DNA of 41,183 nt from an uncultured Oscillospiraceae bacterium (lineage in GTDB: Bacteria > Bacillota > Clostridia > Oscillospirales > Oscillospiraceae), in contig CANRLF010000016.1 of NCBI GenBank assembly GCA_947631395.1, positions 1 to 41,183 on the forward strand, in the 5' to 3' direction. The position numbers and the translations under genes are program-made. The notes beneath the pieces are model-generated. The model saw nothing but the letters and a program-made list of their open reading frames with translations, was not told the DNA's origin and made no database searches. Positions 1 to 41,183 of this stretch are shown piece after piece. Numbering within the stretch: the stretch's first letter is position 1; every line of letters begins with the position of its first letter.

Positions 1-1178
<1,178 letters not shown>

Positions 1179-1209
1179 CTATGAAACCTCCAAAATTAAA
1201 TTATTTCAG

Positions 1210-1264
1210 AAAAAATAACGGCCGGTACTTTCGCGGGCAAAAGCCCGCGACGCCCTTGCCGTTA
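1210..1264 (-). promoter_or_regulatory. Terminator-like folded leader of gdhA
   Basis: In the gdhA leader a 7-bp stem TAACGGC/GCCGTTA (1258-1264 with 1216-1222) encloses a perfect 8-bp TCGCGGGC/GCCCGCGA hairpin with a TTTT loop (1231-1250) and runs straight into six U residues (1210-1215). This has the form of a conditional terminator ahead of the RBS. GCCGTTAACGGC at 1258-1269 is itself a palindrome and could compete with the outer stem. No known riboswitch class was recognised. Confidence 0.5.
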
Positions 1265-1273
1265 ACGGCTATC

Positions 1274-1302
1274 ATTTTACCGTTTTAAAACGGTATTGTC
1301 AA
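1274..1302 (-). promoter_or_regulatory. Sigma-A promoter of gdhA
   Basis: On the minus strand TTGACA (1297-1302) and TAAAAT (1274-1279) are separated by exactly 17 nt. The predicted start lies near 1267, giving a leader of about 90 nt before the ATG. The spacer is filled by a perfect palindrome (separate entry). Confidence 0.85.
1278..1295. promoter_or_regulatory. 18-bp perfect palindrome inside the gdhA promoter (operator candidate)
   Basis: TACCGTTTTAAAACGGTA is a perfect dyad occupying almost the whole -35/-10 spacer of the gdhA promoter. A repressor bound here would block RNA polymerase, so it is a good operator candidate. The cognate regulator is not identifiable from this window. Confidence 0.6.
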
Positions 1303-1369
1303 TGGTCAATACATATAAATTTGAATTTTCTAATAATAAATCTTGCAAAAAATAGACGAAAGGAGGGAG

Positions 1370-1724
1370 AGGGGTGGGGGGACGGACTCCCCTCAGTCGC
1401 CTGCGGCGACAGCTCATCTCCGCGCTAAGAGCCGCCCTACGGGCGGTTGCGCTCCGAAACGCGCCTGCGGGCGCAGCCCTCAGAGAGGGGAGCCTTTTTC
1501 GCCTGCGGGCGGGGACGGGCGGGTTTGGGAACTCGCCCCTACGGGGTGATTGGGAGATTTTTATAATTGCCGTAGGGGAGGGTTATAAACCCTCCCGGTT
1601 TTCAATACGCGCCGTGAGGCGCAACCTTTTTTGGGGACGGGGGAATATTGTTGCGGTTTCGCCGCTTATCCCACCTCATCCCTGCCCTTCCCCGCGGGGG
1701 CGGGGAAGGCTTTTTGACGGGGGG
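1370..1724 (+). repeat. Intergenic mosaic repeat block R1
   Basis: Non-coding stretch between the gdhA promoter and the end of the amidohydrolase gene. It holds, in order, a CTCCCCTCAGTCGCC-type module interrupted by a GC-rich insertion with its own CCGCCCTACGGGCGG hairpin, a GAGAGGGGAGCCTTTTT half, a CGCCTGCGGGCG module, a GTAGGGGAGGGTTATAAACCCTCCCG hairpin at about 1573-1599, a GCGCCGTGAGGCGC hairpin, and a CCACCTCATCCCTGCCCTTCCCCG module. The same modules recur near 12.2, 23.1, 32.8, 36.6 and 40.9 kb. No gene is supported here. Confidence 0.8.
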
Positions 1725-2570
1725 TTAGGGGGTTAGGAGGTGGGTGGGGGTGGTGGAGAGGATGGAGGTGAGTTCGGAGGGGGTCAGGCCGGAGGTGGTC
1801 AGGAGGGAGAGGGACTCGGCCTGGTCGGTCCAGGGGCTGTCGGAGCCGAAGAGGATCTTATCGACGCCGTGGAGGTGGACGATGGAGGTGAAACGCTCCG
1901 CCGTCAGGGGGGAGTAGCCGCCGAAGTCGGTGGTATGGCCGGATCTGTCACGCCAGGGGTAGAGGCACACGGCGGTGTCGAGATATACGTTCTGGCCGTA
2001 CAGCTCCTGGGCCTCGTCCCACTGGGCCATGCCGCCAAGGTGGGCGAGGACGAGTTTTTCATAGGGAACGGCACGGAGCAGGTTGGAAAGCCGTCTGGGG
2101 CTGGCCAGGTCCTGACCGGGGAAGGAGGGGTCGAAGCCGGCGTGGATCAGGACGATGAGGCCGAGCTCGGCCGCCCGCTCGACGACGCGGAGGGTCCTTA
2201 TATCGTCAACGGCCACGCCCTGAAAGAGCGGGTGGAGCTTTATGCCCTTAAAGCCGTTGGCGGACAGGCCGTCAAGCGTTTCGCGCCAGTCCTCCGCGGC
2301 GGGGTGTACGCCGCCGAAGCTGAGGATGCCGGTCTCGGAGGTGGAGCTGTTTATCTCAAGGGCGGTCCGGTTTATGCTCTCGGCCTGGTGGGGCTTCGTG
2401 ACGACGGGGGCCACCACGGACAGGTCCACGCCGGAGCGGGCCATGGAGGCCCGCAGACCGGAGATGGTGCCGTCGGAATAATTCATCATGTTGGCCCCGG
2501 AGGCAAGGCCTCCCACGGCCCGGGGGGCCAGGGCGTCGGGGAACGTGTGGGTGTGGAAATCTATGATCAT
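1725..2570 (-). CDS. Amidohydrolase-family metal-dependent hydrolase
   Basis: 281-residue TIM-barrel amidohydrolase of the amidohydrolase-2 type (PF04909-like). It begins MIIDFHTHTFPD, whose HTH (H-x-H) is the usual first metal-binding pair. KGIKLHP, the VLIHAG and LAHLGG strands, and the terminal FGSDSPW motif with its conserved Asp follow the family order. It is compact and full length, with no signal peptide, so cytoplasmic. The substrate is unknown; relatives include decarboxylases and small-molecule hydrolases. GAAAGG sits about 9 nt before the ATG, and a sigma-A promoter lies 30 nt upstream. It stands alone as a transcription unit, with its stop directly against repeat block R1. Confidence 0.85.
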   Translation of the reverse strand: MIIDFHTHTFPDALAPRAVGGLASGANMMNYSDGTISGLRASMARSGVDLSVVAPVVTKPHQAESINRTALEINSSTSETGILSFGGVHPAAEDWRETLDGLSANGFKGIKLHPLFQGVAVDDIRTLRVVERAAELGLIVLIHAGFDPSFPGQDLASPRRLSNLLRAVPYEKLVLAHLGGMAQWDEAQELYGQNVYLDTAVCLYPWRDRSGHTTDFGGYSPLTAERFTSIVHLHGVDKILFGSDSPWTDQAESLSLLTTSGLTPSELTSILSTTPTHLLTP

Positions 2571-2599
2571 AGTAAGCGGCCTTTCAAAAAATATGCTTT

Positions 2600-2628
2600 A
2601 TTTTACTCCATCGCTAAATAAAATGCAA
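2600..2628 (-). promoter_or_regulatory. Sigma-A promoter of the amidohydrolase gene
   Basis: TTGCAT (2623-2628) and TAAAAT (2600-2605) on the minus strand, spacer 17 nt. The predicted start is about 23 nt before the ATG at 2570. Confidence 0.7.
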
Positions 2629-2708
2629 GCCTCGCCGGAGAAAATGGGTGAAAAGAGAGAAAATTTACAAATATTATGCTTTTTTGACGTTCAATTTTTT
2701 GTAAATCG

Positions 2709-2737
2709 TTGACTTTTTTTATATAGTGTGTTAAAAT
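2709..2737 (+). promoter_or_regulatory. Sigma-A promoter of the E2-like/ligase operon
   Basis: TTGACT (2709-2714) and TAAAAT (2732-2737), spacer 17 nt. The predicted start near 2744 leaves only about 7 nt before the ATG at 2751 but about 43 nt before the TTG at 2787, which helps choose the start of the next gene. Confidence 0.8.
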
Positions 2738-2786
2738 TGGAATTCGAAAGATGGCGAGGTATCGCCACGCGCGGGAGGACCGAGGC

Positions 2787-3659
2787 TTGGAAAAGAGAAA
2801 AAGAAAATTCGGCGACCGTAAGGACGGGTATCTGGTACGTGATCTGGACGCGATGCACTTTATCGTGCCGCTTTTGTATCCGAACAGGTGCGACAACGAG
2901 GCGTATATATCCGAGAGGATAGACCTTACGGCCATGAACGAGTATCTGAGGAAGAAGAACGAGACGGAGACGGAGTTTCCGTACACCATGTTCCACGTCA
3001 TATTGGCGGCGCTGGTGAAAACGGTGACCTTAAGGCCGAAGCTGAACAGGTTCATAGCCAACAAGAACCTGTATCAGCGCAACGAGGTATCGGCGAGCTT
3101 CGTGGTCAAGAAGAAGTTCGCGGACAACGGAGCGGAGGCGCTGGCCTTTGTACACTCAAAGGACGAGGACACCATCGACACCATGCATGAGTACATAAGG
3201 AGCCAGGTCATGTTCTGCCGGTCCGACAAAAAGGACAGGTCCACGGACTCCATGGAGTTTTTCACCAAGCTTCCGAGGTTCGTGAGCAAGACGGCGGTGC
3301 ACTTCGTGACGTTCCTTGACCGCCACGGCTGGTGCCCCCAGGTGCTCATCGCCACGGACCCGTACTACGCGTCGGTGATAATCTCGAATTTGGGCTCCAT
3401 TAAGCTCAAGTCCGGCTATCACCATCTGACCAACTGGGGGACCTGCTCGCTTTTCTGCATAATCGGCGAGAAGGGCATGAACCCGGTGTTCAACGCCGAC
3501 GGCACGTATGAGATGCGGGAGACGCTGGATCTGGGGCTGACGATAGACGAGAGACTGGCCGACGGATATTATTACTCAAAGTCCGTGAGGCTTTTGAAGC
3601 GGCTCTTGGAGGAGCCGGAGCTTCTGGAAAGACCGATGACCGAGGAGGTAGACTACTGA
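2787..3659 (+). CDS. E2-type acyltransferase-fold protein without lipoyl domain; catalytic His replaced
   Basis: 290 residues with the fold of the catalytic domain of 2-oxoacid dehydrogenase E2/chloramphenicol acetyltransferase. The family segment VIISNLGSI is present, followed by a C-terminal DERLADG where active enzymes have DHRxxDG, so the catalytic His is Glu (codon 3549-3551) while the Asp-Gly is kept. No lipoyl or peripheral-subunit-binding domain precedes it. I chose TTG 2787 over ATG 2751 because GGGAGG lies 8 nt upstream of the TTG and the ATG has no RBS. The stop overlaps the ligase start (TGATG), so translation is coupled. It probably handles an acyl group with its partner; real activity and substrate are unknown. 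Confidence is high for the fold and low for the function. Confidence 0.8.
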   Translation: MEKRKRKFGDRKDGYLVRDLDAMHFIVPLLYPNRCDNEAYISERIDLTAMNEYLRKKNETETEFPYTMFHVILAALVKTVTLRPKLNRFIANKNLYQRNEVSASFVVKKKFADNGAEALAFVHSKDEDTIDTMHEYIRSQVMFCRSDKKDRSTDSMEFFTKLPRFVSKTAVHFVTFLDRHGWCPQVLIATDPYYASVIISNLGSIKLKSGYHHLTNWGTCSLFCIIGEKGMNPVFNADGTYEMRETLDLGLTIDERLADGYYYSKSVRLLKRLLEEPELLERPMTEEVDY

Positions 3660-5410
3660 TGGGCGAGACACCGAAAACACCGTGGATAAAGAGCCTGGGC
3701 GACATGCCGTCGCACCTTGAGTATTTCAAGGGCTCACTTTATGAGATGGTGGACAACGTGGCGAAGAAATATCCGGACTACGTGGCCTTTGACTTCATGG
3801 GCAAGCCCACCACATACCGGCGGATGATGGAGATGATAGATCAGTGCGCAAAGGCGCTGAGGACAATCGGAGTCCGGGAGGACGACCGGGTGACCATAGC
3901 ACTGCCGAACTGCCCACAGGCCATATTCATGTTCTACGCCGTGAACCGCATCGGGGCCATAGCCAATATGATACACCCCCTTTCCAGCGAGAACGAGATA
4001 GAGTTTTATCTAAACGAGTCCAAGTCCATAACGGTCATAACCCTTGACCAGTTTTATCACAAGATCGAGGCCATAAGGCAGAATACGTCAATTGTCAACG
4101 TGATAATTGCGAGGATAAAGGACGAGCTTTCGCAGCCGCTGAAAACAGGATACATGCTGACCGAGGGGCGGAAGATCGCCAAGATACCCGCAGACGCGCC
4201 GGTCATAATGTGGAACGAGTTCATAAGGCTCGGCAACGCGTGCTTCTGGAATTACACGGTGAAGAAGTCCGCCGACGACCCGGCGGTCATACTCTACTCC
4301 GGCGGCACCACCGGCACCACGAAGGGCATACTTCTGACAAACTATAACTTCAACGCCCTGGCATCTCAGGTCATCGCGGTGAACCCCATGTTCAGGCCCG
4401 GGGACAAGATGCTGGCGGCCATGCCGGTGTTCCACGGCTTCGGCCTGGGGGTGTGCATACACACTATGCTGGCAAACGGCGGCCGGTGCCTTTTGGTGCC
4501 GCGCTTTACGCCAAAGAGCTACGGGAAGCTGGTGGTAAAGGAGCGGTGTAACTTCATCGCCGGGGTGCCCACGCTGTTTGAGGCGTTGCTGAGGTTGCCC
4601 AGCATGGAGAACGCCGATCTGAGCGCGCTGAAGGGCGTGTTTTCAGGCGGGGACTCTCTCTCTATCGAGCTTAAAAAGAAGATGGACAAGTTCCTCTATG
4701 ACCACAAGTGCGCCATACAGGTGCGGGAGGGCTACGGTACAACCGAGACCGTCACGGCCTGCTGTCTGACACCGCCGCATATCTACAAGGAGGGGTCCAT
4801 AGGACTACCCTTCCCGGACACGTATATCAAGATCGTCAAGCCCGGCACCGACGAGGAGGTGCCATACGGCGAGGAGGGCGAGATACTTCTGGCCGGGCCC
4901 ACGGTCATGCGGGAGTATATAAAGCACCCGGAAGAGACGGCGAACACGCTGCGCAAGCACTCCGACGGGCAGACCTGGGTGTACACAGGGGACCTGGGGA
5001 CCATGGACGACGAGGGGTTCGTATATTTCAAGGGCCGGTCAAAGCGCATGATAATCACCGCCGGTTACAATGTGTACCCCGCGCAGCTGGAGAACATCAT
5101 CGACGCCTGCGAGCTGGTGCAGATGAGCTGTGTCATCGGCGTGAAGGACGACTATCGGATGCAGAGGGTGAAGGCCTTCGTTATGGTAAAGCCCGGCGTG
5201 CCCAAGAATGAGGAGACACGGGAGGCGATCCTGGCCCACTGCAGGAAGAATATAGCGAAGTACGCCATGCCCAGGGAGCTGGAGTTCCGGGACGAGCTGC
5301 CAAAGACACTGGTGGGCAAGGTGGCCTATCGGGTACTGGAGGAGGAAGAGGCGGCCAAGGCCGCCGAAAAGAGCGGGGAAGGTGCCGAAGGTCAGGAAAA
5401 AGTCAAATGA
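3659..5410 (+). CDS. AMP-forming acyl-CoA synthetase/ligase
   Basis: 583-residue ANL-superfamily adenylating enzyme, normal length for a fatty-acyl or aryl-CoA ligase. It activates a carboxylic acid with ATP and usually passes it to CoA. Visible motifs are the phosphate-binding loop YSGGTTGTTKG (about 213-223), GYGTTET, YTGDLG, the hinge KGRSKRMIITAGYNVYP and the C-terminal PKTLVGK whose Lys is the adenylation lysine. The tail (about 565-583) is Glu/Lys/Ala rich. The start overlaps the upstream E2-like stop by 1 nt. The tight pairing with an acyltransferase-fold protein suggests that a dedicated acyl group is activated and then moved or sensed. Substrate not determinable. Confidence 0.88.
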   Translation: MGETPKTPWIKSLGDMPSHLEYFKGSLYEMVDNVAKKYPDYVAFDFMGKPTTYRRMMEMIDQCAKALRTIGVREDDRVTIALPNCPQAIFMFYAVNRIGAIANMIHPLSSENEIEFYLNESKSITVITLDQFYHKIEAIRQNTSIVNVIIARIKDELSQPLKTGYMLTEGRKIAKIPADAPVIMWNEFIRLGNACFWNYTVKKSADDPAVILYSGGTTGTTKGILLTNYNFNALASQVIAVNPMFRPGDKMLAAMPVFHGFGLGVCIHTMLANGGRCLLVPRFTPKSYGKLVVKERCNFIAGVPTLFEALLRLPSMENADLSALKGVFSGGDSLSIELKKKMDKFLYDHKCAIQVREGYGTTETVTACCLTPPHIYKEGSIGLPFPDTYIKIVKPGTDEEVPYGEEGEILLAGPTVMREYIKHPEETANTLRKHSDGQTWVYTGDLGTMDDEGFVYFKGRSKRMIITAGYNVYPAQLENIIDACELVQMSCVIGVKDDYRMQRVKAFVMVKPGVPKNEETREAILAHCRKNIAKYAMPRELEFRDELPKTLVGKVAYRVLEEEEAAKAAEKSGEGAEGQEKVK

Positions 5411-5529
5411 TTTTCACGGCGTGTACGTTGTGAAGATTACCTCTTGCTTCGCTCAGCTGAGCGTCCGCGGCCGGCGGGGCGAAACGGGCCCAGCAATAAA
5501 CGCTAATTAAAGGAAAAGAAGGGTAGAAA

Positions 5530-5823
5530 ATGAACAAAAACACAAATCAACCCAGAAACGAGGACCTCTACAAGGCGATAATGAAGCTGGAGACCATCGA
5601 GGAGTGCAAGAAGTTCTTCGACGACCTGTGCAGCGTGTCGGAGCTGAGGGCCATGGAGCAACGCTTCCAGGTGGCGGAGCTTCTGAGCCAGGGCATGATC
5701 TATAACGACATCCTTGACCGCACAGGCGCGTCCAGCGCCACCATAAGCCGCGTCAACCGCTCCCTCAGGTACGGCAACGACGGCTATGAGGTGGTGTTCA
5801 AGAGGATGGCGGAGGACAAGTAA
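5530..5823 (+). CDS. TrpR-like regulator, YerC/YecD family
   Basis: 97-residue small DNA-binding protein of the TrpR-superfamily YerC/YecD group. Helical N-terminus (LYKAIMKLETIEECKKFFDDL), a conserved SELRAMEQRFQVAELLSQG segment, and a helix-turn-helix at about 55-80 (YNDILDRTGASSATISRVNRSL). Length is typical. Regulatory targets of this family are poorly defined; despite the TrpR relationship no tryptophan role can be claimed. The preceding 119 nt include a CGCTCAGCTGAGCG palindrome and a GAAGGG RBS. It is followed immediately (0 nt) by a methyltransferase gene. Confidence 0.88.
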   Translation: MNKNTNQPRNEDLYKAIMKLETIEECKKFFDDLCSVSELRAMEQRFQVAELLSQGMIYNDILDRTGASSATISRVNRSLRYGNDGYEVVFKRMAEDK

Positions 5824-6564
5824 GTGGACGCCTACGTGTCACTGGCGCCATACTACGACGAACTTACCGGGGACGTGCCATACGGGAGCTTTGCCGACTT
5901 TTACGAGGCGGTGTTCCGTATGTACGGCGCGTCCCCGAAGCTCCTGCTGGACCTTGCCTGCGGCACAGGGACGCTGACGGCGGAGTTGACGCGGCGGGGC
6001 TATGAGCTCATCGCCGCGGATGTATCCCCGGATATGCTGAGTATAGCCCGGGAGAAGGCCGCCGGTCTTGAGCCGGAGCCGGTCTTTTTGAACCAGTCCA
6101 TGGAGGAGCTGGACTTATACGGCACGGTGGACGCCGCCGTGTGCTCGCTGGATGGGGTGAACTATCTGCCGCCGGAGAGCCTTGGCGGGGTCTTTGAACG
6201 TCTGCGGCTCTTTGTGGCCCCGGGCGGACTTTTTATTTTCGACGTGAATACGCCGGAAAAGCTCCGGTCTCTCGACGGACAGGTGTTTTTGGACGAGCGG
6301 GAGGACGTGTACTGCGTCTGGCGGGCGGAGCTGACGGATGAGCCCCGGGCGCTGGTATACGGCATGGACGTCTTTGCCAAAAGACCCGACGGGACATATG
6401 ACAGGGGCTGGGAGGAGCACGTGGAGTATATCCACACGGCGGAGGAGCTGAAGCGCGAGCTCTCAGCCCACGGCTTTGAGGATATACGGGTGTTCGGCGA
6501 GCTCAGGTTAGAGCCGCCGGAGGAGAACGAGCAGAGGATATTTATCGCCGCGAGACGCGGTTAG
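5824..6564 (+). CDS. Class I SAM-dependent methyltransferase
   Basis: 246-residue Rossmann-fold methyltransferase. Motif I DLACGTGT (43-50) binds the SAM methionine, and the acidic AADVSPDML that follows contacts the ribose. Further motifs are NQSMEELDLYGTVDAAVCSLDGVNYL and a FIFDVNTPEK strand. It starts with GTG directly after the yerC stop, with GGAGG 8 nt upstream inside yerC, so the two are co-translated. The substrate is not apparent; this YerC-adjacent group is uncharacterised as far as I can tell. A small-molecule or tRNA substrate are both possible. Confidence 0.85.
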   Translation: MDAYVSLAPYYDELTGDVPYGSFADFYEAVFRMYGASPKLLLDLACGTGTLTAELTRRGYELIAADVSPDMLSIAREKAAGLEPEPVFLNQSMEELDLYGTVDAAVCSLDGVNYLPPESLGGVFERLRLFVAPGGLFIFDVNTPEKLRSLDGQVFLDEREDVYCVWRAELTDEPRALVYGMDVFAKRPDGTYDRGWEEHVEYIHTAEELKRELSAHGFEDIRVFGELRLEPPEENEQRIFIAARRG

Positions 6565-6661
6565 GCCGGAGGGAAACGGGCATAATGATAAGGCCCGCCG
6601 CCGGGATCGGCGAGGGCGCTTTGGCCGGTATATGAGCCGTGGGGCGATTTTCGGAGGGAAT

Positions 6662-7534
6662 ATGGGAAAAATAGTGAGGGCCCTGTCTGAGGACGGGCTT
6701 GTGAAGATAACCGCGGTGGAGCTTACGGACGCGGTGGAGCGGGCGAGGAATATACACAGGACGCTGCCCGTGGTGACGGCGGCGCTGGGAAGATGCATGT
6801 GCGCCGCGTCCATGATGGGCAACGCCCTCAAGGACTCCGGCGACAGTGTGACCGTCAGGATAAATGGCGGCGGGCCGGTGGGGACGGTGCTGGTGGTGTC
6901 GGACAGCTCAGGGAACGTCCGGGGCTATGCCCAGTATCCGGCGGTGGATATGCCGCTCCGGCCCGACGGGAAGCTCGACGTGGGCGGCGCCGTGGGCAAG
7001 GACGGTATGCTGACGGTCATTCGTGATATGGGCTTCGGCGAGCCGGTATCGGGCAGTACGGAGCTTGTATCCGGCGAGATCGCCGAGGACTTTGCTAGAT
7101 ATTTTGTGGAGAGCGAGCAGATACCCACCGCCTGTGCCCTGGGGGTGCTGGTGGACAGGGACCAGCACGTGCTGGCCGCCGGTGGATATATAGCTCAGCT
7201 CATGCCCGGGGCCACGGACGAGACAGCCGAGAGGCTCGAGCGCAACGTACAGCTTGCCGGTTCCGCCACGGCGCAGCTCATGGCCGGGACGGTGGAGGAT
7301 ATGGCCCTGCGGATACTGGAGGGCTTTGACGCGCGTATCGTCGAGAAGGACACCGTGGGGTACAGGTGCGCCTGCTCCCGGGAGCGGGTGCTGACGGCCC
7401 TGTCCGGCGTCACGGCGGAGGAGATAGACAGGATGCTCCGGGAGGACGGAAAGATCGAGGTCAAGTGCCGCTTTTGCGACAGCGTCTATACCTTCACGGA
7501 GGACGACCGGGGACTGCTCACCGGGAACGGGTGA
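6662..7534 (+). CDS. hslO: Hsp33 redox-regulated chaperone
   Basis: 290-residue cytosolic holdase that is switched on by oxidation and unfolding of its C-terminal zinc domain. The zinc cysteines are all present as CAC (C236, C238) and CRFC (C269, C272). The N-terminal domain begins MGKIVRALSEDGLVKI and carries the family segments GNALKDSGDSVTVRINGGGPVG and PLRPDGKLDVGGAVG. ATG 6662 was chosen because GGAGGG lies just upstream (short 3-4 nt spacing) and the protein then begins like family members. An in-frame ATG at 6632 would add ten unlikely residues. It sits 97 nt after the methyltransferase gene and may be co-transcribed with it. Confidence 0.95.
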   Translation: MGKIVRALSEDGLVKITAVELTDAVERARNIHRTLPVVTAALGRCMCAASMMGNALKDSGDSVTVRINGGGPVGTVLVVSDSSGNVRGYAQYPAVDMPLRPDGKLDVGGAVGKDGMLTVIRDMGFGEPVSGSTELVSGEIAEDFARYFVESEQIPTACALGVLVDRDQHVLAAGGYIAQLMPGATDETAERLERNVQLAGSATAQLMAGTVEDMALRILEGFDARIVEKDTVGYRCACSRERVLTALSGVTAEEIDRMLREDGKIEVKCRFCDSVYTFTEDDRGLLTGNG

Positions 7535-7552
7535 AAAAAATCAAAAAAGGGC

Positions 7553-7581
7553 TTGACAATCTCACGGCCCTGTGGTATTAT
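7553..7581 (+). promoter_or_regulatory. Consensus promoter of tRNA-Ala
   Basis: TTGACA (7553-7558) and TATTAT (7576-7581), spacer 17 nt, 27 nt before the tRNA 5' end. Confidence 0.85.
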
Positions 7582-7608
7582 CTTATCCGCTGTGATAAAC
7601 AGCCACCT

Positions 7609-7684
7609 GGGGGCGTAGCTCAGCTGGGAGAGCGCCTGAATGGCATTCAGGAGGTCATCGGTTCGATCCCGACCGTCTCCACCA
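7609..7684 (+). tRNA. tRNA-Ala (anticodon GGC)
   Basis: 76-nt cloverleaf with encoded CCA. The acceptor GGGGGCG pairs with CGTCTCC through two G-U pairs. The D arm contains AGCTCAGCTGGGAGAGC, the anticodon stem CCTGA/TCAGG encloses the loop ATGGCAT with anticodon GGC, and the T loop is GGTTCGATCC. It reads GCC and GCU alanine codons. It has its own promoter and terminator. Confidence 0.97.
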
Positions 7685-7728
7685 CGAAAAAAGGACCGCT
7701 TCGGCGGTCCTTTTTTCGTGGTGGAGAC
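7675..7728. repeat. 25-bp perfect inverted repeat that includes the tRNA-Ala 3' end
   Basis: The arms 7675-7699 and 7704-7728 are perfectly complementary around a TTCG loop. The left arm begins with the last ten bases of the tRNA (GTCTCCACCA), so an inverted copy of the tRNA 3' end lies on the far side of the terminator. Confidence 0.9.
7687..7716 (+). terminator. Intrinsic terminator after tRNA-Ala
   Basis: GGACCGC-TTCG-GCGGTCC with flanking A6 and T6, so it can work in both directions. It starts 3 nt after the CCA end. Confidence 0.9.
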
Positions 7729-7759
7729 TACGCCCTTTGCTGGGGGCAAAGGGCGCCCT

Positions 7760-7900
7760 GGCGCATTGCGCCGGGGGTGATTTAAATTCGAGGTGGGACC
7801 CTGACGGTCCCCCTCGAGCTCCCCTCCCCGGCGCTTTGCGCCGGGGAGTGATTTAAATTCGAGGCGGGACCCTGATGGTCCCCCTCGAGCTCCTCTCCCT
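7760..7900 (+). repeat. Two tandem copies of a ~70-bp GC-rich unit
   Basis: Copies at 7760-7829 and 7830-7900 differ at only a few positions. Each holds a GGCGC(A/T)TTGCGCC hairpin, GTGATTTAAATTCGAGG, and a GGGACC-CTGA-GGTCCC-type hairpin. The surrounding stretch from 7729 to 8016 contains no supported gene; it lies downstream of both the tRNA and the XRE gene. Confidence 0.8.
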
Positions 7901-8016
7901 CCGAGGACTTTGGGTTGGTGAGGGGAAGAGGGGAGTAGCTACTTGTTTTGCGAAAAAAGGAGTCTCGGACGGGGGGGTCGGGGCTCTGTTTTTTTGATTG
8001 CGGGGGGGGTATTGGG

Positions 8017-8256
8017 TTATGGGTCTAAGTTGCTTTCGTCGAACAGGGGGGAGTTGAAGAATGTTGGGAGGGATATTTCTAAGCCCTGGCATAGTTCGTG
8101 GAGTATTCGGAGTTTTACGGAATCGTATGAGAGATTGATTATATTTCCGATGGTGGATTTGGGGACGCCGCTGCGCATATAAAGACGGTACTGGGTCATG
8201 CCGCGCTCATTTAACAGCTCGGTCAGGCGCGCGCTTATTGCCTCATTCAGCTTCAT
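8017..8256 (-). CDS. Small XRE-family helix-turn-helix regulator
   Basis: 79-residue Cro/CI-type DNA-binding protein. The five-helix HTH spans most of the chain: ISARLTELLNERGMTQYRLYMRSGVPKSTIGNIINL carries the TQYRL and PKSTIGNI recognition-helix pattern, and LHELCQGLEISLPTFF closes the domain. The tail FNSPLFDESNLDP is short, with no ligand domain. It starts at ATG with GGTGG upstream. It is transcribed away from the ECF sigma gene across a 176-nt gap that has a 12-bp palindrome next to its RBS, which suggests self-repression. It could also control the sigma operon; this is inference. Confidence 0.85.
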   Translation of the reverse strand: MKLNEAISARLTELLNERGMTQYRLYMRSGVPKSTIGNIINLSYDSVKLRILHELCQGLEISLPTFFNSPLFDESNLDP

Positions 8257-8266
8257 TTTTCCACCA

Positions 8267-8278
8267 CCTTATATAAGG
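8267..8278. promoter_or_regulatory. 12-bp palindrome upstream of the XRE gene
   Basis: CCTTATATAAGG is a perfect dyad about 10 bp upstream of the XRE start codon, overlapping the area of its RBS. It is a possible operator for the XRE protein. Confidence 0.4.
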
Positions 8279-8432
8279 ATGAAAATATTATATGTTTAAT
8301 GGTCACAAGATTAGTCCCCGTGAGTGTACTAATCGATATGCTTATAATAATAAAGAGAATATTCTTGATCGACGCAACCTTTTTGATGGGGACCGTGACT
8401 ATATGGGTAAAAGACAGAAGGGGGGTAAATTT

Positions 8433-8990
8433 ATGGAGGACACGGAGATCATTGATCTATATTTTGCCCGGGATCAGAGGGCGATCGCTGAGACGGGCGC
8501 GAAGTTCGGGGCGTATCTTATACGGGTGGCGAAAAATGTGCTTGAAAATCACGAGGACGCGGAGGAGTGCGTCAACGATACATACATTTCGGCGTGGAAC
8601 GCCATGCCGCCCCACCGGCCGGACGTTCTGCGGGTGTTTCTCGGGAAAATTACCAGGAGGATAAGCCTTAACCGCCTGAGGGCGCGTCGCGCTTACAAGC
8701 GGGGCGGGGGCGGGGCGGAGGTGGCTATCGAGGAGCTTTCGGAGATATTGCGGGATCCCCGGGATACGGAGGGGACGGTGGAGGCCGAGGAGCTTACAGA
8801 GGCCATAAAACTGTTTTTGAAAAGACTTTCGGACAGGGAGCGGGGGATCTTCCTGCGGCGGTACTGGTATTTTGACAGCGTGTCCCGGATCGCGAGCTCG
8901 CTGGGGCTCAGCGAGGGCACGGTAAAGTCGTCCCTTCACAGGACGAGGAAAAAGCTTAAAAATCATCTTGAAAAGGAGGGCTGGCTGTGA
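8433..8990 (+). CDS. ECF-type RNA polymerase sigma factor
   Basis: 185-residue extracytoplasmic-function sigma factor. Region 2 (about 10-80) carries AYLIRVAKNVLENHEDAEECVNDTYISAW, the usual core-binding and -10 recognition segment. Region 4 (about 125-180) carries LSDRERGIFLRRYWYFDSVSRIASSLGLSEGTVKSSLHRTRKKL, a clear -35-binding HTH. I chose ATG 8433 because of the AAGGGGGG RBS 7 nt upstream; an in-frame ATG at 8403 would add MGKRQKGGKF and one at 8292 a longer non-family extension. Its stop overlaps the next start (GTGA), tying it to a membrane protein as is usual for sigma/anti-sigma pairs. Confidence 0.9.
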   Translation: MEDTEIIDLYFARDQRAIAETGAKFGAYLIRVAKNVLENHEDAEECVNDTYISAWNAMPPHRPDVLRVFLGKITRRISLNRLRARRAYKRGGGGAEVAIEELSEILRDPRDTEGTVEAEELTEAIKLFLKRLSDRERGIFLRRYWYFDSVSRIASSLGLSEGTVKSSLHRTRKKLKNHLEKEGWL

Positions 8991-10489
8991 ATATTGAGAT
9001 GCTCGTTGACGCCATAGGCGAGGTAAACCCGGAGTTCGTTATCCGGGCTGATGAGCTCGCGCCCGGAAAGGGCGGCGTCGCGGTCAGGAGGGCGGGACTT
9101 ATAATACTGGCGGCGGCCCTTGTCGCGGCGCTGACTGTCGTGACGGCAATGGCGGTATCAAATAAGGTGCGGGAGGCGGTTTTTGAGTTTTTTAAGGCGG
9201 CGGACGTGGCCGATGTGGATAATGAGCGGGGGCATCTTGACGACAACGCCGCAAGGCCGGGAGAGCAGTCGCCGGGGATGAGCGTCGGGAGCTTTAAGGT
9301 CCTGAGTGGCGGCGCAATGGAGAGTTACAGGATAGAGGGCTACTGCGACGTGTGGCAGGGCGTGGTCATAGCTCATCCGGGCAAGCCCGACGAGTGGTGG
9401 ATAAACACGAATTACTTCACGCCATCCGGGGGACTTTTGCGGGAGATGACGGAATGGCACGAGGTCGATGTGAAAGCGCGCGGCGTAGACGTACGTTTCC
9501 GCTGGAGCGAGCAGGGCGGAGCTCTGGCGGTACACACGCCATATCAGGACCCGGGCGTTCGCGAGGATTTTCCAAAATATTCGGTTGTCACAAAGGAAAA
9601 TCTGAAGGACAAGCTGATTATTGAGCTATATGACGGCGGGGCTTTTCCGGCGGTCTACGACATACGCGCGGGTAAGGTCACCGAGCCCTTTGCCGGGATA
9701 AGCCGGGAGCCGACGGAGCCGGTTTTCGCGAATAGCATCAGCTTCAGCTCAGACCTTCACTACGCGATCTTCAGCGAGGGCCTGTTGCGCAGCGAAAGGG
9801 GGGATGAGCTGTACCTTGCGGATCTTAAGAGCGGAGCTGTCCTCACGGTGGCGGAGGTGTGCGGTATGGAGCGGGTGAACGAGGCGTGGTTTTACGGGGA
9901 CGGCACGATCATCGGCTATTACCTCAGCCCCGATTACAGATTTGACTTCCGCGCGGTCGACCTTGCGACAGGCGAGGTCACGGCGGCGCTCCGCGACGCG
10001 CCCATGGCACACCGGGAGCGTTATACGTGGGGCTCGCCGGAGGATGAGTATCGGGACGCGCTCCTCGGCAGGACTCACGAGGGAGTGGGAGAAGCGGAGG
10101 GAGTGATAAATGTGTCGGGCTCGCGGGCCGTGCTGTGGAGGGACAGTGACGGCGGAGTTTCGGTCCTGGACCTGATAACGGGCGAGCGGTGGCTGGTACC
10201 GGGCCTTTCGGACGCGGAGGGCGATCTGGCGCCCGTAGCAAGCCCGCTGGGGGATAAGCTCTTCGATACGGTGGAGCGTGAAGGGGAGGATGCCCTTACG
10301 TCCCTTTATGTGCTGGATGTGGAGGGGCACAGGCTGTCCGTTCTTGATCGCGCCGGTACGGCTGAGTACAATGTGGTGGGCTGGCTTGACGACGACAGGG
10401 TGTATTTTCTGACGGACGCCCACTATGACTGGGATGAGGACAATAAAACGTACCCGCACCAGTATATGTACGCTTACAGGTTGGACTGA
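8987..10489 (+). CDS. Single-pass membrane protein, probable sigma-factor partner with propeller-like outer domain
   Basis: 500 residues: a cytoplasmic N-terminus of about 35, one transmembrane helix (about 36-58, AGLIILAAALVAALTVVTAMAV), then about 440 extracytoplasmic residues. The outer part has repeated strands ending in aromatic or acidic turns (LHYAIFSEG, RAVDLATGEVT, RAVLWRDSDGG, SVLDLITGERW, DDDRVYFLTDAHYDWDED), which looks like a TolB/WD-like beta-propeller. No zinc-binding anti-sigma motif is visible. The GTG start overlaps the sigma-factor stop, with GGAGG upstream. Position and topology suggest that it anchors and inhibits the ECF sigma factor and senses an envelope signal. This is inferred from context; the family was not recognised by sequence. 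Confidence 0.75.
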   Translation: MNIEMLVDAIGEVNPEFVIRADELAPGKGGVAVRRAGLIILAAALVAALTVVTAMAVSNKVREAVFEFFKAADVADVDNERGHLDDNAARPGEQSPGMSVGSFKVLSGGAMESYRIEGYCDVWQGVVIAHPGKPDEWWINTNYFTPSGGLLREMTEWHEVDVKARGVDVRFRWSEQGGALAVHTPYQDPGVREDFPKYSVVTKENLKDKLIIELYDGGAFPAVYDIRAGKVTEPFAGISREPTEPVFANSISFSSDLHYAIFSEGLLRSERGDELYLADLKSGAVLTVAEVCGMERVNEAWFYGDGTIIGYYLSPDYRFDFRAVDLATGEVTAALRDAPMAHRERYTWGSPEDEYRDALLGRTHEGVGEAEGVINVSGSRAVLWRDSDGGVSVLDLITGERWLVPGLSDAEGDLAPVASPLGDKLFDTVEREGEDALTSLYVLDVEGHRLSVLDRAGTAEYNVVGWLDDDRVYFLTDAHYDWDEDNKTYPHQYMYAYRLD

Positions 10490-10509
10490 TATAAATAAAA
10501 CTCTTCAAC

Positions 10510-10538
10510 AAAAGGAACCGCTTGGGCGGTTCCTTTTT
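10510..10538 (+). terminator. Intrinsic terminator after the sigma/partner operon
   Basis: GGAACCGC-TTGG-GCGGTTCC followed by TTTTT, 21 nt after the stop codon. Confidence 0.9.
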
Positions 10539-10563
10539 AATGGTGGAGGGGAGAGATTTGGTA

Positions 10564-10591
10564 TTGAAAATCGGGAGAAAAGTGATAAAGT
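10564..10591 (+). promoter_or_regulatory. Probable promoter of the MATE gene
   Basis: TTGAAA (10564-10569) and an extended -10 TGATAAAGT (hexamer 10586-10591), spacer 16 nt. It lies between the upstream terminator and the MATE start. Confidence 0.5.
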
Positions 10592-10634
10592 ATTAGTATA
10601 ACACATCACATCAAATAAAAAAGGAACAGGGAAA

Positions 10635-12146
10635 ATGGCGGTTATGGGATCAAGGGAGAATAAGACGGTGGTCACGGCGCTGGATGGGCTGGGGTATGGA
10701 AAGCCCGGGGATCCGGGGGAGACGGGGCGGGTCGGAAGGGCTGTGACGCCGGAGGGGATAACGAGGAGAAGGATATACAGGGACGTACTGCTTATCGCGC
10801 TGCCGAGTCTTGTGGAGCTGGTGCTGACACAGTTGACGTCCATCGCGGACCAGATGATGGTAGGGCACCTGCCGGGGAACGAGGGGATAGTGGCCCTGAC
10901 GGCGGTGGGGCTGGCCTCACAGCCGAAATTTTTGCTGATGACCATGATCCAGGCAATGAACGTGGGGGCCACGGCGGTGATAGCGCGGTTCAGGGGCCGT
11001 CAGAAGCAGGATAGGTGCAACGACGTATTCAAGCACGCCATGCTTTTGAACCTTTTGATGAGCGTCCTTTTCATGCTGGTGGGGCTGGCCACGAGCAGGT
11101 GGCTCATAAGCTTCATGGGCGGCACGGGCATCTCCGAGGAGGCCCTGGGGCTGGGGAAGCAGTATCTGGACATACAGCTATACGGCTTCGTGCCGCTGTG
11201 CATGACCATAACGGTGACGGCGGCGCTGAGGGGCATTGGCGACACGAAAACGCCCATGATATACAACACCATAGCAAACGTGGTGAACCTGGGCTTTAAC
11301 TACGTGATGATATACGGCCACTTCGGCGTTCCGAAGATGGGCGTGGCGGGGGCGTCCTGGGCGACGAACATCGGCCAGATGGTGGCCTTTGTCATCGCCA
11401 TGTGGGTGAGCCTGGGGAAGAGGCGGTATGTGTACATAGACCTCAGGGAGAAGTTCGCCTTCAACCGGGGGCTGATGGGGGACATCGTGAATATCGGTGT
11501 GCCGTCCATGATAGAACAGCTGCTTATGCGGCTGGGGCTAATCATATATACCCGGCAGGTCACGGGCCTGGGGGACACGGTGTACGCCACGCACAACGTG
11601 CTGATGAGCATACAGTCAATGAGCTTTATGATGGGTCAGGCATTCGCCAACGCGGCCACCACGCTTATGGGTCAGTCCATCGGCAAGCGGCGGTATGACA
11701 TGTCGGCGGTGTACATGCGAAGGACGAGAGATCTGGGGATAGTGGCGTCGCTTTTCGTGGCGCTGGTGCTGGTGACGCTGAACAGGCAGATAATCGCCAT
11801 GTTCAAAAATGACCCGACGGTCATAAATATGGGCGCGCCGATACTGTACCTTCTGGCGGCCTCACAGCCGCTTCAGGCGGACCAGTTCATTGTATCAGGC
11901 GGGCTCAGGGGCGCGGGGGACACGCGCTTTACGGCGGTGGTCATGGCAATCACGGTGCTGGGGCTCAGGAGCGGGCTCGCGATAATCACGATAAATTACA
12001 TGAATCTGGGGCTCTGGGGGGCGTGGATAGCCCTGGTCATCGACCAGTGCTCCAGGACGTTCATAATGGCGCTGAGGTACCACTCCGGACGCTGGAAGGA
12101 GATAAGTAGGAGCTTTAAGCATTCGCATGGAACGGCGGAGGGGTGA
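10635..12146 (+). CDS. MATE-family multidrug/toxin exporter
   Basis: 503-residue inner-membrane antiporter with about 12 transmembrane helices in two homologous halves. The first half starts YRDVLLIALPSLVELVLTQLTSIADQMMVGHL, matching the MATE N-terminal helix with its conserved Pro and Asp. The paired QLYGFVPLCMTITVTAALRGIGDTKTP and QFIVSGGLRGAGDTRF mark the repeat (the typical RGxGDT of both halves). A hydrophilic N-terminal extension of about 45 residues (MAVMGSRENK...ITRRRIYRD) is longer than usual; a downstream start is possible, but AAAGGAA fits ATG 10635. The export substrate is unknown. It is a single-gene unit with its own terminator in the following repeat. Confidence 0.92.
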   Translation: MAVMGSRENKTVVTALDGLGYGKPGDPGETGRVGRAVTPEGITRRRIYRDVLLIALPSLVELVLTQLTSIADQMMVGHLPGNEGIVALTAVGLASQPKFLLMTMIQAMNVGATAVIARFRGRQKQDRCNDVFKHAMLLNLLMSVLFMLVGLATSRWLISFMGGTGISEEALGLGKQYLDIQLYGFVPLCMTITVTAALRGIGDTKTPMIYNTIANVVNLGFNYVMIYGHFGVPKMGVAGASWATNIGQMVAFVIAMWVSLGKRRYVYIDLREKFAFNRGLMGDIVNIGVPSMIEQLLMRLGLIIYTRQVTGLGDTVYATHNVLMSIQSMSFMMGQAFANAATTLMGQSIGKRRYDMSAVYMRRTRDLGIVASLFVALVLVTLNRQIIAMFKNDPTVINMGAPILYLLAASQPLQADQFIVSGGLRGAGDTRFTAVVMAITVLGLRSGLAIITINYMNLGLWGAWIALVIDQCSRTFIMALRYHSGRWKEISRSFKHSHGTAEG

Positions 12147-12851
12147 AGGGGGGATTGGGTACGGACTCCCCTCAGTCTCGCTACGCTCGACAGCTCCCCT
12201 CAGAGAGGGGAGCCTTTTTTCGCCTGCGGGCGGGACGGGGGGAATATTGTTGCGGCTGGCGCCGCGGATCCCACCTCATCCCTGCCCTTCCCCGCCCGGG
12301 CGGGGAAGGCGGCCACGCGGGGGAGGTAGGGGCGAGGGAGGAGGGGTTGCGCACGGCTATGGCCTCGACCCCTCAGTCTCGCTGCGCTCGACAGCTCCCC
12401 TTACGAAGGGGGAGCTTAATTTAAAAGGAGCGGCCGGGGGGCCGCGTATTTTTATTTTCGCCTGCGGGCGGGACGGGGGAATATTGTTGCGGCTTCGCCG
12501 CTTATCCCACCTCATCCCTGCCCTTCCCCGCCGGGGCGGGGAAGGCGGCCACGCGGGGGAGGTGGGGCGAGGGAGGAAGGGTTTGCCGGGGCCCGGAATG
12601 GGAGGTGCGGCAGTGGTCGATACCCTCGACCCCTCAGTCTCGCTGCGCTCGACAGCTCCCCTTACGAAGGGGAGCTTAATTTAAAAGGAGCGGCCCGGGA
12701 GGGCCGCGGATTTTATTGCCTGCGGGCGGGGGCGGGCGGGTTTGGAACCCGCCCCTACGGGTTGTTTGGAGAATTTTCCTATTTAGCCGTAGGGGAGGGT
12801 TCTAAACCCTCCCGTTTTAATTTGCGCCGGAGGCGTGACATTTTGGGGGTA
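12147..12851 (+). repeat. Intergenic mosaic repeat block R2 (two rounds of modules)
   Basis: 705 nt between the converging MATE and CAP/SLH genes, with no supported gene. It contains CTCCCCTCAGTCTCGC...GAGAGGGGAGCC (12165-12220), CCACCTCATCCCTGCCCTTCC...CGGGGAAGGCGGCCACGCGGG twice (about 12271-12326 and 12507-12562), CCCCTCAGTCTCGCTGCGCTCGACAGCTCCCCTTACGAAGGGG twice (about 12370-12413 and 12630-12673), a GTAGGGGAGGGTTCTAAACCCTCCCG hairpin (about 12791-12816) and a GCGCCGGAGGCG module. The internal duplication shows that the modules move or expand as sets. Confidence 0.85.
12193..12220 (+). terminator. Terminator of the MATE gene, within repeat R2
   Basis: GCTCCCCTC-AGA-GAGGGGAGC (9-bp perfect stem) followed by CTTTTTT, 47 nt after the MATE stop codon. 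The same hairpin recurs in other repeat blocks. Confidence 0.85.
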
Positions 12852-12887
12852 TAAAAAACAGGCCGATGTGGGTGAGACATCGGCCTG
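12852..12887 (-). terminator. Terminator of the aromatic operon / CAP-SLH gene
   Basis: On the minus strand CAGGCCGATGT-CTCACCC-ACATCGGCCTG is followed by TTTTTTAT. It is an 11-bp perfect stem located 14 nt after the CAP/SLH stop codon. Confidence 0.92.
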
Positions 12888-12901
12888 GGGGGGTTGGGAT
12901 A

Positions 12902-14494
12902 TTACGTGAGGGAGGTTATGCGGCAGAGGACGGCGGACATGGCGGAGCGGACCATGGGGGAGGAGGCGTTGAAGAGTCCGCCGGAGGCGCCCTCCAGTAT
13001 GCCGGCGCGGTACCAGCTGTATATGAGCTTGCCGTAGGGGTCGGACTCCTTCACGTCCGGGATGGAGCCGGAGGGGACGGTGACCTTTTCGGCCTTGGCG
13101 GAGGCGGGGATGGCGGGGTCCATGATGCGCAGGACGTCAAGGCGGGTGGCCGTTTCCTCCAGGGAGCCGTAGGGGTACTCGGCCTCGTTTATAAGGCCGT
13201 TCATAACGCAGTAGTCATAGGCGCCGGCCTTCCAGTCGTTGACCGTCGGGTCGGTATCCCCACGGAAACGGGCGGCGATCCTGGCGGCGAAGGTCACGAC
13301 CTGGGCCAGGGTGAGCTCCGTGTCAGGCTCAAAGGTCACGTCGCTGGTGCCCTTTATGAGACCGGCCTCGGTGCCGGCCTTGACGTAGGGGTAGAACCAG
13401 TCGGAGGTCTTTACGTCGCGGAAGGGCAGGGAGGAGCCGGAGGGGAGATGCTGGGGGTCGAAGAACTCCACGGTGTACTTAAAGTCCGCCGCGCCGCCGG
13501 AGCGATACTTCACGCCGGAGACGGTGACGGTGTACACGCCCTCATATGTCTCGATGCCGGAGGGGCGGAATATGACGCAGTTGTTGACGCCGTAATTTTC
13601 GGTGTCCACGTTGAAATACTCGCCGCTGTTGGAGGGGGTGTAGCCGGAGCCCCTGAAGGTCCAGGTCCGGCCGTCGGAGGCCCTGGTGAGGGTCACGGTG
13701 ACGGAGGACAGGGAGGGGGCGGCATATTTTTCGGGGTTAAGGGTGACGCTCCAAGCACAGCTGGGGGAGAAGAGGCCGTCGGGGAAATAGCCGGAGGACG
13801 GCCAGGCGATGATGTCGTAATCGGGGGCGGAGCCGCCGCGGTCAAGGACGTACTCGGCGGAGAAGAAGCCGCTGCCGGTCCTTGAGGGCACGGCCCCGAA
13901 GCCGGTCTTGGACATGGTGGGGTCCAGCTGCCAGCGGCGGTGGCCAAGGCGGTCCACGTTGCTGGAGTCGGAGTCGTCCATCCACATGTCGACGCTGAAG
14001 GGAATGGGGCCGCGGTCAGTGGAGACGGTGGCCATGGCGATATTGGAGCTGGAGGCGCCGGTGGCACCTAGCTCATAGAGCGCCTCGTCCATGCCCTCGG
14101 GCCGGGAGGGGGCGTGGCTCAGGGAGCCGTTTGCGGCGTTTAGGAAGGCGCCGGCCTGGGCCGTGCGGGTGTAGGCGTCGTCAAGCTCCACCGGGCCCAG
14201 ACCCGCAAGACGCCTGAGGGCGTTGAGCCGGGCAAGGCCGCTGTTGAGGTGGTCGGCCTTGAGGGTGCCGGCGGACCAGGGGGAGGCGTAGCTGGGCGCG
14301 GTCTCGTTGAATGGACCGGAGGCCGGGGAGGGGGCATCCAGAAGTGCCGCGATGTCCTCCATAGACAGCTTTTCCACGGATGTGGCGCCGCTCTTGAGCT
14401 CCCGGACGGAGGCCGCCCGGGCATTGACAGGAGCGAGGCACACCACAAGTGAAAGTCCAAGGCAGAGGATCCTTGACAGTGATGACTTTTTCAA
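12902..14494 (-). CDS. Secreted CAP-domain protein with S-layer-homology repeats
   Basis: 530 residues. A signal peptide (1-28; KKSSLSRIL then a hydrophobic core, cleavage near ARA) is followed by a CAP/SCP-like domain (about 80-235) with LNALRRLAGL, LSHAPSR and GHRRWQLDP. A beta-rich linker follows (about 245-350), then three SLH-like units (about 356-530; FRDVKTSDWFYPYVKAGTEAGLIKGT...F.P...LT.AQ...). SLH domains normally hold proteins to cell-wall pyruvylated polymers, so it should sit at the cell surface; the CAP function is unknown. The TTG start has GGGAGG 7 nt upstream. It begins only 33 nt after the aroQ stop with no terminator between, so it appears to be the last gene of the aromatic operon. 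Confidence 0.88.
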   Translation of the reverse strand: MKKSSLSRILCLGLSLVVCLAPVNARAASVRELKSGATSVEKLSMEDIAALLDAPSPASGPFNETAPSYASPWSAGTLKADHLNSGLARLNALRRLAGLGPVELDDAYTRTAQAGAFLNAANGSLSHAPSRPEGMDEALYELGATGASSSNIAMATVSTDRGPIPFSVDMWMDDSDSSNVDRLGHRRWQLDPTMSKTGFGAVPSRTGSGFFSAEYVLDRGGSAPDYDIIAWPSSGYFPDGLFSPSCAWSVTLNPEKYAAPSLSSVTVTLTRASDGRTWTFRGSGYTPSNSGEYFNVDTENYGVNNCVIFRPSGIETYEGVYTVTVSGVKYRSGGAADFKYTVEFFDPQHLPSGSSLPFRDVKTSDWFYPYVKAGTEAGLIKGTSDVTFEPDTELTLAQVVTFAARIAARFRGDTDPTVNDWKAGAYDYCVMNGLINEAEYPYGSLEETATRLDVLRIMDPAIPASAKAEKVTVPSGSIPDVKESDPYGKLIYSWYRAGILEGASGGLFNASSPMVRSAMSAVLCRITSLT

Positions 14495-14527
14495 AGCAGC
14501 ACCTCCCTGATGATATGTAGCTTTACG

Positions 14528-14953
14528 TTATTTTCCCGCGAGATACCGAAGGGCGTCGAGGTAGCCGTCAAAGCCCCGGCCCTTTACGGTCAGGGCGCAG
14601 GCTGAGCGGATATAGCTTATTTTACGAAATTCGTCCCTTGAGTCGGGGTCGGATATGTGGACCTCCACCGTGGGGATGCCCACGGCCTTGACTGCGTCAA
14701 GGAGGGCGACGCTGGTGTGGGTGTAGGCACCGGGGTTTATTATGATACCGTCTATACGGCCGTAAGCCCCCTGGATGGCGTCAACAAGGGCGCCCTCGTG
14801 GTTGGACTGGAAAAACTCCACCTCCACGCCAAGAGCGCGGGCCTCGTCGCTTATGAGCCGGAGCAGGTCGGCATAGGTGCTCTTTCCGTATATGTCGGGC
14901 TCCCTTATACCGAGCATATTGAGGTTTGGGCCGTTAATAACGAGTATTTTCAC
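14528..14953 (-). CDS. aroQ: 3-dehydroquinate dehydratase, type II
   Basis: Third step of the shikimate pathway: dehydrates 3-dehydroquinate to 3-dehydroshikimate. 141 residues, the normal length of the dodecameric type II enzyme. It begins KILVINGPNLNMLGIREPDIYG, which holds the conserved GPNLNxLGxREPxxYG with the catalytic Arg and Tyr. FFQSNHEGALVDAIQ, INPGAYTHTSVALLDA and VEVHISD follow, supplying the conserved Asn, His and Glu/His residues. GTG 14953 was chosen: GGAG lies upstream and longer in-frame starts would run deep into the previous gene. It overlaps the aroE-aroK gene by 20 nt. Confidence 0.95.
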   Translation of the reverse strand: MKILVINGPNLNMLGIREPDIYGKSTYADLLRLISDEARALGVEVEFFQSNHEGALVDAIQGAYGRIDGIIINPGAYTHTSVALLDAVKAVGIPTVEVHISDPDSRDEFRKISYIRSACALTVKGRGFDGYLDALRYLAGK

Positions 14954-16178
14954 AAAAATCACTCCAGATCTTTCCGGCGCACTGCTCGAGAGTGCCGTCG
15001 TTTTTGACGGTGACGTCGGCAAAGGCGGTGTAGAGCGGGTCGCGGGTATCAAAGAGCGCCCGAAGTCCCTCAAGCCCGCCGGCGGAGAGGGGACGGCCGC
15101 GGGTGGTCAGCCGCTCCAGGTCCCGGTCCACCCGGTAGATCCTGCCGGACTGGCGCAGGAGCTCATAATTTTCAGGTACGGTGACGCATCCGCCGCCAGT
15201 GGTGACTATACGGCCGCCCCGGGCGCATATGTCACGGAGGGCCTGGGTCTCGATGCGGCGGAACTCCGCCTCGCCCCGGCCGGTTATTATATCGGAGGGC
15301 TTGGCCCCCCAGTGGGCAAGGATATATTTGTCCACGTCCACCAGACTGCGGCCTGACTTCTGGGACAGGAACTTGCCGACGGTGGACTTCCCGCAACCGG
15401 GCATACCGATGAGGACGATATTCGTGGACTCCCGGGCGAGCCGGTCTGTCACCGTCTCGATGGCGGAGGCGTCGAGGCTCTTGTCGAAGAACAGCTCCTC
15501 CGCCGCCTTGGCCTGGGCCACCAGCATGGCAAGGCCGCCGGCGTGGGGGATGCCGAGCTTTTCGGCCTGCATTATAAGGCCGGGGCGGAGGGGGTTGAAG
15601 ATGACGTCCATCACGCCCTCAAGTTTTGGGAAGGCCAGAAGGTCCACGGGGGAGTCGGGGCAGTTGGGGAACATGCCCACGGGGGTGGTGTTTATGAGCA
15701 TCTGGGCGTCCGCGTTTTTCTCAAGATTGCCGTAATTGTTCTCGCCGTTTCTTGAGATGACGACGATTTCGCTGGCTCCAAGGGAACCAGCCGCCGCCAC
15801 GGCGGTGTGGGAGGTGCCCCCTGAACCCAATATTACCACTTTTTTACCCGAAAAATCAAGCCCCGCGCGCAAAATAGCGTATTCCAGGCCATATTTATCC
15901 GTGTTGTAGCCGAAAAGACGGCCCTTTCGGTTGACGACCGTGTTCACGGCTCCGATGTCACGGGCCGCCGGGTCCACCTCGTCAAGGTATTTGAATACCT
16001 CCTGCTTATAGGGGATGGTCACGTTCACGGCCCCGAGATCCGGCCGGCGCAGAAAGCCCTCCAGCTCCTCCGGCTCCAGCTCATAGAGCTTATAGCCGCG
16101 GCAACCGAAACGGCGGTGTATCTGGGGGGACCAGCTGTGACTGAGCTTCCGGCCGATGAGGCCAACGACCCGGCGCAC
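14934..16178 (-). CDS. Fused shikimate dehydrogenase - shikimate kinase
   Basis: 414-residue bifunctional enzyme covering shikimate pathway steps 4 and 5. Residues 1 to about 250 are AroE: SHSWSPQIH substrate loop, NVTIPYK with catalytic Lys58, GYNTDKYG with Asp94, and ILGSGGTSHTA for NADP. Residues about 252-414 are AroK: Walker A GMPGCGKST (258-266), DVDKYI, GEAEFRRIE, TTGGGCV and the lid TRGRPL. Both halves keep their catalytic residues. GTG 16178 is preferred over ATG 16241 because AGGAGG, located in the end of pheA, is 6 nt upstream and the longer form adds unrelated residues. It starts 1 nt after the pheA stop. Confidence 0.93.
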   Translation of the reverse strand: MRRVVGLIGRKLSHSWSPQIHRRFGCRGYKLYELEPEELEGFLRRPDLGAVNVTIPYKQEVFKYLDEVDPAARDIGAVNTVVNRKGRLFGYNTDKYGLEYAILRAGLDFSGKKVVILGSGGTSHTAVAAAGSLGASEIVVISRNGENNYGNLEKNADAQMLINTTPVGMFPNCPDSPVDLLAFPKLEGVMDVIFNPLRPGLIMQAEKLGIPHAGGLAMLVAQAKAAEELFFDKSLDASAIETVTDRLARESTNIVLIGMPGCGKSTVGKFLSQKSGRSLVDVDKYILAHWGAKPSDIITGRGEAEFRRIETQALRDICARGGRIVTTGGGCVTVPENYELLRQSGRIYRVDRDLERLTTRGRPLSAGGLEGLRALFDTRDPLYTAFADVTVKNDGTLEQCAGKIWSDFCENTRY

Positions 16179-16179
16179 C

Positions 16180-17322
16180 TCAGACCTCCTGATAGTTGCC
16201 AAGGTAGCGGAGGGACCTGCAGGAGTGCTCGAGGCTCTCAAGCATGTCGACTACCTTGGGGTCGCGGACGCTGGCTTCGATCTCGAAGAAGAAGAGGAAC
16301 TCAAAGTCGTGGCCGACCATGGGGCAGGACTCCAATTTGATAAGATTGAGCTCTAAAGCGGAGATGTGGCTAAGTACGTCATAGAGGGCCCCGGGGCGGT
16401 GCTCACAGCTGAGGACCAGGGTGATCCTGTTGGCTCCGGGGTACACGGTGGGCTTTTTGGTGATGCAGATAAAGCGGGTGTAGTTGTTGTCGGAATTTTG
16501 TATCCGGCCGCAGCTCAGGGCCTCGAGGCCATAGAGCTCGGCGCAGTTGGAGCTGGAGAGGGCGGCAACGCCGGGGTCTGCGCACTGGGCCACGTATTTG
16601 GCGGCCACGGCGGTGTTGTCCATCTTCTCTATCTCCACCTTGTCGCCAAGGGACTTTAAAAACTCACTGCACTGGCCAAGGGCCTGCTCGTGAGAGACTA
16701 TCTTTTTGATCTCCGAGAGCTTCACGCCGGGCTTTACAAGGAGCTCGTGGGAGATGCAAAGGCGCTCGGAGCGGACGACGGACACGTCCTTCGTCTGGAG
16801 AAGGTCATAGACGGCCCGGACGGAGCCGTTGGAGCTATTTTCGATGGGAACGACGCCGAACTGGCAAAGGCCGCTCTGGACCGCGTCAAAGACGGCCTCG
16901 AAGGTCTTGACATAGACGATATTGCCGCGGGGGAACATACGGTCCGCGGCCATCTGGGAGTAGGCCCCCTCCACGCCCTGGCAGGCGATAAGGCCGGTCT
17001 CGGGGAAGAGCTCAGGGGAGTCCTCCAAGGATCTTTCGATGAACGAGCGCACGTTGGAGCCGGTGGTGCGGAATTTGCGCTGGTATGTGCGGCTGAGCTC
17101 GAAGATGGTGGAGAAGAGCCGGTGGGTGTAGAGCTCGTACTCCCCGGACTTCTCGCCGACGCGGCGAAGTATCTCGCGCTCGCGCTCTTTATTGAGGATG
17201 GGCATATTCTCCCGGGCCTTCACCTCGGCGATCTCCTTGGAAAGGTCCATGCGATCCAAAAAGAGCTTGAGTATGTCCGCGTCCAGGCGGTCTATTTTTT
17301 CGCGTATCTCAGTAAGTTCCAT
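16180..17322 (-). CDS. pheA: Bifunctional chorismate mutase - prephenate dehydratase (P-protein)
   Basis: 380 residues making phenylpyruvate from chorismate. The chorismate mutase domain (about 1-90) has LTEIREKIDRLDADILKLFLDRM and VKARENMPILNKEREREIL. The dehydratase (about 107-285) has GVEGAYSQMAA, VPIENSSNGSV and NNYTRF with the catalytic Thr. The ACT regulatory domain (about 298-375) has RPGALYDVL and LESCPMVG. In E. coli P-protein the feedback motifs read GALV and ESRP; here the Arg is Cys, which could change Phe sensitivity. ATG with GGAGAAGG upstream. It overlaps the aroC end by 14 nt. Confidence 0.95.
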   Translation of the reverse strand: MELTEIREKIDRLDADILKLFLDRMDLSKEIAEVKARENMPILNKEREREILRRVGEKSGEYELYTHRLFSTIFELSRTYQRKFRTTGSNVRSFIERSLEDSPELFPETGLIACQGVEGAYSQMAADRMFPRGNIVYVKTFEAVFDAVQSGLCQFGVVPIENSSNGSVRAVYDLLQTKDVSVVRSERLCISHELLVKPGVKLSEIKKIVSHEQALGQCSEFLKSLGDKVEIEKMDNTAVAAKYVAQCADPGVAALSSSNCAELYGLEALSCGRIQNSDNNYTRFICITKKPTVYPGANRITLVLSCEHRPGALYDVLSHISALELNLIKLESCPMVGHDFEFLFFFEIEASVRDPKVVDMLESLEHSCRSLRYLGNYQEV

Positions 17323-18403
17323 TTTCCTTCTCCTCCATGAGTATGTCGAGTATTGTAAAGGCCGTGACGGCCTCGATGACGGGGACGGCGCGGATGGCTA
17401 CGCAGGGGTCGTGGCGGCCCTTTATCTCCAGGGTGGCCGGGGCCATGCGGCTCAGGCTGACGGTCTGCTGGGGCCGTGAGATCGACGGGGTGGGCTTCAT
17501 GGCGCAACGGAGGACCAGGGGCATACCTGTGGTTATGCCGCCGATCACGCCGCCGGCGTCGTTTTTGGATGTCCGCACCTGGCCGTTTTCAATCATAAAT
17601 GGGTCGTTGTGCCGGCTGCCGCGCATTTTGGCGGCCTCAAAGCCCGCGCCGAACTCCACGCCCTTGACCGCCGGGACGCCGAAGAGGGCGGCGGCGAGGC
17701 GGTTCTCGACGCCGTCGAACATGGGCGAGCCCAGGCCCGCGGGCAGGCCCACGGCGGCGCACTCGATGACTCCGCCCACGCTGTCGAGCTCGGCTCTGGC
17801 CTCCTCGATGGCCTGCGCCATCCTCTCGCCGGCGCTGTCGCTTATGACGGGGAGGGGCTTTTTGGCTATCTTCTCAAAGAGCTCTCGGCCGGGGCACAGG
17901 GGGAAGGGGTCGTCGGCGATGTTGGCGACGCTCATAAGATGGGCGCCGACGTACACACCGCGCCTTGAGAGTATCTGCCTGGCGATGCCGCCGGCGACGC
18001 ACAGGGGGGCGGTCAGGCGGCCGGAGAAGTGGCCGGAGCCGCGCATGTCAACCTTGTCGCCGTAACGCATCTTGGCGGTGAAGTCCGCGTGGGAGGGGCG
18101 GGGCAGGTCAACAAGAGCGGCATAGTCGCCTGAACGCTGGTCGGTGTTCTCGATCACGGCGCAGAGGGGCGAGCCGGAGGTGACGCCGTCGACTGTCCCG
18201 GAGAGGAACACGGGCCGGTCCTCCTCATGCCGCTGGGTGGAGAGGCGGGAGGTACCGGGCTTCCGGCGGGACATGAATGTGTACAGCTCCTCCTCGTCTA
18301 TGCATATCCCCGCGGGCAGGCCGTCGATGACGACGCCGATGGCCCGGCCGTGGGACTGGCCGAATACGGAGAGCTTCAGTTTGTGGCCGATTTCAGAGGA
18401 CAT
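17309..18403 (-). CDS. aroC: Chorismate synthase
   Basis: Converts EPSP to chorismate using reduced FMN; seventh pathway step. 364 residues. It begins MSSEIGHKLKLSVFGQSHG, with the conserved GxSHG histidine, then VIDGLPAGI, SRRKPGTSRLSTQRHEED, SHADFTAKMRYGDKVDMRGSGHFSGR, GGIARQIL and GGVIGGITTGMP, the full set of family signatures. ATG 18403 has GGAGGG 7 nt upstream; an in-frame upstream ATG at 18436 would add MRNTRDLEGSR and was rejected. It overlaps the end of aroA by 11 nt. Confidence 0.96.
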   Translation of the reverse strand: MSSEIGHKLKLSVFGQSHGRAIGVVIDGLPAGICIDEEELYTFMSRRKPGTSRLSTQRHEEDRPVFLSGTVDGVTSGSPLCAVIENTDQRSGDYAALVDLPRPSHADFTAKMRYGDKVDMRGSGHFSGRLTAPLCVAGGIARQILSRRGVYVGAHLMSVANIADDPFPLCPGRELFEKIAKKPLPVISDSAGERMAQAIEEARAELDSVGGVIECAAVGLPAGLGSPMFDGVENRLAAALFGVPAVKGVEFGAGFEAAKMRGSRHNDPFMIENGQVRTSKNDAGGVIGGITTGMPLVLRCAMKPTPSISRPQQTVSLSRMAPATLEIKGRHDPCVAIRAVPVIEAVTAFTILDILMEEKENGTY

Positions 18404-19559
18404 CCGCGATCCCTCCAAGTCTCTTGTATTCCTCAAAGAAGTTGGGGTATGATTTGCCGACGGCCTGGGCGTCCAGGACGGTGACGGGCCCGGAGGCCCG
18501 GGTGGCCAGGACGGCGGCGGCCATGACGATCCGGTGGTCGTTGGCGCCGTCCACCGTGCAGGAGCTAAGGCTGTCCGCGCCGGTGACGGTGAGGAAGTCA
18601 GGCCCCTCGGCGCATTTTACGCCGAAGGCGCGGAGCATGGCCCAGGTGGCGGCTATGCGGTCGGACTCCTTCATGCGGAGACGGGCGGCGTTCACAAAGT
18701 ATGTCTCGCCGTCCCTCAGAGCGGCCATGGCCGCCAGGGGGGGCAGGAGGTCGGGTATCTGGGCCAGGTCCACGGTGACGGTCCCGGGCTTATTAAGCGC
18801 CTCCGCAAGCTCCGCCACGAGCCTGTCGCCCTGGGGGGAGCGGGGGTCAAGCCCGAGAATATCCACAGGGTTGCCGAGGCTCCTGGCGGCGTACCAGAAG
18901 CCGGCCTGGGACCAGTCGGCCTCCACGGTGTAGTCACAGGGTGTGTATTTTTGGTTTCCATTTACAAAAAATCGCTGAAAATCCAGGTTTTCAACGGAAA
19001 TTCCGTACTTTTTAAGGACCTCAACCGTCATGGTCACGTACTCGCGGCTCTCGAGGGGGGAGGTGATGACGATCTCGCTGTCCCCCGGAAGGAGGGGCAG
19101 GGCGTAGAGAAGGCCCGTGACGAACTGGCTGGACACGTCCCCGGGGAGCTCGAACACTCCGGGGCGGAGGGCGCCCATGACGGCAAGCTCGCCGGGGCTT
19201 TTTTCAAAGTGGACGCCGGTCTTGCGGAAGATGTCAAAATAGGGCTCCTGGGGCCGGTCCATAAGCCGCCCGTGGCCCGTGAATTTGGCGCCGCCGCGCA
19301 ATACCAGGGAGAGGGGGATCAGGAAACGGAGGGTGGAGCCGGACTCGCCGCAGTCAAGGAGCGGAAAGCCGCTGTCGAGACGGAAAAGGGCGTCAAGGCA
19401 CCGCTTTGTGGCCTCGATGTCCTGGGAGGAGGCCAAATTTTCTATCCGGTCCGCCGCGCCGGCGAGACGGCCGGCGATGAGGGCCCGGTGGGAAAGGGAC
19501 TTGGAGGGGGGCGGGGTCACCGCGCCGCGAAGGAGACCGGGAGTCACGCGTATGTTCAT
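18393..19559 (-). CDS. aroA: EPSP synthase (3-phosphoshikimate 1-carboxyvinyltransferase)
   Basis: Transfers the enolpyruvyl group of PEP to shikimate-3-phosphate; sixth step. 388 residues, slightly shorter than the usual 420-430. Motifs: PPSKSLSHRALIAG (active-site Lys and Ser), LDCGESGSTLRFLIPL, DRPQEPYFD, GDVSSQFVTGLLYALPLL, RLRMKESDRIAA, and a C-terminal VDGANDHRIVMAAAV. ATG 19559 overlaps the aroB stop as ATGA; an in-frame GTG at 19568 is the alternative. The active-site GESGSTLRF region alone does not settle the EPSPS class. Confidence 0.95.
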   Translation of the reverse strand: MNIRVTPGLLRGAVTPPPSKSLSHRALIAGRLAGAADRIENLASSQDIEATKRCLDALFRLDSGFPLLDCGESGSTLRFLIPLSLVLRGGAKFTGHGRLMDRPQEPYFDIFRKTGVHFEKSPGELAVMGALRPGVFELPGDVSSQFVTGLLYALPLLPGDSEIVITSPLESREYVTMTVEVLKKYGISVENLDFQRFFVNGNQKYTPCDYTVEADWSQAGFWYAARSLGNPVDILGLDPRSPQGDRLVAELAEALNKPGTVTVDLAQIPDLLPPLAAMAALRDGETYFVNAARLRMKESDRIAATWAMLRAFGVKCAEGPDFLTVTGADSLSSCTVDGANDHRIVMAAAVLATRASGPVTVLDAQAVGKSYPNFFEEYKRLGGIADVL

Positions 19560-20644
19560 GGACGCCACCCGGGCATGTCCCTGAGCAGGTCCGCCACGTC
19601 GGCCTTCGGAAGGCGGAGGGGCCGGACGGTACCGAGCTTTTCAAGGAGGATGAGGGTCACGCTGTCGCCGGAGCTCTTCTTATCCACGCCGATGGCCCGC
19701 TCCATGTGCTCAAGGTCGCACTCGATATTGGTGGGCAGGCCGAGGGGGGCCAGGACGGAGGCTATTTTTTCGGCGGTGCCGGGCTCGGTGACGGAAAGCC
19801 TCTCGCCGAGCTTAGAGATGGCGACCATGCCGGCGGCCACGGCCTGACCGTGGGTCCAGACCCGGTAATCGCCGGCGAGCTCATAGGCGTGGCCCAGGGT
19901 GTGGCCGAAATTCAGTATCATGCGAAGGCCGGTGTCGTGCTCGTCGGCGTTGACGACCTGCCTTTTTATGTCACAACAGGTGTAGAGTATGTGGGTGATG
20001 CCGGCCATGAGGGCGGCCCGGGTGGGCCGGGAGGCGAGGAAGCGGAAAAACTCCGCGTCCCATATGCAACCGTATTTGACCACCTCGGCCATGCCGGACA
20101 TGAAGTCGGCGTCGGGGAGGGTGGAGAGGACCTCAGGGTCCATGAGGACGAGCTTTGGCTGGTAGAAGGTGCCCACCAGGTTCTTGCCCTCGGGCAGGTC
20201 GATGGCGGTCTTGCCGCCGACGGAGGAGTCCACCTGGCTCAAAAGGGTGGTGGGTATCTGGACAAGGTCCACGCCCCGCAGGATGGTGGAGGCCGCGAGG
20301 CCCGCAAGGTCCCCGACGACGCCGCCGCCAAGGGCGACCACGGCGTCGGAGCGGGTGATGCCGAAGGAGGCCATGGCGCTCCACAGCTCCAGAAGGGAGG
20401 CGGCGCACTTGCTCGTCTCGCCGGCGGGGATGACGTGGGTGCGGACCATGAAGCCCCGGGTCTCAAGGGAGGCCACGAGCCTGGGGCCGTATATGGGGCC
20501 CACGTTTGAGTCGGTCAGCACGAAGAGCTTTTTCGCCCTGACGAGGACGTTCTTTATATGCTCGCCGGCCCGGTCAAGTACACCGGGCTCGATGATTATG
20601 TCGTAGCCGGAACCGGCCTCCACATGAAGGGTCTTTGTTTCCAT
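19556..20644 (-). CDS. aroB: 3-dehydroquinate synthase
   Basis: Cyclises DAHP to 3-dehydroquinate using NAD and a metal; second step. 362 residues, normal size. Motifs: FVLTDSNVGPIYG, PAGETSKCAASLLELWSAMASFGITRSDAVVALGGGVVGDLAGLAAS (NAD-binding), the conserved TTLLSQVDSSVGGKTAID, GMAEVVKYGCIWD, and the metal ligands in LNFGHTLGHAYE. ATG overlaps the tyrA stop (TGATG), with GGGAGG 6 nt upstream. Confidence 0.96.
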   Translation of the reverse strand: METKTLHVEAGSGYDIIIEPGVLDRAGEHIKNVLVRAKKLFVLTDSNVGPIYGPRLVASLETRGFMVRTHVIPAGETSKCAASLLELWSAMASFGITRSDAVVALGGGVVGDLAGLAASTILRGVDLVQIPTTLLSQVDSSVGGKTAIDLPEGKNLVGTFYQPKLVLMDPEVLSTLPDADFMSGMAEVVKYGCIWDAEFFRFLASRPTRAALMAGITHILYTCCDIKRQVVNADEHDTGLRMILNFGHTLGHAYELAGDYRVWTHGQAVAAGMVAISKLGERLSVTEPGTAEKIASVLAPLGLPTNIECDLEHMERAIGVDKKSSGDSVTLILLEKLGTVRPLRLPKADVADLLRDMPGWRP

Positions 20645-21483
20645 CAGGTACCTCCCGCGGTCATCTTCAGCTCACGGCCGTTTTTAAGAAGCTCCCGGAG
20701 CTTGTCGGGGTCGCCGCCGCGAAGGGCGTCAAGGTATTCGCCAAGGTGGCCGATGAGGGTCTCAAGCTCAGCGGTGAGAAAGTCACGGTCGGCCAGGAAG
20801 AGCTCGGTCCACATGTTCTCGTCAAGGTAGGCGACCCTGGTCATATCCCGGAAGGAGCCGGCGGAGAAGCCCATATGGGTCTGGGCGGTGGGGGATTTGA
20901 CATAGGCCGAGGAGGTTATGTGGGCAAGCTGGGAGGTGTAGGAGATTATCCTGTCGTGCTCGGTGGGGGTGGAGTAGGTTATCATCCCGAAGCCCAGGGA
21001 CAGGAAAAACCGCTTAAGGCTCTCAAGAAGTGGGGCCTCGGCGCGCTCGTCGGGGGTCAGGATCATGGACGCCCCGGCGAAGAGGTAGGCGGTGGAGTTT
21101 TTAAAGCCGCCGTGCTCCTTGCCGGCCATGGGGTGGCCGCCCACATAGGAAAAGCCGTATTTGTCGGCCAGAGGCCGGAGGCTGTCCACGATAAGGCGCT
21201 TTACTCCGCACAGGTCCACGAGCACGGCGGAGCTTGAGATGTGCCGGGCGTTTTCCTCCGCCCAGGCTATCAGCGCCGCGGGAGGCAGGGCGGCCATGAT
21301 GAGGTCGCACTCGCCGATACTGCGGCTGTCCAGCACGTTGTCGATGGCTCCGGAGGCGAAGGCCAGGGCCATGGTGTCGGGGTTTAAGTCCGCGCCATAG
21401 ACGGTGTGGTCGGTGTGGAATTTTACAGCCTTGGCCATGGAGCCGCCGATAAGCCCCAGGCCGACGATGCCGATGGTTGACAT
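20644..21483 (-). CDS. tyrA: Prephenate dehydrogenase
   Basis: Oxidative decarboxylation of prephenate to 4-hydroxyphenylpyruvate, first step of the Tyr branch. 279 residues. The NAD-binding GLGLIGGS (8-15) is followed by acidic YGADLNP, the prephenate-site segment GGHPMAGKEHGGF, TEHDRIISYTSQLAHITSSA with the conserved catalytic His, and GGFRDMTR-like AGSFRDMTRVAYLDENMW. It has no C-terminal ACT domain (stops at about 279), so feedback by Tyr through such a domain is not expected. It is separated from aroF by an unusual 226-nt hairpin-rich spacer. Confidence 0.94.
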   Translation of the reverse strand: MSTIGIVGLGLIGGSMAKAVKFHTDHTVYGADLNPDTMALAFASGAIDNVLDSRSIGECDLIMAALPPAALIAWAEENARHISSSAVLVDLCGVKRLIVDSLRPLADKYGFSYVGGHPMAGKEHGGFKNSTAYLFAGASMILTPDERAEAPLLESLKRFFLSLGFGMITYSTPTEHDRIISYTSQLAHITSSAYVKSPTAQTHMGFSAGSFRDMTRVAYLDENMWTELFLADRDFLTAELETLIGHLGEYLDALRGGDPDKLRELLKNGRELKMTAGGT

Positions 21484-21499
21484 AATTAAAATTCAACTT

Positions 21500-21700
21500 C
21501 CTTTCTGGCTCCCGGAATTGTCGAAAAAGGCTGCGCCTTTTCCGACAAGAGGGGACGCGTGCGGAAATTTTTTCTGAATTTTGCGAAATTCAGAAAAATT
21601 TTCCTGCCGTTTTGCTCCGCGCACGGCCCGAGGGGCCGCACACTCCGCAAAACAAAAGGGATTTTTTCCGACGCGCATGTCGTCGGAAAAAATATTAAAG
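21500..21700 (-). repeat. Four successive hairpins in the aroF-tyrA spacer
   Basis: Read on the minus strand: (A) TTTTTTCCGAC/GTCGGAAAAAA around 21667-21698; (B) GTTTTGC/GCAAAAC enclosing TGCGGCCC-CTC-GGGCCG around 21606-21652; (C) GGAAAATTTTTCTGAATTT/AAATTCAGAAAAAATTTCC around 21560-21602; (D) GTCGGAAAAGGC-GCA-GCCTTTTTCGAC around 21517-21545. None has the GC-stem-plus-U-run form of a terminator. They may be RNA processing or stability elements, or a repeat insertion. Confidence 0.7.
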
Positions 21701-21709
21701 AGAGATTAC

Positions 21710-22720
21710 TTATTTCTGCTCGCTTACTACCTTGTGGATGGCGCGGAGCTTGTTGGCGAGGGAGTCGAATACGGCGGGCTTCAGGGACTGGGGACCGTCG
21801 CACAGGGCGTGGGCGGGGTCGTTGTGGACCTCGATGATGAGGCCGTCGGCTCCCGCGGCCACGGCGGCGCAGGACAGGGGGTCCACCAGCTCCCACTTCC
21901 CGGCGGAGTGGCTGGGGTCAATTATCACGGGCAGGTGGGAGAGCTTCTTCAATACGGGGATGGCGGACACGTCAAGGGTGTTGCGGGTGTAGGTCTCGAA
22001 GGTGCGGATGCCGCGCTCGCAGAGGATGACCTTCTCATTGCCGCCGGCCATGATGTACTCGGCGCTCATCAAAAGCTCCTCATAGGTGTTGGCAAGGCCG
22101 CGCTTTAGCAAAATGGGCTTATCCTGATGGCCCAGGAGCTTCAGGAGCTCAAAGTTCTGCATGTTCCGGGCGCCCACCTGGATTATATCCACGTCCTCGA
22201 AAAGGGGCAGGTGGGAGGCGTCCATGAGCTCGGTGACGATGGGCAGACCCGTGGCCTCCCGGGCGAGCTTTAGAAGCCTTATGCCCTCCTCATGGAGGCC
22301 CTGGAAGGAGTAGGGGGAGGTGCGGGGCTTGAATGCGCCGCCGCGCAACAGTGTGGCTCCGCTGGCCTTCACGGCCTTTGCCACCTCGATTATCTGCTCC
22401 TCGTTCTCCACCGAGCAGGGGCCGGCGATAAGGGTGAGGTTGCCGCCGCCGATCTTGGTGTTGCCGACCTCGATGACGGTGTCCTCGGGGTGAAATTTGC
22501 GGTTGGCGTTTTTATAGGGCTCCTGGATGCGCTTTACGTCCTCCACGATGTCCAGGGCCAGGAGGAGGTCCATGTCAAGCTTGGAGGTGTCGCCCACCAG
22601 GCCCATGACGGTCTGGTGCTCGCCCACGGAGGTGTGGATCTCTATGCCCTTGCTCTGGAGCCAGGTCATAAGGGAGTTTACCTGGGCCTGGTTGGGATTT
22701 TCCTTTAGAATAACTATCAT
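21710..22720 (-). CDS. aroF: DAHP synthase, type I-beta with N-terminal regulatory domain
   Basis: Condenses PEP and erythrose-4-phosphate to DAHP, the committed first step. 336 residues. A ferredoxin/ACT-like N-terminal domain of about 70 residues (MIVILKENPNQAQVNSLMTWL) precedes the barrel. Barrel motifs: LIAGPCSVEN, GATLLRGGAFKPRTSPYSFQG, TELMD, IQVGARNMQNFELL, PILLKRGLANTYEE, ILCERGIRTFETYTRNTLDVSAIPVLK, IIDPSHSAGK. In relatives such as the Thermotoga enzyme the N-terminal domain gives inhibition by Tyr or Phe. The symbol aroF is used for this family in many Firmicutes. It is the first structural gene of the operon, directly after the attenuator. Confidence 0.95.
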   Translation of the reverse strand: MIVILKENPNQAQVNSLMTWLQSKGIEIHTSVGEHQTVMGLVGDTSKLDMDLLLALDIVEDVKRIQEPYKNANRKFHPEDTVIEVGNTKIGGGNLTLIAGPCSVENEEQIIEVAKAVKASGATLLRGGAFKPRTSPYSFQGLHEEGIRLLKLAREATGLPIVTELMDASHLPLFEDVDIIQVGARNMQNFELLKLLGHQDKPILLKRGLANTYEELLMSAEYIMAGGNEKVILCERGIRTFETYTRNTLDVSAIPVLKKLSHLPVIIDPSHSAGKWELVDPLSCAAVAAGADGLIIEVHNDPAHALCDGPQSLKPAVFDSLANKLRAIHKVVSEQK

Positions 22721-22741
22721 TGTGATGCTCTCCTGTCTGCC

Positions 22742-22778
22742 AATAAGAAACCCTCACAGCCGGTCTGGCTGTGAGGGT
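22742..22778 (-). terminator. Attenuator terminator (3:4 hairpin) upstream of aroF
   Basis: On the minus strand ACCCTCACAGCC-AGACC-GGCTGTGAGGGT (12-bp perfect stem, 5-nt loop; 22750-22761 with 22767-22778) followed by TTCTTATT. It lies between the leader peptide and the aroF RBS, so it can stop transcription before the operon. Confidence 0.88.
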
Positions 22779-22873
22779 CAAGGCCATAAATTTTTTGCCC
22801 GTAGACCTATTTCAGCCAAACCGATCAAGCCTTACCAAAATAATAGGTAAAGCTAAAGTAAAAGCTGAAATAG
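22762..22873 (-). promoter_or_regulatory. Alternative RNA pairings of the aro attenuator (1:2 and 2:3)
   Basis: Segment 1 (22864-22873, CTATTTCAGC inside leader codons 9-12) pairs perfectly over 10 bp with segment 2 (22807-22816, GCTGAAATAG) just after the leader stop. Segment 2 also extends to GGTTTGGCTG (22813-22822), which pairs over 10 bp with one U-G with segment 3 (22762-22771, CAGCCAGACC), the ascending arm and loop of the terminator. The 1:2 and 2:3 helices share bases of segment 2, and 2:3 and 3:4 share segment 3, so each pair is mutually exclusive as in trp/phe-type attenuators. Confidence 0.85.
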
Positions 22874-22899
22874 TTGTTTGTAAGCGCGGGAACTTTCAT
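22825..22899 (-). CDS. Aromatic-rich leader peptide of the aro operon
   Basis: A 24-residue open frame, ATG at 22897-22899 and TGA at 22825-22827. The peptide starts MKVPALTNN, then has the core YFSFYFSFTYYF, then GKA. The core holds 4 Tyr and 5 Phe in 12 residues and no Trp, matching an operon that makes Phe and Tyr but has no trp genes. GAGGTG lies 5 nt before the ATG, and the predicted transcript starts about 25 nt upstream. Seven of the nine aromatic codons are TTT or TAT. Its layout parallels the E. coli pheA and pheST leaders. Ribosome stalling on scarce Tyr- or Phe-tRNA would mask segment 1 and free the antiterminator; completing translation would cover segment 2 and let the terminator form. 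The peptide itself is not expected to have another function. Confidence 0.88.
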   Translation of the reverse strand: MKVPALTNNYFSFYFSFTYYFGKA

Positions 22900-22931
22900 A
22901 CACGCACCTCACGGACGATCATAACGGGCAT

Positions 22932-22960
22932 ATAATATCACTTTATTACCCAAAAGACAA
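22932..22960 (-). promoter_or_regulatory. Promoter of the aro operon
   Basis: TTGTCT (22955-22960) and TATTAT (22932-22937) on the minus strand, spacer exactly 17 nt. The predicted start near 22925 precedes the leader peptide. Confidence 0.75.
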
Positions 22961-23019
22961 TATGGCAATTTGCACAAAGATGAGGTTTTTCAGCGATTTT
23001 GGGTCTGTTGGGCAATCGG

Positions 23020-23362
23020 GACGGGGGAATATGGTTGCGGCTTCGCCGCTTATCCCACCTCATCCCTGCCCTTCCCCGCCCGGGCGGGGAAGGCGGCCAC
23101 GCGGGGGAGGGTGAGGCGAGGGGGGAGGGGGTGTGCACGGCTATGGCCTCGATCCCTCAGTCAGCTTCGCTGACAGCTCCCCTTACGAAGGGGAGCTTAA
23201 TTTAAAAGGAGCGGCCCGGGGAGGGCCGCGAATTTTATTGCCTGCGGGCGGACTCCCCTCAGTCGGCTACGCCGACAGCTCCCCTCAGAGAGGGGAGCCT
23301 TTTTTCGCCTGCGGGCGGGACGGGGGGTAAATAATCGCCGGAGGCGTGACCTTTTTTGGGGG
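23020..23362 (+). repeat. Intergenic mosaic repeat block R3
   Basis: Non-coding stretch between the aro promoter and the carB stop codon. It contains CCACCTCATCCCTGCCCTTCC...CGGGGAAGGCGGCCACGCGGG (about 23056-23109), CCCTCAGTCAGCTTCGCTGACAGCTCCCCTTACGAAGGGG (about 23154-23193), then ACTCCCCTCAGTCGGCTACGCCGAC plus the GCTCCCCTC-AGA-GAGGGGAGC-CTTTTTT hairpin (about 23251-23306), and CGCCGGAGGCGTGACCTTTTTT ending at the carB stop. Its orientation is the same as in the other blocks. Confidence 0.85.
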
Positions 23363-26300
23363 TTAGTATTCGTATACGCCTTCGAATACGAGGACGGAGT
23401 CGCCGGTTAGGGTGACGAAGTCGTCGGAGTAGTTGACGGTCACGTCGCCGCCGGGGAGTTTTACGGTGATGTCGCGGGCTTTTTTGATGGTGCCGCGCTC
23501 GGTGGCGGCGATGACGGCGGCGCAGGCGGCGGTGCCGTTGGCGCGGGTCTCGCCCTCGTCGGGGGAGTAGACGCGGATGCGCAGGGTGTCGTCGTTTACC
23601 ACCTTGACGAACTCGACGAAGGCCCCCTCGGGGAGGATGCCGGAGTTTACGAGGGCGGAGCCCACGGCCACCACGTCCACCTTGCCAAGGTCCTCGGTGA
23701 ACACGGTGCAGTGGGGGACGCCGAGGGAGGAGCAGGTTATGCGGTACTCCTGTCCGTCCACGGTGACGGGCTCGTCGATGACGCGGGAGACGCCGATGAG
23801 GTTGACCTGCATCCTGCGGGCGTCCAGGAAGGCGGTGCCCATGTGGACACTGACGGTGCTGACACGGCCGTTGCGGGTGAAGAGCTGGAGGGAGCGGATG
23901 CCGGTGTCGGTCTGGATGGTCATGTGCTCGTGGCGGACGATGCCCTTGTCATAGAGGTACTTGCCCACGCAACGGATGGAGTTGGCGGCCATGCGGCCCT
24001 CGGTGCCGTCCTGGTTGAAGATGCGCATCTTGGCGTCGGCTCCGACGGAGTTCTCGATGAGGACCAGGGCGCTGCCGCCGATGCCGGTGACCCGGTCGCA
24101 GAGGGTGACGCTCAGGGACTCGGGGCTCGTTATGCGGCCGTCACGGTTATCGAAGAAGATATAGTCGCTGCCGCAGGTGTGCATTTTCGCGAAGTGGATG
24201 AGCTCACGGCTGCGGCGCATGTTGTTGAGGTCCACGAGCTCCGTGTTCTCGTTGGTGAAGCGGCTCATAAGGGTGTCGGCCACGGCCTCGGCGGTGTCGA
24301 GGCTGGTGATGCAGGGCACGCGCATACGCACGGCCTTGGCGTGGAGCTCGATGTAGTCGCCCATGGTGTCGTCATAGAGGGCGCCTGTGTAGACGATGAA
24401 GCTTATGGCTCCGCCGTCAAGGAGGGAGTAGGCGTCGTGGACGTGCTTGACCGTTGTGACCTCAAGGCCCAGATTGCGGACCACCGCGGCGGTGTCCGGG
24501 GTGGCGTAGAGGACCATGTGGAGGTCGTTGAGCTTTTTGGCAAGGCGCACGACGTCGGGGAGGTCGTGGTTCTCGATGGAGAGGAGGACGCCGTTTTTCC
24601 CGGGGGTGAAGGCGTTGGTGAGGTCATAGCCCGCGGCGCGCAGGCCCTTGAATAGGGCTTCGGTGAAGGTGCGGCCAAGGCCCAGGACCTCGCCGGTGGA
24701 TTTCATCTCGGGGCCAAGCATGGAGTTGGCGTCGGTTATCTTCTCAAAGGAGAACACGGGGACCTTTATGGCGTAATATGGGGGCGTGTCACACAGGACC
24801 CGGTCATAGCCGAGGCCCTTTAAGGTGGCGCCCATCATAACGCGGGAGGCCACGTCAACCATGGGGATGCCGGTGACCTTGGACAGATACGGCACGGTGC
24901 GGCTGGCGCGGGGGTTGACCTCGATGACGTAGAGCTCCTTTTTGTAGATGAGGTACTGGATATTGACGAGGCCACGGGTGCCCAGCTCCAGCGCCAGGCG
25001 TGTGGAGCACTCCACCACACGGGCCATCATCTTATCGGTGAGGTTATAGGGGGGATAGACGGCGATGGAGTCGCCGGAGTGGACGCCGGCCCGCTCGATG
25101 TGCTCCATTATTCCGGGCATGAGCACGTCGGTGCCGTCGGATATGACGTCCACCTCGAGCTCGGTCCCGGGCATGTACTTGTCGACCAGGACGGAGTTGT
25201 CCTCCCGCTCGGTGCTGGCGAATATGAGGGCCATGTAGGCCCGGACGTCCGCGTCCTCGTGGGCGATGACCATGTTCTGGCCGCCGATGACGTAGCTTGG
25301 GCGGAGGAGCACGGGGTAGCCAAGGGTGTTGGCGGCCTCAAGGGCCTCGTCCAACGTGTGGGTGCCCATGCCACGGGGGCGCTTTATGCCAAGGGACTCC
25401 AGAAGGGCGTCGAAACGCTCCCGGTCCTCGGCAAGGTCGATGCCCTCGGCGCTGGTGCCCAGAATGCGGATGCCCTGTTTGTCAAGGTACTCCGTGAGCT
25501 TGATGGCCGTCTGGCCGCCGAAGGCCACCACCACGCCGATGGGCTTTTCCACCTTTATGACGCCCATGACGTCCTCGGGGGTCAGGGGCTCGAAGTAGAG
25601 CCTGTCGGCGGTGTCATAGTCGGTGGACACGGTCTCGGGGTTGTTGTTGATTATGACCACGTCATAGCCGAGATTTTTGAGGGTGACGGCGCAGTGGACG
25701 GAGCTGTAATCAAATTCGATGCCCTGGCCTATGCGTATAGGGCCGGAGCCGATGACGATGACGCTCATCTTGCGACGGGGCATGGGACGGGAGTCGCACT
25801 TCTCGTCATAGGCCGAGTAGTAGTAGGGGGTCTCGGCCTCAAACTCCGCGGCGCAGGTGTCGACCATCTTATAGACGGGGTCCCGGTGGGGGATGAGCTC
25901 CTGGCCGGAGAGGGCCCGGAGGGAGGCGTCGGTGTAGCCGTAACGCTTGCCCCGGAGATACGTTTCCTCGTCTATGCCGTTTTCGGAGATGTATTTTTCA
26001 AAGTCCACGAGATTTTGGAGCTTTGAGATGAACCAGCGGTCGATCATGGTGACCTCGTGGATGTGCTCGTGGCTGACGCCGGCCTTCAGGGCCTCGAACA
26101 CGGTGAACACGCGAAGGTCGTCCATGGAGGCCAGGCGCTCCTCAAGAGTCTTGCCGGGCTCGGGGGCGCGGTTCAAGGTGCTCTGGCCGATCTCGGCGCC
26201 GCGGATGGCCTTCATAAGGGCGGACTCGAAGTTCTGACCAATGCTCATAACCTCGCCGGTGGCCTTCATCTGGGTGCCGAGCTTCCTGTCGGCTCCGTGG

Positions 26301-27394
26301 AATTTATCGAAGGGCCACTTGGGAAATTTAACGACGCAGTAGTCCACCGTGGGCTCAAAGCAGGCGTAGGTCTTGCCGGTGATGTCGTTTTTTATCTCGT
26401 CCAGGGTGTAGCCCAGGGCTATCTTCACCGCCACCTTGGCGATGGGGTAGCCGGTGGCCTTACTGGCCAGGGCGGAGGAGCGGGACACACGGGGGTTGAC
26501 CTCGATGACGGCGTACTCGAAGCTGTCGGGGTTCAAGGCGAACTGGCAGTTACAGCCGCCCTCGATGCCCAGGGCCGTGATGATGTCCAGGGCCGCGCTG
26601 CGGAGCATCTGGTACTCCTTGTCCATCAGGGTCAGGGCCGGGGCCACGACGATGGAGTCGCCGGTGTGGATGCCCACGGGGTCGAAGTTCTCCATGGAGC
26701 AGACGGTTATCACGTTGCCCGCGCCGTCGCGGATGACCTCGAACTCTATCTCCTTCCAGCCGAAGATGTATTTTTCGATGAGGACCTGGGTGATGGGGGA
26801 GGTCTCAAGTCCAACGAAGGCCACCTGACGGAGCTCCTCGGCGTTGTAGGCCACGCCGCCGCCTCCGCCGCCAAGGGTGAAGGCGGGACGGACGATGACG
26901 GGGTAGCCGATGCGGTCGGCGATGGCAAGGCAGGTGTCCACGTCGTTGGCTATGTCCGAGGGGATGATGGGCTGGCCGATGGACTCCATGGTCTCTTTGA
27001 AGAGCTCGCGGTCCTCGGCCTTGTCTATGGCGTCGGCGTTGGTGCCGATGAGCCTGACGCCGTGCTTTTGCAAAAAGCCCTCGTGGGTGAGCTGCATGGC
27101 GATGGTGAGGCCCGTCTGGCCGCCGAGGCCGGCAAGGAGGCAGTCGGGCTTTTCCTTTAAAATTATGCGCTTTACGGTGTCGGCGTTCAGGGGCTCCAAG
27201 TAAACGGCGTCAGCCATTTCTCCGTCGGTCATAACCGTGGCGGGGTTGGAGTTTACGAGGACGGACTTTACGCCCTCGGATCTCAAAATGCGGCATGCCT
27301 GAGTGCCGGCGTAGTCAAACTCGGCGGCCTGGCCGATGACGATGGGGCCGGAGCCGATGACCATTACTTTTTTTATCGTCCTGTCTAAAGGCAT
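23363..27394 (-). CDS. carB: Carbamoyl-phosphate synthase large subunit fused to a degenerate diaminopimelate-epimerase-like domain
   Basis: 1343 residues, against about 1070 for ordinary CarB. Residues 1 to about 1060 are a full synthetase, making carbamoyl phosphate for arginine and pyrimidines: N-terminal GSGPIVIGQAAEFDYAGTQAC, ATP-grasp 1 (RPAFTLGGGGGG), the oligomerisation region, the second half IGSGPIRIGQGIEFDYSSVH with ATP-grasp 2 (RPSYVIGGQNM, VIEVNPRASRTVPY), and an MGS-like allosteric domain (about 935-1060). Residues 1064-1343 (23363-24205) match DapF: FAKMHTCGSDYIFFDN, RIFNQDGTEGRMAANSIRC, LGVPHC, SPDEGETRANGTAACAA. The two catalytic Cys of DapF are Ala1136 and Asn1286, and several substrate-contact positions also differ. 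The ATG overlaps the carA stop (TAATG). The reading frame is continuous, with no sign of frameshift. Confidence 0.93.
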   Translation of the reverse strand: MPLDRTIKKVMVIGSGPIVIGQAAEFDYAGTQACRILRSEGVKSVLVNSNPATVMTDGEMADAVYLEPLNADTVKRIILKEKPDCLLAGLGGQTGLTIAMQLTHEGFLQKHGVRLIGTNADAIDKAEDRELFKETMESIGQPIIPSDIANDVDTCLAIADRIGYPVIVRPAFTLGGGGGGVAYNAEELRQVAFVGLETSPITQVLIEKYIFGWKEIEFEVIRDGAGNVITVCSMENFDPVGIHTGDSIVVAPALTLMDKEYQMLRSAALDIITALGIEGGCNCQFALNPDSFEYAVIEVNPRVSRSSALASKATGYPIAKVAVKIALGYTLDEIKNDITGKTYACFEPTVDYCVVKFPKWPFDKFHGADRKLGTQMKATGEVMSIGQNFESALMKAIRGAEIGQSTLNRAPEPGKTLEERLASMDDLRVFTVFEALKAGVSHEHIHEVTMIDRWFISKLQNLVDFEKYISENGIDEETYLRGKRYGYTDASLRALSGQELIPHRDPVYKMVDTCAAEFEAETPYYYSAYDEKCDSRPMPRRKMSVIVIGSGPIRIGQGIEFDYSSVHCAVTLKNLGYDVVIINNNPETVSTDYDTADRLYFEPLTPEDVMGVIKVEKPIGVVVAFGGQTAIKLTEYLDKQGIRILGTSAEGIDLAEDRERFDALLESLGIKRPRGMGTHTLDEALEAANTLGYPVLLRPSYVIGGQNMVIAHEDADVRAYMALIFASTEREDNSVLVDKYMPGTELEVDVISDGTDVLMPGIMEHIERAGVHSGDSIAVYPPYNLTDKMMARVVECSTRLALELGTRGLVNIQYLIYKKELYVIEVNPRASRTVPYLSKVTGIPMVDVASRVMMGATLKGLGYDRVLCDTPPYYAIKVPVFSFEKITDANSMLGPEMKSTGEVLGLGRTFTEALFKGLRAAGYDLTNAFTPGKNGVLLSIENHDLPDVVRLAKKLNDLHMVLYATPDTAAVVRNLGLEVTTVKHVHDAYSLLDGGAISFIVYTGALYDDTMGDYIELHAKAVRMRVPCITSLDTAEAVADTLMSRFTNENTELVDLNNMRRSRELIHFAKMHTCGSDYIFFDNRDGRITSPESLSVTLCDRVTGIGGSALVLIENSVGADAKMRIFNQDGTEGRMAANSIRCVGKYLYDKGIVRHEHMTIQTDTGIRSLQLFTRNGRVSTVSVHMGTAFLDARRMQVNLIGVSRVIDEPVTVDGQEYRITCSSLGVPHCTVFTEDLGKVDVVAVGSALVNSGILPEGAFVEFVKVVNDDTLRIRVYSPDEGETRANGTAACAAVIAATERGTIKKARDITVKLPGGDVTVNYSDDFVTLTGDSVLVFEGVYEY

Positions 27395-28461
27395 TACCGC
27401 ACCTCCATCATGTTCATAAACCGGTCAAAGGCCCACTCGGTGTCCCTGGGGCCGCCGTGGGCCTCGGGGTGGAATTGCATGGAGAAGGCTTTCTTGCCGG
27501 GGTAGTCAAGGCCCTCGCATGTGCCGTCGTTCACGTTTACGAACCGGGCCCTGGCGCCGATCTTGTCAAGGCAGTCCATGCTAACGGCGTAACCGTGGTT
27601 CTGGCAGGTGATGTAGACGCGGCCGGTCTTGACGTCCTTCACGGGCTGGTTGGCGCCGCGGTGGCCGAATTTGAGCTTCACCGTCTCGCCGCCCTGACTG
27701 AGGGCCATCATCTGGTGGCCCAGGCATATGCCGAAGAGGGGGATGTTGCCCATGAGCTTGCCGATCTCGGCTATGCACTCGGTGTTGTCCGCGGGGTCAC
27801 CGGGGCCGTTGGAGAGCATGACGCCGTCAACGCCAAGGCGGAGGATGTCCTCGGCCTTTGTATCATAGGGCATGACGAGCACGCGGCAGCCGCGCTTTAA
27901 GAGGTTTTCGGGTATGCTGCCCTTGGCACCGTAGTCCATGAGGGCGACGGTGCGCTTCACCTCGCCCTCGGGGAGAAGCTCCTCCGTGACCTTAGTCGAG
28001 GTGGCGGGGACGGAGCCCTCCACACGGTAGGCTTTGAGCGCCGACCAGTCATAGTCGGGGTCATCAGTTATGACGGCGTTCATAACGCCGCCGTCACGTA
28101 TCATCTGAGTGAGCTCCCGGGTGTCAACGCCGGAGATGCCCACGATGCCCATGCGCTCCATGAAGGTCTGGATGTCCTCCTGGCAACGGAAGTTGGAGGG
28201 CTCGGCGCAAACCTCCCTAACTACAACTCCGCGGACATGGATAGATGAGCTTTCCATGTCCGCGTCAGCGACACCGTAATTACAAAACATCGGGAAAGTA
28301 AAAATTACCAGCTGACCGAAATAGCTGGGATCGGTGAGGCTCTCCACATTGCCGGTCATGCCGGTGGTGAAAACGAGCTCACCAACGCTGGTACCGGACT
28401 TTCCGAAGGAAAGCCCCTCATAGCGTTTTCCGTTCTCAAGTATCAGATATGCTTTTCCCAT
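27394..28461 (-). CDS. carA: Carbamoyl-phosphate synthase small (glutaminase) subunit
   Basis: 355 residues; hydrolyses glutamine and feeds ammonia to CarB. N-terminal domain (YLILENGKRYEGLSFG, TTGMTGNVESLTDPSYFGQ). The class I amidotransferase domain has the nucleophile Cys246 in GICLGHQ and His331/Glu333 in QFHPEA. The motif GVDTRELTQMIR is typical of CarA. AAGGAG precedes the ATG. It is 36 nt downstream of dapL and overlaps carB by 1 nt, so all three form one operon. No separate promoter is visible. Confidence 0.96.
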   Translation of the reverse strand: MGKAYLILENGKRYEGLSFGKSGTSVGELVFTTGMTGNVESLTDPSYFGQLVIFTFPMFCNYGVADADMESSSIHVRGVVVREVCAEPSNFRCQEDIQTFMERMGIVGISGVDTRELTQMIRDGGVMNAVITDDPDYDWSALKAYRVEGSVPATSTKVTEELLPEGEVKRTVALMDYGAKGSIPENLLKRGCRVLVMPYDTKAEDILRLGVDGVMLSNGPGDPADNTECIAEIGKLMGNIPLFGICLGHQMMALSQGGETVKLKFGHRGANQPVKDVKTGRVYITCQNHGYAVSMDCLDKIGARARFVNVNDGTCEGLDYPGKKAFSMQFHPEAHGGPRDTEWAFDRFMNMMEVR

Positions 28462-28497
28462 ATGATCTCCTTAATAGTATGTTAAGCGGCGTGTTTT

Positions 28498-29715
28498 TCA
28501 GCGAAGAAGCTTGCGTATCCTGTCCATGGCCTCGCATGTGTCTTCAAGGGTGCCGAAGGCGGTGAGGCGTATGTAGCCCTCACCGGAGGGGCCGAAGCCG
28601 GCGCCGGGGGTGGTGACGATACATGCCTCGTGGAGGAGCTTGTCGAAGAACTCCCAGGAGCCCAGGCCGTCGGGGGTGGCGCACCAGATGTAGGGGGCGT
28701 TGACGCCGCCGTATACGCGAAGGCCGGCGTCGGACAGGGCCTGGCGGATGACGCTGGCGTTATTTAAGTAGTAGCGGACGTTCTCCATTGACTGCTCCCA
28801 GCCGGCGTCGGACAGGGCCGCCTCGGCGGCGCGCTGGATGACATAGGGCACACCGTTGAATTTGGTGCCCATGCGGCGGTTCCACATGTCCCGGAGGGAC
28901 ACGCCGTCGCGGACCAGGGCGCGGGGGATCACGGTGTAGGCGCAACGGTTGCCGGTGAAGCCGGAGCTCTTGGAGAAGGACCTAAACTCGATGGCGCAGG
29001 TCTTGGCGCCATCCACCTCGAAGATGCTGTGGGGGATGCCGGGCTCGGTGATGAACGCCTCATAGGCCGAGTCGAAGAGTATGACGCTACCGTGCTCGTT
29101 TGCGTAATCCACCCAGACCTTCAGCTGGTCATAGGTGGCCGCCGTGCCCGTGGGGTTATTGGGGGAGCAGATGTAGATCATGTCGGGCACACGCTGGGGG
29201 AGGGCGGGGAAGAAGCCGTTCTCGGCGGTGCAGGGAAGGTAGACGAGGTTCGTCCACTTCTCGCCGTCGTAATCCCCGGCACGGCCGGCCATGGCGTTGG
29301 TGTCCACATACACCGGGTACACCGGGTCGCAGACGGCCACCACGTTGTCGGCGGAGAATATGTCGCCGATGTTGCCACAGTCGGATTTCGCGCCGTCAGA
29401 GACGAAGATCTCGTCGTCGGCTATGTCCACGCCCTGCTTTTTGTAGGCACGCTGGATGGCGAAGCGGAGGAAATCGTAGGCCCCGCAGGTCTCCTCACAG
29501 TAGCCGCGGAAGGTGGCCTTATCGCCCATCTCGCGGCTGGCCTTCTCCATGGCCTCCACCACGGCGGGGGCCAGGGGGAGCGTCACGTCGCCGATGCCCA
29601 TGCGGATGAGCGGCATGGGGGGATTCGTGGCCTGAAAGGCCCGGGTGCGGCGGCCGATCTCGGGAAAGAGATACCCGCCGGGGAGCTTTTGAAAATTGGA
29701 ATTTATCTTGACCAA
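28498..29715 (-). CDS. dapL: LL-diaminopimelate aminotransferase
   Basis: PLP enzyme making LL-diaminopimelate from tetrahydrodipicolinate in one step, for lysine and peptidoglycan. 405 residues, typical of DapL. It begins VKINSNFQKLPGGYLFPEIGRRT and has MGIGDVTLPL, DGAKSDCGNI, CDPVYPVYVDTNAMAG, SPNNPTG, and the PLP lysine in RSFSKSSGFTGNRC (Lys249). TTG 29715 is chosen because family members start with a short VKIN segment and because the in-frame ATG at 29778 lies inside the -35 box of the promoter. GGGG lies 9 nt upstream. It leads an operon with carA and the carB-dapF-like fusion. Confidence 0.93.
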   Translation of the reverse strand: MVKINSNFQKLPGGYLFPEIGRRTRAFQATNPPMPLIRMGIGDVTLPLAPAVVEAMEKASREMGDKATFRGYCEETCGAYDFLRFAIQRAYKKQGVDIADDEIFVSDGAKSDCGNIGDIFSADNVVAVCDPVYPVYVDTNAMAGRAGDYDGEKWTNLVYLPCTAENGFFPALPQRVPDMIYICSPNNPTGTAATYDQLKVWVDYANEHGSVILFDSAYEAFITEPGIPHSIFEVDGAKTCAIEFRSFSKSSGFTGNRCAYTVIPRALVRDGVSLRDMWNRRMGTKFNGVPYVIQRAAEAALSDAGWEQSMENVRYYLNNASVIRQALSDAGLRVYGGVNAPYIWCATPDGLGSWEFFDKLLHEACIVTTPGAGFGPSGEGYIRLTAFGTLEDTCEAMDRIRKLLR

Positions 29716-29749
29716 ACCGTTACAGCCCCTTTTTGTCCATTTTAATAAG

Positions 29750-29778
29750 ATTATAGGCGCAAAAACGGCCGATGTCAA
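29750..29778 (-). promoter_or_regulatory. Consensus promoter of dapL-carA-carB
   Basis: TTGACA (29773-29778) and TATAAT (29750-29755) on the minus strand, spacer 17 nt: full consensus. The predicted start is about 28 nt before the TTG start of dapL. Confidence 0.9.
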
Positions 29779-29791
29779 CGCTGTTTAAAGC

Positions 29792-29824
29792 CCAAAAACC
29801 CCGGCCTTTGGAGCCGGTTTTTGG
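29792..29824. repeat. Hairpin between the divergent dapL and asnB promoters
   Basis: CCAAAAACC(CC)GGC / GCCGGTTTTTGG with a 7-nt loop, 12 bp with a 2-nt bulge. It lies upstream of both transcripts, so a leader role is unlikely; it could be an operator or a bidirectional terminator. Confidence 0.5.
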
Positions 29825-29872
29825 TCAGATAACCAAAATGCAATTTTGAAAATCAAATCCTGCAAAAATACC

Positions 29873-29902
29873 TTGACAAAGGGGGCGGGAATAGTGTAAA
29901 AT
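29873..29902 (+). promoter_or_regulatory. Promoter of asnB
   Basis: TTGACA (29873-29878) and TAAAAT (29897-29902), spacer 18 nt. The predicted leader of about 80 nt contains AAATCC/GGATTT and TTCG/CGAA short stems but no recognised riboswitch. Confidence 0.75.
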
Positions 29903-29989
29903 GCACTTCGTTAATCAGCGAAATCCACGACGGTGCGGATTTATCTTCAGGGATATTTCCGCGCCTTTTTTGTATAGGAGGGGTTTAAA

Positions 29990-31570
29990 ATGTGCTCTAT
30001 AATCGGCTTTACACGCCGTTCCATACCGGTGGAGCTTGCCATGGAGGGCTTTGACGAGACGGTGAGCCGCGGGCCTGACATGTCGAGGTTCGTGGAGGCC
30101 GGCGAGGGCTGGCTGGGGTTCCACAGGCTGGCCATCATGGGACTTACGCCGGAGGGGATGCAGCCCTTTGAGCTCGAGGGGAACATGGTGGTGTGCAACG
30201 GGGAGCTATATAATTTCAGGCCGTCAAAGCGGAGGATGGCGAAGAAATACGAATTTAAGTCGGACTCCGACTGCGAGCTCATACTGCCGCTGTACAAGGA
30301 GCTGGGCCTTGGCATGTTCGCGCGCCTCGACGCGGAGTTTGCCATGATAATATACGACACGCGCCTGGGGTTCGTCGCCGCCAGGGACCCAATCGGGATA
30401 AGGCCGCTGTATTACGGGTACCTTGAGGACGGGTCCATAGTTTTCGCCAGTGAGCCGAAGAACCTGACGGCATTTTGCGAAAAGGTCATGCCCTTCCCGC
30501 CGGGACATTACTGGGTGGGCGGAAAATTCGTGTGCTACCGGGACATGACGAAGGTGGAGGGGGAGTACATAACGGCCTCTACCTATCAGGTCTGCGCCGG
30601 CATACGGGGAAGGCTCATAGCCGCCGTGGAAAAGAGGCTCGACTCCGACGCGCCGGTGGGGTTTTTGCTGTCGGGGGGACTGGACTCGAGCCTCGTGTGC
30701 GCCATCGCCGCCAGGATACTGGGCAGGAAGATACGCTCATTCGCCATAGGCATGGACAAGGACGCCATCGACCTTAAATACGCCAGGCAGGTGGCGGATT
30801 TCATAGGCGCGGATCACACAGAGGTATATATGACGCGGGACGAGGTGATTGCGAGCCTCGAAACGGTCATAAAGGCCCTGGGGACATGGGACATAACCAC
30901 GATAAGAGCCAGCATGGGGATGTACCTTGTGTGTAAGGCCATACATGAGACCACGGATATACGGGTACTGCTCACCGGGGAGATCTCAGACGAGCTTTTC
31001 GGGTATAAATATACGGACTTCGCCCCGAGCCCCGAGGAATTTCAGCTGGAGGCCCAGAAGAGGATAAGGGAGCTGCACATGTACGACGTGCTGAGGGCGG
31101 ACAGGTGCATATCCGTAAACTCCCTGGAGGCGAGAGTGCCATTCGGGGACCTGGACTTTGTGAAATACGTTATGAGCGTGGACCCGGCCATGAAGATGAA
31201 CACCTACAACATGGGAAAGTACCTTCTGCGCCACGCCTTTGAGGCGGACAACATATTGCCCGGGTCCATCCTCTGGAGGCAGAAGGCGGCCTTCTCAGAC
31301 GCGGTGGGGCACTCGATGGTGGACGACCTTAAGGAGTACGCGAACGGACTGTATACGGACGGGGAGTTTGAGGAGAAGAGGAAAAAGTACGCCTACTGTA
31401 CGCCGTTTACGAAGGAGAGCCTTCTGTACAGGGAGATATTTGAGAAATATTACCCGGGGCAGGCGGAGATGATCGCGGACTTCTGGATGCCGAACCGCTC
31501 CTGGCCGGGATGCGACGTGGACGATCCAAGCGCGAGAGTGCTCGCAAACTACGGCGCGAGCGGGGATTAA
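29990..31570 (+). CDS. asnB: Asparagine synthase, glutamine-hydrolysing
   Basis: 526 residues converting aspartate, glutamine and ATP to asparagine. The N-terminal class II amidotransferase has the catalytic Cys2 (MCSIIGF), RGPD, HRLAIMG, CNGELYNF and RDPIGIRPLYYG. The C-terminal synthetase has the PP-loop SGGLDSS (228-234), FAIGMDKDAIDLKYA, LTGEISDELFGYKY and NSLEARVPFGDLDFV. AGGAGG is 8 nt before the ATG. Length and motif order match E. coli AsnB. It is transcribed divergently from dapL, another aspartate-family gene. Confidence 0.95.
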   Translation: MCSIIGFTRRSIPVELAMEGFDETVSRGPDMSRFVEAGEGWLGFHRLAIMGLTPEGMQPFELEGNMVVCNGELYNFRPSKRRMAKKYEFKSDSDCELILPLYKELGLGMFARLDAEFAMIIYDTRLGFVAARDPIGIRPLYYGYLEDGSIVFASEPKNLTAFCEKVMPFPPGHYWVGGKFVCYRDMTKVEGEYITASTYQVCAGIRGRLIAAVEKRLDSDAPVGFLLSGGLDSSLVCAIAARILGRKIRSFAIGMDKDAIDLKYARQVADFIGADHTEVYMTRDEVIASLETVIKALGTWDITTIRASMGMYLVCKAIHETTDIRVLLTGEISDELFGYKYTDFAPSPEEFQLEAQKRIRELHMYDVLRADRCISVNSLEARVPFGDLDFVKYVMSVDPAMKMNTYNMGKYLLRHAFEADNILPGSILWRQKAAFSDAVGHSMVDDLKEYANGLYTDGEFEEKRKKYAYCTPFTKESLLYREIFEKYYPGQAEMIADFWMPNRSWPGCDVDDPSARVLANYGASGD

Positions 31571-31594
31571 AAACGAAAAGCCATAAAGCACCTG

Positions 31595-31623
31595 TTGAAA
31601 ACGCCCTCTTTCTGTACTAAAAT
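31595..31623 (+). promoter_or_regulatory. Promoter of the SLH/peptidase gene
   Basis: TTGAAA (31595-31600) and TAAAAT (31618-31623), spacer 17 nt. The predicted start lies about 20 nt before the GTG start codon. Confidence 0.75.
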
Positions 31624-31647
31624 AGTTACGGAAAGGGGGCATTTTTG

Positions 31648-32676
31648 GTGAAAAAACGCATATTTTCAATTATTTTGTTGATTTCGATGGCCGCGACGCT
31701 GGCCGGGCCGGCGGACGCCGGATATTTTAAGGACGTGCCGAAGGGACACTGGGCCAGCGGCTACATAGACGAGGCGGCGGCGAGAGGGTATGTAAACGGC
31801 ATAGGGGACGGGCGGTACGACCCCGCGGGCAGGGTGAGCTTCGCGGAGTTTGCCGCGATGACGGCACGGCTTCTCTTCCCCGATGAGCTGAGGGCCTGGT
31901 CGGGCTCCCGGGAGTGCTGGTACACACCGTATGTGGGGGTGTGCTTTGCTGAAAATGTCTTTATGGGCGCGGACTTTGCCCTTGGTCGGGACGAGACGCG
32001 GGAAATGACCAGGGCGGAGGTGGCGCTTATGAGCGCCAACGCCTTAAGATCCGCCGGGGCGGTAATGCCGGACCTTGAGGAGCTCGAGGCCGTGGAGGCC
32101 CGGATACCGGATCTTGCCTTAAACAGTCCCGACGAGATAGCGGCTATAAGGTGGGTCTATGTCAAGGGCGTTATGAACGGGTGCGACAACGGGCTCTTTG
32201 AGGGCTCCGGCACCCTGAATCGGGCACAGGTCGCGGCGGTGCTAATGCGCATGAGCCGCGTGGAGCTTAAAAAGCCGTCGGATGGCCTTGACGAGGGGAA
32301 GATTTTTGACTCCATCATGGCAATGAGGGAGCGATACCCCGAGGGGACCAGGTGGACGAACGAAAACTCCTACGCCTGGCGTGGCGGGATATTCAATGTG
32401 GGCTACGGTTGCGCGGGCTTCGCGTTCCTGCTCTCCGACGCGGCCTTCGGGGATCTGCCGGCAAGGCGCGTGACGGGGGTGAGACTTGAGGATGTGCGCG
32501 TGGGCGACATATTGCGGATAAACAGCGACACCCACTCCGTCGTAGTTCTGAAGGTGAACGCCGACAGCGTCACTGTGGCTGAGGGAAACTACAACTCCTC
32601 CGTACACTGGGGACGGGAGCTGTCACGATCTCAGGTGGAGAGCGCAAGCTATGTGCTTACGAGATGGCCGGAGTAG
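31648..32676 (+). CDS. Secreted S-layer-homology protein with a cysteine-peptidase-like C-terminal domain
   Basis: 342 residues. Signal peptide (KKRIFSIILLISMAATLAGPADA, about 1-24). SLH-like repeats (about 25-205: YFKDVPKGHWASGYIDEAAARGYVNG, WYTPYVGVCFAENVFMGAD, AIRWVYVKGVMNGCDNGLFEGS) would bind the cell wall. The C-terminal part (about 215-342) contains GYGCAGFAF (Cys255), THSVVVL (His296) and VAEGNYN (Glu312/Asn314), in the order and spacing of NlpC/P60- or CHAP-like amidases, so it may cut peptidoglycan peptides. That assignment is a motif-level inference. GTG 31648 is chosen: AAGGGGG lies 8 nt upstream; an in-frame TTG at 31645 is the alternative. It is a single-gene unit. Confidence 0.85.
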   Translation: MKKRIFSIILLISMAATLAGPADAGYFKDVPKGHWASGYIDEAAARGYVNGIGDGRYDPAGRVSFAEFAAMTARLLFPDELRAWSGSRECWYTPYVGVCFAENVFMGADFALGRDETREMTRAEVALMSANALRSAGAVMPDLEELEAVEARIPDLALNSPDEIAAIRWVYVKGVMNGCDNGLFEGSGTLNRAQVAAVLMRMSRVELKKPSDGLDEGKIFDSIMAMRERYPEGTRWTNENSYAWRGGIFNVGYGCAGFAFLLSDAAFGDLPARRVTGVRLEDVRVGDILRINSDTHSVVVLKVNADSVTVAEGNYNSSVHWGRELSRSQVESASYVLTRWPE

Positions 32677-32678
32677 TA

Positions 32679-32709
32679 GCGGGAGGGTTATAAACCCTCC
32701 CGCGTTTTT
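32679..32709 (+). terminator. Terminator of the SLH/peptidase gene
   Basis: GCGGGAGGGTT-ATA-AACCCTCCCGC (11-bp perfect stem) followed by GTTTTT, starting 2 nt after the stop codon. The same GGGAGGGTT/AACCCTCCC hairpin occurs in repeat blocks R1 and R2. Confidence 0.92.
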
Positions 32710-33000
32710 AATTAGCGCCCGGAGGGCGCGACCTTTTTTGGGGGACGGGGGTAGACTCCCCTCAGTCGCTTTGCGACAGCTCCCCTCAGAGAGGGGAGCC
32801 TAATTTAAAAGGTTGCGGCTGACGCCGCTTATCCCACCTCATCCCTGCCCTTCCCCGCCCGGGCGGGGAAGGCGACCACGCGGGGGGGTGGGGGCGGGGG
32901 AGGAGGGGGTGCGCACGACTACGGCCTCGACCCTTCAGTCGCCTGCGGGCGACAGCTCCCCTTACGAAGGGGAGCAAGGTTGCGCCGGGGGCGCGACTTT
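32710..33000 (+). repeat. Intergenic mosaic repeat block R4
   Basis: Lies between converging genes. It contains GCGCCCGGAGGGCGCGACC-TTTTTT, ACTCCCCTCAGTCGCTTTGCGACAGCTCCCCTC-AGA-GAGGGGAGCC (about 32755-32800), CCACCTCATCCCTGCC...GGGGAAGGCGACCACGCGGG (about 32835-32886), CTTCAGTCGCCTGCGGGCGACAGCTCCCCTTACGAAGGGG (about 32933-32972) and GCGCCGGGGGCGCGAC. No gene is supported. Confidence 0.85.
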
Positions 33001-33936
33001 TTAATAGGTGTATATTCCGCCGCCGATAAATTCGCGGAGGAGGGATTCTTTGGGGACGTAGGTGTCGGGGAGGGGGGTGTAACGTTCGAGGAGGGGGATT
33101 ATTTCACGGACCTCGTCGAAGCCCTGGCGGCCGGCGGTGAGCTCTTTTAAAAGGGGCAGGGCGATGGGGGCGAGGACGCTCATCTCGTACTCGAGGGAGG
33201 AGTCCAGCTTTATGCGGGCTTTGGGGATGTAGGGGGTTATGTGCTCGCGCTCGCCGCGCATGACGTTGGCCCACATGGACATGGTGTACTCAGCGTCGGC
33301 ACCCCGGAAGTTGTTGTCCCGGACGATCCTGCGCACAAGGCGGACCCACTCGGGCTTGAATACGCCGCCGTCGGGGAAAACGGTCTCGGAGGTGGCGGCG
33401 ATGTAGAGGGCGAAGGCGCCGGGGTTTTTGTCGGTTATCATGTCGTTGAGGGCGTGGATGCCCTCGAATATGGCCACCTCGTTGGGCTGGAGGCGGAGGC
33501 GGGTGAACTGGCTCACGGACCGTTTCTGACGGGTGAACATGAAGTAGGGGACCTTTATCTCCTCGCCTCTTGACAGGGCGGCGAAGTGCTCGTTCAAAAG
33601 CTCCATGTCCATGAGCCGGGGGGACTCGTAATCCACCTCGCCCTCCGGCGTCCGGGGGCAGGTGCGCAGGTCAAGGGTATTGAAGTAGTTGTCCATGGAT
33701 ATGGTGTGGGTGTTGATGCCCCGGCGCTTAAGCTCCGTCTCGATATTCCTGGCGGTGGTGGTCTTGCCGGCGCCGGAGGGGCCGGACAGGAGCACGATGG
33801 GGCAGACATGCAGGTTCTCGCTTATGGCGTCCGCGGCGGCCTTCACACGGGCGAAGTACGCCTGGTCGGAGGACCTTATGAAGCCCTCGGGGTCGGCGGC
33901 GACACATCGGTTTATACTTGTTATGTCATAGGCCAT
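33001..33936 (-). CDS. Uridine kinase-like nucleoside kinase
   Basis: 311-residue P-loop kinase of the uridine kinase/phosphoribulokinase family, phosphorylating a nucleoside or related substrate in the cytoplasm. Walker A GPSGAGKTTTA begins at residue 52. ISMDNYFNTLDLRT corresponds to the substrate loop of Udk (usual SxDxFY), and VAIFEGIHALND resembles the Walker B strand. IVRDNNFRGADAEYTMSMWANVMRGE is the lid-region pattern seen in the longer clostridial nucleoside kinases, which often carry an N-terminal TGS region that is absent here. The exact substrate is uncertain. GGGAGG lies before the ATG, 3 nt after the hemZ stop, so it is the last gene of the dtd-MBL-hemZ operon. Confidence 0.82.
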   Translation of the reverse strand: MAYDITSINRCVAADPEGFIRSSDQAYFARVKAAADAISENLHVCPIVLLSGPSGAGKTTTARNIETELKRRGINTHTISMDNYFNTLDLRTCPRTPEGEVDYESPRLMDMELLNEHFAALSRGEEIKVPYFMFTRQKRSVSQFTRLRLQPNEVAIFEGIHALNDMITDKNPGAFALYIAATSETVFPDGGVFKPEWVRLVRRIVRDNNFRGADAEYTMSMWANVMRGEREHITPYIPKARIKLDSSLEYEMSVLAPIALPLLKELTAGRQGFDEVREIIPLLERYTPLPDTYVPKESLLREFIGGGIYTY

Positions 33937-33939
33937 AAT

Positions 33940-35418
33940 TTACCTCCCGATCCCGGCGTAAAAGCGGAGGATCTTCTCCTTGTCGGCCAGGATCTTTTCA
34001 GTGCTCTCGATGTATTCCTTGGGGTATTTTGGGTCGAAGATCCGCTCGACGCGGCCCTGGCCCGGGTCCACGAGCTTGGTGGAGCCGCCGCCGCCCATGG
34101 CGAGGACGGTGCAGAGCTCCTCCATGATGAGTATATTATACAGGCTCTCGCAACCGTCCCTGGCCCAGCCCACGTTCTCAAAGCCGCCGGACATGAACTT
34201 CTGGCGGTAGAGGTAGTAGGGCCGGTAGCCGGCGGCCCTGAGCATGGCAGAGGCCGTGTCCAGCATACGGCGGACCTGGGGGGCGGAGGGCCTTTTGGTG
34301 TCCTCCTCGGTTATTTTTGAGCCCTTTTTGAGGGACAGGGTGTGGACGGTGACGTTCTCGGGGGAGAGGGCAAGGACACGGCGCAACGTGTCCTCAAAGC
34401 CCTCGGGCGTGTCGGCGGGAAGGCCGGCGATGAGGTCCATGTTCACCTGGCACGGAAGCTCACGGCGGGTGAGCTCATAGGCGGAGATTATATCCTCCGC
34501 CCGGTGGCGCCGGCCGATGGCGGCGAGGACATCGTCGGACATGGACTGGGGGTTTATGCTTATCCGGGTGATGCCGGAAAGGGCACGGAGCTTGTCGGCT
34601 GTCACGGTGTCGGGCCGGCCGGCCTCCACGGAAAATTCCCGGACGGCGGTGAGGTCAAATTCCTCCCGGAGCCAGTCAAGGAGCGTGTGGAGCTCCCCGG
34701 CGGACAGCGTGGTGGGGGTGCCGCCGCCGATGTAGACGGCGATGACGCGAAGCTGAAGCTCCCGGGCGACTCTTGCCGTCTCGACGATCTCCTCATGGAG
34801 GGCGGACAGGAAGGCGGGGATGAGCTTCATGGACTTTTCCACGCTCTGGCTGACGAAGGTGCAGTAGGCGCACCTGGTGGGGCAGAAGGGGATGCCAACA
34901 TAGAGGGCGACGTCCCGGGGCCGGAGCTGGCGCTTTACGGCGATGGAGGCACGGGCGGTGTCGAGGCACAGCTCCGCCCGCTCGGGGTCCACGAAATAGT
35001 CGCTTTCCATTTTGGCGGCGGCGTCCTCAGGGGAGAGGCCGCGCTCCAGGAGCTTTGTCATTATGGTGCCGGGGCGTATGCCGGTGAGGGCCCCCCAGAC
35101 GGGCTTTTCGGAGATGAGCTCCATGGCCGCCCGGTAGAAGGCAAGCTTGATTATCCGCTGGCTTTCACGGTCGCGGTCCAGCTTTCCGCGAAAGAGCCCG
35201 GCATCGGCGGTCTCGGAGGCACGGGAGGTCGCGCCCTTCCAGCGAAGCTCCACGTTGGCGGTGAAGGTGTCCTCCCCGGGGATGAGCTCCACCGTGGCGT
35301 AGTCCTGGCCGTCCTCGGGCTGGCCGGGGGAGTAGTCGGGACGGGCTCCGGGCAGGAGGGCGAGCATTATCTGCTCCACCGCGTATTTGTAGTCGTGTCC
35401 TGAAAGTATGAGCTTCAT
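33940..35418 (-). CDS. hemZ: HemZ-type coproporphyrinogen dehydrogenase, radical SAM
   Basis: 492-residue radical-SAM enzyme of the oxygen-independent coproporphyrinogen oxidase family. The Fe-S cluster motif is CPTRCAYC (Cys179, Cys183, Cys186, CxxxCxxC). Following motifs include YIGGGTPTTL, EFSVEAGRPDT, RISINPQSM and VNMDLIAGLP, the usual HemN/HemZ series. The N-terminal extension of about 170 residues and the name follow the HemZ subgroup. Since heme genes are not otherwise seen here, the true substrate is uncertain. It overlaps the MBL gene by 4 nt (ATGA). Confidence 0.9.
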   Translation of the reverse strand: MKLILSGHDYKYAVEQIMLALLPGARPDYSPGQPEDGQDYATVELIPGEDTFTANVELRWKGATSRASETADAGLFRGKLDRDRESQRIIKLAFYRAAMELISEKPVWGALTGIRPGTIMTKLLERGLSPEDAAAKMESDYFVDPERAELCLDTARASIAVKRQLRPRDVALYVGIPFCPTRCAYCTFVSQSVEKSMKLIPAFLSALHEEIVETARVARELQLRVIAVYIGGGTPTTLSAGELHTLLDWLREEFDLTAVREFSVEAGRPDTVTADKLRALSGITRISINPQSMSDDVLAAIGRRHRAEDIISAYELTRRELPCQVNMDLIAGLPADTPEGFEDTLRRVLALSPENVTVHTLSLKKGSKITEEDTKRPSAPQVRRMLDTASAMLRAAGYRPYYLYRQKFMSGGFENVGWARDGCESLYNILIMEELCTVLAMGGGGSTKLVDPGQGRVERIFDPKYPKEYIESTEKILADKEKILRFYAGIGR

Positions 35419-36020
35419 AAGCCTTTGGCGTACCTCATGTAGTAGTTGCCGGCCTTTTCGATATCGAGGGTGGTGGGGTCCATGTGGCCCGGGTAGACCT
35501 CGTAATTTCCGGGGATGTCCCCCAGGCGGCGCAGGGAGGCCATGAGCTTGTCCAGGTCCCCGCCGGGCAGGTCCGTGCGGCCGCAGCTGCCCTCAAAGAG
35601 GGTGTCGCCGGTGAAGAGGGCGTCCTGGCATTTGAGGGTGACGCTCCCAGGGGAGTGGCCGGGGGTCTCCATGACGCGGAATTTCAGGGAGCCCACGGTG
35701 ACGACGTCGCCGTCGGAGTAAAAGCGGGCACCCTCCGGCGGGCAGTAGCGGTAGGACTCAGGGGAGGGCGCGACGTCGGCACGGTGGATGAAGATGGGCG
35801 CGCCGGTCTCCTCGGAGAGGGCCGCCGCCGCGCCGGTGTGGTCGTAATGGCCGTGGGTCAGGAATATGGCCCGGACGGTGAGCTTCGTGTCCTCGATATA
35901 GTCCATGATGGTGTTGAACTCATCGCCGGGGTCGATGACGGCGCACTCCAAGGTGTTCTCGTCGGTGACGATGTAGCAGTTGGCCTCGATGTGGCCAACG
36001 GGGATGCACTTTATAAGCAT
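35415..36020 (-). CDS. MBL-fold metallohydrolase, glyoxalase II-like
   Basis: 201 residues of the metallo-beta-lactamase fold, with the binuclear metal motif THGHYDH (His56, His58, Asp60, His61), TPGHSPGSV and FTGDTLFEGSCGRTDLPGGD, and a final YPGHMDPTTL. This is the YqgX/YcbL-like glyoxalase II-related group, usually hydrolysing thioesters. The physiological substrate is not known. It begins 6 nt after the dtd stop and overlaps hemZ, so it is co-translated with both. Confidence 0.92.
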   Translation of the reverse strand: MLIKCIPVGHIEANCYIVTDENTLECAVIDPGDEFNTIMDYIEDTKLTVRAIFLTHGHYDHTGAAAALSEETGAPIFIHRADVAPSPESYRYCPPEGARFYSDGDVVTVGSLKFRVMETPGHSPGSVTLKCQDALFTGDTLFEGSCGRTDLPGGDLDKLMASLRRLGDIPGNYEVYPGHMDPTTLDIEKAGNYYMRYAKGL

Positions 36021-36026
36021 GAGTCG

Positions 36027-36467
36027 TCAGCTCCTTGTGTCAAAAATTACGGTCACGGGCCCGTCGTTTACGGAGGATACCTTCATATCAGCGCCGAATT
36101 GGCCGTGGGATACATCAAAGCCGCGGTCCCGGCACTGGGACATGAAGAGCTCATAGAGAGGGATGGCCTTTTCGGGCCGGGCGGCGTCGGTGAAGCCCGG
36201 GCGGCGGCTTTTCGTGTCGGCAAAGAGGGTGAATTGGGAGACGCAGAGGATGCTCCCGTTAACGGCGGCAAGATTTAAATTCATTTTGCCCCCGTCGTCC
36301 TCAAATACACGAAGGCCGCATATTTTGTCGGCCAGCTTTTTGGCGTCGTCCTCCGTGTCATCCCGGTGGACGCCGAGGAGGACGAGAAAGCCCTTTTCGA
36401 TTTTGGCGGTTATTTGGCCGTCGATCTCCACGGAGGCGGAGGTGACGCGGGTGACTACTGCGCGCAT
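36027..36467 (-). CDS. dtd: D-aminoacyl-tRNA deacylase
   Basis: 146 residues, normal size for the homodimeric enzyme that removes D-amino acids or glycine mischarged on tRNA. The two signature motifs are present: SQFTLFAD (77-84) and C-terminal NDGPVT, containing the Gly-cisPro dipeptide. AAGGAG lies 5-6 nt before the ATG. The gene is first in the dtd-MBL-hemZ-nucleoside kinase set. Relative to relA it is separated by a 343-nt repeat block, in which I could not see a clear promoter. Confidence 0.95.
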   Translation of the reverse strand: MRAVVTRVTSASVEIDGQITAKIEKGFLVLLGVHRDDTEDDAKKLADKICGLRVFEDDGGKMNLNLAAVNGSILCVSQFTLFADTKSRRPGFTDAARPEKAIPLYELFMSQCRDRGFDVSHGQFGADMKVSSVNDGPVTVIFDTRS

Positions 36468-36479
36468 AGGATGCTCCTT

Positions 36480-36810
36480 TGGGTGGGGGATGGATTGGAT
36501 ATGTGTAGACTCCCCTCAGTCACTTTGTGACAGCTCATCTCAGAGAGGGGAGCCTTGCGCCTGCGGGCGGGACGGGGGGATATGGTTGCGGCTGCGCCGC
36601 GGATCCCACCTCATCCCTGCCCTTCCCCGCCCGGGCGGGGAAGGCGAGCCCGCGGGGAGGTAGGGTCGGGGACGGAGGGGTTGCGCACGGCTATACCCTC
36701 GATCCCTCAGTCAGCTCCGCTGACAGCTCCCCTTACGAAGGGGAGCCTTTTGCCCGCGCGGCGGGGACGGGGGATTTGAATAATCGTCAGGGACGAAACC
36801 GCTTTTGGGG
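36480..36810 (+). repeat. Intergenic mosaic repeat block R5
   Basis: Separates relA from dtd inside a same-strand gene cluster. It holds ACTCCCCTCAGTCACTTTGTGACAGCTCATCTCAGAGAGGGGAGCC (about 36508-36554), CGCCTGCGGGCGGGACGGGG, CCACCTCATCCCTGCC...CGGGGAAGGCGAGCCCGCGGGG (about 36606-36658), CCCTCAGTCAGCTCCGCTGACAGCTCCCCTTACGAAGGGGAGCC (about 36702-36747) and TCGTCAGGGACGAAACC. In the other blocks this last module reads CGCCGGAGGCG. No gene is supported. Confidence 0.85.
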
Positions 36811-39030
36811 TCAGGTGCCTTGGCGTTTGACTTCTTTGACGCTGCGGACGTTCATTATTCGGGTTATGGCGGCGGCGAGTTCGGATTTGTCGTGGACGCG
36901 GAGGGTTATATATACGGTGGCGTGGCCGCCGCCCTGGTTGCGGGCGGTGAGGGCGTCGACCTTTACCTTGAGGGAGCTTAGGACCGTGGCGATGTCCATG
37001 ACGAGGCCGTCGCGGTCCTCGGCGGTGATGGCGATGGAGGTCTGGTAGAGGTCGTCCTCTCCCGGGGCCCAGTAGACCCGGATCCAGCGGTCACGGTCCT
37101 CCTCGCGGATGGCGGAGAGGCCGTAATTTTTACAGTCGGTGCGGTGGATGGACACGCCGTAGCCTCTTGTTATGAAGCCCACGATGTCGTCGCCCGGGAC
37201 GGGCATACAGCAGTGGGAGAATTTGACGAGGCAGTTGTCGATGCCCTCGACGATTATGCCGTTGACGGCCTTTTGCTGTTTCGTGGTCTGGCTGAGCCAG
37301 TCGGGGTTGACACCGGCGCGCTTGACGGCCCGCTCGATGAGGCGCATCTCGTCTTTTATGTTGTTGACGGTCTTTTGGGCGGAGAGGCCGCCGTAGCCGA
37401 TGGAGGCGTACATGTCGTCGAGAGCCGAGACGGATACGCGCTCCAATATACGGGCCAGGGCCTTTTCGTCGCTGAGGATGGTGAGGGGCACGGCCTGGCG
37501 GCGCATCTCCGCCTCGAAAGCGGCCTTGCCGGTGATGATGTTCTCCTCCCGGCGCTCCTTTTTGAACCACTGGCGTATCTTGTTGCGGGCCTCGGAGGAC
37601 TTGACGAGAGTGAGCCAGTCACGGCTGGGGCCCTTGGAGGTGTTGGAGGTTATGACCTCCACCACGTCGCCGTTTTGCAAAACGTGAGAGAAGGGCACGA
37701 TGCGGCCGTTGACCTTGGCGCAGGTCATGCGGTTGCCGATGGCGGAGTGGATGGAGTAGGCAAAGTCGATGGGTGTGGCCCCGGCGGGGAGGCTCTTCAC
37801 GTCGCCGTGGGGGGTGAACACGAACACCTCGTCGGCGAACATGTCGACCTTCAAATTAGATATGAAGTCCTGGGCGTCGGAGTCCTCCTGGGTCTCAAGG
37901 AGGTTGCGGATCCAGGCAAACTTGTCCTCGTCCCCGCGGCTGTGGATGCCCTCCTTATACTTCCAGTGGGCGGCGATGCCGTATTCGGCGGTGCGGTGCA
38001 TCTCCCAGGTGCGTATCTGGACCTCGAAGGGGATGCCCTCGGTGCCGATGACGGTGGTGTGGAGGGACTGGTACATGTTGGGCTTGGGAGTACCGATGTA
38101 GTCCTTGAACCTGCCGGGGACGGGCTTATAGAGCTCGTGGATGCAACCCAAGACGTTATAGCACTCGGCTATATCGTCAACTATGACGCGAAAGGCGTAA
38201 ATATCCATGATCTCGTCAAATTCCATGGATTTTCCGAACATTTTGCGATAGATGGAGTAGATGTCCTTTGTGCGGGACTGGACGCCGCAGGTTATGCCGG
38301 CCTCGTCGAGGCGGCGGCGGATGGCCTTCTCGGTGCGCTCCATGAACCCGGCGTTGCGGGCCTCGCGCTGGCGAAGGGCGTTCTCGATCTCGTGGTAGCC
38401 CACGGGGTCCAAGTAGAGCAGGGAAAGGTCCTCGAGCTCCAGCTTTATCTTTTGCATACCGAGCCGGTGGGCGATGGGGGCGTAGATCTCCATGGTCTCA
38501 CGGGATTTTTCCAGCTGCTTCGGGGCGGACTGGTATTCCATGGTGCGCATGTTGTGGAGCCTGTCGGCCATTTTGATGAGCACCACCCGGATGTCCCGGG
38601 CCATGGCAAGGAGCATTTTCCGAAGGTTCTCGACCTGCTCCTCCTCCTTGGAGGTGTAGCGTATCTTGGTGAGCTTTGTGACGCCCTCGACTATACCGGC
38701 CACGTCCTCGCCGAATTTGCGGGCCACGTCCTCATGGGTGACGTCGGTGTCCTCGATGACGTCGTGGAGTATGGCGGCGATGACGGATTCCTCGTCTAAG
38801 CCCATCTCGGCAACTATCACAGCCGCGGCAAGGGGGTGGGTTATATAGGGGCTTCCGTCCTTGCGGAGCTGGTCGCCGTGGGAGGTCTTGGCGAACTCGT
38901 ACGCCTCGCGTATGCGCTGGGTGTTCTTTATCTGAGTGCCCTGACCGATGGCGTCGATGAGGCGCTGATACGCCTCCTCACACTGGGCCTCCGGGTCGGG
39001 AGCCGCGGTTTTTACACTGTCGTTATCCAT
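36811..39030 (-). CDS. Bifunctional (p)ppGpp synthetase/hydrolase
   Basis: 739-residue long RelA/SpoT-homologue (Rel) that makes and degrades the stringent-response alarmone. HD hydrolase domain with HPLAAAVI and the metal-binding HD at 89-90 (ILHDVIEDTD). The synthetase domain has FRVIVDDIAECYNVLG, PGRFKDYIGTPKPNMYQSLHTTV and the catalytic Glu in FEVQIRTWEMHRTAEYGIAAHWKYK. A TGS domain (about 395-455, VFVFTPHGDVKSLPAGATPIDFAYSIHSAIG) and a C-terminal ACT domain (about 665-735) follow. Both active sites look intact. It starts 10 nt after recJ, with AAGGTGACC before the ATG. Confidence 0.96.
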   Translation of the reverse strand: MDNDSVKTAAPDPEAQCEEAYQRLIDAIGQGTQIKNTQRIREAYEFAKTSHGDQLRKDGSPYITHPLAAAVIVAEMGLDEESVIAAILHDVIEDTDVTHEDVARKFGEDVAGIVEGVTKLTKIRYTSKEEEQVENLRKMLLAMARDIRVVLIKMADRLHNMRTMEYQSAPKQLEKSRETMEIYAPIAHRLGMQKIKLELEDLSLLYLDPVGYHEIENALRQREARNAGFMERTEKAIRRRLDEAGITCGVQSRTKDIYSIYRKMFGKSMEFDEIMDIYAFRVIVDDIAECYNVLGCIHELYKPVPGRFKDYIGTPKPNMYQSLHTTVIGTEGIPFEVQIRTWEMHRTAEYGIAAHWKYKEGIHSRGDEDKFAWIRNLLETQEDSDAQDFISNLKVDMFADEVFVFTPHGDVKSLPAGATPIDFAYSIHSAIGNRMTCAKVNGRIVPFSHVLQNGDVVEVITSNTSKGPSRDWLTLVKSSEARNKIRQWFKKERREENIITGKAAFEAEMRRQAVPLTILSDEKALARILERVSVSALDDMYASIGYGGLSAQKTVNNIKDEMRLIERAVKRAGVNPDWLSQTTKQQKAVNGIIVEGIDNCLVKFSHCCMPVPGDDIVGFITRGYGVSIHRTDCKNYGLSAIREEDRDRWIRVYWAPGEDDLYQTSIAITAEDRDGLVMDIATVLSSLKVKVDALTARNQGGGHATVYITLRVHDKSELAAAITRIMNVRSVKEVKRQGT

Positions 39031-39039
39031 AAGGTCACC

Positions 39040-40746
39040 TTAAAGCAGAGGATTTGGGTCCTGGTCGGCCGGGACGAAGTCTGTGAGCATCAGCTGTACC
39101 GTCCGGCGGCCACGAAACTCGTTTATCTGGGGGGTGAAGGCCACGTGGGCCCGACGGCCGGTACGGGCGCCGAGCTCCTCGGGGCTCCTGGAGAAGAACA
39201 CCGCCTCGAACACCTGGCCCTGAAGGCTGAGCCACAGCTTTGTGTGCTTGCCGTCGGAGAGGCCGGCGCAGTTTTCCACCAGCACGTCGCGCATACACAG
39301 GGTCGGCTGGGGGTTGCCGGGGCCATAGGGTTCCAGCTCGTCAAGGGCCTGGACGTTGCGGAGGGACAAAAGCTCTGGCTTTATGACCTCCAGGTCCACG
39401 TCCAGGACGCGCTGGGCTCTGCCGGGACCGGGGCCGTACAGGTCGGCCAGCCGACGGCGCAGTTCGTCCACGCGGTCCTCGCTGACTGTGAGCCCCGCGG
39501 CCATCTCGTGGCCGCCGAAGCCAAGGAGCACGTCACGGCAACGGGAGAGGGCGTCATACAGGTTGAAGCCCCCGACGCTCCGGCAGGAGCCACGGCCTAT
39601 GCCGTCCTTTACGCATATCATTATGGCCGGAAGGCCGAATTTTTCACATAGACGTGAGGCGACTATACCGCAGATGCCCTGGTGCCAGGTCCGGGAGGCG
39701 AGGACGATGGGGCGGCCCTCGGGAGGGGCGCTTTCCAACAGATCCAGGGCCTCCTTATACATGTCGCCCTCGATGCGCTGGCGCTCGCGGTTCATGGCGC
39801 ACAGCTCCCCGGCGAGTATCTCCGCCCGGGCGGGGTCCCGGGTCATCAGGAGCTCCACGGCGGTGTCGGTACTGCCGAGACGCCCGGCGGCGTTTATCCG
39901 CGGGGCCATGGCGAAGCCCACGTTTGAGACGTTGAGGGCCTTGCCCTCAAGGCCGGCGGCGGCGCGGAGCTTGGCAAGGCCGGGGCGCTCGCCGGCGCGG
40001 AGGCTGTCAAGGCCGAGCTTTATTAGGACACGGTTTTCGCCGGTGACGGGCATCACGTCGGCGACGGTGCCGGTGGCCACAAGGTCGGAGAAGCTGGCCA
40101 GAAGGCGCTCCTCACTGCCGGGGCCCTCCACGGCGCATATGAGCTTGAAGGCCACGCCCACCCCGGCGAGCTCCTTGGCGGGGGAGTGGCAGTCGGGACG
40201 CTTGGGGTCCACGGCGGCAAGACAGTCGGGGATCGCGTCCCCACACCGGTGGTGGTCGGTTATCACAAGGTCGAGGCCGATCATCTTCGCGTGCTCGGCC
40301 TCCTCTACGGCGGTGATACCGCAGTCCACGGTTATGACGAGTGTGCAACCCCAGCTCTTTATCGTGTCAAGGGCGGCGGATTTTACGCCGTAGCCCTCCT
40401 CAAGACGCTGGGGTATGTATATCCGGCAGTCGAGCCCGCGGGACCGGAGATGCCCCGCCACGAGGCAGCTGGCGGTTATGCCGTCCACATCGTAGTCGCC
40501 GTATACCGCCACGCGCTCACCGGAGGCGATGGCGGCGCGGACTCTGGCGGCGGCCTTGTCCATGTCAGCCATGGACAGCGGGTCCGTAAGGCGCTCAAGC
40601 CCGCCGGAGAGAAATTCCCGGGCGGCCTCCGGCTCCCGGAGTCCACGGCAGGCGAGTATCACCGCGGGCAGGGGGTTAAATCCGCCCCGGACAAGCGCCA
40701 CGGCGCTTTCCCGGTCGAAGCCCGCTATGTTCCATCTGTCAAACAC
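39040..40746 (-). CDS. recJ: Single-strand-specific 5'-3' DNA exonuclease RecJ
   Basis: 568-residue DHH-family nuclease used in recombination and mismatch repair. The metal motifs are GDYDVDGITA (83-92), VITVDCGI, and ITDHHRCGD (DHH at 164-166), followed by GVGVAFKL, the DHHA1 region with FGGHEMAAGLTV, and an OB-fold-like C-terminus. The start is GTG 40746, with AGGAG about 10 nt upstream. It is first in the recJ-relA unit; the apt gene often found between these genes in Firmicutes is absent. Confidence 0.95.
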   Translation of the reverse strand: MFDRWNIAGFDRESAVALVRGGFNPLPAVILACRGLREPEAAREFLSGGLERLTDPLSMADMDKAAARVRAAIASGERVAVYGDYDVDGITASCLVAGHLRSRGLDCRIYIPQRLEEGYGVKSAALDTIKSWGCTLVITVDCGITAVEEAEHAKMIGLDLVITDHHRCGDAIPDCLAAVDPKRPDCHSPAKELAGVGVAFKLICAVEGPGSEERLLASFSDLVATGTVADVMPVTGENRVLIKLGLDSLRAGERPGLAKLRAAAGLEGKALNVSNVGFAMAPRINAAGRLGSTDTAVELLMTRDPARAEILAGELCAMNRERQRIEGDMYKEALDLLESAPPEGRPIVLASRTWHQGICGIVASRLCEKFGLPAIMICVKDGIGRGSCRSVGGFNLYDALSRCRDVLLGFGGHEMAAGLTVSEDRVDELRRRLADLYGPGPGRAQRVLDVDLEVIKPELLSLRNVQALDELEPYGPGNPQPTLCMRDVLVENCAGLSDGKHTKLWLSLQGQVFEAVFFSRSPEELGARTGRRAHVAFTPQINEFRGRRTVQLMLTDFVPADQDPNPLL

Positions 40747-40788
40747 TTTATCCCTGCTCCTAACAAAAAGGTTCTTTCATAAACAATC

Positions 40789-40817
40789 ATTATATCAAAT
40801 AAATCGCGGGATAACAA
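40789..40817 (-). promoter_or_regulatory. Promoter of recJ-relA
   Basis: TTGTTA (40812-40817) and TATAAT (40789-40794) on the minus strand, spacer 17 nt. The predicted start is about 35 nt before the GTG of recJ. Confidence 0.75.
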
Positions 40818-40839
40818 TATATCGAAAGAAAAAATTATG

Positions 40840-40860
40840 AAAAAAGCCCCTTCCGGGGGG
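40840..40860 (-). terminator. Short terminator-like hairpin reading leftward
   Basis: On the minus strand CCCC-GGAA-GGGG is followed by CTTTTTTC. The stem is short. It would end transcription arriving from a minus-strand gene to the right of the window, just before the recJ promoter. Confidence 0.45.
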
Positions 40861-41183
40861 AGGGGAGTGCCAAGGGCCGGAATGGGAGGTGCGGCAGAGG
40901 TCGATAGCCTCGACCCCTCAGTCGCCTGCGGGCGACAGCTCCCCTTACGAAGACCAGACTTTCATATTTGCTTCATTTTATGATGTACTTCGTACAGGGA
41001 ATACTTCGGTTTACTTCATATTCCGGAAGCATGGAGCGGGACTGTGGGCTTGTAAGCTGGCTCCAGTCTATATAATGTAGGGGGAGGTCCCCCTATCGGC
41101 TGTTCCGATTATCGGCAAGTTCAGCCACCCCCCTCCGGGGCGGGCTTCGCTCCGGCCCTCCCCGGGCCCCTCCCTCTATCGGT
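40861..41183 (+). repeat. Truncated mosaic repeat R6 and unassigned right end
   Basis: 40912-40950 is the CCCCTCAGTCGCCTGCGGGCGACAGCTCCCCTTACGAAG module, which breaks off where other copies continue GGGAGC. From 40951 the sequence changes to a more AT-rich segment with TACTTCGTAC and TATATAATG, then (41080-41183) a GC-rich stretch with an AGGGGGA/TCCCCCT hairpin and GCCGATAATCGG-like inverted words. No gene or RNA is supported in this 230-nt end. Confidence 0.6.

Follow-up and report, generated by a model that had tools for sequence, protein, structure and literature searches.

A Tyr/Phe-rich leader peptide upstream of aroF represents a widespread family of putative ribosome-mediated attenuators in Clostridia

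The aroF gene of an uncultured Oscillospiraceae bacterium is preceded by what we consider, with a probability of about 0.9, to be a ribosome-mediated transcription attenuator that senses the charging of both tRNA-Tyr and tRNA-Phe. The window that we analyzed, 41,183 nucleotides of contig CANRLF010000016.1, carries the leader and the genes downstream of it on the minus strand. The promoter, the leader open reading frame (ORF), the conserved Tyr/Phe codons, the alternative helices and the terminator can all be read from the sequence, and from them we infer the mechanism. A preliminary description of this DNA had already proposed leader-peptide attenuation. All of its coordinates that we checked are correct and our data support its reading, which was nevertheless too narrow, since the leaders form a widespread family.

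A consensus scan places the promoter at 22932–22960, with the −35 element TTGTCT and the −10 element TATTAT separated by the 17-nt spacer described earlier. A TG precedes the −10 element, so that the extended −10 reads TGATATTAT. The pattern TTGTCT-N17-TAT[TG]AT is present 29–32 nt ahead of the leader start in 19 of 19 loci (L001–L019, the window included). Directly upstream of the −35 element, at 22963–22978, we also noticed a block, TTTGTGCAAnnTGCCA, that is found in all 19 of these loci and in none of the 11 loci L020–L030; it is possibly an operator or an UP element. Upstream of the promoter, on the same strand, lies an ORF of 1343 codons (23363–27394).

The leader ORF (22825–22899) follows a Shine-Dalgarno site, GAGGTG, at 22905–22910 and has 24 codons, MKVPALTNNYFSFYFSFTYYFGKA, with the stop codon TGA at 22827–22825. 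As had been pointed out, 9 residues in a stretch of 12 are Tyr or Phe. Two 10-bp helices occur exactly where they had been proposed: the outer helix 1:2 joins CTATTTCAGC to GCTGAAATAG (22873–22864 with 22816–22807, 10 of 10 pairs in the window), and the antiterminator helix 2:3 joins GGTTTGGCTG to CAGCCAGACC (22822–22813 with 22771–22762, with one U-G pair). The intrinsic terminator 3:4 (22749–22779) is likewise in its expected place, but its stem comes out at 13 pairs in our scan rather than 12. Its T-rich tail starts at 22748 and is interrupted (TTTCTTATT); the scan found one such site, with 0.7 expected from shuffles. Helices 1:2, 2:3 and 3:4 are mutually exclusive. Segment 1 (22873–22864) lies within the Tyr/Phe codons, and the stop codon of the window stands two bases before segment 2, in line with the earlier account.

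Two further elements, both absent from that account, appear in the predicted fold: an inner hairpin, P2, within the aromatic codons (AGCTTTACC/GGTAAGGCT, 22854–22846 with 22836–22828), and a closing helix, P0 (GTCCGT/ACGGGC, 22916–22911 with 22802–22797), which adjoins the leader Shine-Dalgarno site. The leader RNA folds at −44.0 kcal/mol without the terminator (z −4.3) and at −71.1 kcal/mol with it (z −6.5), and in both cases 0 of 200 shuffles were as good. The window thereby contains the features of a leader attenuator, namely a short ORF with a ribosome binding site and a run of codons for the product amino acids, a segment 1 that overlaps the control codons and pairs with segment 2, the 2:3 alternative, and a terminator before aroF.

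In the proposed mechanism, a shortage of charged tRNA-Tyr or tRNA-Phe would stall the ribosome in the aromatic codons, where it would cover segment 1. Segment 2 would then be free to pair with segment 3, that is, the 5′ arm and loop of the terminator, and with helix 2:3 formed RNA polymerase would read into aroF. With both tRNAs charged, the ribosome would reach the stop codon and cover segment 2, and the terminator would form. It would form as well when no ribosome is present, with helix 1:2, the inner hairpin and the closing helix holding segment 2. Because the run mixes Tyr and Phe codons, one switch would answer either shortage, unlike a T-box with its single specifier codon. Such a leader would suit a pathway in which one RNA must answer either of two amino acids.

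The genes downstream, identified by Pfam, encode ten enzyme functions, in agreement with the earlier claim of an aromatic operon of that size. The first is aroF (DAHP synthase, 21710–22720; DAHP_synth_1 2.1e-77, DAHP_snth_FXD 2.7e-21), the only aroF in the genome. It is followed by tyrA (prephenate dehydrogenase, 20644–21483; PDH_N, PDH_C), aroB (3-dehydroquinate synthase, 19556–20644), aroA (EPSP synthase, 18393–19568), aroC (chorismate synthase, 17309–18436), pheA (chorismate mutase and prephenate dehydratase, 16180–17322; CM_2, PDT), an aroE-aroK fusion (shikimate dehydrogenase and shikimate kinase, 14934–16241; Shikimate_dh_N, SKI) and aroQ (type II dehydroquinase, 14528–15073; DHquinase_II). 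For the last two genes the coordinates are those of the listed ORFs, and the true starts possibly lie further in. In 29 of the 30 loci L001–L030 tyrA lies at most 230 nt downstream of aroF, the exception (L003) being cut by a contig end. The gap between aroF and tyrA in the window (21500–21705) includes a roughly 200-nt element that bears inverted repeats and has about 40 other copies in the genome, whole or partial, at 70–95% identity; by its look it is a miniature mobile or REP-like element. Gene order suggests that these genes form one operon. Because the repeat separates aroF from tyrA, and may be a stop to transcription, we only infer that the leader controls the whole of it.

Of 60 relatives, 48 have aroF, and we aligned 29 leaders, including that of the window (28 from its genus and one from its family; L027, which repeats L025, was left out). 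Seven codon columns are Phe or Tyr in 26–29 of the 29 sequences, with TTT, TTC, TAT and TAC exchanging for one another. Selection for either of the two aromatic residues would give this pattern, and RNA structure alone would hardly do so. The conservation of aromatic codons among relatives, which the preliminary description had named as a check, is therefore borne out through both synonymous and Phe/Tyr exchange. All 29 sequences have TTT as the aromatic codon inside the stem of the inner hairpin, in keeping with the demands of pairing.

The same enrichment is seen in a wider sample of 129 aroF upstream regions, redundant sequences included, which consists of L001–L030, 19 loci from the family and order, and the 80 closest relatives in named contigs; one locus, with only 107 nt before a contig end (L047), was excluded. 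By aroF, the closest named relatives are Oscillibacter and metagenome-assembled genomes labelled Clostridia, Oscillospiraceae and similar, and on these names we take the class sampled here to be Clostridia. O. valericigenes Sjm18-20 (L060) is one named carrier of the leader family. Scoring frames of 8–50 codons for Phe, Tyr or Trp within 12 residues, we found at least six in 109 regions, at least seven in 93 and at least eight in 68, leaving 20 of 129 with fewer than six. The corresponding numbers were 22, 4 and 0 among 652 regions upstream of other ORFs (mechanically found ORFs of at least 150 codons on named contigs, not annotated genes), and 5.3%, 1.1% and 0% among 1,290 dinucleotide shuffles of the aroF upstream regions. 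A terminator was detected by scan downstream of 104 of the 109 leaders with at least six aromatics. In 74 non-redundant leaders with at least seven, Phe makes up 38.0%, Tyr 28.6% and Trp 0.5% of the densest 12 residues; Phe and Tyr are both present there in 74 of 74, and Trp occurs anywhere in the peptide in 4 of 74.

These data bear on the reading that the leader is a metabolite riboswitch or is bound by a protein, and that the Phe/Tyr frame is a by-product of T-rich sequence. The strongly conserved structure, with its nearly invariant inner hairpin, would fit such an RNA. The aromatic columns, however, vary almost only among the four Phe/Tyr codons and in one frame, dinucleotide shuffles never reach eight of 12, and the helices of the wider sample differ in sequence while their pairing is kept, which together make this reading very improbable. 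Two side observations concern the peptides themselves. Five loci of the class-wide survey described below (L201, L205, L214, L239 and L259) carry a second type of leader in which a Trp-Gly-Tyr/Phe run is followed by a Gly-Tyr and, close to the end, by a Cys, and in L109 the Phe-Cys-Cys end of the peptide is the antiterminator strand read in frame.

Pair counts were taken from the unedited MAFFT alignment of the 29 sequences, in which some rows are misplaced near the closing helix and the terminator loop; with that reservation, P0, 1:2, the inner hairpin and the terminator together are paired in 87% of cells, against 35–54% when slid. The same four helices have 89 cells with two-sided change, compared with 35 in shuffles (0 of 500), and a covariation score above shuffles, but their 16 two-sided pairs are not clearly above the 13.6 of shuffles (72 of 500). 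Taken singly, the terminator is paired in 93% of cells with two-sided change in 7 of 12 pairs. Helix 1:2 is paired in 77% of cells (37–59% slid), has 15 two-sided cells against 7.6 in shuffles and also exceeds them in its covariation score, whereas the number of its pairs with two-sided change, 4 of 10, does not exceed shuffles in the 29 sequences. The covariation anticipated for 1:2 was thus recovered at the level of cells and not at that of pairs.

The inner hairpin is nearly fixed within the genus: 7 of its 9 pairs are invariant in the 29 sequences and none has two-sided change. The alignment is therefore neutral, neither for nor against it. In the 74 non-redundant loci, a stem of at least 9 pairs within 60 nt of the start of the aromatic run is found in 51, compared with 6.9% of shuffles, and 31 of the 74 are singly better than 95% of their own shuffles. 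The stem sequences differ widely among 66 hand-picked folded loci.

The hairpin also helps to judge whether the leader peptide, together with free Tyr or Phe as ligand, might itself stall the ribosome, as TnaC does with Trp. Arrest peptides of the TnaC type are defined by conserved residues needed for arrest, and a conserved end, SFT-YYF-GKA, is indeed present in the genus. SFT and GKA, however, are encoded by the two arms of the inner hairpin, and L016 keeps the hairpin yet reads TVRLKRFG after the aromatic run. Moreover, the wider samples keep the aromatic richness and not the rest of the peptide. With a peptide that varies outside the aromatic run, and ends differently in L016, the leader does not fit the TnaC-like class, and we regard nascent-peptide arrest as improbable here.

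The closing helix is paired in 74% of cells (27–49% slid), with 16 two-sided cells against 7.8 in shuffles (0 of 500) and a covariation score that is likewise higher than theirs. Five of its 6 pairs show two-sided change, no more than in shuffles (4.4), and a slide of +1 gives 6. Among 34 core loci, P0 segments pair better with their own partners than with swapped ones (−12.6 and −10.8 kcal/mol, 0 of 10,000 permutations), although this advantage is absent in several single loci. Since P0 pairs specifically and the Shine-Dalgarno region is paired in the predicted fold, control by leader translation could be real and yet act mainly by way of P0 and of how accessible the leader ribosome site is, the terminator being minor. 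Support for P0 comes from the 29 aligned and 34 core loci, while in the wider samples both the terminator and the antiterminator keep their pairing; we give this possibility a small chance compared with attenuation at the terminator.

In the 29 sequences helix 2:3 is paired in 88% of cells, against 21–51% slid. Two-sided change is seen in 2 of 11 pairs within the genus, not above shuffles, because one strand, segment 2, hardly varies. Within the genus, the compensatory pairing that the preliminary description had called for is present for the terminator, which covaries, and is not seen above shuffles for 2:3. Beyond the genus, we paired the stretch from the aromatic run to the terminator with the 5′ arm and loop of the terminator and compared the result with dinucleotide shuffles. 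Of 74 non-redundant loci, 41 reached p ≤ 0.05 and 19 reached p ≤ 0.01, while 33 fell short of p ≤ 0.05. In the class-wide sample, unfiltered for redundancy and without 2 leaders that have a T-box motif and 7 that have no terminator, the numbers were 32 and 23 of 47. When partners were swapped among 112 non-redundant loci taken from the two samples, own partners paired at a mean of −16.4 kcal/mol and swapped ones at −10.9 kcal/mol, and 0 of 10,000 permutations equalled the own pairing. A locus's own terminator ranks first among the possible partners in 12 of the 112 loci and within the top tenth in 60. This swap is the best single piece of evidence that helix 2:3 is real. Together with the kept aromatic codons and the covarying terminator, it decides the sequence-based check set by the preliminary description in favour of that reading. 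The textbook position of the stop codon in the window represents a minority: a pattern located segment 2 in 48 of the 74 loci, and the stop lies before it in 16 and after it in 32.

As the 129 regions had been chosen by closeness to the aroF of the window, we made a second sample across the class. It comprises 196 genomes, at least 90% complete and drawn evenly from the class, of which 144 have aroF. The best match was taken in 121 of the 143 genomes other than that of the window (22 were left out), and 118 of these loci were long enough to score, three being too short. At least seven aromatics in 12 precede aroF in 56 of the 118; setting aside two with a T-box motif leaves 54, and a terminator was found by scan in 47 of them. 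The earlier remark that leader-peptide attenuation would be notable in Firmicutes thus understated the case, as 54 of 118 class genomes have such aroF leaders with no T-box motif.

Searched against its own genome with E up to 1, a core model of the leader (96 positions, 40 sequences) finds the aroF leader and nothing else. Within the order its matches fall in 47 of 394 genomes, which represent 25 of 168 genera, and it is narrow in that it demands the hairpin sequence of the window's group. Each of the 30 matches that were retrieved is immediately upstream of aroF and in its orientation, at least 7 of the 30 sharing loci with the model itself. At the gathering score, Rfam release 15 gave no leader match in the window or in the loci of ten relatives. 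The best sub-threshold match, RF04312 trpB at 22740–22836, scored 29 bits where 59 are required, and with E up to 1 this family had no match in two relatives. In L083, L111, L112 and L117, whose bins are named Victivallales, Treponema, Thermoguttaceae and Treponemataceae, aroF is likewise preceded by an aromatic leader whose 2:3 pairing is good (p 0.00–0.02). Either transfer with aroF or wrong binning would account for these; the names of carriers that are not Clostridia (Treponema, Lentisphaerae, Victivallales, Thermoguttaceae) are those of metagenome bins and are possibly wrong.

T-boxes are the usual device in Firmicutes, and a leader of that type, through direct binding of uncharged tRNA-Tyr or tRNA-Phe, would sense the same tRNAs. 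The genome has nine T-box matches, among them ones before tyrS and pheS, and a T-box-like motif occurs in 18 of the 118 aroF upstream regions of the class survey. The leader region itself, however, has no match to RF00230 at E up to 10, the TGGNACCGCG motif is absent from 22700–23000, and the whole-genome search (E up to 0.001), which does recover T-boxes below the Rfam cut-off elsewhere, finds none here. With both the RF00230 match and the antiterminator motif absent, and the nine matches elsewhere serving as positive control, a T-box at this locus has a negligible probability; the exclusion that the preliminary description had asked for is thereby provided. As a separate matter, leaders regulated by TRAP have about eleven closely spaced (G/U)AG repeats, and only 4 (G/T)AG occur in 178 nt of this leader, 46–55 nt apart.

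Two of the nine T-box matches score over the Rfam cut-off. Those before trpE, tyrS and pheS, at 89.3, 82.8 and 72.0 bits, are below the cut-off of 93 but show the GGTGGTACCGCG end. The first long ORFs after eight of the matches (L131–L138) are valS, leuA, the gamma subunit gene of a 2-oxoacid oxidoreductase, trpE, thrS, tyrS, cysE and pheS; tyrS starts about 430 nt after its match. From these positions, T-boxes appear to control Trp synthesis and the Tyr and Phe synthetases, and the joint Phe/Tyr pathway has the leader peptide. It would seem that a single genome senses the same tRNAs by two different kinds of RNA device, T-boxes for the synthetases and leader translation for the Phe/Tyr pathway.

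Attenuation by a translating ribosome relies on coupling between RNA polymerase and ribosome. The accessible part of a 2026 paper classes Bacillota, at the level of the phylum, as having runaway transcription (PMC13323073), which would weaken this kind of control. A NusG pause motif, TTNTTT, is not enriched in the 74 leaders (126 occurrences against 144.5 in synonymous shuffles); between the run and the terminator it occurs 41 times, against 17.5 in a mononucleotide shuffle, a weak control. We see roughly even odds that Tyr/Phe leader attenuation is among the main controls of entry into the aromatic pathway in Clostridia, with RNA polymerase and ribosome coupled at least over these leaders and the inner hairpin and closing helix keeping them in step. 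The aroF leaders offer a concrete and widespread test of transcription-translation coupling in a phylum which that paper, as far as its accessible part goes, classes as runaway (PMC13323073). Given that none of the eleven loci scanned has a match in Rfam 15, the new family could also join the annotation of gut Clostridia.

The sensing principle is a known one, and leader-peptide attenuation is a known kind of control. The pheA and trp attenuators of E. coli have a leader peptide rich in the product amino acid, segments 1–4, a stop codon between segments 1 and 2, and a terminator before the first gene. The leader of the window resembles them in its run of product residues, its segments 1–4, its stop between 1 and 2 and its terminator. 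It differs in belonging to another phylum, in mixing Tyr and Phe over the whole chorismate, Phe and Tyr pathway, and in two added helices, the inner hairpin among the control codons and the closing helix beside the leader ribosome site. T-box leaders (RF00230) also read tRNA charging and end at a terminator, but unlike this leader they need no translation and use one specifier codon.

Searches of full text, mostly without subscription papers, returned no description of aroF leader attenuation in Clostridia, and PMC8632094 was the only source in that text to treat an aroF leader. Its accessible part proposes leader attenuation upstream of aroF in Acholeplasma for the uORFC-13-1 motif, and mentions a proposal for E. 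coli aroF (PMC8632094). Like the leader of the window, uORFC-13-1 has a candidate leader ORF with a Phe codon and an apparent terminator adjoining it; unlike it, the motif comprises 24 sequences from Acholeplasma and unnamed environmental sources, and the part seen names at least one Phe residue but not a Tyr/Phe run (PMC8632094). As far as the compared literature was accessible, it describes neither a mixed Tyr/Phe run that serves an entire pathway nor the inner hairpin, the closing helix or the spread across the class. Within Firmicutes, the accessible parts of two papers predict leader-peptide attenuation for hisS and hisZ of bacilli (PMC2965389) and for his operons (PMC9413887), the same predicted kind of control as here but over histidine genes. 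The leucine-rich ilv-leu attenuator of Staphylococcus aureus, according to the available part of its description, is supported by mutants (PMC5794164), and it is, as proposed here, a case of leader-peptide attenuation in a Firmicute, though for branched-chain amino acids and in Bacilli.
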